From: Minwuia sp. | GTDB taxonomy: Bacteria; Pseudomonadota; Alphaproteobacteria; Minwuiales; Minwuiaceae | Assembly: GCA_029213165.1 (NCBI GenBank) | Contig: JARGNO010000008.1 | Location: forward strand, 1 to 57,096 | Length of the DNA stretch: 57,096 nucleotides | Direction: 5' to 3' | Part shown: one piece after another, positions 1-57,096 of the stretch | How positions within the stretch are numbered: position 1 is the stretch's first letter | Layout: each line of letters starts with the position of its first letter | Notes under the pieces: model-generated | Seen by the model: only the letters and a program-made list of their open reading frames with translations | What the model was told of the DNA's origin: nothing | Database searches by the model: none | Made by a program: the position numbers and the translations under genes

Positions 1-1877
1 AAGTCTTCCTCCGCGATCAGGAAGCCGTCGTCAGTGCCGCGCAGGACTTCAAGGCGTTTCCGAGCTGTTTCACCCAGGGGCGGGCGATAGAGCAGCAGGC
101 AATGTCCGGGCTTGTCACCGCGCCCGACGCGACCGCGCAACTGGTGCAACTGGGCCAGGCCGAAACGTTCGGCATCCTCGATCACGATTACCGTGGCTTC
201 CGGCACATCGACGCCGACCTCCACGACTGTCGTGGCGACCAGCAGGTTTGTCCGGCCATCCGCGAAGGCCACCAGGGCCGCGTCCTTCTCTACCGGTTTC
301 AGGCGGCCGTGGACCAGGCCGACGCTGTCCCCGAACTGCTGCTGCAACGCCCTGAACCGGGCCTCTGCGGCCGCTGCCTCGCTCTCGCTTTCGTCATCGA
401 CCAGCGGACAGATCCAGTAGGCCCGCTCCCCCCGCCCCATCAGCCCGCGCAGACGGTCCACAACCGCGTCCGCGCGGTCCGTCGGCAAGACGCGCGTGTC
501 CACCGGTTTCCGGCCCGGCGGGCGCTCATCCAGGCGCGAGACATCCATGTCGCCATAGGCCGTCATCGCCAGCGTCCGGGGAATTGGAGTCGCGGTCATG
601 ACCAGCACGTCACTTGTCTTCCGGCCCTTGGCGGACAGCAGCATCCGCTGATGCACACCAAAGCGATGCTGTTCGTCGATGATCGCGAGTCCCAGGTCGC
701 GGAACCTTATGGCGTCCTGAAACAGGGCGTGGGTGCCGATCACCAGGTCGATCTCGCCCGCGTCCAGACGCTGCAGGATCGCCATCCGCGCCTTGCCCTT
801 GTCCCGTCCGGTCAGTGCCTCCACCCGCAGGCCGATGGCTGAACCCATCTCCGTCAGGGTCCGCGCGTGCTGACGCGCAAGCACCTCGGTGGGAACCATC
901 AGCGCGACCTGTGATCCGGCCTCGACCACCGCCGCGGCGATCAGCAATGCCACAGCGGTCTTGCCGCTGCCCACATCACCCTGCAACAGGCGCAGCATGC
1001 GCGTCGGGGCCTGAAGGTCCTTCATGATCTCCGCAATCACACGATCCTGCGCCCCTGTGAGAGGCCAGGGCAGGGCCGCGCGCAACTGCTTGAGCTTGCC
1101 ATCCGGTGCAACGGCAAGCTGACGGCCGCCTTCACGACGCATGCGGTGCCGGACCAGCGCCAGGGCAAGCTGGTTCGCCAGCAATTCGTCATAGGCAAGC
1201 CTGCGGCGGGCCAGCAGATCCGGATCACCAACTGTGCCGGACCCTTCAGGCTGGATATTTCCGTCCGAGTGCACCGTGTGCAGTGCGGACTGCCAGTCAG
1301 GGAAGCGATTCCGCGCCCGAAACGCTGCATCCTGCCACTCACTGATCTCCGGTGCCCGTTCGACAGCCTGAACCACGGCGTTGCGCAGGGACTTCGCCGC
1401 CAGTCCGGCGGTGAGGGGGTAGACCGGTTCGCGCAGGGGGACGTCCTCCCCCTTGTCCGGGTCTGCCACGTGCTCCGGGTGCACCATCTGCAACTGGTCG
1501 CCGTAACGTTCCAGCTTGCCGCTGACGATGCGCCGCTCGCCCGGCGGAAACTGCCTTTCCAGCCAGTCGCGACGCGGGCGGAAGAAGGTCAGGCCGATCA
1601 CGCCGGTCTCGTCACCGGCAAAGACCCGATAGGGCTGCTTGTCGGTACGTCCAGGCTGATGCTCCAGGATATTCAGGGTCAGGGTCACGGTCTCGCCGGG
1701 AACCGCGTCCTCCACGGTCGGGCGCTGACTGCGGTCGATGTGGCCGTGCGGCAGCAGCCAGAGCAGGTCGAGGATCCGCGTGACCTCCAGCTTCTCCAGC
1801 AGTGCAGCCACGCGTGGCCCCACACCCTTCAGGGTGTTGACCGGTGCAAACAGGGGAAAAAGGACCTCGGGGCGCAT
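1..1877 (-). CDS. recG: ATP-dependent DNA helicase RecG (3' end outside window)
   Basis: RecG remodels stalled replication forks and branch-migrates Holliday junctions. The reading frame is open for 625 codons from an ATG at 1877 and runs off the window start, so about 60-70 C-terminal residues of a usual ~690 are missing. The N-terminal wedge/OB region is followed by a Walker A motif GDVGSGKT near residue 300, an IIDEQHRFG motif II near residue 395, a TATPIPRTL motif III, and late helicase motifs including QLRGRVGRG. It is transcribed divergently from sdhE-mfd, a common alphaproteobacterial arrangement. The assignment is secure. Confidence 0.96.
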   Translation of the reverse strand, partial: MRPEVLFPLFAPVNTLKGVGPRVAALLEKLEVTRILDLLWLLPHGHIDRSQRPTVEDAVPGETVTLTLNILEHQPGRTDKQPYRVFAGDETGVIGLTFFRPRRDWLERQFPPGERRIVSGKLERYGDQLQMVHPEHVADPDKGEDVPLREPVYPLTAGLAAKSLRNAVVQAVERAPEISEWQDAAFRARNRFPDWQSALHTVHSDGNIQPEGSGTVGDPDLLARRRLAYDELLANQLALALVRHRMRREGGRQLAVAPDGKLKQLRAALPWPLTGAQDRVIAEIMKDLQAPTRMLRLLQGDVGSGKTAVALLIAAAVVEAGSQVALMVPTEVLARQHARTLTEMGSAIGLRVEALTGRDKGKARMAILQRLDAGEIDLVIGTHALFQDAIRFRDLGLAIIDEQHRFGVHQRMLLSAKGRKTSDVLVMTATPIPRTLAMTAYGDMDVSRLDERPPGRKPVDTRVLPTDRADAVVDRLRGLMGRGERAYWICPLVDDESESEAAAAEARFRALQQQFGDSVGLVHGRLKPVEKDAALVAFADGRTNLLVATTVVEVGVDVPEATVIVIEDAERFGLAQLHQLRGRVGRGDKPGHCLLLYRPPLGETARKRLEVLRGTDDGFLIAEED

Positions 1878-1922
1878 GGCCGGATCATCCGGGCATGGAC
1901 CGTCTGACGCAAGCCGCGTGAC

Positions 1923-1951
1923 TTTCCCGGCGACAGGTTTCGTACTATATC
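1923..1951 (+). promoter_or_regulatory. possible sigma-70 promoter for sdhE-mfd
   Basis: A TTTCCC hexamer (1923-1928) and a TATATC hexamer (1946-1951) are separated by 17 bases, about 35 bases before the sdhE ATG in the 109-base recG/sdhE divergent region. The -10 is fair and the -35 is weak. This is by-eye inference only. Confidence 0.35.
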
Positions 1952-1986
1952 ATCCACTCCCCAACCGGTATCGAAGGAGCCGCCCC

Positions 1987-2264
1987 ATGTCGGAGCAGGA
2001 AGACAGACTGGCCGTGCGGCGCAAGAAGCTGCTCTATCGCTCGCAGTACACCGGCACCAAGGAGACCGATATCGTGCTGACGCGCTTCGCGGAGCGGAAC
2101 CTGCCGACCTTCGGGGAGCGTCAGCTTGACCTCTACGAGCAGATGCTGAAGGCCGGAGATCCGGAGATTCTGGCCTGGGTCATGGGGCGAAAGCCTGTGC
2201 CGCCGGACTATGACAATGACGTCACCCGGATGCTGATGCAGTTCAAGTTCTACCAGTCAGCCAG

Positions 2265-2268
<4 letters not shown>
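1987..2268 (+). CDS. sdhE: FAD assembly factor SdhE (succinate dehydrogenase flavinylation)
   Basis: A 93-residue protein of the SdhE/YgfY/SDHAF2 family, a small cytoplasmic helical chaperone that promotes covalent FAD attachment to SdhA. The ATG at 1987 follows an AAGGAG Shine-Dalgarno. The family's signature RGxxE near the N-terminus reads TGTKE here (about residues 25-29), so the Arg is replaced by Thr while Gly and Glu are kept. The rest (AERNLPTF, DPEILAWVMG) fits the family. Its TGA overlaps the TTG start of mfd in a TTGA, suggesting translational coupling. Lack of an SDH operon nearby is normal for this gene. Confidence 0.9.
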
Positions 2269-5756
<3,488 letters not shown>

Positions 5757-5781
5757 GGCCGGGGACAAGGTGCGCGGTGGT

Positions 5782-6441
5782 TCAGTCGGCGTCCGTCATT
5801 TCCGGGGCGGGCACCGTCTCGTTGAGTGCCAGGTCGAACACCTTGTGGAAGACGGGAACGTCCTGCGCGCCGGAAACCGCATACTTCCGGTCGATGATGA
5901 AGCAGGGAACACCGTTGATGCCCATGGAACGGGCCATTGCGTCTTCCTGACGGATCAGATCCAGATCGGTGTCATTGCGCAGGCGATCGCCGGCCACCTT
6001 GGGGTCCATGCCATTCTCCACCGCGATCCGGGTCAGCACATCGGCATCACCGATGTCTGCGCCCTGGGTGAAATAGGCGACGAACAGGGCCTCCACGACC
6101 CGATCCTGCAATCCTTCCTGCGTGGCCCAGCGGATCAGCCGATGCGAATCCAGGGTTGAAGGCGTGCGCTTGATCAGGTCAAAGCGGAACGGGATACCCA
6201 GTTCTGCCCCGGCCGCCCGGATGGTCTCGTAGATCCGCGATGCCCTGTCGGCACCGCCGAACTTCGCGGCGAGATAGGCATCGCGCGACATGCCGGCCCG
6301 TGGCATCTCGGGATTGAGCTGGAAAGGCCGCCAGCCGATCTCCGGCTGGACGTCAGGTCTGTTCTGCATGGCAGCTTCCAGCTTGCGCTTGCCTATGAAG
6401 CACCACGGACAGATGGTATCGGAAACAATATCGATCAGCAT
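5782..6441 (-). CDS. DsbA-family (FrnE-like) thiol oxidoreductase
   Basis: A 219-residue thioredoxin-fold protein without a signal peptide, so probably cytoplasmic. A CPWC active-site motif lies near the N-terminus (about residues 12-15), followed by FIGKRKLE. The sequence WRPFQLNPEMP and the helical insertion match the FrnE/2-hydroxychromene-2-carboxylate isomerase-like DsbA group. FrnE relatives are thiol oxidoreductases or isomerases linked to oxidative stress; the substrate cannot be told from sequence. It converges on mfd with only 25 bases between the stops. Confidence 0.85.
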   Translation of the reverse strand: MLIDIVSDTICPWCFIGKRKLEAAMQNRPDVQPEIGWRPFQLNPEMPRAGMSRDAYLAAKFGGADRASRIYETIRAAGAELGIPFRFDLIKRTPSTLDSHRLIRWATQEGLQDRVVEALFVAYFTQGADIGDADVLTRIAVENGMDPKVAGDRLRNDTDLDLIRQEDAMARSMGINGVPCFIIDRKYAVSGAQDVPVFHKVFDLALNETVPAPEMTDAD

Positions 6442-6514
6442 GAAACGAAGAGTAGGTCACCACTGCGAGCAGGGCCACTCAAATGATGATGCCCCGGGGG
6501 AGAGATTTTCGACG

Positions 6515-7276
6515 ATGGACAAGGAACTGACAGGCCAGGTGGCTTTCGTGACCGGCGCAAGCTCCGGACTTGGTGCGCATTTCGCCCGATTGCTGGCGGG
6601 GCAGGGGGCGAAAGTCGGCATTGCGGCACGCCGACGGGAGCGGCTGGAGGATCTGGTTGCGGAGATCGAAGCGGGGGGCGGGACTGCCTTCGCAGTTTCG
6701 CTGGATGTGACCGATGTGTCGTCCATTGACCCCGCCATCGATCAGGTGGAACAGGCGCTTGGGCCGATTGATATCCTGATCAACAATTCCGGTGTGACAG
6801 TACCCAATGCGCTGCACCGGATCTCCGAGGATGAATATGATCAGGTGCTGGACACGAACCTGAAAGGCGCTTTCTTCGTGGCCCAGTCCGTCGCGAAACG
6901 GCTGAGGGCGCGAAAGGCGGCGGGGCGGATCGTCAATATCTCGTCCACGCTTGCCCATCGGGTGATCGGACAGCTTTCCATCTACTGCATGTCGAAGATC
7001 GCCATGGACCAGATGACGAAGGCCATGGCGCTGGAATGGGGCAAGTACGACATCAACACGAATGCACTCTGTCCGGGATATATCGAGACGGAGATGAATG
7101 CCGACTATTGGCAGACGGAGGCCGGCAAGGCCTTCCTGACACGCTTCCCCCGCCCGCGTGTCGGCGTGCCATCCGACCTGGATGGCATGTTGCTGGTCCT
7201 CGCCGGACCGGCGGGGCGGTTCGTCAACGGTTCGGTCGTCAGCGTGGACGATGGATTCGCGGTGGGCTTCAAGTAG
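6515..7276 (+). CDS. short-chain dehydrogenase/reductase (SDR)
   Basis: A 253-residue classical SDR. The NAD(P)-binding motif TGASSGLG is near residues 12-19, NNSG near 90, the catalytic Ser is in NISST near 144, and YCMSK near 157 supplies Tyr and Lys. The C-terminus VNGSVVSVDDGFAVG fits FabG-like enzymes. The ATG at 6515 begins the Rossmann fold at the usual distance; longer in-frame extensions upstream overlap the divergent DsbA-family gene and look non-coding. Likely a 3-oxoacyl or alcohol dehydrogenase; substrate unknown. Confidence 0.9.
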   Translation: MDKELTGQVAFVTGASSGLGAHFARLLAGQGAKVGIAARRRERLEDLVAEIEAGGGTAFAVSLDVTDVSSIDPAIDQVEQALGPIDILINNSGVTVPNALHRISEDEYDQVLDTNLKGAFFVAQSVAKRLRARKAAGRIVNISSTLAHRVIGQLSIYCMSKIAMDQMTKAMALEWGKYDINTNALCPGYIETEMNADYWQTEAGKAFLTRFPRPRVGVPSDLDGMLLVLAGPAGRFVNGSVVSVDDGFAVGFK

Positions 7277-7297
7277 GGCAGCGCGGAGGAGAGAGGG

Positions 7298-7708
7298 TCA
7301 GCAGCCGACGGCTGCCTGGTCCCTTTCCGTGCGGGACCGCTGCAGGACTGCTGTCAGGTTCTCGACCAGCGGTGTGCGTTGTATGGGCTTCGTCAGATAG
7401 CCATCCATGCCAGCCGCGGCGCACTGCAGGCGCATGCCGGGCACATCATGTGCGGTCCAGGCCACGATCGGTGTGCGGGCAACAGAGCCCCCCATGCGCC
7501 GGATCTGTCGTGTGGCCTCCAGCCCGTCGATCTCCGGCATGGCAATGTCCATGAGGATGATATCGACATCGTTGCTGGCAAGTTCACGCAATCCGGCAGC
7601 ACCACCGTTGGCTTCCACCACGACGTGTCCTTCCCGCTCCAGGAAAACGCGCGCGACTTTCCTGTTGGCATCACTGTCATCAACGATCAGAACACGCATG
7701 GCCTGCAT
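7298..7708 (-). CDS. single-domain response regulator (CheY-like)
   Basis: A 136-residue receiver domain with no output domain. The acidic pocket is VDDSD near residues 9-13, the phospho-acceptor Asp is D54 in LMDIAMPEIDG, Thr is in VAWTAHD near 84, and Lys is in LTKPIQ near 107. The start at 7708 has GGAG eight bases upstream; longer in-frame starts up to 7873 give a sequence unlike a receiver. No histidine kinase is adjacent, so the partner is unknown. MPEIDGLEATRQIR resembles receivers of hybrid kinases and phosphorelays. Confidence 0.88.
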   Translation of the reverse strand: MQAMRVLIVDDSDANRKVARVFLEREGHVVVEANGGAAGLRELASNDVDIILMDIAMPEIDGLEATRQIRRMGGSVARTPIVAWTAHDVPGMRLQCAAAGMDGYLTKPIQRTPLVENLTAVLQRSRTERDQAAVGC

Positions 7709-7934
7709 CGACCGAACTCCAGCCCGTGACACGTGTGGCGTTTCTTGATCCCGTTCATGCCGAATGCATTTCATTTGGCAAATTGGGAGAGGAACACCCC
7801 ACGTCATCTTCTCTGCCTCCAAAGACAGCAAGCAGGATGCCAAGACCGTCACAAATCCCGAAAAATTAACCATTCCCTAGCATATATCGGGAAACGATAC
7901 GCGTGTTGCGGGTATTGGCCGACTCCCGAAGGCC

Positions 7935-8393
7935 TCAGCGGTCCTGCGTGTCCAGGGCGGCTATATCGAGATACTCGCCGTATCCTTCGGATTCCATGTC
8001 GGCCAGCGGGATGAACCGCATCGAGGCGGAATTGATGCAATACCGGATGCCTGTCGGCGGCGGTCCATCGGGAAAGACATGCCCCAGGTGCGAGTCGCCG
8101 TGGCGGGAACGCACTTCGATCCGCACCATCCCGTGACTGATGTCACGTTTCTCCACGATGTTGTCCGGCTCCAGAGGGCGGAAGAAACTTGGCCAGCCAC
8201 AGGCTGAATCGAACTTCTGGGATGCGGCGAACAACGGTTCCCCGCTGACCACGTCCACATAGATACCGGCTTCCCTGTGGTCCCAGAACCGGTTGCGGAA
8301 CGGTGGCTCCGTATGATCCTGCTGGGTCACTGCGTATTGTTCCGGTGTCAGGCCCTGCAAGGCCGCCTCGGTCTTCGCGTAAGTTTTGCTCAT
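7935..8393 (-). CDS. msrB: peptide-methionine (R)-S-oxide reductase MsrB
   Basis: MsrB reduces R-methionine sulfoxide in proteins using thioredoxin. The 152-residue protein has the family landmarks [36 protein letters not shown] and the catalytic Cys in [11 protein letters not shown]. The paired CxxC zinc ligands of zinc-binding MsrB are absent ([10 protein letters not shown] stands at the first position), so this is a zinc-free type. The ATG at 8393 is chosen because upstream codons lack family similarity. No signal peptide: a cytoplasmic enzyme. Confidence 0.95.
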
Positions 8394-8556
8394 GCCTGCG
8401 CTCCCGTGCCGATTGAAAAGATCATGTGTAGAAGATAGGGAGTACCCCACGCGTATCGAGTCGTGAATTTCGATGCGCTGCATGACATGACGTCGGCGTG
8501 AATGAGTTGCGCGATGAGTGTCGGGATCCTGGCGTGACGAAAAGGTAGTTGGCTCG

Positions 8557-9654
8557 ATGAAATCCGAGGGATCAGCAAGGACAGCCCTGATTACGGGTGT
8601 GACCGGACAGGATGGTGCCTATCTGACCGAGTTGCTGCTGTCGAAGGGCTATGTTGTCCATGGTATCAAGCGCCGTTCATCGTCGTTCAATACCGGGCGG
8701 CTGGAGCATCTTTACCAGGATCCGCACGCCGACGGAGTCCAGTTGCACCTGCATTATGGTGATCTGACGGACGCCACCAACCTGCTGCGGATCGTGCAGC
8801 AGGTCCAGCCCGACGAGATCTACAATCTCGCTGCCCAGAGCCACGTTCAGGTCAGTTTCGAGACCCCTGAATATACGGCAAACTCCGATGCGATCGGAAC
8901 GCTGAGACTGCTGGAGGCGATCCGGATCCTGGGGATGGAGAAGACCGTCCGTTTCTATCAGGCATCCACATCCGAACTCTATGGCAAGGTGCAGGAAACG
9001 CCGCAGCGCGAGACAACCCCGTTCTGGCCGCGCAGCCCCTATGCCGCCGCCAAGCTCTATGCCTACTGGATCACGGTGAACTATCGGGAGGCCTATGACC
9101 TGCACGCCTCCAACGGTATCCTGTTCAATCACGAGAGCCCGTTGCGCGGCGAAACCTTCGTCACCCGCAAGATCACCCGCTCCGTTGCCTCGATCCAGCT
9201 CGGCCTGCAGGACAAGCTCTATCTGGGCAATCTGGATGCCCGGCGCGACTGGGGACATGCCCGGGACTTTGTCGAGGGCATGTGGCTGATGCTGCAGCAG
9301 GACAAGCCTGACGACTATGTGCTGGCGACCGGAGAAACCCATTCGGTGCGTGAATTTGTCGAGGCCGCCTTCGCGGAGGTTGACCGCAGGATCGTCTGGT
9401 CTGGCAGCGGTGTGGAGGAGCAGGGCAGGGACGCCGCGACCGGCGAAGTGCTGATCGAGGTCGATCCGCGCTATTTCCGCCCGACCGAAGTCGAATTGCT
9501 GCTGGGCGACCCGACCAAGGCACGCGAACGCCTTGGCTGGTCGCATACCACCGGATTCAGTGATCTGGTCGCGCAGATGGTGCGGGCGGACCTGATTGCC
9601 GTACAGCACGAACATGACTTCAATGCCGCCATGCACAAGGCCCGTGAGAGCTGA
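8557..9654 (+). CDS. gmd: GDP-mannose 4,6-dehydratase
   Basis: Converts GDP-D-mannose to GDP-4-keto-6-deoxy-D-mannose, the first step to GDP-L-fucose and related sugars. The 365-residue extended SDR starts with [15 protein letters not shown] (nucleotide-binding glycine motif), then [38 protein letters not shown] (Tyr-x3-Lys) and [20 protein letters not shown], all characteristic of Gmd. The ATG at 8557 is preferred over an upstream GTG because the family begins just before the glycine motif. It is followed immediately by fcl. Confidence 0.96.
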
Positions 9655-9655
9655 G

Positions 9656-10612
9656 ATGGCGGCTGCATTCGACTTGCAGGGGCGACGGGTCTTCGTTGCC
9701 GGGCACAAGGGCATGGTCGGCAAGGCCATTGTCCGACGCCTGGCGCGGGAAGACTGCGAGATCCTGGTTGTCGACAGATCCGACCTGGACCTGCGCGACC
9801 GCGCGGCGGTGAAGACCTGGCTCGCCGCCACCAAGCCTGACGTGATTGTCGTCGCGGCGGCAAGGGTGGGCGGCATCCACGCCAACAACACCTATCCGGT
9901 GGACTTCATCGCCGAGAACCTGGAACTGCAATCCAGCCTGATCAGCGGCGGGTTCGAGACCGGTGTCGCGAAACTGCTGTTCCTGGGTTCCTCCTGCATC
10001 TACCCGCGGGAGGCGCCTCAGCCGATCCGGGAGGATGCGTTGCTGACCGGGCCGCTGGAGCCCACCAACGAACCCTATGCCATTGCAAAGATCGCCGGCA
10101 TCCGGCTCTGCCAGGCCTATCGCAAGCAATATGGTGCTGACTTCATCTCCGCCATGCCGACCAACCTCTATGGTCCGGGTGACAATTTCCATCCCGACAA
10201 CAGCCATGTCGCCGCTGCTTTGCTGCGCCGGTTTCACGAGGCCAGGCGGGATGGCGTCGAGACCGTCACGGTCTGGGGCACCGGTCGACCGCGACGGGAA
10301 TTCCTGCATGTGGATGACATGGCCGACGCCTGCATCCATCTGCTGCGCTGCTATTCCGGCCATGACCATGTCAATGTCGGCTGCGGCGAGGACATATCAA
10401 TTGCCGATTTCGCCAGGCTGATCCAGCAGACGGTCGGGCACGATGGCGAACTGGTGTTCGACTCGACCAAGCCCGATGGCATGTATCGCAAGCAACTGGA
10501 CGTCACGAAACTGACCGGTCTTGGCTGGCAGCCGCGCATTGGCCTGTCGGAAGGTCTGGGCGGATACTACGACTGGTTTCGCGCGAATATCGACAACGTG
10601 CGCGAACGCTGA
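9656..10612 (+). CDS. fcl: GDP-L-fucose synthase
   Basis: A bifunctional epimerase/reductase that makes GDP-L-fucose from the Gmd product. The 318-residue SDR has GHKGMVGKAIVRRL at the N-terminus, ARVGGIHANNTYP, LFLGSSCIYP, YAIAKIAGIRLCQAYRKQYG with the catalytic Tyr/Lys pair, and MPTNLYGPGDNFH. The ATG lies one base after the gmd stop, so the two are co-transcribed. Together they supply an activated deoxysugar for a surface glycan, which fits the glycosyltransferase that follows. Confidence 0.95.
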   Translation: MAAAFDLQGRRVFVAGHKGMVGKAIVRRLAREDCEILVVDRSDLDLRDRAAVKTWLAATKPDVIVVAAARVGGIHANNTYPVDFIAENLELQSSLISGGFETGVAKLLFLGSSCIYPREAPQPIREDALLTGPLEPTNEPYAIAKIAGIRLCQAYRKQYGADFISAMPTNLYGPGDNFHPDNSHVAAALLRRFHEARRDGVETVTVWGTGRPRREFLHVDDMADACIHLLRCYSGHDHVNVGCGEDISIADFARLIQQTVGHDGELVFDSTKPDGMYRKQLDVTKLTGLGWQPRIGLSEGLGGYYDWFRANIDNVRER

Positions 10613-10676
10613 CAGAGCTTGAATGGTGCCGTGGTGATGCACCCGGCATTGCCTGCGCCAACCGGGAAGCTGGACC

Positions 10677-11429
10677 ATGAAGATTTCAGTCGTGACCGTC
10701 TGCTTCAATTCCGCCGCAACCATCGGCTGGACCGTTGAATCCTTCCTGAAACAACAGTGGCCCGACAAGGAGTTGCTGGTTGTAGATGGCGCATCGGATG
10801 ATGAAACGCTGAAGATCGTGCGGAGTTTCAGCGATCCGTCGGTCCGGATCAGCAGCGAACCGGACAATGGCATCTACGACGCCATGAACAAGGGGTTGCA
10901 GCGCTTCAGCGGTGACGCGGTGGGATTCCTCAATTCGGACGACAGATACCGCGACCCTGGCGCGCTGGCGGCGATTGCGGAGACACTTGCGCGCCACGAT
11001 GTCGCTTATGGCGATATTGATATCGTCGCCGATCATCAATCGCGGCGGCTGGTGCGCGCATGGCGGAACACGCCCTATCAGCCCGGAGGGTTCCGCCGGG
11101 GCTGGATGCCCGCCCACCCGGGCTTCTATGTCCGCCGGACTGTTGCGGAAGCTGTCGGGGCATTTGATCTGACCTGGCCCAGTGCCTCCGACTACGACTG
11201 GATGCTGCGCGCAATGGAACTGCACGACTTCAGCGCGGGACACGTCCCCCATGTGCTGGTCGACATGGCCAACGGTGGCTACAGCAGCAGCGGCATGCGT
11301 GCCTTCCTGCGCGGCAACCTGCAGAGCCTGCAGGTCCGTCGCCAGCGCCTGGGCAGCGGTCTTGTGGACCGCGCACTTTTCGCCAAGCCCCTGCGCAAGA
11401 TCCCCCAGTGGCTCGGAAGGTCTTCCTGA
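10677..11429 (+). CDS. family 2 glycosyltransferase (WcaA-like)
   Basis: A 250-residue GT-A fold glycosyltransferase. It opens with [14 protein letters not shown], has the nucleotide-binding [11 protein letters not shown], and the metal-site region [15 protein letters not shown] near residue 87. There are no membrane segments. It resembles transferases found in colanic-acid-like and O-antigen clusters. Its place 64 bases after fcl suggests that it uses a GDP-fucose-derived or other sugar in surface polysaccharide synthesis, but donor and acceptor are inferred only. The operon ends at the strong hairpin at 11463-11504. Confidence 0.85.
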
Positions 11430-11462
11430 ACAGTTCCCGGGTGCCGACGGTCATCTCCGGAA

Positions 11463-11504
11463 CGAAACGGGGCCGCAGCAATGTGCTGCGGCCCCTCTGT
11501 TTCG
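11463..11504. terminator. strong bidirectional terminator hairpin
   Basis: A perfect 12-base stem (GGGGCCGCAGCA at 11469-11480 with TGCTGCGGCCCC at 11484-11495) closes a 3-base ATG loop. It is extended by CGAAAC (11463-11468) pairing with GTTTCG (11499-11504) across a TCT bulge. It lies between the convergent glycosyltransferase and glnA genes, so it can stop transcription from either side. Confidence 0.85.
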
Positions 11505-11510
11505 AACCAA

Positions 11511-11525
11511 CTGTCTGAAAGACAG
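11511..11525 (-). terminator. small hairpin just after the glnA stop
   Basis: CTGTCT (11511-11516) and AGACAG (11520-11525) form a 6-base stem one base beyond the glnA stop codon. On the minus strand it is followed by a weak T/G tract. It may be an accessory terminator before the larger hairpin. Confidence 0.4.
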
Positions 11526-11526
11526 A

Positions 11527-12922
11527 TCAGACCGAATAGTACATCGCGAACTCGACCGGATGCGGTGCATGCTCGAAGCGGTAGACCTCTTCCCACTTCA
11601 GGGCCATGTAGCCGTCGATCTGGTCGTCGGTGAACACATCGCCCTTCTTCAGGAACTCGCGGTCCGCGTCCAGCGCCTGCAGGGCCTCGCGCAGGGAACC
11701 GGCAACCGTCGGCACCTCGGCCAGTTCCTCGGGCGGCAGGTCGTAGAGGTTCGCCAGGATGGATCTTGTTCTCGAGACCGTCCAGGCCAGCCATCAGCAT
11801 GGCCGCGAAGGCCAGGTAGGGATTGGCGGTCGGATCGGGGAACCGGACCTCGACACGCTTTGACTTCGGACCGGAACCGAACGGGATACGGCAGGAAGCA
11901 GAGCGGTTGCGGGCCGAATAGGCCAGCAGCACGGGGGCCTCGAAACCCGGGATCAGGCGCTTGTAGGAATTGGTGGACGCATTGGTGAAGGCGTTCAGGG
12001 CCTTCGCATGCTTGATGATGCCACCAATGTAGTACAGCGCCGTCTCGGACAGGTCGGCATAGCCGGAACCGGCGAAGGTCGGCTTGCCATCCTTCCAGAT
12101 CGACATGTGCGTGTGCATGCCCGAGCCATTGTCGCCGGAAATCGGCTTCGGCATGAACGTCGCCGTCTTGCCCCACTGATGCGCGACCTGATGGATGACA
12201 TACTTGTAGATCTGCATGCCGTCAGCGGTCTTCACCATGGTGTTGAACCGGGTGCCCAGTTCGTGCTGGCTCGGCGCGACCTCATGATGATGCTTCTCGG
12301 TCTCGAGACCCATCTCACGCATCACCGACAGCATCTCGCCGCGAATGTCCTGACCGGAATCGACAGGCATCACCGGGAAGTAGCCGCCCTTGACCGGCGG
12401 TCGATGGGCCATGTTGCCGCCTTCCAGCGCCGCGCCGGAATTGTGCGGTGCCTCGACGTCATCCAGGATGTAGGACGTGTTGTGCGAACCGGTGCTGATG
12501 CGCACGTCGTCGAACATGAAGAATTCGGCTTCGGGACCGAAGAACGCCGTGTCGCCGATGCCGGTATAGGCCAGGTAGGCCTCGGCGCGCTTGGCCGTGG
12601 TGCGCGGGTCACGACCATAGCCTTCGCCGGTCGAGGGCTCATGGATATCGCAGAACAGGATCAGCGTCGGCTGGGCCGTGAACGGATCCATCACCGCGGT
12701 CGAGGCGTCGGGCATCAGCGCCATGTCGGACTCGTTGATGGCCTTCCAGCCAGCGATCGACGAACCGTCGAACATGATGCCTTCCTCGAAGAAGTCCTCC
12801 GAGAAATCCTGCGCATCCATGGACAGATGCTGCCACTTGCCGCGCGGATCGGTGAACCGCACGTCCACATAGGCAATCTCGCCCGATTTGATCTGTTCCA
12901 TAACGCTTTTGACGTCAGACAT
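11527..12922 (-). pseudogene. glnA: glutamine synthetase type I, interrupted by an apparent 14-base deletion
   Basis: GlnA makes glutamine from glutamate, ammonia and ATP. From the ATG at 12922 (AGAGGG upstream) the frame reads a normal [65 protein letters not shown]. It continues to ENKIHPGE near 11752, then leaves frame. The correct C-terminus resumes at once in another frame as [14 protein letters not shown] to MYYSV. The canonical DPMDK-type link is missing. Restoring 14 bases gives exactly 469 residues and puts the adenylylated Tyr at codon 398 (Tyr397 in Met-less numbering). Either a true lesion or a sequencing/assembly error. Unrepaired, the frame runs on to 11279 as a 553-residue chimera. 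Confidence 0.93.
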
Positions 12923-13003
12923 TTTTAACCCTCTGAAGTGGATAACCAACCTGTCGATTAAGTTGCGGCCCGTCAGCGGACCCCAAACCCCGGTTCGGAC
13001 GCG

Positions 13004-13428
<425 letters not shown>

Positions 13429-13486
13429 TCCGCACTGCTCGGAAAATGGCAATCAGATCAGATGGTTGAAAGATACTGCCAAAATC

Positions 13487-13518
13487 TTGCGCATTCTTTT
13501 TGCCTGAAAAATGCGCAA
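13487..13518. promoter_or_regulatory. 9-base inverted repeat upstream of glnB
   Basis: TTGCGCATT (13487-13495) and AATGCGCAA (13510-13518) are perfect inverted copies separated by 14 bases. They sit about 60-105 bases upstream of the sigma-54-like promoter, a plausible distance for an enhancer site. They do not match the NtrC consensus closely, so the role is open. The rest of 13343-13545 shows no coding sequence. Confidence 0.4.
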
Positions 13519-13545
13519 CATGCCCGACATTTGGGCAAATCGACC

Positions 13546-13873
13546 TGGACCTCGCCGGCGCGAGGCACCGACGGGCTTCATTTCGCATGAGGTGATCACT
13601 TCGATCCCGCAAAATTGAACAGCCATGATCTGGGTCCGTTCGACACGGTGCCCGTGGGCGACTACGTGAAGGGTGAAAGTCCCTTCGGCCTGCGTGATGC
13701 GGTGGGGCAGGTATTCGGATGGACGGCGACAGTGGCCGGGAGTGGCAGAAGCATCGTGAGGGGTTGGATCCTGGGATGACAGCGGATGCGGAGTCTGCCG
13801 CCCTGCTGCATGTCATGGCCGCCCCGACGATCTGAAGCATGTTCTGATCGGTTTCCGACTGGCACGGGAGTGA
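13546..13873 (+). pseudogene. remnant of a formylglycine-generating-enzyme/SUMF-family gene
   Basis: About 109 codons of the C-terminal half of an FGE-sulfatase (SUMF1/EgtB-like) domain can be read on the plus strand. In frame from 13546 the text gives ARGTDG, then TGA at 13588-13590 where the family has the Trp of FPWGD, then GDHFDPAKLNSHDLGPFD, TVPVGDYVKGESPFGLRDAV, GQVFGWTAT and SIVRG. One extra T at 13764/13765 shifts the frame; it continues as GSWDDSGCGVCRPAACHG and IGFRLARE, stopping at 13871-13873. The N-terminal half is missing. Its end lies five bases before the next gene, so the two were probably once an operon. Confidence 0.72.
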
Positions 13874-13878
13874 GCGGA

Positions 13879-14694
13879 ATGAGTCAGGAAAAGCCGGACG
13901 CAAGGAAGTCCGAGAGTGCCCCGGGGTTGAGCGATCTCTGGCTCGGAGAGGTTGCCGACGCGGAAGTCGATCTGATGCTCGACCCGGCGCGTCTGCTGGC
14001 GGGCTGTGATCGTGATCAGCTGGAACGGATGCTGGCAGCCGCGGATGAATTGCTGAACGTCTATCGCGTGATCGCCAAGACGGAAGACAATATCGTCGGC
14101 CTGCTGCTGAAGCAGTCGGAGACGTTCTACGAATGGGACCACTATCCACAGGGCGATGTCTACGACCCTGAGAGCCACAGCCAGTACTACTATCATGCCC
14201 ATCGGGGCGCGACGGGGGAGCACGGGCACTTTCACACCTTCATGCGCGCGAAGGGGATGTCACCTGACGTGCGTCCCCTGCCGCTGGAGCGGGAGGAGCC
14301 CTGGCCGGCAGGCAATGATGCGCTGGCGCACCTGGTTGCGGTTTCGATGAACGCTTTCGGCGTGCCGACACATCTGTTCAGCACCAACCGCTGGGTTACT
14401 GGTGAAACCCTCTACAGCGCCCATGATGTGATCGCGATGCTCGACCGGTTCGAGATGGATCTGATCTGGCCGGAGTGGCCAGTCAATCGCTGGCTCAGCG
14501 CGATGATGATCCTGTTTCGCCCGCAGGTGGAGGCGCTGCTGCATCGCCGCGATGCCGTGATCTGCGACCGCCTGCAGAACTCTGACGGCACAGATGTGCT
14601 GGAGGACAGGGAACTGGAGATCACGGGCCTAACCACGATCGATGCCGATCAGCAGATTGCAGCCATACGTACAATGCTTGGCCGGGCTTCCTGA
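13879..14694 (+). CDS. uncharacterised protein (possibly DUF6969 family)
   Basis: A 271-residue soluble protein with no signal peptide or membrane segment. It begins with a GGGAG ribosome site eight bases before the ATG at 13879. The middle is rich in His, Tyr and acidic residues: YEWDHYPQGDVYD, SHSQYYYHAHRG and GEHGHFHTFMR. This suggests a metal- or ligand-binding site. A second conserved-looking stretch is FGVPTHLFSTNRWVTGETLY. I recall similar HGHFHTF proteins filed as DUF6969 but cannot confirm it. It directly follows the decayed FGE-like gene and precedes the unassigned pair at 14767-17297. Confidence 0.8.
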   Translation: MSQEKPDARKSESAPGLSDLWLGEVADAEVDLMLDPARLLAGCDRDQLERMLAAADELLNVYRVIAKTEDNIVGLLLKQSETFYEWDHYPQGDVYDPESHSQYYYHAHRGATGEHGHFHTFMRAKGMSPDVRPLPLEREEPWPAGNDALAHLVAVSMNAFGVPTHLFSTNRWVTGETLYSAHDVIAMLDRFEMDLIWPEWPVNRWLSAMMILFRPQVEALLHRRDAVICDRLQNSDGTDVLEDRELEITGLTTIDADQQIAAIRTMLGRAS

Positions 14695-14766
14695 CGGTTA
14701 AGCCATTTTTTGCCATTGCCACCTAGCCTTTGCCCGCCTGCACGTATCTGTGCGGGAGCAGGACCG

Positions 14767-15978
14767 GTGAGGGCAGAAGTGGCGACAGAACAGACGGCAT
14801 CGGCGGCTGCGAACAGGGGCAGGGGTGGCGCGGATGCGTCGACGCCTGCGGCCCGCAAGGCCGCTCATGCCCGACGCAGCCACTATGAGCCCAGCACCTT
14901 CCTTGAACGGGGAACGGTCATCCCGTTCACAACCACGGCCCTGGCGCAGTGCCGGGTGCGGCTGGACGAGCGGGAGCGGCTGGAAGTTGTCCTGCCCGGA
15001 TTCTCCGGCAGCAAGGGCATCTATGTCACCGCCTTCTCCAGCCTGCCGGAGATCACGACTCTTTCTGTCCATGACCGCACGTTGACCGAGATCGTCGGGA
15101 AGGAGAAGGCCGTCACGCCAACCGCGATCCGCCACTGCTGGCTGGAACTGGCGACCACCGGTATTGGTGGGCAGGCGCTGGCCGAACAGGCGCGCGAAGA
15201 ACTGACCCAGGCCGCCGAAGTCCAGGTCGCCACCCGGATCATGTTGTTGCTCGACACTGTCCGTCGTGGCGGCGGTGAGATCGGACCGGAACTGATCGCC
15301 TCGATCGGATCGTCGGAGGGCCGGAACACGGTCAGCACCATGCTGGGGGGAGCAGCGTCCCGCGCGAACATCACCGCCATTGCCATTGATCAGCATATCG
15401 AGGAGATGGCCGCGATGCTGGGCACGCTGGGACTGCGGTCACTGCCCGAACCGGGAAGGCTGCGGCATCTGCACACGCGGATGCAGGAGTTCTCTCATGC
15501 CATTGACAACTGGGGCCGCACCACCGTTTCCGATCTGGCGCATATCGGTCGCTTCGCTGCCATGTCAGCAGAGCATTCCGCAGGTATTGCCGGGCGGGCC
15601 ATTGCCGAAGTCGACCGCACGCTGGCCGACCCGATCCGCCTGATGGCGCGCTGGGATTCCGGTCGCGAAGTGCTGCGCAGCCATCTGCTGCGGATCGCAT
15701 GGCTGCTGGATGGCTGGGATTATGTCCTGCGCATCTGGGACGACGCCATTGCCGAAAGGATGGCCATTGATGTCGCGGCCAGGGAGATTGGCAGGATCAT
15801 TCCCATTGTGCCGGCACGGGAGGTTGATGCAGGTGCCGGACAGCGTTCGGTAGAGTTGTTCAGGGAGTATCGCAGCCGGGTCCGGGTCTACGAGGACTGG
15901 TTGAGCGGTGATCTGGACGAGGATCTGCTGGCAAGGCCGGGGCCCCTGACGACAGCACGGGGGAGGGATCACAAATGA
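14767..15978 (+). CDS. uncharacterised protein, first of an overlapping pair
   Basis: 403 residues from a GTG at 14767, chosen because GGGAG lies eight bases upstream; an earlier in-frame ATG at 14710 gives a low-complexity extension. I do not recognise the family. An N-terminal Ala/Arg-rich stretch (about 1-45) is followed by EPSTFLERGTVIPFTTTALA, a probable beta-rich region to about residue 115, then a long mainly helical part. No signal peptide, membrane segment or nucleotide-binding motif is evident. Codon usage looks like its neighbours. It overlaps the next gene by four bases (ATGA), so the two products probably act together. Confidence 0.82.
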   Translation: MRAEVATEQTASAAANRGRGGADASTPAARKAAHARRSHYEPSTFLERGTVIPFTTTALAQCRVRLDERERLEVVLPGFSGSKGIYVTAFSSLPEITTLSVHDRTLTEIVGKEKAVTPTAIRHCWLELATTGIGGQALAEQAREELTQAAEVQVATRIMLLLDTVRRGGGEIGPELIASIGSSEGRNTVSTMLGGAASRANITAIAIDQHIEEMAAMLGTLGLRSLPEPGRLRHLHTRMQEFSHAIDNWGRTTVSDLAHIGRFAAMSAEHSAGIAGRAIAEVDRTLADPIRLMARWDSGREVLRSHLLRIAWLLDGWDYVLRIWDDAIAERMAIDVAAREIGRIIPIVPAREVDAGAGQRSVELFREYRSRVRVYEDWLSGDLDEDLLARPGPLTTARGRDHK

Positions 15979-17297
15979 TCGGGACCGTTTCGCGTGAGGA
16001 GCTCGAACAGCGTCTGTTTGCCTTGCAGCCGGATCAGTTCCTGGAGCTCTACCGGCTCTATGAGAAACTCGGCAACAAGGCGGATGTGCAGCCGGAGATG
16101 TCGATCCTGAGGCGCAGACTGGTAAGGATGCGTCCGATGCGGGCGCTGACGTTCTCGCGGCTGCTCTGCCAGCCCTTCGAGGGGTTTCTTGTCGATGATG
16201 TGACCGGTGATGCCGGTCTGATCATGCGCCGGTCCTGTACGCCGGTTGCCCGACTCGTGAGACGGAAACTGTCACCGGAGATGCTCCAGCGATTCGAGCA
16301 GCGCCTGGCGCATCTCAACCAGCGGCCAGAGGACAGGGCAGGCCAGATCCTGCTCGGGCGGGAGATATGGAAGGCGGCTGCTGTCGCCCTGAAAGAGGTG
16401 CGGTGCGGCCCTGCGCGCGCACCCGAAGACCTGCGGCGGCGACTTGGGCTGATCACCGGTTGTCTGGAAATCGGCGAAGCCATGGTGAGCCTGTCGCGCG
16501 GCATCCCGGAAGGCCGCGTCGATGCACTTGATCACAGCGGACAGAAACTGCTGGTCAAGTTGCTGCGCGGATTGGCGCATGACCGAGCCGGTCACGCCCG
16601 CTATCTGATGGCGTTGCTGACCCGGCGTCTCGAAAATCCGGCCAGTGTCATCGGGATGCTGGCAAAGGACGACCGCAACCTGCCGGGGGCGACACGCCAG
16701 AACCTGATCCGCGTCATTCGCGGAGAGATCGAGAACAGTATCGGCGCAAGTGCTGCCGAACTCGTCGACGGAAAGCCTGGAGCACGGGAAAGCGTGCATC
16801 GGGCGGAACGGCTGCTGGACCGGCTGGGCCAGATCAAGGAATCCGGCGTGGCAAGCCCGGCGACCGACAAGGCCGCCCGCCACATCGCGGATTCCCTTGG
16901 CAGGATCGGGAAGCTGGTCAGTGTGGAGGACCTGGAACGGGACCGCCAAGCACAGATCCAGCAGCATCTGCCCGTCGAGCTGAGTGCCGGGTTGGAACAT
17001 GCCGAGACCTACCGTGAACTGGAAAGCGAGATCGACAACGTTATCCGGCTGGGCAACCGGATCGACCAGCTGGGTATCGACAATCCCCTGAGACAACGCC
17101 GCGACAGGCTCCGCCGGGATATCGAGGAACGGCGATCCGAGCTGATGCGGCGTCTCCCCGACACACCTGCCGTACCGGAGGCGCAGGCGATTGCACGTGC
17201 GGGACTCTATGGCCTGGTGCGGATGGTGGAGATGCTGGACGGCCCGAAGGCGGCAGAGATCATGCGGCGGGAAGGGGATCGCCTGCTTGGCGGTTGA
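15975..17297 (+). CDS. uncharacterised helical protein, second of an overlapping pair
   Basis: 440 residues starting at an ATG that overlaps the upstream stop. I do not recognise the family. The protein is Arg/Leu/Glu-rich and almost entirely helical by composition, with a likely coiled coil around residues 335-395 (ELESEIDNVIRLGNRIDQLG and the Arg/Glu-rich stretch after it). There is no signal peptide, membrane span or obvious catalytic motif. The strict overlap with 14767-15978 and the downstream cell-wall genes are the only context. A scaffold or regulatory role is a guess. Confidence 0.82.
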   Translation: MIGTVSREELEQRLFALQPDQFLELYRLYEKLGNKADVQPEMSILRRRLVRMRPMRALTFSRLLCQPFEGFLVDDVTGDAGLIMRRSCTPVARLVRRKLSPEMLQRFEQRLAHLNQRPEDRAGQILLGREIWKAAAVALKEVRCGPARAPEDLRRRLGLITGCLEIGEAMVSLSRGIPEGRVDALDHSGQKLLVKLLRGLAHDRAGHARYLMALLTRRLENPASVIGMLAKDDRNLPGATRQNLIRVIRGEIENSIGASAAELVDGKPGARESVHRAERLLDRLGQIKESGVASPATDKAARHIADSLGRIGKLVSVEDLERDRQAQIQQHLPVELSAGLEHAETYRELESEIDNVIRLGNRIDQLGIDNPLRQRRDRLRRDIEERRSELMRRLPDTPAVPEAQAIARAGLYGLVRMVEMLDGPKAAEIMRREGDRLLGG

Positions 17298-17388
17298 GCG
17301 GCCGTCTGTTGCGTCCGCGGTCACCGGTGCGTGACTTTCCGAATCATTGCCGGACCGGGATGATGATCCCGAACTGGTTCAGGGGTGA

Positions 17389-18414
17389 ATGATGCGTTGG
17401 TCTGCTGTCTTCTTCGGTCTCGCCATGGCGTTGACCCTGCCCCTGGCTGTGGCTGAAGCCCAGGAAACCCCGCCGCCCTTCGATGCCTGGCTGGAGGGGG
17501 TCCGGAAGGAAGCGCGCGAGAAGGGGATCGGCGAAGAGACGATCAGCGTCGCTCTTACCGGCATCGAGCCTGTGCGGCGCGTGGTGCAGCGCGACCGCAA
17601 CCAGTCCGAATTCAAGCTGACATTCCAGATCTACCGCGACCGGCTGCTGACACCCACCAATATCAAGGTAGGGCGCGGCAAGCTGGAAAAGCACCAGACA
17701 CTGCTCGAGCAGATCGCAGCGGAATACGGCGTGCAGCCGAGATTCATCCTCGCCATCTGGGGCATGGAAACCCGGTATGGCGCGGTGAAGCCGACCATGC
17801 CCGTCGTGCCTGCGGTTGCGACCCTCGCCTATGACCGGCGGCGCTCCAGCTATTTCAGGCGGGAACTGTTTCAGGCCCTGCTGATGATCGACAAGGGGCT
17901 GATTTCCCATTCCGAGATGCTGGGGTCGTGGGCCGGTGCCATGGGACAGCCGCAGTTCATGCCCTCCAGCTACATGGCCTATGCCCGGGATCATGACGGG
18001 GACGGGCGGCGCGATATCTGGTCGAACGAGGCGGACGTGTTCGCGTCCATCGCCAACTACCTTGCCAGGCATGGCTGGAATGATGACCAGACCTGGGGCC
18101 GGGAAGTGAAATTGCCTGGCGGCGCGGCATTCCGTTCGGCCATACCCGCGCCCCGCTCCGGTTCCGGCTGCCGGGCCATCGACGGCATGTCCGGTGCCAT
18201 TGGTCTGGCCGACTGGCAGGCCCTGGGTGTGCGGCGCGCGGACGGGTCTGACCTGCCTGCCCGAAACCTTCCCGCGTCACTGGTCGAACCGGATGGTGCG
18301 GACGGTAAGGCCTTTCTGGTCTACCGGAACTATCATTCGATCCTGCGCTATAACTGCGCGCACCTTTACGGGCTCGCCGTCTCGCAGCTTGCCGATGCCA
18401 TAGGCCGCAGATAG
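17389..18414 (+). CDS. lytic murein transglycosylase, MltB family
   Basis: Cleaves the MurNAc-GlcNAc bond of peptidoglycan to give anhydro-MurNAc ends. The 341-residue protein has an N-terminal signal peptide cleaved near AVAEAQE. There is no lipobox, so it is probably soluble and periplasmic. The catalytic Glu is in IWGMETRYG near residue 126, followed by SWAGAMGQPQFMPSSY and GDGRRDIW. The start is ATGATG at 17389/17392; AGGGG upstream gives better spacing for the second ATG. RlpA follows 39 bases on, giving two glycan-strand-cutting enzymes in a row. Confidence 0.92.
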   Translation: MMRWSAVFFGLAMALTLPLAVAEAQETPPPFDAWLEGVRKEAREKGIGEETISVALTGIEPVRRVVQRDRNQSEFKLTFQIYRDRLLTPTNIKVGRGKLEKHQTLLEQIAAEYGVQPRFILAIWGMETRYGAVKPTMPVVPAVATLAYDRRRSSYFRRELFQALLMIDKGLISHSEMLGSWAGAMGQPQFMPSSYMAYARDHDGDGRRDIWSNEADVFASIANYLARHGWNDDQTWGREVKLPGGAAFRSAIPAPRSGSGCRAIDGMSGAIGLADWQALGVRRADGSDLPARNLPASLVEPDGADGKAFLVYRNYHSILRYNCAHLYGLAVSQLADAIGRR

Positions 18415-18453
18415 ACTGGCCGAATCACACGGGCGAGCCTTGGAGCGACGAAA

Positions 18454-19455
18454 ATGGGAAGCCACCAGGCAGCGATACTCCGGTGGCTCGCTGCCGCCAT
18501 CGTTCCGGTCCTACTTTTCGTGCTCGGGGGCTGTGCCGAGACCACCCTGGCGATCCATGGTGCGAAACAGCTTGCGCAATCGGATCTTTCCGGCACTACC
18601 AAGCGCCAGATCGATTCGGCGAAGGTACGTCGTGCCAGCCTGCGCCCCTATCAGATCAAGGGTGTCTGGTACTACCCGTCCGAGATGCCCGACTATGACG
18701 AGACCGGAATTGCATCCTGGTACGGTGACCCGTTCCACGGTCGTGCCACGGCGAGCGGCGAGATCTACGACAAGCGGATCGTCACGGCAGCGCACAAGAC
18801 CCTGCCTCTGCCCAGCACTGTCCGGGTGACGAACCTGGAGAACGGGCGTGTCCTGACTGTCCGGGTCAATGATCGCGGTCCCTTCGTCAACAGCCGTATC
18901 ATCGACATGTCCCATCGCGGGGCCCAGTTGCTGGGTTTCGAACGTCAGGGCATCGCCCGGGTCAGGGTGGAGGTCGTCGGATCGGACGATGACCGCTTCG
19001 TCCTGCGCCCGGTGACCACACCCAACCGGGAGAAGAAGGCGGTTGCCGCGGCCCCCAGGAAAACAGTCCAGGTTGCCTCCCTGCCGCCGCCGGCCGGCGC
19101 AAATGGCGACGCCGCGTTGAACCAGTCGAAACCGGTGGTGCAGAAGCCGGCGACGAGCAAGCCCCTGACGATTGATGAACCCGCCCAACGCCGCATCGGT
19201 GATGTCCGCGTCGTGCCCACAGCCCCGACAACCCTGTTCGTGCAGGCGGGATCGTTCACCCGTTTCCAGAATGCGGATCGTCTCCGGTCGCGCCTGTCGG
19301 CAGTCGGGCCTGCCTTCATTGATCATGTGCTGGTCGACCAGCGGGATTTCTTCCGGGTCCGGCTGGGGCCGATCGATACAGTTGAACGTGCAGACCAGTT
19401 GCTTGATCTCGCGCTGAATGCCGGGGCGGATGACGCGCGGATCATCGTCGACTAG
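18454..19455 (+). CDS. rlpA: RlpA-family septal ring lytic transglycosylase, lipoprotein
   Basis: A 333-residue lipoprotein: signal peptide with lipobox LGGC near residues 25-28. A double-psi beta-barrel domain spans about residues 85-175 (GIASWYGDPFHGRATASGE, AAHKTLPLPSTVRVTN, VRVNDRGPF) with the catalytic Asp in NDRGPF. A linker leads to a C-terminal SPOR domain (about 260-330: TLFVQAGSFTRFQNADRL, FFRVRLGPI) that binds denuded septal glycan. RlpA separates daughter cells and degrades denuded strands. It precedes the D,D-carboxypeptidase, a usual alphaproteobacterial order. Confidence 0.94.
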   Translation: MGSHQAAILRWLAAAIVPVLLFVLGGCAETTLAIHGAKQLAQSDLSGTTKRQIDSAKVRRASLRPYQIKGVWYYPSEMPDYDETGIASWYGDPFHGRATASGEIYDKRIVTAAHKTLPLPSTVRVTNLENGRVLTVRVNDRGPFVNSRIIDMSHRGAQLLGFERQGIARVRVEVVGSDDDRFVLRPVTTPNREKKAVAAAPRKTVQVASLPPPAGANGDAALNQSKPVVQKPATSKPLTIDEPAQRRIGDVRVVPTAPTTLFVQAGSFTRFQNADRLRSRLSAVGPAFIDHVLVDQRDFFRVRLGPIDTVERADQLLDLALNAGADDARIIVD

Positions 19456-19508
19456 ACTGTCGCCTGCTTCGTTCACCGAAATTCGAAATGCCCCGAGGCC
19501 CATCGCTC

Positions 19509-20645
19509 ATGCCCTTGAGACTGTTGTCCCTTCTGCTGCTTTCCGTACTCGCCCTCGGTTCGCCTTCGCTGGCGGCCGACTTCGAGACCAGGGCCCGGCA
19601 CGCCATTGTCCTGGATTTCGAATCCGGCCAGACGCTGTTCGAGAAGGATGCGGATCAGCCCATTCCAACGGCGTCGATGAGCAAGCTGATGACGATCTAC
19701 ATGCTGCTGGAACGTATCAGCAGCGGCGCACTCAGCCTCGACGACACCTTCCCCGTCAGTGCAAAGGCGTGGAAGAAGGGCGGCTCCAAGATGTTCGTGG
19801 AGGTCGGGAAGCAGGTCCGGGTCGAGGATCTGCTGCGGGGCATCATTGTCCAGTCCGGCAATGACGCCAGCATTGTCGTGGCCGAGGCGCTGGCGGGCAG
19901 CGAGGATGCCTTCGCCGAACAGATGACACGAAGGGCAAGGGAGCTCGGGCTCGAGAACGCCGAACTGCGCAATGCAACCGGCTGGCCCGACCCGGAGCAT
20001 CGCATGAGCGTGCGTGATCTGGCCAAGCTCGCCACGCTGATGATCCGGAATTTCCCGGATTATTACCCGATATTTGCTGAAAAATCCTTCACTTACAGTG
20101 ATATCACACAGCGGAACCGCAACCCGCTGCTGTATCGCAACATCGGCGCTGATGGCCTCAAGACCGGCCATACCGAGAACGCCGGCTATGGTCTGACTGC
20201 CTCCGCCAAGCGCGGCGATCAGCGGCTGGTCATGGTGATTGCGGGTCTCGACAGCTCAAGGGAACGTGGCGACGAGGCAGAGCGTCTTCTCAGTTGGGCG
20301 TTCCGGACCTTCGCGACATACCGGTTGGGCAGTGCCGGTGAACCTGTTTCGGAGGCCGAGGTATGGCTGGGCCAGTCGACGAAGGTGCCCCTGATGCTGG
20401 GTGACGACCTGCTGGTCAGCATGCCCAGGGCTGACCGCGCCCGCATGAAGGTGGAGGCGGTCTATGACGGTCCCGTTCCGGCCCCTGTGTCGAAGGGGCA
20501 GCAGGTCGGTCGTCTGGTGGTGACAGCCAATGGTGCCCGCGTTGCCTCCGCACCGCTGCTGGCGGCTGCGGATGTGGCACCGCTGGGGCCGCTGGGCCGC
20601 ATCGGCGCCGCGCTGGCCCATGTGATCTGGGGTTCGGGTGGCTGA
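19509..20645 (+). CDS. dacC: D-alanyl-D-alanine carboxypeptidase (PBP5/DacC family)
   Basis: Trims the terminal D-Ala from peptidoglycan pentapeptides in the periplasm. The 378-residue protein has a signal peptide ending near LAADFET. The penicillin-binding motifs are SMSK near residues 56-59, SGN, and KTGHT near 220. The C-terminal beta domain (PVSKGQQVGRLVV) is typical of PBP5/6. The ATG at 19509 is preferred to the in-frame ATG seven codons earlier because GAGG lies at a usable distance and the signal peptide starts there. The gene overlaps the GTG of tmk by eight bases. Confidence 0.93.
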   Translation: MPLRLLSLLLLSVLALGSPSLAADFETRARHAIVLDFESGQTLFEKDADQPIPTASMSKLMTIYMLLERISSGALSLDDTFPVSAKAWKKGGSKMFVEVGKQVRVEDLLRGIIVQSGNDASIVVAEALAGSEDAFAEQMTRRARELGLENAELRNATGWPDPEHRMSVRDLAKLATLMIRNFPDYYPIFAEKSFTYSDITQRNRNPLLYRNIGADGLKTGHTENAGYGLTASAKRGDQRLVMVIAGLDSSRERGDEAERLLSWAFRTFATYRLGSAGEPVSEAEVWLGQSTKVPLMLGDDLLVSMPRADRARMKVEAVYDGPVPAPVSKGQQVGRLVVTANGARVASAPLLAAADVAPLGPLGRIGAALAHVIWGSGG

Positions 20646-21306
20646 GACCGCCAGAGACGGTTCGACCCCGCGCGGTTTCTTCATCACGTTCGAGGGCGGG
20701 GAGGGTGTCGGCAAGTCCACGCAGACAAACCTGCTTGCAGGGGCCTTGCGGGACCTTGGCCATACCGTGACCACGACACGTGAACCTGGCGGTACCCCTG
20801 CCGCGGAAACCTTGCGTGGCCTGTTGCTGGATCCGGCGCAGGATCTGGATCCGGTCGAGCAGGTGCTGCTGCTGAATGCCGCCCGGCACAGCCATATGCG
20901 TCAGGTCATCACACCTGCGACCGGCAGGGGAGAGATCGTCATCTGCGACCGCTTCATCGACTCGACCCGGGCTTACCAGGGTGCTGCCGGGGGCCTGGAT
21001 GATGCGGCGCAGCCGGACCTGATCATGGATCTGCACCGCATGGTGATGCAGGGTCGCATGCCCGATCTGACGATCATGCTTGACGCGCCGGTCGGGACCG
21101 GGCTGGACCGCGCTGCCGCCCGGGCCGCTGCCACCGACCGCTTCGAGACCGCACAGCGCGTGTTTCACGAGAACCTGCGGCAGGGTTTCCTCGACATTGC
21201 CGCCCGCGAGCCCGACCGCTGTCATGTGGTGGCCGCCACCGGTCCCGCAGAGGCCATTGCCGCGCAGATACTCGGGATCGTCCTGCAGAGGCTGGCACGC
21301 CCATGA
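20638..21306 (+). CDS. tmk: thymidylate kinase
   Basis: Phosphorylates dTMP to dTDP for DNA synthesis. 222 residues with P-loop FEGGEGVGKSTQ near residue 18, TREPGGTPAAE, the DR motif CDRFIDSTRAYQG near 103, and a lid region with ADRFE-like TDRFE. It starts at a GTG inside the end of dacC and its stop overlaps the holB ATG, so translation of the three is coupled. The tmk-holB pairing is common across bacteria. Confidence 0.96.
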   Translation: MAETARDGSTPRGFFITFEGGEGVGKSTQTNLLAGALRDLGHTVTTTREPGGTPAAETLRGLLLDPAQDLDPVEQVLLLNAARHSHMRQVITPATGRGEIVICDRFIDSTRAYQGAAGGLDDAAQPDLIMDLHRMVMQGRMPDLTIMLDAPVGTGLDRAAARAAATDRFETAQRVFHENLRQGFLDIAAREPDRCHVVAATGPAEAIAAQILGIVLQRLARP

Positions 21307-22418
21307 GCGATGATGCCACACGCCCCGCACCGGATGAGATATCGGAGGACCTGCACCCCGCCCTGACAACGCGTGTCCATGGCCATGCAGAAGCCTGGGA
21401 CACGCTGGCGGAGGCCGCCGCCGGAACCGGGCTGCACCATGCCTGGTTGCTGACCGGCACGGCCGGTACGGGCAAGGCCACGCTGGCCTACCATTTTGCC
21501 CGCAGTCTGCTGTCAGGTGAGGCCGGTGGCGGGTTGTTCGGCGCATCGGCACCGACGCTGCATGCGGATGCCGATGATCCGCTGTTCATTCAGGTTGCAA
21601 GCGGCGCCCATCCCAACCTCACGATCCTGCGTCGGGCCTGGAACCATGAACGGAAGCGATACTTCACGGAAATCCGTGTTGATGATGTGCGCCGCCTGAC
21701 CTCCTTCCTGGGGCAACGCGCCAATCTGAAGACCCGTCGGGTCGTTCTGATCGATGCTGCTGACGACATGAACCGCAATGCAGCCAATGCCTTGCTGAAG
21801 CCTCTTGAGGAACCACCTGCAGACACGATCTTCATCCTGGTTTGTCATGCGCCTGGCAGTCTGCTGCCGACGATCCGATCACGTTGTCGCCGCCTTTCCC
21901 TCGGGGATCTGACACGGGATCAGGCATTGGCTGTCATGGCGGACGCAAAGCCGGAGATCGGGGAGGGCACTGCGTCGCTGCTGCTGCAGCTTGCCAACGG
22001 CTCGCCCGGCCAGGCGCTACGGCTCGAAGTGGCGGGCGGCGAGGCGCTCTATCAACAACTTCTGGCCGCCCTGGTCTCGGCACCGCGCATGGATCGGGCG
22101 GCGGCGCAGAAGCTGGGGGACATGGTCGCCAGGGCCGGTGCGGGAGAGATGGCCTTCGGGCTGCTGATGGATCTGCTGGACGGATTCCTGAAACGGCTGG
22201 TTCAGGCACCGTTTCAGGACCTTGCGGCCAGCCAGCCGGAGCGGGAACTGATGCAGCGCCTGACCCGGGGCAGTCTTGATCAATGGTTCGAGGTATGGGA
22301 CAAACTCGCGCGGCTCAGGGAGCGTACCGGAGCCGTCAATCTGAACCGCAAGGCTGTGACCCTGTCGATCCTCTCGGATTTCGAGGAAGCGGCCCGGGTC
22401 AGCACGGGCGCGCGATAG
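21303..22418 (+). CDS. holB: DNA polymerase III subunit delta' (HolB)
   Basis: The delta' subunit of the clamp loader, which helps load the beta clamp. 371 residues with an AAA+ core: HAWLLTGTAGTGKATLAYHF near residues 48-66, LIDAADDMNRNAANALLKPL, EEPPADTIFILVCH and the SRCRRL arginine-finger (SRC) motif. The P-loop is somewhat relaxed (GTAGTGKATL), in line with the non-ATPase role of delta'. It overlaps tmk by four bases and is followed by metG after 69 bases. Confidence 0.94.
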   Translation: MSDDATRPAPDEISEDLHPALTTRVHGHAEAWDTLAEAAAGTGLHHAWLLTGTAGTGKATLAYHFARSLLSGEAGGGLFGASAPTLHADADDPLFIQVASGAHPNLTILRRAWNHERKRYFTEIRVDDVRRLTSFLGQRANLKTRRVVLIDAADDMNRNAANALLKPLEEPPADTIFILVCHAPGSLLPTIRSRCRRLSLGDLTRDQALAVMADAKPEIGEGTASLLLQLANGSPGQALRLEVAGGEALYQQLLAALVSAPRMDRAAAQKLGDMVARAGAGEMAFGLLMDLLDGFLKRLVQAPFQDLAASQPERELMQRLTRGSLDQWFEVWDKLARLRERTGAVNLNRKAVTLSILSDFEEAARVSTGAR

Positions 22419-22487
22419 CGGCTGAGCGGTCTCAAGACCTGTATTTGGACGAACAGGGCGTCGGGCGACGCCGATCGGGAGAGACGG

Positions 22488-24095
22488 ATGACCATCGACG
22501 CTGCAGCTCAGGGCAGCGGGGCAGAGCAGAGCGAAGGCCAGGGCCGTCCGTTCTATATCACCACCCCGATCTATTACGTGAACGACCGCCCGCATATCGG
22601 ACACGCCTACACGACGCTCGCTTGCGACGTGGTCGCCCGTTTCAAGCGGCTTGACGGTTTCGACGCGCATTTCCTGACCGGTACGGATGAACACGGCCAG
22701 AAGGTCGAGAAATCCGCCGCCGCCGCCAATACCGACCCGCAGGATTTCTGTGACCGGGTGGCGCAGAACTTCCGTGACATGATGCCGATCCTCAATGTCT
22801 CCAATGACGACTTCATCCGCACCACAGAGGAACGCCACGTGCGCTCAGTGCAGGCGCTCTGGCAGCGACTGCAGGAGTCCGGGGATATTTACCTCGGCAG
22901 CTATTCCGGCTGGTATGCCGTGCGCGATGAAGCCTTCTATGGCGAGGATGAACTGACGAAGCAGCCCGACGGCACCCGTACCGCGCCCTCCGGCGCGGAG
23001 GTCGAATGGGTGGAGGAGCCGAGCTATTTCTTTCGCCTTTCAGCCTGGGGCGAGCGGTTGCTGGCCTTCTATGACGCGAACCCGGACTTCATCATGCCAC
23101 CGTCGCGACGCAATGAGGTTGTCAGCTTCGTGAAGGGCGGTTTGCGCGATCTCTCGATCTCCCGTACCAGCTTCAACTGGGGTGTGCCGGTGCCCGGCGA
23201 TGACGCGCACATCATGTATGTCTGGCTGGACGCGCTGACCAACTACATGACGGCGGTGGGCTATCCGGATACCGACGATGCGATGTTCAGGAAATTCTGG
23301 CCAGCGGATGTCCATATGGTCGGCAAGGATATCCTGCGCTTCCACGCGGTCTACTGGCCGGCGTTCCTGCTGTCCGCCGGTCTGCCCACGCCGAAGCGGG
23401 TGTTTGCCCATGGCTGGTGGACCATCGAGGGCGAGAAGATGTCGAAGTCGCTCGGCAATGCCATCGCGCCGGAGGAACTGGTGGAGACCTACGGTCTTGA
23501 CCAGACCCGCTATTTCCTGCTGCGGGAGGTCCCGTTCGGCAATGACGGCGACTTCTCCCGCGAGGCCATGATCCACCGCACCAACGGTGATCTGGCGAAT
23601 GATCTCGGCAATCTGGCGCAGCGGGTGCTGTCCATGGTCTTCAAGAACTGTGACGGCGCACTGCCGGTGCCCGGACCGTTCAACGATGATGACAACGCCC
23701 TGCTGGACCTGGCAGGCGGGACGCTGGCCCGGGTGCGGGCGGAGATCGATGTCCAGGCATTGCACAAGGCGCTGGCGGCGATCTGGGAAGTCTGCGGTGC
23801 GGCCAACCGCTACGTCGATGCCCAGGCGCCCTGGACGCTGAAGAAGACCGATCCGGACCGGATGAAGACCGTGCTCTACGTGCTGGCGGAGACCGTGCGT
23901 CGCGTTGCGATCCTGATACAGCCGATCATGCCGGATGCGGGGGCGAACCTGCTGGACCAGCTCAAGGTGCCCACGGACGCGCGCGCCTTCGTTCACCTGT
24001 CCGCGACCCACGCGCTGACCGGCGGCACGCCCATCGACAAGCCGGTCCCGGTCTTCCCGCGCATCGTGGTCGAAGACGCCGCCGCGAAGGGGTGA
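22488..24095 (+). CDS. metG: methionyl-tRNA synthetase
   Basis: Charges tRNA-Met. 535 residues, with class I signatures HIGH (residues 36-39 in NDRPHIGHAYTTL) and KMSKS near residue 315 (EGEKMSKSLGN). FLTGTDEHGQKVEKSA follows the first motif. The four-Cys zinc knuckle of E. coli-type MetRS is not seen, and no C-terminal tRNA-binding extension is present, so this is the shorter zinc-less form. It lies between holB and tatD as in many alphaproteobacteria. Confidence 0.97.
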   Translation: MTIDAAAQGSGAEQSEGQGRPFYITTPIYYVNDRPHIGHAYTTLACDVVARFKRLDGFDAHFLTGTDEHGQKVEKSAAAANTDPQDFCDRVAQNFRDMMPILNVSNDDFIRTTEERHVRSVQALWQRLQESGDIYLGSYSGWYAVRDEAFYGEDELTKQPDGTRTAPSGAEVEWVEEPSYFFRLSAWGERLLAFYDANPDFIMPPSRRNEVVSFVKGGLRDLSISRTSFNWGVPVPGDDAHIMYVWLDALTNYMTAVGYPDTDDAMFRKFWPADVHMVGKDILRFHAVYWPAFLLSAGLPTPKRVFAHGWWTIEGEKMSKSLGNAIAPEELVETYGLDQTRYFLLREVPFGNDGDFSREAMIHRTNGDLANDLGNLAQRVLSMVFKNCDGALPVPGPFNDDDNALLDLAGGTLARVRAEIDVQALHKALAAIWEVCGAANRYVDAQAPWTLKKTDPDRMKTVLYVLAETVRRVAILIQPIMPDAGANLLDQLKVPTDARAFVHLSATHALTGGTPIDKPVPVFPRIVVEDAAAKG

Positions 24096-24099
24096 GGGG

Positions 24100-24876
24100 A
24101 TGCTGGTCGATTCCCATTGTCATCTGGACTATCTGGCCCGCGACGGCGATCTGGACGACGTTCTGGTCCGCGCCCGCAATGCCGGTGTTTCGCCGATGGT
24201 CACGATTTCCACCAAGCTGCGGGAGTTCGACATCGTTCGCGGCATTGCGGAGCAGGCCGATGACCTGTTCTGCAGCGTCGGCGTTCACCCGCACGAGGCG
24301 GAGAGCGAACCGGACACGACCACGGAACAGCTGGTCGATCTGGCGCGTCATCCGAAGGTCATCGGTATCGGTGAAACCGGTCTCGACTACTACTACGACC
24401 ACAGCCCGCGTGACGTTCAGCGCCGGTTGTTCCGCGCCCATATCTGTGCAGCGCGTGAAACAGGTCTGCCGCTGATCGTCCACACACGGGATGCGGAGGC
24501 CGATACCATCGACATCATGCGTGAGGAGATGGCGAACGGTGCCTTCACGGGCGTGATCCATTGTTTCAGCGGCACGCGGCAGCTTGCTGACCGGTCGCTG
24601 GAACTGGGCTTCTACATCTCCATCTCCGGCATCGTGACCTTCAAGTCGGCGGAGGATCTGCGGCGCACCGTGGCGGCCGTGCCGATGGAGCGCCTGCTGG
24701 TGGAGACCGACAGCCCCTATCTGACGCCGGTGCCGAAGCGCGGCAAGCGCAACGAGCCTGCCATGACTGCCTATACCGCGGCGAAAGTGGCGGAGATCAA
24801 GGGCGTGAGCGCGGAAGAGGTGGCCGAGCAGACGACCAGCAACTTCCGCACCCTGTTCACCCGGGCGGAATTCTGA
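24100..24876 (+). CDS. tatD: TatD-family metal-dependent DNase
   Basis: A 258-residue TIM-barrel hydrolase. Metal-binding motifs in order: DSHCHLDYL near residues 4-12, SVGVHPHEA, GIGETGLDYYY with the metal Glu, VHTRDAEADT, GVIHCFSGT and ETDSPYLTP. TatD proteins are 3'-5' exonucleases or deoxyribonucleases, with possible roles in DNA repair. It starts four bases after metG and is followed two bases later by the MBL-fold gene. Confidence 0.93.
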   Translation: MLVDSHCHLDYLARDGDLDDVLVRARNAGVSPMVTISTKLREFDIVRGIAEQADDLFCSVGVHPHEAESEPDTTTEQLVDLARHPKVIGIGETGLDYYYDHSPRDVQRRLFRAHICAARETGLPLIVHTRDAEADTIDIMREEMANGAFTGVIHCFSGTRQLADRSLELGFYISISGIVTFKSAEDLRRTVAAVPMERLLVETDSPYLTPVPKRGKRNEPAMTAYTAAKVAEIKGVSAEEVAEQTTSNFRTLFTRAEF

Positions 24877-24878
24877 GC

Positions 24879-25637
24879 ATGCGTGTGACCATCCTCGGCT
24901 GTGGCAGTTCCGGCGGTGTGCCGCGTATCGGTGGCGAATGGGGGGTCTGCGACCCGCACGAGCCGAAGAACCGCCGTCGCCGCTGTTCCATCCTGGTGGA
25001 GCATGAAGGCACGCGGGTGCTGGTTGATACCTCGCCGGACCTGCGCGAGCAGCTGCTGGATGCCGAGGTGACGGATCTGGAGGGGGTCATCTGGACCCAT
25101 GATCACGCCGATCAGACCCACGGGCTGGACGATCTGCGCGTGCTCGCGATCCACAACCGCCGCAGGATCGAGGTGTGGGGCGATGCGGAGACGCTCGTGC
25201 GGCTGAAACGCAAGTTCGGCTATTGCTTCCCCGACGAAGCCTCACCGGCCTATCCGGCCATCGTCAATGACCACCTGATCGACGGCCCGCTGCAGATCGG
25301 AAACCTGCCGATCCTGCCGTTCTGGCAGGACCATGGCACGATGCCGTCCTTGGGTTTCCGGTTCGGCGATGTTTCCTACGCCAATGATGTCGTGAAACTG
25401 GATGATGCGGCGTTCGAGGCCATGGCGGGCAGCCGGGTGCTGATCGTCGATGCCCTGCGCTATCGCCCGCATCCGACCCACGCCCATCTGGACCGGGCGC
25501 TGGAATGGATCGAACGTGTGGGGCCGGAGCGGGCAATCCTGACCAACATGCATGTCGATCTGGACTATCGCACCCTGAAGGCGGAACTGCCCGCCGGGGT
25601 CGAGCCGGCCTTTGACGGCATGGTCATCGAAGCCTGA
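24879..25637 (+). CDS. MBL-fold metal-dependent hydrolase (PhnP-like)
   Basis: A 252-residue metallo-beta-lactamase-fold phosphodiesterase-like enzyme. It opens with TILGCGSSGGVPRIGG, typical of the PhnP/RNase-Z-like group; the zinc site is THDHADQTHGLDDLR near residues 73-87, with later ligands in QDHG and DALRY. Two Cys near residue 25 and 45 may bind structural metal, as in PhnP. Its position as the last gene after holB-metG-tatD is conserved in alphaproteobacteria. The substrate is not established; a cyclic phosphodiester is possible. Confidence 0.85.
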   Translation: MRVTILGCGSSGGVPRIGGEWGVCDPHEPKNRRRRCSILVEHEGTRVLVDTSPDLREQLLDAEVTDLEGVIWTHDHADQTHGLDDLRVLAIHNRRRIEVWGDAETLVRLKRKFGYCFPDEASPAYPAIVNDHLIDGPLQIGNLPILPFWQDHGTMPSLGFRFGDVSYANDVVKLDDAAFEAMAGSRVLIVDALRYRPHPTHAHLDRALEWIERVGPERAILTNMHVDLDYRTLKAELPAGVEPAFDGMVIEA

Positions 25638-25723
25638 GAAATTCCTCTCTCGTGATCGTGCCGATTGGTGTCCGGTGGCCGGCCAATGGCCCGTCATTGC
25701 GGATTGTCAGCATCGCTTTTTGA

Positions 25724-25743
25724 GCACAGGCCCATCCCTGTGC
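25724..25743. promoter_or_regulatory. 7-base inverted repeat before the aldo/keto reductase
   Basis: GCACAGG (25724-25730) and CCTGTGC (25737-25743) pair across a six-base loop, in the 182-base gap between the MBL gene and the aldo/keto reductase. It could be an operator for the reductase or a terminator of the upstream operon; no T-run follows. Nothing else clear lies in this gap. Confidence 0.35.
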
Positions 25744-25819
25744 AACACTGCCGGACACAACAGTGGCGGGTCGACAATCGGCTACTGGCAAACAAGCAGG
25801 ATCAGGGGCAGGGAATTCG

Positions 25820-26791
25820 ATGAAATACAAGTTGCTGGGCGCCACTGGCGTCAGGGTTTCGGAGCTTTGCTATGGCACCATGTCATTCGGCGGTGATGCA
25901 GACGAAGCCGAGTCCGGTCGCATGTATGCGGCATGCCGCGACGCGGGAATCAATTTCTTTGACAGTGCGAACGTCTATTCCAGCGGGCGCTCCGAAGAGA
26001 TTCTGGGGCGGTTGATCGCCGGGGAACGGGATCAGGTGATCATCACGTCGAAATGCACCGGCGTTGTGGGGAGTGACGTCAATGCCCGTGGCAGCAGCCG
26101 CCGCCATGTCGTGCGCCAGGTGGAAGAGAGTCTGAAGCGTCTCGATACCGACCGTATCGACGTGCTGTTCATGCACCATTTTGATGAAAGCCTGCCGGTG
26201 GAGGAAGTTCTCCGCGGTCTCGAAAACGTGGTGCAGTCGGGCAAGGTTCTCTACATCGGTGCCAGCAATTATGCGGCCTGGCAGGTCGCCAAGGCGTTGG
26301 GAATCTCGGAGCGGCGCGGTTGGGCGCGTTTCGACGTGCTTCAGCCGATGTACTCCCTGGTCAAGCGCCAGGCCGAAAGTGAGATCCTGCCCCTGGCCAT
26401 GTCGGAAAATCTTGGCGTCATTCCCTACAGCCCGGTCGGTGGCGGTGCACTGAGTGGCAAGTATGGCGTGAAACAGAAGCCTGAAGAGGGCCGCCTGGTC
26501 GCCAACGAGATGTATGCCAAGCGCTACAGTGCGGAAGGAACCTATGAGACCGCAGCCGCATTCACGGAATTCGCGAACAATGCGGGAATTCACCCAGTCA
26601 GTCTGGCCGTCGCGTGGGTCGCTGGTCATCCTGGTGTGACAAGTCCGATCATTGGCGCACGCAATGTCGAACAGCTGCGCCCGGCACTTGAAAGCGTCGA
26701 TGTGGATCTGACGCCCGATCTGCGGGCCAAGGTCTCCGGGCTTTCGAAGGCGCCACCGCCCGCGAATGACCGCTTCGAGGAACGCGTCTGA
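25820..26791 (+). CDS. aldo/keto reductase
   Basis: A 323-residue (alpha/beta)8 NADPH-dependent oxidoreductase. Catalytic residues are visible: Asp in NFFDSANVYSSGRSEEILG, the Tyr of the same stretch, Lys in ITSKCTG and His in LFMHHFD. The cofactor end has PYSPVGGGALSGKYG and PIIGARNVEQL. It is closest to the YajO/PdxI-like or Tas-like AKR groups; the substrate is unknown. The ATG at 25820 follows AGGGAA, while the upstream in-frame GTG lacks similarity. It stands alone between two operons. Confidence 0.9.
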   Translation: MKYKLLGATGVRVSELCYGTMSFGGDADEAESGRMYAACRDAGINFFDSANVYSSGRSEEILGRLIAGERDQVIITSKCTGVVGSDVNARGSSRRHVVRQVEESLKRLDTDRIDVLFMHHFDESLPVEEVLRGLENVVQSGKVLYIGASNYAAWQVAKALGISERRGWARFDVLQPMYSLVKRQAESEILPLAMSENLGVIPYSPVGGGALSGKYGVKQKPEEGRLVANEMYAKRYSAEGTYETAAAFTEFANNAGIHPVSLAVAWVAGHPGVTSPIIGARNVEQLRPALESVDVDLTPDLRAKVSGLSKAPPPANDRFEERV

Positions 26792-26836
26792 GCGCTTCAT
26801 TGACCGGCCACTCGAGCCGGATCAGAACCATCCCGA

Positions 26837-26859
26837 ACCGGTCTGGGCCTACCGGTCTG
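26837..26859. promoter_or_regulatory. tandem ACCGGTCTG repeats before the aryl-CoA operon
   Basis: ACCGGTCTG occurs at 26837-26845 and again at 26851-26859, 14 bases apart start to start, about 47 bases before the operon's first start codon. The core ACCGGT is itself palindromic. This may be a regulator-binding site; no regulator gene is adjacent on this side. Confidence 0.35.
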
Positions 26860-26905
26860 TTCGTGCCAGTTTCTAGGGGGCAAGCTTGATGGGGGACCGG
26901 GGCAG

Positions 26906-28048
26906 GTGACTGGGTTGAAACATGTCGAAATTCTGGGTGGTGGACCGGCGGGGCTCTACGCGGCAATCCTGCTGAAGCGGGCCTGGCCCGGGGTCTCCGT
27001 CCGGGTGACGGAACAGAATCCCGCGGATGCGACCTTCGGCTTTGGTGTCGTCTTCTCCGATCAGGCACTGGATTTCCTGCGCGCGGACGACCCTGAAACA
27101 CATGATCTGATCACGCCCCGGATGGAGCGGTGGCGCAACATGACCCTGTCCCACGCCGGCGATCGCGTCACCCTGGACGGAATCGGATTTGCGGCCATCG
27201 GGCGGCTGGAACTGTTGCAGATCCTGCAGGGACGGGCCCGCGATGAAGGTGTCGAACTGCGCTATGACACGGTCATCAGTGCAGTGGACGATCTTGATGC
27301 CGATCTGATCATCGGTGCGGACGGGTTGAATTCACTGGTTCGGTCATCGGATGAGACCGGCTTCGGCCCGAGACTTCAGCACTTCGAAAACCGCTTCGCC
27401 TGGTTCGGCACCACCCAACCCTTTGCAACGCTGACGCAGAGCTTTGTCCGGACGGACAGGGGCACGCTGAATGCCCACCACTACCGCTATCAGCCCGCGA
27501 TGAGCACCTTCATCGTGGAATGCGATCCGGCGACATTTCATGCGCACGGGTTTGACCGGATGAGCGAAACCGAAACCGCGGCGGCCTGTGAGGCGATCTT
27601 CAGGGAGCCGCTGCAGGGCGCGAAGCTGATCTGCAACCGCTCTCTCTGGCGGCAGTTCCCGCGCCTGTGGTGTGAAAACTGGGTCAGTGGCAATCGGGTG
27701 ATCCTGGGGGACGCGGCCCACACCGCACATTTCTCCATCGGTTCCGGCACCAGGCTGGCGATGGAGGACGCGATCGCACTGGTCAGGGCATTGCAGGCCG
27801 ACAGCGACGTGGAGACAGCCCTGAACGCGTTTCAGGCCGCACGTCAGCCGGTCGCGAGGAAGATCGTGGATGCCGCCAATACCTCCGCCATCTGGTACGA
27901 CCGGTTTCCCGAGAAGATGGACCTGGCACCGCTCGACTTCGCCTTTGACTACGTCACACGGTCGGGCCGGGTGGACATGGAACGGCTGCGCAAGCTGTCA
28001 CCACAATTCATGGCCCGATACGAGGCGAGCAAGGGAGCAGGCGCATGA
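26906..28048 (+). CDS. FAD-dependent aryl-CoA monooxygenase (salicylyl-/anthraniloyl-CoA hydroxylase type)
   Basis: A 380-residue flavin monooxygenase with an N-terminal dinucleotide motif (LGGGPAGLYAAILLKRAWPG) and the second FAD motif GDAAHTAHFSIGSGTRLAMED near residues 270-290. The SIGSGTRLAMEDA wording is characteristic of salicylyl-CoA 5-hydroxylase and of the N-terminal half of anthraniloyl-CoA monooxygenase. Here there is no C-terminal old-yellow-enzyme half, so it is the stand-alone hydroxylase form. The start is GTG at 26906 (TTG at 26915 is possible). It overlaps the ligase gene by four bases, which supports a CoA-thioester substrate. Confidence 0.85.
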   Translation: MTGLKHVEILGGGPAGLYAAILLKRAWPGVSVRVTEQNPADATFGFGVVFSDQALDFLRADDPETHDLITPRMERWRNMTLSHAGDRVTLDGIGFAAIGRLELLQILQGRARDEGVELRYDTVISAVDDLDADLIIGADGLNSLVRSSDETGFGPRLQHFENRFAWFGTTQPFATLTQSFVRTDRGTLNAHHYRYQPAMSTFIVECDPATFHAHGFDRMSETETAAACEAIFREPLQGAKLICNRSLWRQFPRLWCENWVSGNRVILGDAAHTAHFSIGSGTRLAMEDAIALVRALQADSDVETALNAFQAARQPVARKIVDAANTSAIWYDRFPEKMDLAPLDFAFDYVTRSGRVDMERLRKLSPQFMARYEASKGAGA

Positions 28049-29646
28049 ACGCACGCATCCCCGATCCGGTAGGTGAAACACCAGGCGCGGCGGAGATCGG
28101 CTTCGAGAAGTCGGCCCACCCCAACTGCAGCGCCATCCTGTTCGACAACCTGCCGGCCAATGCCGGACGGGTGGCTGTTACCGGCCCCGCGGGTACTCTG
28201 ACATATGCCGAACTGTGCGCGGAGGCCGCGCGGTGGGGCAATGCGTTCACGGGATTCGGGCTGCGCCGTGGCGACCGCATTGCCTTCTTCCTGGATGACA
28301 CACCGGTCTACCCGGCGGCATTCTTTGGTGCCGTCAGGGCCGGGTTCGTGCCGGTGCTGCTCAACACCCTGACCACGCCGGACCTGCTGCAGTTCTTCCT
28401 TGCCGACACCGACGCCCGGATTGCGGTGGCGGAGGCGGAGTTCACGGACCGCTTCAATGCCGAAACCATGACCGGCACGAAGCTGGAGCGCGTGGTGATT
28501 GCCAATGGCAGTGGCGATCTGCCCGCGAACAGCCAGCACGCAACGGACTTCGTCGCGGGCCAGCCTGACGAATTGCCGGTCGCGGATACCGGACCCGATG
28601 ACATGGCCTTCTGGATGTATTCATCGGGGTCCACGGGACGACCGAAGGGGATTGTCCACCTGCACCATGACATGGCCTATACGCAGCAATCCTTTGCCGC
28701 GAATGTGCTGTACCTGCGGCCCGATGATCTCTGCTTCTCGGTGCCCAAGATCTTCTTCGCCTATGGTTTCGGCAATGCCTTCACATTTCCCTTCGCCGTC
28801 GGTGCGACCACGGTCCTGATGCCGGGCCGACCAGACCCGACTGCCGTACTGGATTGTATCGAGACCTTTCGCCCAACCGTGCTCTACGGCCTGCCGACGC
28901 TCTATACCGCGATCTGCCGGACACCGGGCGTGGCGGACCGTGACCTGTCATCGCTGCGGCTCGCCATGTCGGCGGCGGAGACCCTGTCGGAGGATATCTT
29001 CAACGCCTGGCGGGATCTGACGGGTCTATGCCCCATCGAGGGGCTGGGATCGACGGAGGTGCTGCATATCTACCTGTCCAACACGCAGGCCGAACAGCGG
29101 ATCGGTGCCGCCGGTCGCCGCGTGCCCGGCTACGAGGTGGAACTGCGTGACCGTGACGGCAATCCCGCACCTGACGGGGAGGAGGGTATCATGTGGGTGC
29201 GCGGCACTTCCTCCGCGCCCTGCTACTGGAACCGCCCTGACAAGACAGCGGAAACCATGCGCGGCGACTGGATCAATACCGGCGACCGGTTCCTGGAGCA
29301 GGATGGCTATTACCACTTCCAGGGCCGTGCCGATGACCTGATCAAGGTCTCGGGCCAGTGGGTCTGGCCGCTGGAGGTGGAGCGTTGCCTGAACGAACAT
29401 CCGCACGTGCATGAATGTGCCGTGCTGGCGCATCAGCTTCCTGACCGGCGGATGGCGCTGCGGGCCGTCGTCTGCCTGCGCGACGGACACGCGGGGGACG
29501 AAGCACAGGTCAAGCTGCTGCAGCAGCATGTGCGGGAAGCCTTGCTGCCGTTCAAGTATCCCCGCATCGTGGAGTTCGTGGACGAGATGCCGAAGACAGG
29601 AACCGGCAAGATCGACCGCCAGGCTCTTGTTTCAGGGGGGGAATAG
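28045..29646 (+). CDS. benzoate-CoA-ligase-family aryl-CoA synthetase
   Basis: A 533-residue ANL-superfamily adenylate-forming ligase. The ATP P-loop is YSSGSTGRPKGI near residues 192-203; GSTEVLHIYLSN is the A5 motif, WINTGDRF the A7 motif, and TGTGKIDRQAL carries the catalytic Lys near the C-terminus. The N-terminal sequence (CSAILFDNLPANAGRVAVTG, VLLNTLTTPDLLQFFLADTD) matches benzoate/aminobenzoate-CoA ligases rather than fatty-acid ligases. It probably makes the aryl-CoA that the adjacent flavoprotein hydroxylates. The exact acid (benzoate, salicylate, anthranilate) cannot be read from sequence. Confidence 0.88.
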   Translation: MNARIPDPVGETPGAAEIGFEKSAHPNCSAILFDNLPANAGRVAVTGPAGTLTYAELCAEAARWGNAFTGFGLRRGDRIAFFLDDTPVYPAAFFGAVRAGFVPVLLNTLTTPDLLQFFLADTDARIAVAEAEFTDRFNAETMTGTKLERVVIANGSGDLPANSQHATDFVAGQPDELPVADTGPDDMAFWMYSSGSTGRPKGIVHLHHDMAYTQQSFAANVLYLRPDDLCFSVPKIFFAYGFGNAFTFPFAVGATTVLMPGRPDPTAVLDCIETFRPTVLYGLPTLYTAICRTPGVADRDLSSLRLAMSAAETLSEDIFNAWRDLTGLCPIEGLGSTEVLHIYLSNTQAEQRIGAAGRRVPGYEVELRDRDGNPAPDGEEGIMWVRGTSSAPCYWNRPDKTAETMRGDWINTGDRFLEQDGYYHFQGRADDLIKVSGQWVWPLEVERCLNEHPHVHECAVLAHQLPDRRMALRAVVCLRDGHAGDEAQVKLLQQHVREALLPFKYPRIVEFVDEMPKTGTGKIDRQALVSGGE

Positions 29647-29648
29647 TC

Positions 29649-30515
29649 TTGGAAATTCAGCCGCTTCATGCCGATTTCGGTGCCCGCATTACCGGTTTCG
29701 ACCTCTCGGTGCCGCTTGATGAGCCCCGACGCAAGGCACTTCTGGATGCCATCGACCGCTGGTCGTTTCTCTGCTTTCCCGATCAGGCCCCGGGTGACGA
29801 ACGCCACCTTGCCTTCACGCGCGAAATCGGCGAACCGGAACCCAACCATCTGCCGAAGGGGGAGGAGGGGCGCATCGATTTCTTCGGAACCATCGGTAAC
29901 GTGCAGGAAGATGGCACCGCGCTTGGCAATGACCACAGGAAGACGATCTTCCTGACCGGCAACAACATGTGGCACACGGATGCCAGCTTCAAACCCGTGC
30001 CGGCCTTCCTTTCGATCAATGCCGCCTATGAAGTCCCGTCGGACGGAGGTGAAACACAGTTCATCAGCGCGCGCGCGGCCTATGACCGGCTGGATGAGCG
30101 ACGCAAGGCCGAGGTCGATCCGCTGATCGTGGTGCATGATTATGTCTATTCACGCTCCAAGGTAGCGCCTGATGCCGTCTCGCCTGCATTGGCAAGGTCA
30201 TTGCCCCCGGTTCGGCAACGGCTGGTGCGCCGCAACCCGGCAACGGGCCGGAAGAACCTGTTCATGGGGTCCCATGCCAGGGTCATCGAGGGCTGGAGCG
30301 ACGAGGACAGCCGCCGCCTCATAGACGGCCTGATCGATGAGGCGGCGGCGGAACCGAACATCCTGACGCACAGATGGCAGGCAGGAGACCTTGCCATCTG
30401 GGACAACCGCTGCCTGTTGCACCGTGGTCTCGGCTACGACGCGGATCGCCACCGCCGCCTGATGCGCCAGACGCGCGTGCGCGGTGCGGGACCGACGCTT
30501 GAGGAGACGTTCTGA
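29649..30515 (+). CDS. TauD/TfdA-family 2-oxoglutarate-dependent dioxygenase
   Basis: A 288-residue Fe(II)/2-oxoglutarate oxygenase. The facial triad is visible: HTD near residues 109-111 (NMWHTDASFK) and a distal His in NRCLLHRGLGYD near 258; the 2OG-binding Arg is in HRRLMRQTRV. DGGETQF is the usual core motif. It begins at a TTG two bases after the ligase stop, so it belongs to the aryl-CoA operon. TfdA cleaves aryloxyacetates and TauD cleaves taurine; a role on an aromatic ether or side chain would fit the neighbours but is inference. Confidence 0.88.
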   Translation: MEIQPLHADFGARITGFDLSVPLDEPRRKALLDAIDRWSFLCFPDQAPGDERHLAFTREIGEPEPNHLPKGEEGRIDFFGTIGNVQEDGTALGNDHRKTIFLTGNNMWHTDASFKPVPAFLSINAAYEVPSDGGETQFISARAAYDRLDERRKAEVDPLIVVHDYVYSRSKVAPDAVSPALARSLPPVRQRLVRRNPATGRKNLFMGSHARVIEGWSDEDSRRLIDGLIDEAAAEPNILTHRWQAGDLAIWDNRCLLHRGLGYDADRHRRLMRQTRVRGAGPTLEETF

Positions 30516-30543
30516 AGCTGCGGGCAGCGTGCGGTCGGTCGGC

Positions 30544-31725
30544 TCAGTCCGCGATGATTGCGTCGATGTGGTCCTGGAACCAGCGGAGCTGATGCTCGAA
30601 ACGTCCAATCAGAAAACTGTCGTTGGCCCCGGACTTCAGTCCGGCCTGTACCCGTTCCGAGATGAACAGGTCCTCCTCGTAGAAGACGCCGCCATCTATC
30701 ATGTCGAACGACCGCTCCCAGTGTCTGCTCTGCCGTTCATCCTGCGGCTCATGCGGCGTGCACATTGTGTGGATGAACAGGGATTCATCTGCCGCGACCG
30801 GAAAGATGCTGAGTATGCTGGTGTAGTCAGGGTGCCAGATGATGATGTTGTTGGGAAAGACGACGTGCGACAGGGTAACGTCCTGACGAAGATCCCATTC
30901 CTTGCCCGGTCTGGTTCGGGCGGCGGCCGTGGTGTCCCGGGCGACAACGAAACGGACATGTGGACCAACCGCTTCACCAGCTGACCGGGTGTCCACGAAG
31001 AACGGGCCTATCGTCTTCGCGTGAAGCCGCTTCAGGTGATAAACCTCCTGAAACGCATTCATGATGATTTTCCAGTTCGCCTTCGCATGGCGCACCTGCT
31101 GGCGATAGAAGCGTTGTGCACCCAGTCGCATGGCGGAAAGATCCTCTGCGATCCCATCCAGGAACTGCGCGACATCAACATCCTGCTGCGCCGGATCGAC
31201 AATTGCCCAGATCAAGCCATCACGTACTTCCGATGGCAGGATGCGCAATCCGCGGTCTTCCTTGTCCAGCGAAGGAAACCCCGCTGCACCCGGAACGGCC
31301 CGCAGGCCGCCATCCAGGCCATAGGTCCAGGCATGATAGGGGCAAGTAAGGCGTGACTTGCTGCAGACCTTGCCATCGTCGCCGACGATCTTTGCACCGC
31401 GATGCCGGCAGACGTTCAGCATCACGCGTATCTCACCCTCCCGATCCCGCGTGACCAGTAACGGGATGCCCATCAGTTCGCGCGCCAGTACGCTTCCCGG
31501 CTCCCGTAACTGATCCTCATGACCGAGGCAAAGTGGCATGCGGCGGAACAGGCGTTCCACTTCACGGTCGAAGATCGCAGGATCTGTGTAGGCGGCGGCC
31601 GGGATCTCGGTTTCCGTCGTCTGCCATTCGACACTCTCCGGCTGTTCGAATTCATCGGATAGCCTCTGGCAAAGTGCGGCCAGCCGCTCCGTCATGGGCA
31701 AGGTGCCTGCTTCTGTGACGCTCAT
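30544..31725 (-). CDS. Rieske non-haem iron oxygenase, alpha subunit
   Basis: A 393-residue ring-hydroxylating oxygenase alpha subunit. The Rieske cluster ligands are CRHRG and CPYHAWTYG near residues 107-130. The mononuclear iron site is NAFQEVYHLKRLH near 225, with a later acidic ligand around FYEEDLF. No beta subunit, ferredoxin or reductase lies nearby, so electrons must come from elsewhere. The start at 31725 overlaps the stop of the upstream TetR gene by four bases. Substrate unknown; an aromatic acid, ether or quaternary amine is possible. Confidence 0.88.
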   Translation of the reverse strand: MSVTEAGTLPMTERLAALCQRLSDEFEQPESVEWQTTETEIPAAAYTDPAIFDREVERLFRRMPLCLGHEDQLREPGSVLARELMGIPLLVTRDREGEIRVMLNVCRHRGAKIVGDDGKVCSKSRLTCPYHAWTYGLDGGLRAVPGAAGFPSLDKEDRGLRILPSEVRDGLIWAIVDPAQQDVDVAQFLDGIAEDLSAMRLGAQRFYRQQVRHAKANWKIIMNAFQEVYHLKRLHAKTIGPFFVDTRSAGEAVGPHVRFVVARDTTAAARTRPGKEWDLRQDVTLSHVVFPNNIIIWHPDYTSILSIFPVAADESLFIHTMCTPHEPQDERQSRHWERSFDMIDGGVFYEEDLFISERVQAGLKSGANDSFLIGRFEHQLRWFQDHIDAIIAD

Positions 31726-32408
31726 GCTGATGGGTCCTCCCCAGGACTGAATGGAACGACAGTTCCGTATTTGTCGCCAATCTGCGCAAGTGGATCGCTC
31801 GGCGATGTGCCGATTGCCCTGAGGCAGAACGTCACGATGGCATCGATCAGACGGCTTTCTTCCGTTGGCCTTGCCGCGCCAGGTGCCAGTGGTCCGATCA
31901 GCCCCTCGATCAGGGCACCGAAGAAGCAGGCGGCGGACGCGGCACTGTTCTGCGGCGGAAGATCCCCTGCGGCGATCCCTTCCTCGATGAGGTCACGGAA
32001 CATGTCGCCGTAGGCGCGGCGATATTTCATGCGGGTAACATCGACCTCCGCATCAACAGGTTCCGCGATCATGGCCCAGGCCAGGCGCTTCACCCGCAGC
32101 GCGCGGCTGGCGAAGACGCGGATGGCGTCCTCGATCCGATCCACCGCAGGACCGTCGCTGTTGGCAATTGCCATCAGGATATCGAGTTCATACTGCGAGT
32201 TGACGCTTACCGCCTCCGCATAAAGCTCGGCCTTTGAGCCGAAGTGCCGATAGACGGTGCCGGTTGAAATGCCCGACGCAGCCACGACCATGGTGATCTG
32301 TGCGTCCCGGAATCCCACTTCCGCAACCACCTGACGGACTGCCTTGACGATCAGCCGACGCTTGTCGGCCAAGCGTTCTGCGACTGCCGCAGTCTGACGA
32401 TAAGCCAT
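31722..32408 (-). CDS. TetR/AcrR-family transcriptional regulator
   Basis: A 228-residue regulator. The N-terminal helix-turn-helix is AQITMVVAASGISTGTVYRHFGSKAELYAEAV (split about residues 38-68), and the C-terminal ligand domain includes AACFFGALIEGLIGPLA. It is the first gene of an operon with the Rieske oxygenase (4-base overlap), so it probably controls its own transcription and that of the oxygenase. A long imperfect inverted repeat lies 12 bases before its start. Confidence 0.92.
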   Translation of the reverse strand: MAYRQTAAVAERLADKRRLIVKAVRQVVAEVGFRDAQITMVVAASGISTGTVYRHFGSKAELYAEAVSVNSQYELDILMAIANSDGPAVDRIEDAIRVFASRALRVKRLAWAMIAEPVDAEVDVTRMKYRRAYGDMFRDLIEEGIAAGDLPPQNSAASAACFFGALIEGLIGPLAPGAARPTEESRLIDAIVTFCLRAIGTSPSDPLAQIGDKYGTVVPFSPGEDPSA

Positions 32409-32419
32409 GTCGTAACTCC

Positions 32420-32467
32420 CCAGTTGCTCAAAGAAGTGAATTCAATTTCCGTTCTTGAGTCAACTGG
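32420..32467. promoter_or_regulatory. probable TetR operator (imperfect inverted repeat)
   Basis: CCAGTTGCTCAAAGAA (32420-32435) and TTCTTGAGTCAACTGG (32452-32467) are inverted copies apart from a one-base slip on each side. A short TGAATTCA palindrome (32437-32444) sits between the arms. The element is 12 bases upstream of the tetR start, where a repressor would block its own promoter. Confidence 0.6.
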
Positions 32468-32560
32468 CTTCTTGATCCCGCATCAGAATCGTGTGGCGGC
32501 GTCAATCCGACGCTCAGGGCCCAAAGGAACAACCTGTCGAAAATGCACGTCTGAGGCGTT

Positions 32561-32650
32561 CCATCAAACGATGGAGTCGCAGTGACCCGCACCCCATCCA
32601 GCCACCCGCTGGGGCATCCCTGTTGGGCGTCCGGGTGGGGGCGGGCCGGT
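32561..32650 (+). repeat. palindromic intergenic repeat, copy 1
   Basis: Starts with a small hairpin CCATC-AAAC-GATGG (32561-32574) plus AGTCGC, then a larger imperfect hairpin in which CCCGC (32586-32590) pairs with GCGGG (32641-32645) and CCCCATCC (32592-32599) pairs with GGGTGGGG (32633-32640). It shares 18 of its first 20 bases with copy 2 at 35370, and the downstream parts align over most of their length. It lies between the end of the crotonase gene and the tetR promoter. Confidence 0.75.
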
Positions 32651-32674
32651 TCCGGAATCAGGCAGTGGAGAGGT

Positions 32675-33469
32675 CTAGCGTCCCTTGAATGCAGGCAGGC
32701 GCTTTTCCATGAATGCCGTACGGCCCTCGCGGAAATCGTCGCTTGCGAAGCAGGCTTCCACCGCGGCATCGCAGGCGGCGATGTCGCGGCGGTCAGGGTC
32801 CAGGGCCAGTTCATCGATGGTCATCTTGGCGGCCTGGATGGTCAGCGGTGCGTTGGCGGCAATGCGTGCGGCGTAGTCACGGGTATAGCTTTCCAGTTCC
32901 GCCGTCGGGACCATGCGATTGATCAGCCCCATCCGCTCCGCCTCCGGTGCATCGAATTGCCGGGCAGTGAAGAAGATCTCCTTGGCATAGGCCGGGCCGA
33001 CGATGTCCAGCAGGCGTTTCGTGCCGCCGACACCATATCCCAGACCAAGCCGTGCCGCTGGCACCGCAAAGCGCGCATTCTCGGCGGCGATCCTGATGTC
33101 GGCCGACAGGGATACGGCGACGCCGCCACCGATGCAGAAGCCATTGATCATGGCGATCACCGGCTTCTTCACCTTCACCAGCGCCGCATGGGCCTTGCCT
33201 GCAACCGCGTCATAGACCTTGGTTGCTTCGGGCGAATTGCGCTTCTCGCCGAATTCGGAGATGTCGGCTCCGGCGATGAAGGCCTTGTCGCCTGCACCCT
33301 TCATGATGATCACGCGGATGTCCGGGTCGGCGGCGAAGTGATTGACGATCTCCGGCACGGCAGCCCACATGTCTACGGAAACTGCATTCCGCTTTTCCGG
33401 CTGGTTGAAGATGATCCAGCCGATGGCCCCGTCCTTTTCCGCCAGCATCCGTGTCGTTTCCAGTTTCAT
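32675..33469 (-). CDS. enoyl-CoA hydratase/isomerase-family (crotonase) protein
   Basis: A 264-residue crotonase-fold protein. The oxyanion-hole segments are AFIAGADISEF near residues 64-74 and NGFCIGGGVAVSL near 110. In classical hydratases a catalytic Glu precedes the LG..PG.GGT segment; here the segment reads VPAARLGLGYGVGGTKRL, with Ala in that place. The second Glu position is kept in AKEIFFTAR. So the reaction may differ from simple hydration. It follows the CaiB/BaiF gene by 14 bases and probably acts with it on an acyl-CoA. Confidence 0.88.
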   Translation of the reverse strand: MKLETTRMLAEKDGAIGWIIFNQPEKRNAVSVDMWAAVPEIVNHFAADPDIRVIIMKGAGDKAFIAGADISEFGEKRNSPEATKVYDAVAGKAHAALVKVKKPVIAMINGFCIGGGVAVSLSADIRIAAENARFAVPAARLGLGYGVGGTKRLLDIVGPAYAKEIFFTARQFDAPEAERMGLINRMVPTAELESYTRDYAARIAANAPLTIQAAKMTIDELALDPDRRDIAACDAAVEACFASDDFREGRTAFMEKRLPAFKGR

Positions 33470-33483
33470 CGCGTCTTCCCCAG

Positions 33484-34677
33484 TCAGATGATGCCATCGG
33501 CGCGCAGCGCCGCGATCCGGTCAGCGTCGTAGCCGATCCCGGTCAGAATATCGTCGGTATGTTGACCCTTCGCCGCAATGCGGTTGCGCAGAACCGGGTC
33601 CTGGTCGCCCATCTGGATGGGCTGGCCCACAAGCGTGAGGTCCGGGCCGTCATCCGCCACCCGTCGCGCCAACCCCAGGTGCTGCACCTGCGGGTCTGCG
33701 AAGGTCTCGTCGATGCTGTTGATCGGTCCGCAGGGCACACCTGCCGCGTTCAGCAGGTCGATCCAGTCGGCGCTGTTGCGGGTCTTCAGGATGGTCGCGA
33801 CCTTGCCGTTCAGCGCGGCGCGGTTGCGGTAGCGCTTGCCCCCGGTGACGTAGTCCGGGTCGTCCGCCAGTTCCGGCGCACCGATGCATTCACAGAACCG
33901 GCGATAGATCGTGTCGCCTACGGCGGCGACATTGATGTGGCCGTCGGCGGTGGCATAGGCGTTGGTGGGGACGGAGGTCGGGTGTTCATTGCCGACGCGC
34001 CCCGCCACCTCGCCATCCACCAGCCAGCGTGCGGCCTGGAAGTCCAGCATGAAGGTCTGGGCCTGCAGCAGCGACGTGCGCACCCACTGGCCCGCGCCGG
34101 TCTGTTCGCGGCCGATCAGCGCCATCAGGATCGCCTGTGCCGCCAGCAGGCCGGCCGTCAGGTCGGCGATCGGAATGCCAACCCGCATCGGCGGCCCGTC
34201 CGCGTCGCCTGTGATCGACATCAGGCCGCCCATGCCCTGCGCGATCTGGTCGACGCCAGGGCGCTTCCGGTAAGGGCCGTCCTGCCCGAAACCGGAGATG
34301 GAGGCCAGGATGATGCGTGGATTGATGCCCTTCAGCGCAGGCCAGTCGATGCCCAGCCGTTCCTTCACGTCGGGGCGGTAGTTCTCCACCACCACGTCAG
34401 CCTGGCGCACCAGATCGGCCATGACCTGCCGCCCCGCCTCCTGTTTCAGGTTCAGGGTCATGCTGCGCTTGTTTCGGTGCAGGTTCTGGAAGTCGGGGCC
34501 GTCGCGCGGCCCGCCGAGCCCGCCGTCACCGCCGGCGGCATCCGGCATCTCGATCTTGATCACGTCCGCGCCCCAGTCGGCCAGTTGCCGGACGGCTGTG
34601 GGCCCCGCGCGCACGCGTGTCAGGTCCAGTACGGTATAGGGCGCAAGGGGCAGGGGCATATCCTCTGAGACATTCAT
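33484..34677 (-). CDS. CaiB/BaiF-family (class III) CoA transferase
   Basis: A 397-residue family III acyl-CoA transferase. N-terminal [20 protein letters not shown] and [19 protein letters not shown], and the catalytic Asp in [10 protein letters not shown] near residue 172 match the family. These enzymes move CoA between carboxylic acids via aspartyl-CoA intermediates. The start overlaps the end of lipB by four bases, an unusual partner, and the crotonase gene follows. Substrate unknown; the aromatic catabolic neighbours suggest an aromatic or branched acid but do not show it. Confidence 0.92.
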
Positions 34678-35321
34678 GCCGCCACGCCCTCCCGCGCTTC
34701 AAATATGGTCAGGAAAGCCTGTCTCAGAACCGCGTCCACTTCCGCCATGTTCGTGTCGATACCCAGATCGGCCAGCGACGTGACGCCATGTTCCTGAATG
34801 CCGCACGGCACGATACCGCTGAAATGGTCCAGGTCCGGGCTCACGTTGATCGAGATGCCATGAAAGCTGACCCATCGCCGGACACGGACGCCTATGGCGG
34901 CGATCTTGTCCTCCCGCCCGTCATCGCGGACCACCCAGACGCCAACACGGCCCTCGCGGCGCTCTCCGGTCACGCCAAAGGCGGCGAGGGTGGCAATGAC
35001 CCAGGATTCCAGATCATGCACGAAGCGGCGGATGTCCTGACCGCGCTGCTTCAGATCCAGCATGACATAGCCGACCCGTTGCCCTGGCCCATGGTAGGTA
35101 TATTCGCCGCCGCGCCCGCTCTGAAACACGGGGAAGCGGCCCGGTTGCAGCAGATCACCGGCATTGGCGGAGGTTCCGGCGGTGTAGAGCGGCGGATGCT
35201 CCAGCAGCCAGATGCAATCCGCAACGCCGTCACTGCGAATCTCCGCGACGCGTCGTTCCATCCAGTCCACGGCGTCGGGGTAGGGGACCGGACCGGTCGA
35301 TATCCGCCATTCAGAATTCAT
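34674..35321 (-). CDS. lipB: octanoyl-[ACP]:protein N-octanoyltransferase LipB
   Basis: Transfers octanoate from ACP to lipoyl domains of 2-oxoacid dehydrogenases and GcvH, the first step in lipoate assembly. 215 residues with hallmarks [30 protein letters not shown], the catalytic Lys in [18 protein letters not shown] and the catalytic Cys in [12 protein letters not shown] near residue 176. It is first in an operon with a CoA transferase and a crotonase. No lipA is adjacent. A structured repeat lies 49 bases before its start. Confidence 0.96.
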
Positions 35322-35369
35322 CGGTTCTGTTTACCACCCGCTAACCACGTTGCGCGATACTACTGCCAT

Positions 35370-35462
35370 CCATCAACCGATGGAATCGCGCCGGCTCGCT
35401 CTCCCACCCGGCCACCCACGGGATCATCCTGAATGGGTGGCCGAGTGGGAGAGCGAGCCGGC
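35370..35462 (+). repeat. palindromic intergenic repeat, copy 2 (very strong hairpin)
   Basis: A small hairpin CCATC-AACC-GATGG (35370-35383) is followed by a long one. An 18-base perfect outer stem (35390-35407 with 35445-35462, GCCGGCTCGCTC... with ...GAGCGAGCCGGC) and a 9-base inner stem (GGCCACCCA 35410-35418 with TGGGTGGCC 35434-35442) are separated by a CC/GA internal loop, closing a 15-base loop. It lies between the divergent lipB and FliN-like genes. Related to copy 1 at 32561 in the same orientation. Confidence 0.88.
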
Positions 35463-35513
35463 ACAGTAACCGCGCACCAGCATAATCCAGCGCCAGATTC
35501 AGCAGGAGTGGAC

Positions 35514-35780
35514 ATGACCAAGCAGGATACGGCAACCGTCGAAATGGCGCTTAGCGATGTGGAGGTGGAAATCTCCGTCGTGCTCGGTCGTGCCCAGATG
35601 CCCATTCACCAGTTGCTGAAGATGGGTCGCGGCGCGGTCATCGAACTCGACGCCGATGTGGATGACCCGGCCTGGATCCTGGCCAACGACAAGGTGATCG
35701 CCCGGGGCGAGATCGTGGTCACCGGCGAACATGTCGGCATCTCCGTCCTCGACACCTTCCAGGACAGCAGCGGCGACTGA
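35514..35780 (+). CDS. FliN-like SpoA-domain protein (orphan)
   Basis: An 88-residue protein that is almost only a SpoA/FliN C-terminal domain: VEMALSDVEVEISVVLGRAQ, LLKMGRGAVIELDADVDDP, WILANDKVIARGEIVVTGEH, VGISVLD. FliN is a C-ring component of the flagellar motor switch. The ATG at 35514 follows CAGGAG. No other flagellar or type III secretion gene is within the window, so it is either a detached fliN or a specialised relative. The family call is firm; the role is not. Confidence 0.85.
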   Translation: MTKQDTATVEMALSDVEVEISVVLGRAQMPIHQLLKMGRGAVIELDADVDDPAWILANDKVIARGEIVVTGEHVGISVLDTFQDSSGD

Positions 35781-35788
35781 TTTTCCGT

Positions 35789-36739
35789 TCAGTCGCCGCG
35801 CCCGTGCGGCGCGCTGAAGTCGATGTCCGGTCCGACGGAGACGATCCGGGTCGGGTTCACGTGCTCATGGCTTGCGTAATAGTGTGTGCGGATGTGGTCC
35901 ATGTTGACCGTCTCCGCCACGCCGGGCCACTGGTAGAGTTCCCGCGTCCAGGCAAACAGGTTGGGGTAGTCCACCAGTCGCCGGATATTGCACTTGAAGT
36001 GCCCGTGATAGACGTGATCGAAGCGGATCATCGTCGGGAACAGGCGCCAGTCGGCCTCCGTGATGCGATCCCCCACCAGATACCGATGCTGGCCCAGCCG
36101 CTCCTCCAGCCAGTCCAGTGACCCGAACAGGGCATGGACAGCTTCCTCGTAGGCTTCCTGCTTCACTGCGAAGCCGCTGCGGTAGACCCCGTTGTTGACG
36201 GTCTCGTAGACTCGCGCGTTCACTGCATCGATCTCGTCGCGCAGCTCTTCCGGGTAGTAGTCGCCGGGCTTCGCAAAGGCATCGAACTCGCTGTTCAGCA
36301 TCCGGATGATCTCGGACGACTCGTTGGAAACGATGGTCCGTCGCTGGGTGTCCCACAGCACCGGCACGCTGCTGCGGCCCGAATAGCGCGGGTTTGCGGT
36401 GGTGTAGAGCTGGTGCGAATAGGTGAAGCCGTTCACCCGGTCGCCGGTCGCGCCGGGGTATTCCGTGAACTCCCACCCATTCTCCATCATCAGCGGGCTG
36501 ACGACGGAAAAGCCGATGACATCCTGCAAGCCCTTGATCGCACGATAGATCAGGGTGCGATGCGCCCAGGGGCAGGCGTAGGAGACATAGAGGTGATAGC
36601 GCCCGGCCTCCGCCGGAAAGTCGGTGCTGCCGTCTGCCCTGATCCAGTTGCGCATCTGCGCGTCGATGCGGACGAACTCGCCCTTTGCTGATGGCTTGCG
36701 CGGCACCGCGCGCCAGACACCGTCTTCGAGTTGCCCCAT
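35789..36739 (-). CDS. glutathionyl-hydroquinone reductase (Xi-class GST, YqjG/ECM4 type)
   Basis: Reduces glutathionyl-hydroquinones by a Cys thiol mechanism. The 316-residue protein has the catalytic motif YACPWAHRTLIYRAIKGL near residues 55-72, VPVLWDTQRRTIVSNESSEI, GVYRSGFAVKQEAYEEAV, and DWRLFPTMIRFDHVYHGHFK, all diagnostic of this family. The ATG at 36739 matches the family start; the longer frame to 37000 overlaps the divergent lysR gene. It is probably controlled by that LysR protein. Confidence 0.94.
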   Translation of the reverse strand: MGQLEDGVWRAVPRKPSAKGEFVRIDAQMRNWIRADGSTDFPAEAGRYHLYVSYACPWAHRTLIYRAIKGLQDVIGFSVVSPLMMENGWEFTEYPGATGDRVNGFTYSHQLYTTANPRYSGRSSVPVLWDTQRRTIVSNESSEIIRMLNSEFDAFAKPGDYYPEELRDEIDAVNARVYETVNNGVYRSGFAVKQEAYEEAVHALFGSLDWLEERLGQHRYLVGDRITEADWRLFPTMIRFDHVYHGHFKCNIRRLVDYPNLFAWTRELYQWPGVAETVNMDHIRTHYYASHEHVNPTRIVSVGPDIDFSAPHGRGD

Positions 36740-36818
36740 GGTTTCCGCCTCCCGTTGTGCTGTTTGGAAATATGGCGCGGTGCGGGCTGACAGGCCACCG
36801 CCGCCGTGGAACAATCCG

Positions 36819-36834
36819 GTTTCCAGATGGAAAC
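36819..36834. promoter_or_regulatory. GTTTCC-AGAT-GGAAAC palindrome in the GS-HQR/lysR gap
   Basis: A perfect 6-base inverted repeat with a 4-base spacer, 12 bases before the lysR ATG and in the only shared intergenic region of the divergent pair. It fits the general LysR-type T-Nx-A dyad. Site assignment is inference. Confidence 0.45.
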
Positions 36835-36845
36835 AGGAACCCCGG

Positions 36846-37775
36846 ATGCATGATCTCTCAGCCATGGCCGTCTTCGCCGCGATCGCGGAGGCGGGGAGCC
36901 TGACACTGGCCGCCGAACGGCTCTCCCTCTCCAAGTCGGCCGTCTCCAAGCAGCTCTCGCGGCTGGAGGAGCGGCTGGGCGCGCGTCTGGTCAATCGCAA
37001 TACCCGCCAGGTCAGCCTGACGGAGGTGGGAACCGTCTACTTCGATTTCTGCGCCCGCATCCTGGAGGAGGCCGAGGCCGCAGAGGCCGCCGTGGCGAAC
37101 CTGCAGGACGCGCCGCGCGGGCGGCTGCGGGTCAATGCGCCGATGAGCTTCGGCACCATGCATCTGGCCGAGGCGCTGACGGGCTTCGCGAAGGCCTATC
37201 CCGAAATCACGGTGGACCTGGAACTGACGGATGCCCTGGTTGATCTGGTGGACAGCGGCATCGACGTGGCGGTGCGGATCACGTCGATGCAGGACTCAAC
37301 CCTGATCGCGCGCCAGCTCGCCCCGGCGCGGAGCATGCTGGCGGCCAGCCCGGACTATCTGGCCAGACACGGTATGCCGCAGCATCCGCGCGACCTTCGC
37401 AACCACAACTGCATGATCTACACGCTTGCACCGCATCCGGGCAGCTGGTCGTTCCGGGCGCCTGACGGCAGCAGCATTCCGGTTCAGGTCCGGGGAACGA
37501 TGCGTTCCAACAATGGTGAGGTCTTGCGAGAGGCCGCGATCTCGGGCCTGGGCATCCTGCGGGACCCGACCTTCATTTCCTACCGCGCCATCCGTGACGG
37601 GCGGCTGGTACCACTGCTCAGCGACTTCGAACTGCCGCAGTTCGGCATCCACGCCGTCTACCCCAACCGCCGCCACCTCTCGCCCAAGGTGCGGGCCTTC
37701 ATCGACTTCCTGGACAACCATTTCGGTGACCCGCCCTATTGGGACCGCCACATCCAGACCGTGCTGGAACGTTGA
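36846..37775 (+). CDS. LysR-family transcriptional regulator
   Basis: A 309-residue LTTR. The winged helix-turn-helix is near residues 1-60 (AMAVFAAIAEAGSLTLAAER, LSLSKSAVSKQLSRLEERLG), and a periplasmic-binding-protein-like effector domain follows (GRLRVNAPMSFGTMHLAEAL, ELTDALVDLVDSGIDVAVRI). This is the subgroup often found beside quinone or glutathione-linked reductases. It is divergent from the hydroquinone reductase with a 106-base gap holding a palindrome, so it likely regulates that gene and itself. Confidence 0.93.
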   Translation: MHDLSAMAVFAAIAEAGSLTLAAERLSLSKSAVSKQLSRLEERLGARLVNRNTRQVSLTEVGTVYFDFCARILEEAEAAEAAVANLQDAPRGRLRVNAPMSFGTMHLAEALTGFAKAYPEITVDLELTDALVDLVDSGIDVAVRITSMQDSTLIARQLAPARSMLAASPDYLARHGMPQHPRDLRNHNCMIYTLAPHPGSWSFRAPDGSSIPVQVRGTMRSNNGEVLREAAISGLGILRDPTFISYRAIRDGRLVPLLSDFELPQFGIHAVYPNRRHLSPKVRAFIDFLDNHFGDPPYWDRHIQTVLER

Positions 37776-37821
37776 CGCGGAGTTTCCGGGCCCGCCTGCA
37801 GCGGTCCACGGGCACGGGACG

Positions 37822-38193
37822 TCAGACGTGCTGGTCGATCAGAATCGGGTTGCCGTCGGGGTCGATGACGATGCAGTTGGCGGGGCCGGTGCTGTCCTCG
37901 TCCGCTTCGCTGACGAAGGTGACGCCGTCGGCCTTCAGGCGGCGCTGGATCTCGCGAATGTCGGTGAAGTCGTCCAGGGTGCGGCCCTGGGCGTCCCAGC
38001 CGGGATTGAAGGTCAGCGTGTTGCGTTCCAGCATGCCCTGAAACAGCCCGATGACGCAGGTGGGGCTGGTCATGATCAGCCAGCCCTGGTCGGCGCCGCC
38101 GCCAAAGGCCGTGAAACCGAGTTTCTCGTAGAAGGCGCGGGAGGCTTCGATGTCCTTTACCGCGAGGCTGAGAGAGAAGTTGCCGAGTTCCAT
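37822..38193 (-). CDS. VOC-family (glyoxalase/bleomycin-resistance fold) protein
   Basis: A 123-residue vicinal-oxygen-chelate protein: NFSLSLAVKDIEASRAFYEK, LGFTAFGGG, and the C-terminal half ending in CIVIDPDGNPILIDQH. Candidate metal ligands are few, so it may be an isomerase-like or binding member. It stands between lysR and alkA on the minus strand. The substrate is unknown. Confidence 0.88.
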   Translation of the reverse strand: MELGNFSLSLAVKDIEASRAFYEKLGFTAFGGGADQGWLIMTSPTCVIGLFQGMLERNTLTFNPGWDAQGRTLDDFTDIREIQRRLKADGVTFVSEADEDSTGPANCIVIDPDGNPILIDQHV

Positions 38194-38226
38194 CGTTGCT
38201 GCTCCACCGGGGGCTGTCTGCTCCGC

Positions 38227-38889
38227 TCAGGCAACGCTCACCGGATCGGCGCGTTTGCGGACAACGCCATAGTAGCGCCAAAGCAGCCGCGCGGCGACGC
38301 CCCGGTTTGGATGCCAGACTTGCGCGATCTCGCGCAGCCGCTTCTCGTCCGGGCGCTCGGGCAGGCGTTTCAGGTCCTGTACCGCCACCTGCAGTGCCAG
38401 ATCGCCGGAGGGAAAGATGTCGGGACGGTTCAGGGCGAACAGCAGATAGACCTCCGCCGTCCAGCGCCCGATCCCGGTGACGGCGGTCAGCGCCGCCATG
38501 GCCTCGTCGTCGCTCATGTCAGGCAGCCGGTCGAGGGGCAGGGCGCCGGAGACGATATCGGTGCAGAGGGCGCGCATGTAGCGCATCTTCGGGCGGCTCA
38601 GACCCATGGCCTTCAGCGCATCCTCGTCATGGCGCAGGAAGTGCTCTGCCGTGATCGGCCGGGTCGCGGCCTCCACCCGCGCCCAGATGGCGGCGGCGGA
38701 GGCGAGGGAGACCTGCTGGTCCACGATCAGTTTCATCAGGGTCTTCAGACCGGGCGGGCGGCTGCGGTCGGGCAGTGCCCCGGCGACGGCGCGTGCCTGC
38801 CGCAGGTCAGGGTCAGCCTGGAACAGGGTTTCAAGGGCTGCCGCAAGTTCAGGCGACTCACCGGAGCGGAAGGGGGCAGGGGCGCTCAC
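38227..38889 (-). CDS. DNA-3-methyladenine glycosylase II (AlkA-like)
   Basis: A 220-residue HhH-GPD base-excision glycosylase that removes alkylated purines. LKTLMKLIVDQQVSLASAAA is the helical core, the helix-hairpin-helix is LTAVTGIGRWTAEVYLLFAL near residues 136-155, and the catalytic Asp is in FPSGDLALQVAV. There is no iron-sulfur Cys cluster. It follows the EVE-domain gene by four bases, and both are likely co-expressed. Confidence 0.92.
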   Translation of the reverse strand: MSAPAPFRSGESPELAAALETLFQADPDLRQARAVAGALPDRSRPPGLKTLMKLIVDQQVSLASAAAIWARVEAATRPITAEHFLRHDEDALKAMGLSRPKMRYMRALCTDIVSGALPLDRLPDMSDDEAMAALTAVTGIGRWTAEVYLLFALNRPDIFPSGDLALQVAVQDLKRLPERPDEKRLREIAQVWHPNRGVAARLLWRYYGVVRKRADPVSVA

Positions 38890-38893
38890 CGGC

Positions 38894-39313
38894 TCAGGGC
38901 TCGGTCTGCCCCATCTGACAGATCAGGTCCCAGGCATCCTTGGGGATCGGCATGACCGACAGACGGGACTGACGGATCAGCGGCAGTTCGGCCAGCCGTG
39001 GCTCCGCCTTCACATCCTCCAGCGTCACGGGGGTCGTGAAGGGGCGCACCGCCTTCACATCCACCATGCCGAAGCGTTCCTTAGGGTCGGTGTGGTCCGG
39101 ATAATATTCCCGGATCACCTCCACGATGCCGACGATGCGCTTCTCGTTCACCGAGTGATAGAAGAAGCCACGGTCGCCCACCTTCATGGCCTTCATGTTG
39201 TTGGAGGCCTGATAGTTGCGGACACCGTCCCAGTGCTCGCCCTTTTCACCACGCGCCACCTGATCATCCCAGCCCCAGGTATTCGGCTCCGACTTGAACA
39301 GCCAGTAGTTCAT
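38894..39313 (-). CDS. EVE-domain protein (THYN1-like)
   Basis: A 139-residue PUA-like EVE domain, the fold that reads modified bases in DNA or RNA. Landmarks are NYWLFKSEPNTWGWDDQV, WDGVRNYQASNNMKAM, VGDRGFFYHSVNEKRIVGIV, DVKAVRPFTTPVTLEDV and IRQSRLSVMPIPKDAWD. The ATG at 39313 is the family start; a longer frame adds unrelated residues. It is adjacent to an alkylation-repair glycosylase, which may hint at a DNA-modification role, but the pairing is only suggestive. Confidence 0.92.
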   Translation of the reverse strand: MNYWLFKSEPNTWGWDDQVARGEKGEHWDGVRNYQASNNMKAMKVGDRGFFYHSVNEKRIVGIVEVIREYYPDHTDPKERFGMVDVKAVRPFTTPVTLEDVKAEPRLAELPLIRQSRLSVMPIPKDAWDLICQMGQTEP

Positions 39314-39341
39314 GGTGTCAGGCCCCCTTGCGCGTCCAGGT

Positions 39342-40244
39342 TCACTTGCCGGTGTTCTGCCGGACCATGTTGATGATGCCGGAGAAATCCTTCGGCCCCT
39401 GCGCCATCTGCTCGGCATAGGTGCTGTAGAGCTTCTCGGCCTCCGCCCCCATGTGGGTGTCGGTGCCGGTGTCAGCAGCAGCGGCGGCGGCGAGGCGCAG
39501 ATCCTTCAGCATGTTCTCCGCGGTGAAGCCCGCCTGATAGTCGCGGTTCGCCGGGCTGGCCGGTACGGGTCCCGGCACCGGGCAATAGGCATTGATGGAC
39601 CAGCAATAGCCTGACGACGTGGACACGATGTCGAAGAAGGTCTGGTGATCAAGCCCCAGATTCTCCGCCAGCACGAAGGCTTCACTGGCTGCGGCCATCG
39701 AAATTCCCAGCACCATGTTGTTGCAGATCTTCGCGGCCTGACCGTTGCCCGAGCCGCCCGCATGGACGATCTTCGCGCCCATCTTCGACAGGATCGGTTC
39801 CGCCCGCGCGAAGCCGTCATCAGTTGCGCCGCACATGAAGGTCAATGTTCCGCCTTCCGCGCCACCGACGCCGCCTGAAACCGGCGCATCGACCATTTCC
39901 AGTCCCGACGCGGCGGCTGTCGCGGCGACTTCGCGCGCGGTCGAGACGTCAATCGTGGAACAGTCGATCAGCAGGGAACCCGACGCCTTGGCCGCCGCGA
40001 TGACGCCATTGTCCCCCAGATAGGCGGCGCGGACGTGATCGCCCTTCGGCAGCATGGAAACCACCACCTCGCGGCCCGTTGCCGCCTCCTCGGCGCTGGC
40101 CGCGGCCTTGCCGCCTGCGTCGACCACGGCCTGTACCGCAGCCGCCGACAGGTCGAAGCAGGTGACGGCATGGCCTGCCTTCAGAAGGTTGCGGGCCATG
40201 GGGCCACCCATGTTGCCGACGCCGATGAAACCGATTTCCGCCAT
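39342..40244 (-). CDS. mmsB: 3-hydroxyisobutyrate dehydrogenase-type beta-hydroxyacid dehydrogenase
   Basis: A 300-residue NAD(P)-dependent beta-hydroxyacid dehydrogenase. The N-terminal Rossmann motif is IGFIGVGNMGGPMARNLLKA, the substrate loop is DAPVSGGVGGAEGGTLTFM near residues 119-137, and the catalytic Lys is in GSGNGQAAKICNNM near 169. The sequence AENLGLDHQTFFDIVSTSSG and CPVPGPVP is typical of valine-pathway MmsB. The ATG at 40244 has GGAGGAAGAG upstream. Valine catabolism partners are not in the window, so the substrate is likely but not certain. Confidence 0.9.
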   Translation of the reverse strand: MAEIGFIGVGNMGGPMARNLLKAGHAVTCFDLSAAAVQAVVDAGGKAAASAEEAATGREVVVSMLPKGDHVRAAYLGDNGVIAAAKASGSLLIDCSTIDVSTAREVAATAAASGLEMVDAPVSGGVGGAEGGTLTFMCGATDDGFARAEPILSKMGAKIVHAGGSGNGQAAKICNNMVLGISMAAASEAFVLAENLGLDHQTFFDIVSTSSGYCWSINAYCPVPGPVPASPANRDYQAGFTAENMLKDLRLAAAAAADTGTDTHMGAEAEKLYSTYAEQMAQGPKDFSGIINMVRQNTGK

Positions 40245-40279
40245 TTGCTCTTCCTCCCCGGAATGCTGTTCCCTTGCGC

Positions 40280-40900
40280 TCAATAAAGCGTTTCGCGATA
40301 GGCCTTCTCAAGCTGTTTTTCGGACGCTTCCACGTCAATCGTGGTGTTGGTCTGGTCCGCGATGATCTTCGACAGGGGCGGCAGGACCTTCCGGTCCTGC
40401 TGTACCGCGGGATCCCAGAGTTTCGAACGGATGAATGCCTTGGCGCAATGCAGATAGGCCTCATCCACCTGCACAACGATGGCTGATACCGCCGGCTTGC
40501 CGTTTACCGCCATGGATTGCAGCAGGGCCGGTTCCACAGAGACATGCGCGCGCCCGTTGACGCGCAGGGTCTCGCTGATCCCCGGGATCATGAAGATCAC
40601 TGCCACATGCGGGTTTTCGACGATATTGGTCATGGAATCGATCCGCCGGTTGCCGGGGCGATCCGGAATGATCAGCGTATGCTCGTCCGGCACCTGCACG
40701 AAACCCGGCAGGTCACCCTTCGGCGAGACATCGGCAGGGCCGTCCTTGGCCGCACTGCCCATCACCAGGAAGGGCGAGAGTTCGATGAACCGCCGGCAAT
40801 GCGGGTCCAGTGAGGGAATGGCCTTTATCGCGGCACGACCGGAAGCATGGCCATAGACTTCGCGCAATGCTGCCTCGGTCCTCAGGATGCTGTCTGTCAT
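40280..40900 (-). CDS. PPOX-class FMN flavoprotein (MSMEG_1061-like)
   Basis: A 206-residue pyridoxamine-phosphate-oxidase-fold flavoprotein. Key stretches are FIELSPFLVMGSAAKDGPAD, VSPKGDLPGFVQVPDEHTLI, IPDRPGNRRIDSMTNIV and ENPHVAVIFMIPG, matching flavoproteins annotated as MSMEG_1061-type. The ATG at 40900 has GGGAG seven bases upstream. Likely a redox or F420/FMN-type reductase; substrate unknown. Confidence 0.86.
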   Translation of the reverse strand: MTDSILRTEAALREVYGHASGRAAIKAIPSLDPHCRRFIELSPFLVMGSAAKDGPADVSPKGDLPGFVQVPDEHTLIIPDRPGNRRIDSMTNIVENPHVAVIFMIPGISETLRVNGRAHVSVEPALLQSMAVNGKPAVSAIVVQVDEAYLHCAKAFIRSKLWDPAVQQDRKVLPPLSKIIADQTNTTIDVEASEKQLEKAYRETLY

Positions 40901-40997
40901 TCTCTTGCTCCCACTTCCTTCCGGCGCCCCCGCGTCCGTCCGACCGGACAATAGGTGCGTCGCTGGTGACGGTCCAATATCGAAAGCGTGACCCTGC

Positions 40998-41699
40998 TCA
41001 GTCCGGCTTGCCGGGGTTGCGGTGGGCGATCAGGTTCTTGCGCGCTTCCTCGTCCCAGTTGCCCGTCGGCTTGCCGAATTCCTGCCCCACGGCATAGCCG
41101 CGACGCAGGGCAGGGCGTTGCTGCAGCGCCTTGTACCAGCGCTTCACGTTGGGGAACTGGTCCAGATCGACTTCCTGGCGCTTGTAGGTGATGACCCAGG
41201 GCCAGCAGGCCATGTCCGCGATGGAATAGTCATCGCAGATGAATTCCCTTCCCTCCAGCCGCCGGTCCAGGACGCCGTAGAGGCGATGCATCTCGTTGTC
41301 ATAGCGTTCCCTGGCATAGGGAATCGGTTCCGGCGCATAGAACCGGAAGTGACCGGCCTGGCCGAACATCGGGCCCATGCCGCCCATCTGCCACATCAGC
41401 CATTCCATCACGGTCTTGCGTCCGCGCAGGTCGGTGGGCAGGAACTTGCCGGATTTCTCGGCCAGATAGACCAGGATGGCCCCGGTCTCGAAGACCGGTA
41501 CCGGTGCGCCACCGTCCTCAGGGTCATTGTCAACGATGGCGGGCATCCGGTTGTTCGGACTGATCTTCAGGAATTCGGGTTCGAACTGCGCACCCCGACC
41601 GATGTTGACCGGAATGACGTTGTAATCCAGCCCCATCTCCTCCAGGGCGATGGAAATCTTCCAGCCGTTCGGTGTCGGCCAGTAGTAGGCGTCGATCAT
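40998..41699 (-). CDS. glutathione S-transferase (Nu-class, YfcG/YghU-like)
   Basis: A 233-residue GST. The N-terminal thioredoxin-like part has WPTPNGWKISIALEEMGLDY, where TPNGWK holds the Thr/Asn active-site pair of YfcG-like disulfide-bond reductases, and NNRMPAIVD with the cis-Pro. The helical domain has ADMACWPWVITYKRQEVDL. Such enzymes reduce disulfides using glutathione. It is divergent from the MaoC gene. Confidence 0.9.
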   Translation of the reverse strand: MIDAYYWPTPNGWKISIALEEMGLDYNVIPVNIGRGAQFEPEFLKISPNNRMPAIVDNDPEDGGAPVPVFETGAILVYLAEKSGKFLPTDLRGRKTVMEWLMWQMGGMGPMFGQAGHFRFYAPEPIPYARERYDNEMHRLYGVLDRRLEGREFICDDYSIADMACWPWVITYKRQEVDLDQFPNVKRWYKALQQRPALRRGYAVGQEFGKPTGNWDEEARKNLIAHRNPGKPD

Positions 41700-41805
41700 G
41701 TTCTTGCTCCCCAGCGATCATCTGCCGCCCAAGGTAGAGCATTTGACCGCTTCTGGAAGACCGCAGCGCGTTTCCATTGTGAATGGCATCAGCTACGCTC
41801 TCCCG

Positions 41806-42261
41806 ATGCGCCCGATCCGGTACTTTGATGATTATGTTGTGGGGGACAGGTTCGTCACGGACAGCGTGACGATCACGGAGGGCATGATCCTGCAGTTCGC
41901 CCGGATGTACGACACGCAAGTGTTTCACACCAATCTCGACCAGGCGGCACAGAGCAACTTCGGCGGGCTGATCGGCAGCGGGCTGCAGACGCTGAACTTC
42001 AGCTTCGCGCTGTTCTTCCGGCTGGAACTGGTGCAGCCGGTGGCGCTTGGCGGCCCGGGTCTGGACAACCTGCGCTGGACACGCCCGCTGCGCCCGGGAG
42101 ACACCATCCACGTGGTTTGTGAGGTGACGCAGGCGCGGGCATCGCGCAGCAAGCCTGACCGGGGCATGCTGACCATGCGCCATGACACCTTCAATCAGGC
42201 TGATGAACTGATCCTGACCTTCGATTGCATGCACCTGTTGCGGCGGCGAGAAGCCGCATGA
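41806..42261 (+). CDS. MaoC-family hot-dog-fold dehydratase
   Basis: A 151-residue single hot-dog protein: RYFDDYVVGDRFVTDSVTIT, EGMILQFARMYDTQVFHTN, the hydratase-type region NFGGLIGSGLQTLNFSFALF and TRPLRPGDTIHV. Such proteins hydrate enoyl-CoAs or act as thioesterase-like partners. The ATG at 41806 begins the fold. It overlaps the downstream lipoprotein gene by four bases, an odd functional pairing. Confidence 0.88.
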   Translation: MRPIRYFDDYVVGDRFVTDSVTITEGMILQFARMYDTQVFHTNLDQAAQSNFGGLIGSGLQTLNFSFALFFRLELVQPVALGGPGLDNLRWTRPLRPGDTIHVVCEVTQARASRSKPDRGMLTMRHDTFNQADELILTFDCMHLLRRREAA

Positions 42262-42899
42262 GCATCAGGGGGCTGGTAATCGGCGGGCTGTTCCTGCTGT
42301 TGGCGGCCTGTGGCGGGCGCAGCGAACTGCCGCCGCCGCTGATCGAGGATCCGCGCCTGTCGCGCACGGGCGAACTGACGGGGGTCGCCGGGCTGACGCA
42401 GGACGACTGGAATGTGCTGAACCGCGACCTGAAACGCGCCGTCTTCCGGCTGGGATTTCTTGAGCGGCTCGGCACGGAATGCACGGGCCTCTTCCCGGAA
42501 CACGGTGACTTTCTGGGCGAGTTCGCCCTGCTGGTGGAGCGTGGGCTGACAAATGGCGTTCAACGCGCCATCGCCATCGAGACCGAACGTCTGCGCCTGG
42601 CCGGTGACGGCCGGGAACGGGCAGTGGTCGCCCTGCTGGCGATGCGCAGGGCGGCGATGGATGTACCCGGAATGATGGCCGACCAGATCAACGTGCTTGC
42701 CACCGCCCCGGTGAACGGTCACGACGCGGTGGTCAGCGGCTGCGGTCTGATCTTCGAGAAGGCGGGGCGGCGGGACCTGATGCGCACCGTGTCGGTGCCG
42801 CTGGAAGCCTATTACGCGACCATCGAATCCGAATATCCGGCACTGCATGGCGATGGCGAGAAGGTGACGCGGATCAGGCGCATTCTGGAACGTATCTGA
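42258..42899 (+). CDS. putative lipoprotein, function unknown
   Basis: A 213-residue protein with a signal peptide and lipobox LAAC (about residues 14-17 in FLLLAACGG), so it is expected to be lipid-anchored. The mature part is mainly helical, with two further Cys (in GTECTGLFPEH and SGCGLIFEK) that may form a disulfide. I recognise no enzyme motif. It starts inside the MaoC stop (ATGA) and ends one base before the convergent ubiX stop. Confidence 0.8.
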   Translation: MSIRGLVIGGLFLLLAACGGRSELPPPLIEDPRLSRTGELTGVAGLTQDDWNVLNRDLKRAVFRLGFLERLGTECTGLFPEHGDFLGEFALLVERGLTNGVQRAIAIETERLRLAGDGRERAVVALLAMRRAAMDVPGMMADQINVLATAPVNGHDAVVSGCGLIFEKAGRRDLMRTVSVPLEAYYATIESEYPALHGDGEKVTRIRRILERI

Positions 42900-43472
42900 T
42901 CAGGCTTCCGGCACTTCCTTCCAGCGGTGCGCCAGTCCGCTGTCGATATCGAACAGGTCCAGCACCCGCCCGACGGTGTGGTCCACCATTTCCGCGAGGC
43001 TCGACGGTCGGGCATAGAAGGCCGGGACGGGGGGCATGATGATAGCGCCTGCTTCCGTTGCCTGGCTCATCAGCCGCAGGTGACCGGCGTGCAGCGGCGT
43101 TTCCCTGACCATCAGCACCAGCCGCCGCCGTTCCTTCAGCGTCACGTCCGCCGCACGGGCCAGCAGGTTTCCGGCGGCGCAGTTGGCAACCTCTGACAGG
43201 GTCTTGATGGAGCAGGGGGCGATGACCATCCCCCTTGTGCGGAACGATCCGCTGGCGATCCCGGCACCGACATCGCCAACCGGATAGCTGACATCAGCCA
43301 GCGCCCGCACCCCATCGACCGTCCGGTCGGTTTCGGCATGGATGGTCAGCGCCGCTGCCTTGCTCATCACCAGATGGGTTTCAACCGGGTGGTCGCGCAG
43401 GATCTCCAGCAGGCGGATGCCATAGGCCGCGCCGCTTGCCCCGGACATGCCAATGATCAGGCGTTCGGTCAT
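42900..43472 (-). CDS. ubiX: flavin prenyltransferase UbiX
   Basis: Makes prenylated FMN, the cofactor of UbiD-type decarboxylases used in ubiquinone synthesis and aromatic acid metabolism. 190 residues with IIGMSGASGAAYGIRLLEIL, the FMN/phosphate region APCSIKTLSEVANCAAGNLL, RRRLVLMVRETPLHAGHLRL and PPVPAFYARP, all hallmark stretches. No ubiD is visible within the window. Confidence 0.95.
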   Translation of the reverse strand: MTERLIIGMSGASGAAYGIRLLEILRDHPVETHLVMSKAAALTIHAETDRTVDGVRALADVSYPVGDVGAGIASGSFRTRGMVIAPCSIKTLSEVANCAAGNLLARAADVTLKERRRLVLMVRETPLHAGHLRLMSQATEAGAIIMPPVPAFYARPSSLAEMVDHTVGRVLDLFDIDSGLAHRWKEVPEA

Positions 43473-43488
43473 CTGCTGCGCGGTTTCC

Positions 43489-44889
43489 TCAGACGGAGAA
43501 GATCTTGCCCGGATTCATGATGTTCTGCGGGTCCAGCGCCTGCTTGATCATGCGCATGTAGCTGATGGCATCGCCGTGCTCCGCCTGCAGGAACTTCATC
43601 TTTCCGGTTCCGACACCATGCTCACCCGTGCAGGTGCCGCCCATCGAAAGCGCCCGTTCCACCATGCGGTCGTTCAGGGCATCGGCGCGCTGGAACTCTT
43701 CCTCGTCACCATCTGCCAGAACGAAGGCGAGGTGGAAGTTGCCGTCCCCGACATGCCCGACGATGGGCGCAATCAGCTTCGACGCGACGATATCCTTCTT
43801 GGTTTCCAGAATGCATTCGGCCAGTCGGGAAATCGGCACGCAGACATCGGTCGCCCAGAGTACCGAGTTGTTGCGCAGCGCCTTGGCCGAATAGGCCGCA
43901 TCGTGGCGCGCCTGCCAGAGTTTCGTGCGTTCCTCCGCCTTTGCAGTCCACTGGAAGTTGTTGCCGCCGAACTCGCCACAGATGTCGCCCATGGTGCTGG
44001 CCTGTTCGGCCACACTGGACTCCGAGCCATGGAACTCCAGAAACAATGTCGACATGACCGGATAATCGAACCCGGAATGGCGGTTGATTGCGTCCATCTG
44101 CACGTCGTCGAGCAGTTCGATTCGCGCGATGGGAATGCCGCACTGGATCGTCGCGATGACTGCATTCACCGCGCCTTCGAGTTCGGGGAAGGACACAACG
44201 GCGGAGGTAATGGCCTCCGGGATGCCATAGAGCTTCAGCGTCACTTCGGTGATGATGCCCAGCGTGCCTTCCGATCCGACCATGAGGCGCGTCAGGTCGT
44301 ATCCGGCGGAGGACTTCCGGGCGCGGCGGTTGGTGCGGATGATGCGTCCGTCCGCCATGACACAGGTCAGGGCCAGCACATTCTCCCGCATCGTGCCGTA
44401 ACGGACAGCATTCGTCCCGGATGCGCGGGTTGCCGCCATGCCGCCGAGCGAAGCGTCCGCACCGGGATCAATGGGAAAGAACAGGCCCGTGTCGCGCAGG
44501 TACTCGTTCAGCTGCTTGCGGCGGACACCGGCCTGCACGGTGCAGTCCAGATCCTCCGCATTGACCTCCACCACCGCATCCATCTGGCTCAGATCAACGG
44601 TCACGCCGCCACGGGTGGGGATGACGTGGCCCTCCAGCGAGGTGCCGGTGCCGTAGGCGATGATCGGTACGTCGTTGGCGGCGCAGATCTTCACGATCTC
44701 CGATACTTCCTCTGTCGTGTGCGCAAAGCAGACCGCGTCCGGCATCGCGCCGTGATGATAGCTCTCATCATGACCATGGTGCTCACGCACTGCGGTTGCG
44801 GTCGTCACCCGGTCGCCCAGCAGGTCCGTCAGTGCAGCCAGCGTGGTGTCCAGCGTCTTGCTGTCGGGTTTCAGGGCGGTGTCGGCCAT
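43489..44889 (-). CDS. FAD-linked D-lactate dehydrogenase / glycolate-oxidase-type oxidoreductase
   Basis: A 466-residue VAO-fold flavoprotein. The FAD-binding PP-loop is PIIAYGTGTSLEGHVIPTRG near residues 75-95; DPGADASLGGMAATRASGTN and GYDLTRLMVGSEGTLGIITE follow. The C-terminal FAD-oxidase domain has the metal/His segments GHVGDGNFHLAF and GGTCTGEHGVGTGK. The sequence is closest to mitochondrial-type D-lactate dehydrogenase (LDHD) rather than GlcD with its GlcE/GlcF partners, which are absent. Substrate may be D-lactate or another D-2-hydroxyacid. Confidence 0.9.
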   Translation of the reverse strand: MADTALKPDSKTLDTTLAALTDLLGDRVTTATAVREHHGHDESYHHGAMPDAVCFAHTTEEVSEIVKICAANDVPIIAYGTGTSLEGHVIPTRGGVTVDLSQMDAVVEVNAEDLDCTVQAGVRRKQLNEYLRDTGLFFPIDPGADASLGGMAATRASGTNAVRYGTMRENVLALTCVMADGRIIRTNRRARKSSAGYDLTRLMVGSEGTLGIITEVTLKLYGIPEAITSAVVSFPELEGAVNAVIATIQCGIPIARIELLDDVQMDAINRHSGFDYPVMSTLFLEFHGSESSVAEQASTMGDICGEFGGNNFQWTAKAEERTKLWQARHDAAYSAKALRNNSVLWATDVCVPISRLAECILETKKDIVASKLIAPIVGHVGDGNFHLAFVLADGDEEEFQRADALNDRMVERALSMGGTCTGEHGVGTGKMKFLQAEHGDAISYMRMIKQALDPQNIMNPGKIFSV

Positions 44890-44991
44890 GGCGTGAATCC
44901 TCCGTCCGGGCGCAGGTGCGCACCTCTTGTTGCCTGCACGTTATAGCAATTGCGAGGGCGATGAAACGTTCACCGCAACCATGGCGGCCTC

Positions 44992-45021
44992 TTGCAACGC
45001 AACCGCAAACCCGCCTTTATT
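44992..45021 (+). promoter_or_regulatory. possible sigma-70 promoter for the acyl-CoA synthetase
   Basis: TTGCAA (44992-44997) and TTTATT (45016-45021) with an 18-base spacer, about 40 bases before the ATG, in the 171-base gap divergent from the D-lactate dehydrogenase gene. By-eye inference. Confidence 0.4.
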
Positions 45022-45060
45022 GCGAACAGAGATCGCTGTGACCTGGGGAGGAGAAACACG

Positions 45061-46602
45061 ATGGATGTCCGGACGCTGATGGCCCGCGCGGCAACCTTTT
45101 ACGCGGAACGGGAAGCAGTGGTCTGGCGCGACCGCCGGCTGACCTTCGCCGAGGCCTGGGACCGCTCCGTTCGCCTGGCCAACGGCCTGATTGCCCTGGG
45201 TATCAAGCCCGGCGACCGTGTCGGCGTGCTGGAGGACAATTCCATCGAGGCGGCGGATTTCTTCGCTGGTGCCGCAATCGCCGGCATCGTGCGTGTCCCC
45301 CTCTACGCCCGTGACAAGCGGGAGATGCACCTGCACATGCTAGGGCACACCAACTGCAAGGCCGTGCTGGTGGCTGCGCACTACGCCAGCGACATGGATG
45401 GCTTCATCGACGAGTTGCCGGACCTGGAGCATGTCATCATCCGCGATGAAGGCTACGAGGACTGGCTGGCAGCGCAATCCAGCGTGATGCCGGATGTCGA
45501 GATCGGACCCGACGATATCTTCATCATCCGCCACACCGGTGGCACGACAGGCAAGCCCAAGGGCGTGGCCTATACCCATCGGGTGTGGCTGGCGGCGGGC
45601 CGTGACTGGTTCTACCTGTTCCCGCCGGTGGAACCGGGTGACAAGTGCCTGCATGTCGGCCCGATCAGCCATGGTTCCGGCTACCAGTATCTGCCGACCT
45701 TCCTGTCGGGCGGCTGCAACGTGCTGCTGGATCACTTCCATCCTGGCGAGACACTGGACCTGATCGCGGACGAAGGCATCGCTTACGGGTTCTTCGTGCC
45801 GACGATGCTGAACACCATGTTGCAGGACCCGAGAGCGCGGGACAGGGACTACTCCAGCCTCAAGTGCCTGCTGGTTGCGGCGGCGCCGATCTCCGATGCC
45901 ACGGCGTACCAGGCACGGGATGTCTTTGGCGAGGATGTGATGTACCAGGGCTATGGCCAGACCGAGGTCCTGCCGGTCGCCATGATGGGTCCACGCCAAT
46001 GGTTTGCCGAGATGGAGGGATCGAACCCGATCCGCGCCTGCGGCATGCCGTTGCCCTTCGCGGAGATAGAGATATGGGATGAGGACAACAATCCCGTCCC
46101 CGTCGGCGATCCGGGTGAGATCGTGGCCAAGACCGACGGCCAGATGGTCGGGTTCTGGAACAACCCGCAGGCAACAGCGGAGCGCATCGTGCGCGGCTGG
46201 GTGAAGACCGGTGACGTCGGGCGGCTGGACCGCAACGGCTACCTCTACATCCTGGACCGCTCCGACGACATGATCATCTCCGGTGGCTACAACATCTGGC
46301 CGCTGGAGCTGGAGAATGTCATCGCCGACCTGCCGGGCGTGGTCGAAGTCGCAGTGTTCGGTGTGCCGCACGAACGCTGGGGCGAGACACCGCTGGCTAT
46401 CTGCGTGCTGGATGGCTCGGCAGAGGTGACGGAGGAAGACGTGATCCGCACCTGCGTCGAGCGGCTGGGGTCCTACAAGAAGCCATCGAAGGCCGTGTTC
46501 CAGAAGGATCCTCTGCCCAAGTCACCGGTCGGCAAGATCCGCCGCAAGGACCTGCGCGAACCCTATTGGGAAGGCATCGACCGGCGCGTGGCGGGCAGCT
46601 GA
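45061..46602 (+). CDS. AMP-binding acyl-CoA synthetase
   Basis: A 513-residue ANL-family ligase that activates a carboxylic acid with ATP and CoA. Motifs in order: IIRHTGGTTGKPKGVAYTHR (P-loop, near residue 155), MYQGYGQTE (A5), WVKTGDVGRLDRNGYLYILD (A7/A8), and SPVGKIRRKDL with the catalytic Lys near the C-terminus. The ATG at 45061 follows GGAGGAG. The class is closer to fatty-acyl or aryl-acid ligases of the FadD/MenE type than to the benzoate-type ligase at 28045; the acid is unknown. Confidence 0.92.
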   Translation: MDVRTLMARAATFYAEREAVVWRDRRLTFAEAWDRSVRLANGLIALGIKPGDRVGVLEDNSIEAADFFAGAAIAGIVRVPLYARDKREMHLHMLGHTNCKAVLVAAHYASDMDGFIDELPDLEHVIIRDEGYEDWLAAQSSVMPDVEIGPDDIFIIRHTGGTTGKPKGVAYTHRVWLAAGRDWFYLFPPVEPGDKCLHVGPISHGSGYQYLPTFLSGGCNVLLDHFHPGETLDLIADEGIAYGFFVPTMLNTMLQDPRARDRDYSSLKCLLVAAAPISDATAYQARDVFGEDVMYQGYGQTEVLPVAMMGPRQWFAEMEGSNPIRACGMPLPFAEIEIWDEDNNPVPVGDPGEIVAKTDGQMVGFWNNPQATAERIVRGWVKTGDVGRLDRNGYLYILDRSDDMIISGGYNIWPLELENVIADLPGVVEVAVFGVPHERWGETPLAICVLDGSAEVTEEDVIRTCVERLGSYKKPSKAVFQKDPLPKSPVGKIRRKDLREPYWEGIDRRVAGS

Positions 46603-46615
46603 CGGACCGGAGGCC

Positions 46616-47190
<575 letters not shown>

Positions 47191-47203
<13 letters not shown>

Positions 47204-47652
47204 TCGCCGAAGATCGCGTGTCGCACCCGGTCACCCACCGCGATGCCGGTCAGGCGGGCGACGCCGCCATTGATCTCCAACACCGCCGAGGCCGGCTTGC
47301 GCGACGGGATCGGGGTCTCGTCGTAGGGTACGGCGCGGTGGTGGATGTGGACGATAATGCCCTGGCGGTCGATGAAGATGATGTCCAGCGACAGCGGGGT
47401 GTTCTTCATCCAGAAGCTCTGCTGCCGCTCCCGTTCGAAATCGAACAGCATTCCATGATCCAGCGGCATCGATTCCCGGAACATCAGCCCGCGGCTGCGG
47501 GTTGCCGGATTGTCGGCCAGTTCCACGGCGAAGCGGCGCTCCCCGCCTGCGGTATCGACGGTCAGGCTGCTGAGGTCCTGCGCTGAAACGGATCCGACCG
47601 GAACAAGCACCAGCAACAAGAGCACCGGAAGATGGCGGAGAGTGATTCGCAT
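47191..47652 (-). CDS. DUF192-family exported protein
   Basis: A 153-residue protein with a cleavable signal peptide (cut near SVSAQDL) and one DUF192 domain: ELADNPATRSRGLMFRESMP, LDHGMLFDFERERQQSFWMK, NTPLSLDIIFIDRQGIIVHI and VLEINGGVARLTGI. Function is unknown although the family is widespread in alphaproteobacteria, where it is periplasmic. Confidence 0.92.
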
Positions 47653-47654
47653 GC

Positions 47655-48770
47655 TCAGGAGGGTTCCACTCCTGACATGGAGGTGGCAAGTGCCACCTGA
47701 GCATCCGGCCCCTCGCGCGCTTTGTCGGCCAGGGTCGTGAACCAGTGTTCCGGCGGGTTGCGGCCCGCCTGCCGGTGCCAGGTCAGGCCCCGCAGGATCT
47801 GCTCTGCGCCTGCGGGCAGGCGCGACGGTCGCGCGAATCCGGCGAGCGCGCCCCAGATGCCGGTCCAGCAGCGCGCCACGGACCAGGGATTGTAGCCGCC
47901 GCCGCCCAGCACGATCAGCCGCGGCGCGATGCGGTCGATGGAACGCACCGCGCGCCAGATCGCCCGGTTGGTGAGTTCCAGGCGGCTGAGCGGATCATCA
48001 GCCAGCGCGTCGGCGCCGCACTGCATGATCACCACGTCCGGTGCGAATGCCGACAGGCGGGGCAGCAGTTCCTGATCGAAGATGCTGCGGAACAGATTGT
48101 CACCGGATCCCCGGGGCAGGGGCCAGTTGCCGACTGTCGGGGTGTGGCGATGCGGTGTGTCCGCCCGATGTGGCCAACGCCCGTGTTCGTGGATGGAGAG
48201 CGTCAGGACCGACGGGTCATCGTGGGTCGCATCCTCCACCCCGTCGCAATGGTGCGCATCGACGTCCACATAGGCTATGCGGCTGACGCCATGGTCCTGC
48301 AGCCGCAGGATCGCCAGTACCGGATCGTTGAAGTAACAGAAACCGGAGGCGCGGTCGGGGCGCCCGTGATGGGTGCCACCTGCGGGTGTATAGACCCGTC
48401 TTGCCCTGTCGCTGGCGATCAGGTCGGCAGCGAGCAGGCTGGCACCGACAGCGGTTGCCGGACGGCGGAAGATCTCGCCGTAGACGGGGTTCTCCAGTTT
48501 GCCGATGTTGTGCTTCGCGATCAGTTCCGGCGTGGCCTTCTGCGTCCGCTCGGCCTGCATTACCGCCGCAACATAGGCAGGATCATGGAACCGGCAGAGC
48601 TCGTCCACCGTCGCCAGCGGGCTTTCGAGGTAACAACTTTCATCCAGCCAGCCGAGAGCGCGACAGAGGTCCATCACGGTGGAGACACGGGGGATGGCCA
48701 GCGGATGCCGCCGCCCGTAGCGGGAGGTCCGGTAGATTTCGCTGCCGATGAAGACCGTGTCTGCCCGCAC
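47655..48770 (-). CDS. histone-deacetylase-family amidohydrolase (AcuC-like)
   Basis: A 371-residue zinc-dependent deacetylase of the arginase/deacetylase fold. The zinc and catalytic residues are in THHGRPDRASGFCYFND and YVDVDAHHCDGVEDATHDDP, with QCGADALADDPLSRLELTN and LGGGGYNP later. Bacterial members deacetylate proteins (AcuC) or polyamines. The start is placed at a GTG at 48770 with GGAG nine bases upstream. A longer frame beginning at a TTG at 48836 runs into the thiamine riboswitch on the other strand and is unlikely. No acetyl-CoA synthetase gene is adjacent. Confidence 0.87.
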   Translation of the reverse strand: MRADTVFIGSEIYRTSRYGRRHPLAIPRVSTVMDLCRALGWLDESCYLESPLATVDELCRFHDPAYVAAVMQAERTQKATPELIAKHNIGKLENPVYGEIFRRPATAVGASLLAADLIASDRARRVYTPAGGTHHGRPDRASGFCYFNDPVLAILRLQDHGVSRIAYVDVDAHHCDGVEDATHDDPSVLTLSIHEHGRWPHRADTPHRHTPTVGNWPLPRGSGDNLFRSIFDQELLPRLSAFAPDVVIMQCGADALADDPLSRLELTNRAIWRAVRSIDRIAPRLIVLGGGGYNPWSVARCWTGIWGALAGFARPSRLPAGAEQILRGLTWHRQAGRNPPEHWFTTLADKAREGPDAQVALATSMSGVEPS

Positions 48771-48785
48771 GCCGTATCGCTCCAC

Positions 48786-48813
48786 TCGACAGGATGACTT
48801 CTGCCTATATAGT
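48786..48813 (+). promoter_or_regulatory. probable promoter for the TPP-riboswitch operon
   Basis: TCGACA (48786-48791) and TATAGT (48808-48813) with a 16-base spacer, about eight bases before the riboswitch. Transcription would start near 48820, just upstream of the aptamer, as expected. It overlaps the upstream leader of the divergent deacetylase gene. Confidence 0.55.
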
Positions 48814-48820
48814 GCGTCGA

Positions 48821-48905
48821 ACCGGGGGAGCCGCAAGTGTGGCTGAGAGGTGCATGACGCACGACCCCTTGAACCTGATCCGGTTGGTACCGGCGTAGGG
48901 AGGGA
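48821..48905 (+). promoter_or_regulatory. TPP riboswitch (THI element)
   Basis: Contains the conserved thi-box features in order: GGGGGAGCC at 48824-48832, GGCTGAGAGG at 48841, ACCCCTTGAACCTGATCCGG at 48864 and CGGCGTAGGGA ending near 48902. It binds thiamine pyrophosphate. Its 3' end carries the AGGGAGGG that would serve as the Shine-Dalgarno for the ATG at 48915. Control is therefore probably translational: TPP binding hides the ribosome site. Confidence 0.95.
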
Positions 48906-48914
48906 TCGTGGCCC

Positions 48915-49676
48915 ATGGGCGTTCTGCCGGGCACATCACCTGAAACAACTGCCGACGCGGGCTTTGGCCTCGAACTGCGCGGTCTTTCCGTCGCCTATGG
49001 CGCGCGGACGATCCTGCGCGACCTGTCGCTGGATGTGCCGTCGGGCAGTACGACCTGTTTGCTGGGACCGAGCGGGATCGGCAAGTCCACCCTGCTGCGG
49101 CGGGTGGCCGGACTGATCGACGGACCCGGCACGGTAAGGGCAACCGATGGCCTGCCGCTGACGGGCCGCGCGGCGCTGATGGGGCAGGGGGACGGGTTGC
49201 TGCCCTGGCTGAGTGCGCTGGACAATGTCCTGCTCGGTTCACGGCTGCGCGGTGAGCGGGCGGACCGCGACCGGGGTCTCGCCATGCTCGCCCGCGTGGG
49301 GTTGGCGGAGGCAGCCGCTTCGCGACCGGCAACCCTGTCCGGTGGGATGCGCCAGCGTGTGGCACTGGCCCGCACGCTGATGGAGGATTGCCCGCTGGTC
49401 CTGATGGATGAACCCTTCTCCGCCGTGGATGCGCTTACCCGGCTCCGCTTGCAGGACCTGGCCGCCGAGATGCTGGCCGGTCACACGGTGCTGATGGTGA
49501 CCCATGACCCGTGGGAGGCGATCCGCATCAGTCACGCGATCACGGTCATGACAGGCGATCCGGCGACGATCAGCCTGACCCTGAAACCGGACGGGGGCAC
49601 GCCGCGCGCCATCGACACCGATACCGCCCGTGATCACTGGCGACAGCTGATGGACGCGCTTGGGGAAATGGCATGA
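48915..49676 (+). CDS. thiZ: thiamine-precursor ABC transporter, ATP-binding protein (ThiZ-like)
   Basis: A 253-residue ABC ATPase. Walker A is LLGPSGIGKSTLLRRVAG near residues 49-66, the signature LSGGMRQRVALAR near 141, Walker B LVLMDEPFSA, and the H-loop VTHDPWEA. It follows the TPP riboswitch directly, which identifies the operon's substrate class as thiamine or a pyrimidine precursor (HMP or formylaminopyrimidine). It overlaps the permease gene by four bases. Confidence 0.92.
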   Translation: MGVLPGTSPETTADAGFGLELRGLSVAYGARTILRDLSLDVPSGSTTCLLGPSGIGKSTLLRRVAGLIDGPGTVRATDGLPLTGRAALMGQGDGLLPWLSALDNVLLGSRLRGERADRDRGLAMLARVGLAEAAASRPATLSGGMRQRVALARTLMEDCPLVLMDEPFSAVDALTRLRLQDLAAEMLAGHTVLMVTHDPWEAIRISHAITVMTGDPATISLTLKPDGGTPRAIDTDTARDHWRQLMDALGEMA

Positions 49677-50443
49677 GCCGTTTTCTGACCGCGACCGTCA
49701 CCACCTGCGTGTTGCTGGGTCTCTGGCAGGGCTATGTCTGGGTCAGCGGGATCGAGCCATTCCTGCTGCCCGGCCCGATTGCCGTCTTCGAGACCCTGTT
49801 CGCACGCCATGAGCTGATCCTGCGTCACCTGGGCACCACGGCGCAGGAGATCGTGCTGGGACTGCTGATCGGCACCCTGCTGGGTGTGACCGCAGCCATC
49901 CTGATCCATGCCATTCCGGCCGCACGTCGCATTGGCTTGCCGTTGCTGGTCATCAGTCAGGCCGTGCCGGTCTTCGCGCTGGCACCATTGCTGGTGCTCT
50001 GGCTCGGTTACGGCCTCTGGTCAAAGGTCGCGATGGCGGTCCTGATCATCTTCTTCCCCGTGACCACGGCATTCCTCGACGGCCTGCGACGGACGGAGCC
50101 GGGGATGCTCGACCTGGCCAGCATCATGTCGGCAACCCTGTCGCCCTTCGGACGGACCGTCGCGCTGATGCTGCATGTCCGGATTCCGGCGGCCCTGCCA
50201 GCGTTGGCATCGGGGCTGCGTGTGGCAACCGGTGTTGCCCCCATCGGCGCGGTGGTGGGTGAATGGGTCGGGTCCAGTGCCGGGCTCGGCTATCTGATGC
50301 TGCATGCCAATGGCCGGATGCAGATCGACCTGCTGTTCGCTGCGCTCTTCGTCCTGGCGCTGTTTTCCGTGCTGCTCTGGCTCAGCGTTGATGCCCTGCT
50401 CAGGCGGGCATTGCCCTGGCAACCGGACAGCTTTGCCCGATGA
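49673..50443 (+). CDS. thiX: thiamine-precursor ABC transporter, permease (ThiX-like)
   Basis: A 256-residue BPD-type permease with about six membrane segments, for example FLTATVTTCVLLGLWQGYVW, EIVLGLLIGTLLGVTAAILI and LLFAALFVLALFSVLLWLSV. The EAA loop region is around residues 150-180. It is similar in type to taurine/nitrate-type (SsuC/TauC-like) permeases, the family to which ThiX belongs. Translationally coupled to both neighbours. Confidence 0.9.
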   Translation: MSRFLTATVTTCVLLGLWQGYVWVSGIEPFLLPGPIAVFETLFARHELILRHLGTTAQEIVLGLLIGTLLGVTAAILIHAIPAARRIGLPLLVISQAVPVFALAPLLVLWLGYGLWSKVAMAVLIIFFPVTTAFLDGLRRTEPGMLDLASIMSATLSPFGRTVALMLHVRIPAALPALASGLRVATGVAPIGAVVGEWVGSSAGLGYLMLHANGRMQIDLLFAALFVLALFSVLLWLSVDALLRRALPWQPDSFAR

Positions 50444-50484
50444 GAAAATATCCCCATTTTTCAGAACATTGGAGTGAATATCTC

Positions 50485-51444
50485 ATGAAAAGGATCTTGC
50501 CGCTGATGCTGTCGGCCCTGCTGCTGACCGCAACCGCATTGCCCGTCCGGGCGGCTGACAGGCTGACCGTCCTGCTGGACTGGTTCGTCAATCCCGACCA
50601 CGGCCCCCTGTATGTCGCGCAACAGATCGGCGCTTTCGAACGGCGCGATCTGGAGGTGACCTTCATCGCCCCCGCCGACCCGAACGATCCGCCGAAACTG
50701 GTGGCGGCCAAACAGGCGGAACTGGCCATCTCCTACCAGCCGCAGCTGCATATCCAGGTGGCGCAGGGCCTGCCGCTCCGGCGCATCGGCACGTTGGTGG
50801 CGACACCGCTCAACAGTCTGGTGGTCCTGGCCGACGGGCCGATCAGGTCGCTGGCGGACCTGAAGGGCAAGCGTATCGGCTTCTCTGTTGGCGGGTTCGA
50901 GGACGCGATCCTGGGCGCGATGCTTGCGCCGCACGGGCTTTCGCTTTCGGATGTGGAATTGATCAATGTCAATTTCTCGCTCTCGCCCGCGCTCTATGCT
51001 GGGCAGGTCGATGCAGTGATCGGCGCGTTCCGCAATTTCGAGCTGAACCAGATGGACATTGTCGGCAAGCCGGGCCGGGCATTCTTTGTGGAGGCGGAGG
51101 GCGTGCCCGCATACGATGAACTGATCATTGTCTCGCACAGGGACACGGTCGATGACCCCCGTCATGTGCTTTTCCTGGCGGCGATCGAGGAAGCCGTGCA
51201 GTACATGGTCAATGATCCGAAGGGTGCGTGGGAAATGTTCCTGGCCGCCAACCCGGATCTGGACGATGAACTCAACCGTCGGGCATGGCGCGACACGCTG
51301 CCCCGCTTCGCATTGCGTCCGGCTGCGCTGGATCAGGGACGTTATGCCCGTTTCGCGGCATTCCTGGTGGAGCAGGGGCTGATCGAAAAAGCCGCTCCGG
51401 TGAGCGAATATGCGGTCGAAGCAGGTCGACAAGACGGGCGCTGA
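50485..51444 (+). CDS. thiY: thiamine-precursor ABC transporter, substrate-binding protein (ThiY-like)
   Basis: A 319-residue periplasmic binding protein of the NMT1/THI5-like family. Signal peptide of about 24 residues ends near PVRAADR. The mature protein starts LTVLLDWFVNPDHGPLYVAQ, a hallmark of THI5-like pyrimidine-binding proteins, and continues ISYQPQLHIQVAQGLPL and GFSVGGFEDAILGAML. The ATG at 50485 follows GGAG with a 10-base gap; an upstream in-frame start would spoil the signal peptide. Probably binds HMP or formylaminopyrimidine. Confidence 0.92.
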   Translation: MKRILPLMLSALLLTATALPVRAADRLTVLLDWFVNPDHGPLYVAQQIGAFERRDLEVTFIAPADPNDPPKLVAAKQAELAISYQPQLHIQVAQGLPLRRIGTLVATPLNSLVVLADGPIRSLADLKGKRIGFSVGGFEDAILGAMLAPHGLSLSDVELINVNFSLSPALYAGQVDAVIGAFRNFELNQMDIVGKPGRAFFVEAEGVPAYDELIIVSHRDTVDDPRHVLFLAAIEEAVQYMVNDPKGAWEMFLAANPDLDDELNRRAWRDTLPRFALRPAALDQGRYARFAAFLVEQGLIEKAAPVSEYAVEAGRQDGR

Positions 51445-51458
51445 GGCAATATGTAATA

Positions 51459-51497
51459 CGCAACAGACCGGCGGTCAGTTAACGTCGGTCTGTTGCG
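51459..51497. terminator. 12-base inverted repeat after thiY (terminator or operator)
   Basis: CGCAACAGACCG (51459-51470) and CGGTCTGTTGCG (51486-51497) pair perfectly across a 15-base loop, between thiY and the monooxygenase gene. No T-run follows, so a factor-independent terminator is not certain. It could equally be a binding site for a regulator of the downstream gene. Confidence 0.55.
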
Positions 51498-51521
51498 GCC
51501 AGCTTGGGGAGGACCATGGGC

Positions 51522-53024
51522 ATGAACGTCAATGTTGCGGTTCAGCAGGAAACGGATCAGGCAGCGACGCATTTCGATGTGCTGATCGTCGGCGCCGGCA
51601 TCTCCGGGATCGATGCCGCCTATCACCTGCAGCAACATTGCCCGGAACGCAGCTTTGCCCTGCTGGAGAATCAGGAGAGCTTTGGCGGCACCTGGCTGAC
51701 CCATACCTATCCCGGTATCCGTTCCGACAGTGACCTGTTCACTTTCGGCTATGGCTGGAAGCCTTGGCACGGCAAGCCCATCGCACGGGCCGACAAGATC
51801 CTGAACTACCTGAACGAGGTGCTGGACGAGCAGGATATACGCCGCCACATCCGCTACCAGCGTCAGGTCAGGTCCGCGACATGGTCCAGTGAAACACAAA
51901 CCTGGACCCTGGAGATCCTGCAGCGCGACACGGGCGAGACCGTGCAGATGACCTGCAATTTCCTCTGGATGTGTCAGGGCTACTACAAGCATCAGGAAGG
52001 TTACACGCCGGATTTCCCAGGCATGGCCGACTTCAAGGGACAGATCGTGCATCCGCAGCGCTGGCCCGAAGATCTGGACTACAAGGGCAAGAAGGTCGTC
52101 GTGATCGGCTCCGGAGCCACCGCCGCGACGCTGATCCCGGCCATGGCTGACGATTGCGCGCACATCACGATGCTGCAGCGGTCACCGACCTATTTCGCCG
52201 CCCGCCCCAACGTCAACGAACTGGCGGAGCAGTTGCGCAGCCTGGACATTCCGGAGGAGTGGACGCATGAGATCGTGCGCCGCAACATCCTGAAGGAACA
52301 GCAGATGATCACCGCCGCCGCAGTCCATACCCCGGATGCGGTGAAGCAGCAGTTGCTGACCATGGCGAAGGAATACCTGGGCGACGGCTTCGATATCGAC
52401 AAGCATTTCACCCCGTCCTACCGCCCCTGGCAGCAGCGCCTCGCCCTGATCCCGGACGGCGATCTCTATCAGAAACTGAAGACCGGCAAGGCATCAGTGG
52501 TGACCGACCAGATCGAGACATTCACCGGGAGTGGTATCAGGCTGAAGTCCGGTGACGAGCTGGAGGCCGATATCATCGTCACCGCGACGGGCTTCAACAT
52601 GGCGATCCTGGGTGATATCGCCTTCACCATCGACGGCAAGCCGATGAATTTCGCCGACCGGATCACCTGGCGCGGCTTCATGTATTCGGACTTTCCCAAC
52701 ATGGCCTGGGTCTTTGGCTACTTCAGGGCAAGCTGGACACTGCGTGCCGACCTGATCTCCGCCTTTGTCACGCGGTTGCTGAATCACATGGCACGGAAGG
52801 GTGTGAATTCCGTGACCCCGGAACTGCGGGAACAGGATCAGGGCATGAAGCTCGGCCCCTTCATCGACCCGGAGAACTTCAATCCCGGCTATGTAAGCCG
52901 CAGTCTGGACCGGATGCCGAAACAGGGCGACCATGAGCCGTGGCAGTTCGAGCATGACTATTTTGCCGAGAAGGACATCCTGCCGGTGGCCGATCTGGAA
53001 GACGGTTCCCTGGTCTATCGCTGA
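51522..53024 (+). CDS. flavin-containing Baeyer-Villiger-type monooxygenase
   Basis: A 500-residue class B flavoprotein monooxygenase using FAD and NADPH. The FAD motif is VLIVGAGISGIDAAYHL near residues 19-35. The BVMO/FMO fingerprint reads FKGQIVHPQRWPEDLDY, matching FxGxxxHxxxWP, and is followed by the NADPH motif VVVIGSGATAATL. TPSYRPWQQRLALIPDGDLY is typical of cyclohexanone/steroid-type BVMO relatives. The ATG at 51522 has GGGGAGG nine bases upstream; 51516 is possible. Likely converts ketones to esters or lactones; substrate unknown. Confidence 0.92.
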   Translation: MNVNVAVQQETDQAATHFDVLIVGAGISGIDAAYHLQQHCPERSFALLENQESFGGTWLTHTYPGIRSDSDLFTFGYGWKPWHGKPIARADKILNYLNEVLDEQDIRRHIRYQRQVRSATWSSETQTWTLEILQRDTGETVQMTCNFLWMCQGYYKHQEGYTPDFPGMADFKGQIVHPQRWPEDLDYKGKKVVVIGSGATAATLIPAMADDCAHITMLQRSPTYFAARPNVNELAEQLRSLDIPEEWTHEIVRRNILKEQQMITAAAVHTPDAVKQQLLTMAKEYLGDGFDIDKHFTPSYRPWQQRLALIPDGDLYQKLKTGKASVVTDQIETFTGSGIRLKSGDELEADIIVTATGFNMAILGDIAFTIDGKPMNFADRITWRGFMYSDFPNMAWVFGYFRASWTLRADLISAFVTRLLNHMARKGVNSVTPELREQDQGMKLGPFIDPENFNPGYVSRSLDRMPKQGDHEPWQFEHDYFAEKDILPVADLEDGSLVYR

Positions 53025-53042
53025 ACCGCGTCCGGGTGCCGG

Positions 53043-53903
53043 TCAGTCGGGCGTATCGATGGGGACATTGTCGATCAGGCGGGCCTTGCCCAGGTAGACA
53101 GCCGCGAAGGCACGGGCAGGGCGCTTGGGCCGGTGGCTGAGTTCCAGCGTCTGCGCATCGCGCACCTCCAGGTAGTCCACCTGGCCAAACCCGGATTTTT
53201 CCAGGCGCTTCAGGCCCCTGTCGATGGTGCTGCGCACATCCTCACCGCGCCCTGCGGTCTCCGCAATATCAGTCAGGATGCCGAAGAGTTGCGGTGCAAC
53301 CGCGCGCTCGGATTCCGTCAGATGCCAGTTTCGCGATGACATGGCGAGGCCGTCAGCCTCCCGCACCGTGTCGATACCCCGGATATCGACGGGAATGTTC
53401 AGGTCCGCCACCATGCGGCGAACCACCATGAGCTGCTGATAGTCCTTGCGTCCGAAATAGGCCCGGTCCGGCAGGCACTGCAGCAGCAATTTCGTGACGA
53501 CCACCGCGACCCCGCCGAAATGTCCTGCCCTGGTGGCGCCGCAGAGGCAGTCCGTCAGACCGGCGACCTCGACACTGGTGGCGAAGCCGGATGGGTACAT
53601 CTCCTCCGGCAAGGGCGACCAGATCGCATCAACGCCGGCCTTGGCCAGCATGGCCGCATCGCGGTCCATGTCGCGGGGATAGGCCTCCAGGTCCGATGCC
53701 CGATCGAACTGCTTCGGATTGACGAAGATGGAGACCACGGTCCGGTCGTTCTGTGCCCTGGAATTGCGGACCAGGGACATGTGTCCGTCGTGCAGGAAGC
53801 CCATGGTGGGCACCATGCCGACGCTCTCGCCTGACTGCCGCCACCCGCTGACCCGTTCCCGCAACGCGCGCACGGTTGTGATGATTTCTGGACTCTGGTT
53901 CAT
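53043..53903 (-). CDS. panC: pantothenate synthetase
   Basis: Joins pantoate and beta-alanine with ATP to form pantothenate, the vitamin precursor of CoA. The 286-residue protein has MVPTMGFLHDGHMSLVRNSR with the HIGH-like HDGH, VSIFVNPKQFDRASDLEAYP, YFGRKDYQQLMVVRRMV, and the KMSKS-equivalent AMSSRNWHL. panB is not adjacent. Convergent with the monooxygenase gene. Confidence 0.96.
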   Translation of the reverse strand: MNQSPEIITTVRALRERVSGWRQSGESVGMVPTMGFLHDGHMSLVRNSRAQNDRTVVSIFVNPKQFDRASDLEAYPRDMDRDAAMLAKAGVDAIWSPLPEEMYPSGFATSVEVAGLTDCLCGATRAGHFGGVAVVVTKLLLQCLPDRAYFGRKDYQQLMVVRRMVADLNIPVDIRGIDTVREADGLAMSSRNWHLTESERAVAPQLFGILTDIAETAGRGEDVRSTIDRGLKRLEKSGFGQVDYLEVRDAQTLELSHRPKRPARAFAAVYLGKARLIDNVPIDTPD

Positions 53904-53930
53904 GGTTTCAGGTGCTGTTGCTTGCGGTCA

Positions 53931-54410
53931 TCAGGAGGCGCTGGCGACCCGGTCACCGTCAATGCTGACAGGCTTCACCGTCGGAACAGGTTCCTGATCC
54001 GGCTTGGACCGCAGGATGGCCTTCAGCGGTTCATCCATCATGCCCTTGCCGTCCGACTTCCGCACCTGGCCCTCCAGGTGTGCGCCCGCCTCCATGGCGA
54101 GGGAGGTGTGCCAGATATCGCCGACAACCCGCGCCGTCCTGGCCAGGGTGACCACCTCACCGTGAATGCGTCCACTGACCTGGCCCCGAATGTCGACATG
54201 ACTGGCCCGGACTTCACCCTCGACCGAAGCGCCGGTTCCGACAATCAGCTTGCCGCACTTGATGTCGCCGACAACCCGCCCATCGACATGCACCTCCCCA
54301 TCGGTGGTCATGTCACCCGTGATCTCCAGGCCGCGACTGATGATGGAGGGCGGCGAGGGCTCGGTCTTGCGACCAGCCTCAGCCCTTGGCGTCTTCGACT
54401 TTGAAAACAT
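53931..54410 (-). CDS. bactofilin
   Basis: A 159-residue bactofilin (DUF583), a beta-helical polymer-forming cytoskeletal protein. After a disordered N-terminus the repeated Gly/Val pattern runs from about residue 25 to 125: ISRGLEITGDMTTDGEVHVD, GRVVGDIKCGKLIVGTG, GQVSGRIHGEVVTLARTARV. Bactofilins recruit peptidoglycan hydrolases and help set cell shape or appendages. It overlaps the end of the upstream M23 peptidase gene by 32 bases, the typical functional pairing. Confidence 0.93.
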   Translation of the reverse strand: MFSKSKTPRAEAGRKTEPSPPSIISRGLEITGDMTTDGEVHVDGRVVGDIKCGKLIVGTGASVEGEVRASHVDIRGQVSGRIHGEVVTLARTARVVGDIWHTSLAMEAGAHLEGQVRKSDGKGMMDEPLKAILRSKPDQEPVPTVKPVSIDGDRVASAS

Positions 54411-56037
54411 TGCGTCCCGCCTTCAGGAATTGCTCCGGATCGACAAGTTCCCCCTGGAACTCGATCTCGTAGTGTACGTGGCTGCCGGTACTGCGACCGC
54501 TGGACCCCATTCTACCAACCTGATCGTGGAAAGCGACCCGGTCACCCACCTTGACGTCGATGGAGCGCAAGTGTCCGTAACGCGTGATGAATCCGGCACC
54601 GTGATCGACCTCGACCATCCGGCCATAGGCACCGTTCCAGTTCGCGAAGGTCACGATACCCGGTGCCGTGGCATGGATCGGGGTCCTGGGCGGCGCGGCA
54701 ATGTCGATGCCCTTGTGGACGGAGCGGCGACCGTTGATGGGGTCCTTCCGCTTGCCGAACTTCGACGAGATGTAGCCAACCACTGTCGGACGGGCGAGGG
54801 GCACACGCTCCAGCAGCACCTGCATCGTTTCCCAGCGTGCGAGGTCCTGTTCCAGCGTGCCGACCACATGCTCGAAGCTGTCCTCCGGTGCGTCGATCGC
54901 GAGATCGATCTGTGGCCCGCCCTGTCCGGCGGTGTCCTCCCGCGCGGCGGCGAGCAGCCTGTCCAGCGGCAGGCCGGTTTGCTGCAGCGTCCGGGTCAGG
55001 GTGCCGATGTTGCGCCGTGCCCGCTCACCCACACCGCGCAGCAGCACAAGCTGGTTCTGCCGCACATCGTCCAGCCGCGATTCAAGATTGTCGACCAGTC
55101 CGGCCAGCGCGGAACCACGTTGCTCGGCAAGTACCTGACCCTGATGCGTGTCTGTCAGGGCGTCTGCGGTCGCAGCCAGTCGCCGACGCAGATCGGCATT
55201 GCTGCGACGGGTCTCGCCCAGATCGTTGCGCAGGACGCCAAGCTGAATGGCAAGCCTGCTGGCCTCCGACATGGCCAGATCCCGTGCATCGGCAGTGGAG
55301 GAAAGCTGACGACCACGATCCTTCAACTGCTGACGCAGGGCCAGCATGCCTTCGGTCGTCTCGTTGAGTGCCGCCTGCATGGCGCTGATCTGCTGCGCCT
55401 GCTCGCGCCGGACACCTGCCAGGGCCCGTTGGCCGTTGGATGCACCGGCCAACGCGGCAGACATCTCGACCAGGCGCTGCTCGACAAGCTGGGTCGACGC
55501 AAGGCGCTCCTTCAGCTGGCGGTTGAGACTCGCGACCTCATGATCAAGGTCAGCAGTTGCCGAGCGGGTGCGACGGTAGTCGTTCTCGACGGTCGCAAGG
55601 CGGATCTGAGCCTGTGTCAACTCACCCTCAAGCTCACTTCGTGTCGCAAGAAGTCGCCGCAACTCGCTGTACTGGCGTTCAATTTCTGTTGTCGCGTTGG
55701 AGTAATGTGCCTGCGTCGCGGCCAGCATGCCGTTCAGCCGCATACGCTGCCGCTCCAGATCGAGAATGGTCGATTGCTGGATCGCAATGACATCCGCCCG
55801 CCGCTCCCGATCGAATGTCGCGTACGACATCCAGCCGACAAGCGTCGCAAGCGCAACGAGTACACTGACCTGAAATCCGGTTCCGATGGTGAGGTAACGG
55901 ACCCGCGCGTCCACCCTCACAATGACGTTGCGTTCAGGCAAAATGCGCTGAACGCGGTCCCACAACTGCGCCAACGCGCCAACCTCCTGCAAAGTTCGCC
56001 ATCGGTTCCGGTCTGCAACGGTCCGATGATCAATCAT
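54379..56037 (-). CDS. M23-family peptidoglycan endopeptidase with coiled coil
   Basis: A 552-residue membrane-anchored LytM-type protein. One transmembrane segment lies near residues 55-75 (VSVLVALATLVGWMSYATF). A long coiled coil covers about 75-330, as in EnvC-like or DipM-like factors, and the C-terminal M23 domain has the zinc sites HKGIDIA near 440 and HVHYEIEF near 519. ERVPLARPTVVGYISSKFGK starts the catalytic domain. The ATG at 56037 is preferred to one 17 codons earlier. The pairing with bactofilin suggests control of localised wall cutting. Confidence 0.93.
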   Translation of the reverse strand: MIDHRTVADRNRWRTLQEVGALAQLWDRVQRILPERNVIVRVDARVRYLTIGTGFQVSVLVALATLVGWMSYATFDRERRADVIAIQQSTILDLERQRMRLNGMLAATQAHYSNATTEIERQYSELRRLLATRSELEGELTQAQIRLATVENDYRRTRSATADLDHEVASLNRQLKERLASTQLVEQRLVEMSAALAGASNGQRALAGVRREQAQQISAMQAALNETTEGMLALRQQLKDRGRQLSSTADARDLAMSEASRLAIQLGVLRNDLGETRRSNADLRRRLAATADALTDTHQGQVLAEQRGSALAGLVDNLESRLDDVRQNQLVLLRGVGERARRNIGTLTRTLQQTGLPLDRLLAAAREDTAGQGGPQIDLAIDAPEDSFEHVVGTLEQDLARWETMQVLLERVPLARPTVVGYISSKFGKRKDPINGRRSVHKGIDIAAPPRTPIHATAPGIVTFANWNGAYGRMVEVDHGAGFITRYGHLRSIDVKVGDRVAFHDQVGRMGSSGRSTGSHVHYEIEFQGELVDPEQFLKAGRNVFKVEDAKG

Positions 56038-56077
56038 GTTTATCCGGCCATGCCACCCTGACGCCGGAACGCGGTCG

Positions 56078-56106
56078 ATAAAACGCAAATCAGCCGATCA
56101 GTTCAA
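56078..56106 (-). promoter_or_regulatory. probable sigma-70 promoter for the M23-bactofilin operon
   Basis: On the minus strand TTGAAC (56106-56101) and TTTTAT (56083-56078) are 17 bases apart, about 40 bases before the M23 gene start. Both hexamers are good and the region contains no other feature. Confidence 0.55.
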
Positions 56107-56132
56107 CGACAAAAATTTATTGACAGTGTCGA

Positions 56133-56966
56133 TCATGCATCAATGCCGGGCAGGGGGTCTGCCAGGGGTTCATACATCCCCGGTTCCATTCCGGCTTCAC
56201 GTCTTGCGGGCTCATTGAACGGACGCTTCAGCTTTCCGCGGAAACCGGCGCGCACAAGGTCATGCCAGTGACTTTCCAGTTCTGCCCCGCCCAGTCCGGT
56301 CAACTGGCCGAACCAGCGTGTCGCCGTGGCAACATGCGTGATCTCGTCACGGTAGATGACCGAGAGGACCTCTGCGGTTGCCTCGTCACCCAACCGTCGC
56401 ATCCGTTCGATCATGGCAGGTGTCACATCAAGTCCGCGCGCCTCCAGCACCATATGGGCCACTGCCAGCCGGGCGGTCAGATCGTGGGCCGTTTCCATCG
56501 CCGCTTCCCAAAGCCCGTCATGCGCCGGCAGGTCCCCGTAGTCTGCGTCCAGGTCCCGCAGTCGCCGGCGCAGCATCAGGAAGTGCCGGGCCTCGTCATC
56601 CGCGACCCGCAGCCAGTCATCGAAGAACTGTTGCGGAAGGGTTGGCGAGGCGAACCGCGCCACCAGATCGACGGCCAGATCGATTGCATTGAGTTCGATA
56701 TGGGCGATGGCATGGATCAGCGCGACACGCGTTGCGCGGGTTCCGCCCTTGCGCCGCCGCGGCATCTCGCGGGGCGGCAGCAATTCCGGGCGGGGCGGCC
56801 GCGCCGGGCGCACCGGTGCCGCCGGTTCCCCACGCAATCTGTAGCGGCCAGCCACCCAGTCTGCCTGCAGACGGCGCGTCGCCTCGGCCTTCTCCACCGC
56901 ATTGGCAATGGAAAGGACCGACGACGCGGCCGCCGTCAGGGATTCTTCTGGCACGATGCGGGTCAA
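56133..56966 (-). CDS. DUF455-family ferritin-like protein
   Basis: A 277-residue protein of the ferritin-like superfamily. A four-helix diiron-type core shows repeated Glu/His ligands: AHIELNAIDLAVDL, DDEARHFLMLRRRLR, AHMVLEARGLDV and YRDEITHVATATRWF. The family (DUF455) is widespread in proteobacteria with no settled function. It starts at a TTG overlapping the stop of the upstream Bcp peroxiredoxin, so the two redox genes are coupled. A GTG four codons later is possible. Confidence 0.88.
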   Translation of the reverse strand: MTRIVPEESLTAAASSVLSIANAVEKAEATRRLQADWVAGRYRLRGEPAAPVRPARPPRPELLPPREMPRRRKGGTRATRVALIHAIAHIELNAIDLAVDLVARFASPTLPQQFFDDWLRVADDEARHFLMLRRRLRDLDADYGDLPAHDGLWEAAMETAHDLTARLAVAHMVLEARGLDVTPAMIERMRRLGDEATAEVLSVIYRDEITHVATATRWFGQLTGLGGAELESHWHDLVRAGFRGKLKRPFNEPARREAGMEPGMYEPLADPLPGIDA

Positions 56967-57096
56967 AGAGCCTTCACGGCCTCCAGCACTTCCTCTGCGT
57001 GCCCAGGCACCTTCACCTTGCGCCAGGTCCTGGCAATCTTGCCGTCCCGCCCGATCAGGAAGGTCGAACGTTCGATTCCCATCGACTTCTTGCCGT
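56963..57096 (-). CDS. bcp: thioredoxin-dependent peroxiredoxin Bcp/PrxQ (C-terminal end only)
   Basis: The last ~44 codons of a peroxiredoxin read GKKSMGIERSTFLIGRDGKI and ARTWRKVKVPGHAEEVLEAV before a TGA at 56965. The KKSMGIERSTFLI segment is characteristic of the Bcp/PrxQ subfamily, which reduces peroxides using thioredoxin. The N-terminal catalytic part lies beyond the window. It is upstream of, and overlaps, the DUF455 gene. Confidence 0.92.
   Translation of the reverse strand, partial: GKKSMGIERSTFLIGRDGKIARTWRKVKVPGHAEEVLEAVKAL

Follow-up and report, generated by a model that had tools for sequence, protein, structure and literature searches.

The gene for glutamine synthetase (glnA) changes reading frame close to its end in this Minwuia genome (G000), and the locus raises the question of whether the organism has in fact lost the enzyme or whether a short piece of its gene has been lost from the draft sequence. 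In the window, that is, the whole stretch of 57,096 bases analysed, the following features are concerned:

12922..11527, minus strand: glnA, whole, from the ATG at 12922 to the TGA at 11527-11529
11753..12922, minus strand: glnA codons 1-390 in the normal frame (NCBIfam TIGR00653, 580 bits, cut-off 429)
11750..11753, no strand assigned: site of the missing 14 bases (14 more bases in 14 of 14 spanning relatives' loci)
11527..11751, minus strand: remainder of glnA in another frame, to EFAMYYSV and a stop (98.6% identity to residues 396-469 of L008, the product of a congener)
11279..11750, minus strand: unrelated tail of ~156 residues read by the unshifted frame (ORF translation)
13004..13342, minus strand: glnB (nitrogen regulatory protein P-II, 112 aa), an intact ORF upstream of glnA

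The normal frame starts at the ATG at 12922, and the C-terminal stretch ending in EFAMYYSV is encoded in another frame from 11751, so that no continuous frame leads through the adenylylation tyrosine to the native C-terminus and the frame changes at 11750-11753. As written, glnA comprises 1396 bases and its product from the ATG has 547 aa, the last ~156 of which are unrelated to glutamine synthetase; the native C-terminus is thus out of frame, as had been claimed. The gene scores above the TIGR00653 cut-off (580.4 versus 429.15 bits), with only profile positions 2-387 of 462 being covered. Residues 1-390 match type I GlnA of the adenylylated (beta) kind throughout (TIGR00653; PDB 1f1h and 2gls), and the C-terminal part of such an enzyme is also there, in the other frame, with the NLYDLPPEE motif kept. 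Unlike type I GlnA, however, the window glnA is without 14 bases, so that its frame as written has lost five residues of the loop together with the native C-terminus.

A query of 1450 bases covering the glnA locus was compared with 20 related genomes and the genome itself, and a match was obtained in 17 of the 21. From the other genomes the 16 best loci were taken, of which 14 span the site (L008-L021, five of them congeneric); L022, which covers the 3' end only, and L023, in which the alignment stops before the site, were excluded. All 14 have exactly 14 bases more than the window (blastn), and in the three nearest congeners (L008-L010) this gap is the only one in the aligned 1.4 kb. The comparison with related strains that the original prediction had proposed therefore upholds its claim of an apparent 14-base deletion in glnA. 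It had also placed the lesion just before the adenylylation tyrosine of a 469-residue enzyme, and this agrees with what we observed: the addition of 14 bases yields 470 codons including the stop, the intact congener product L008 has 469 aa, and in the alignment with PDB chain 1f1h_A (468 residues) its Tyr398 pairs with residue 397, Tyr397 being given as the adenylylation site of glutamine synthetase in two sources (PMC11957540, PMC9249168). In congeners, Asp-Pro-Met-Asp-Lys-Asn precedes the Tyr397-equivalent, and the codons missing in the window lie directly before it. This position at the adenylylation loop looks like a coincidence, as we found nothing tying the site to regulation. GA stands at each edge of the gap in the congeners (microhomology of 2 bases), which makes the gap position ambiguous by 2 bases.

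Of the seven congeneric genomes, only the window's own has the junction (search with up to 3 mismatches), and glnA is intact in five of the six other congeners; in the remaining one, G001, the contig ends inside glnA, 37 residues from the gene end. A pattern with a spacer of 0 to 20 bases at this position returned 14 bases in three of three named records, the own record being perhaps outside the scan. No match to an intact loop was detected elsewhere in the own assembly with a degenerate pattern and up to 3 mismatches.

The substitutions relative to the nearest congener, G002 (93% identical), give an indication of the age of the break. Before the gap, 63 of the 67 substitutions are at third codon positions and, after it, still 8 of 9 (P ~0.001 for at least 8 of 9 by chance), which argues that selection acted on the C-terminal part in its own reading frame up to the very recent past. 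The only change after the gap at another codon position, E to A at 453, is common to the congeners L009 and L010, and the codon positions of the substitutions relative to G002 give no sign of pseudogene decay in glnA. To judge by this pattern, the glnA break is recent.

We consider it probable that the 14 bases were lost through a local error in the assembly or the consensus, or because the consensus took up a minority allele, and a flaw of the draft sequence seems to us more likely than new biology; the odds of this and the other readings are a matter of judgement and were not computed. The locus would then be an ordinary glnB-glnA pair in which 14 bases of glnA were dropped in the draft sequence, the organism would possess a normal type I glutamine synthetase of ~469 residues that can be adenylylated, and the reads would be expected to carry the longer allele. 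Of the two outcomes initially offered for the lesion, another glutamine synthetase carrying the function or an assembly artefact, the second is the better branch, though unproved. Several observations point in this direction. The gene affected is the sole canonical glnA of the genome and the four GS-like paralogues described below have no Glu327, so that loss of glutamine synthesis would be expected, and strains with glutamine synthetase interference are typically glutamine auxotrophs, according to PMC9249168. Both sides of the gap appear to have been selected in an intact frame until about now, and the confinement of the junction to one genome of the genus also favours a flaw or a minority allele. 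The same is suggested by the regulatory partners, which are intact. GlnE is encoded by a single open frame (1025 aa) with two PF03710 domains (G000:C45:57998-60280, beyond the window), and the NCBIfam P-II models match positions 26-136 of the glnB ORF, below their equivalog cut-offs.

The state of the assembly is compatible with an artefact as well. The genome, a 4.1 Mb draft rated 99.86% complete, consists of 120 contigs and contains 10-N joins, of which a 200-kb portion of C101 has six, and false pseudogenes are documented to arise from errors of assembly (PMC11017572). The end of the window at 57096 abuts a further 10-N join (G000:C45:57097-57106), inside a conserved frame, and contig C45 continues to 102,961 bases. 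At the glnA gap site, however, there is no N, and a search for further frame breaks does not favour an artefact. For this search, ORFs of at least 100 aa from all frames of G002, some of them spurious, were searched in G000, and only HSPs with at least 85% identity and at least 20 residues were considered, less similar genes thus escaping the test. Qualifying HSPs were obtained for 76 and 221 G002 ORFs, and a frame change was seen in seven rows: glnA, three at N joins, two for one and the same base, at which G001 agrees with G000, and one in a 5' extension that carries several small indels. In the reverse direction seven rows were flagged, of which 1738, 6290 and 153732 were examined and 18019, 48297, 110148 and 183466 were left aside. 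Over ~260 kb aligned with G002 (some blocks overlap), and leaving N joins aside, glnA is the only conserved gene among those examined in which the frame is clearly broken. We therefore rejected a generally poor assembly, the rest of the sequence checked against G002 being clean; this makes a systematic error less likely, and the choice is then between a local error and a true mutation. The G000 and G002 blocks also differ by 26 indels of at least 8 bases and not divisible by three, outside the tested frames and two of them at N joins, so that a deletion of this kind is an ordinary event between both species, which again weakens the case for an artefact. A 16S search had no match in the own genome, but it also missed 5 of 14 control genomes and thus says little about an origin from a metagenome bin.

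We also considered how often glnA appears broken or absent in 192 alphaproteobacterial genomes, each at least 90% complete. A GlnA match at E <= 1e-60 was found in 162, and it was over the cut-off in 157. Apart from the own genome, the best E was above 1e-150 in seven, all of which we examined, together with G085 and G117 from among the 30 without a match; G077, G079, G099, G124, G135 and G139 (best E 6e-176 to 2e-184) were left aside. Including the own genome, glnA is broken or split in 5 of the 162, all of them drafts of 40 to 390 contigs, which is in line with a draft artefact. The case closest to that of the window is G106 (L115 174-1410, G106:C36), in which there is also an internal loss with a frame change and no N, but of ~53 codons (330 to 384) against five in the window glnA. 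The other three differ from it: in G094 two N runs lie inside the gene and, in G026 and G108, as in the congener G001, contigs end inside glnA. On the other side, atpA, used as a control, is apparently partial in 2 of 189 genomes (G133 and G163, called by best E-value alone), compared with 5 of 162 for glnA (Fisher P 0.26), and is below the cut-off in three more genomes and absent in 3 of 192. Since this difference is not significant, a special fragility of glnA is not shown. Drafts apparently without GlnA are, moreover, not rare, with 30 of the 192 genomes, many of them small, having no match at 1e-60. G074, G081, G085, G113 and G117, drafts of 2.9-6.0 Mb, have no GlnA over the cut-off and only GS-like proteins or none; in G074, G081 and G113 only GS-like proteins below the cut-off were found. 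A missing GlnA is therefore not in itself impossible in the class, which counts somewhat against an artefact and for a real loss.

Such a loss, a true and very recent 14-base deletion in the strain or population, which would have arisen by slippage or microhomology and inactivated glnA in a cell that depends on an outside supply of glutamine, is possible but in our opinion doubtful. The clean remaining sequence and the GA at both edges of the gap are consistent with it. In addition, we noticed a replacement of isoleucine by leucine, I383L (window 11774-11776), seven codons before the gap, where all 14 relatives have Ile; it is compatible with relaxed selection and may also be a chance event. 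Nevertheless, the lack of decay after the gap, where the single amino acid change is one shared with congeners, the intact regulatory genes and the lack of a visible substitute enzyme speak against a true deletion. The complete scenario, a genuine and very recent loss of the one canonical glutamine synthetase from an alphaproteobacterium with a near-complete 4.1 Mb genome, which would live on environmental glutamine or on a makeshift GS-like gamma-glutamyl ligase with GlnE and P-II still present, we hold to be very unlikely. If it were real, the organism would represent a glutamine auxotroph of natural origin observed just as the function is being lost, and GlnE and P-II would no longer have the target on which they normally act. 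The locus is more likely a caution that metabolism should not be inferred from one broken frame, even in a key gene and in a draft rated this complete, before the reads have been consulted.

The proposal that the deletion is real and that its function is carried by one of the GS-like proteins of the genome is highly improbable. PF00120 has six matches in the own genome, namely the two parts of glnA and four divergent paralogues (L002-L005), and the second glnA, GSII or GSIII whose search had been suggested was consequently rejected. The four paralogues are all present, with open frames and a GS catalytic domain, as a substitute would require, but their scores of 160-238 bits fall short of the GlnA cut-off (429), and none of them reaches the NCBIfam cut-offs for GlnA, GSIII, GlnII or gamma-glutamylputrescine synthetase. 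The Glu327 column, placed via alignment to 1f1h, is occupied by F, G, L and W, and the FDGSS motif (Asp50) is absent in all four, the alignment being loose there. In PMC5403932, the gamma-glutamylpolyamine synthetases GlnA3 and PauA7 are described as being without Glu327 and Asp50, both essential for glutamine synthesis by the Salmonella enzyme, and this loss accompanies that of the ammonia site. L002-L005 resemble these enzymes in having a GS catalytic domain with neither Glu327 nor FDGSS; as a difference, they pass none of the NCBIfam cut-offs applied, and the likeness is one of domain and motifs. Furthermore, G002, G004 and G005 keep GlnA despite having the same number of PF00120 paralogues, four, whose kinship to those of the own genome was judged by score only. 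The number of GS-like paralogues varies in the genus, with one in G003 and G006 and four in the other five genomes. The idea that another glutamine synthetase carries the function thus finds no support, and, as far as profile and motif searches go, no substitute is visible in the assembly.

That ribosomes shift by +1 at the junction and so produce a working glutamine synthetase whose loop is five residues shorter is hardly credible: both frames are conserved in sequence and one skipped base would join them, but the arrangement occurs in no relative, the recent date of the break already explains the conservation of both frames, and inspection of the junction by eye turned up no known slippery site.

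With respect to the neighbourhood of the gene, the gene order beside glnA is conserved in G002 (L008). On the opposite strand beside glnA, window 8518-11429 contains a glycosyltransferase-like gene and genes for sugar-nucleotide enzymes, which we take to be GDP-mannose dehydratase-like and fucose synthase-like.
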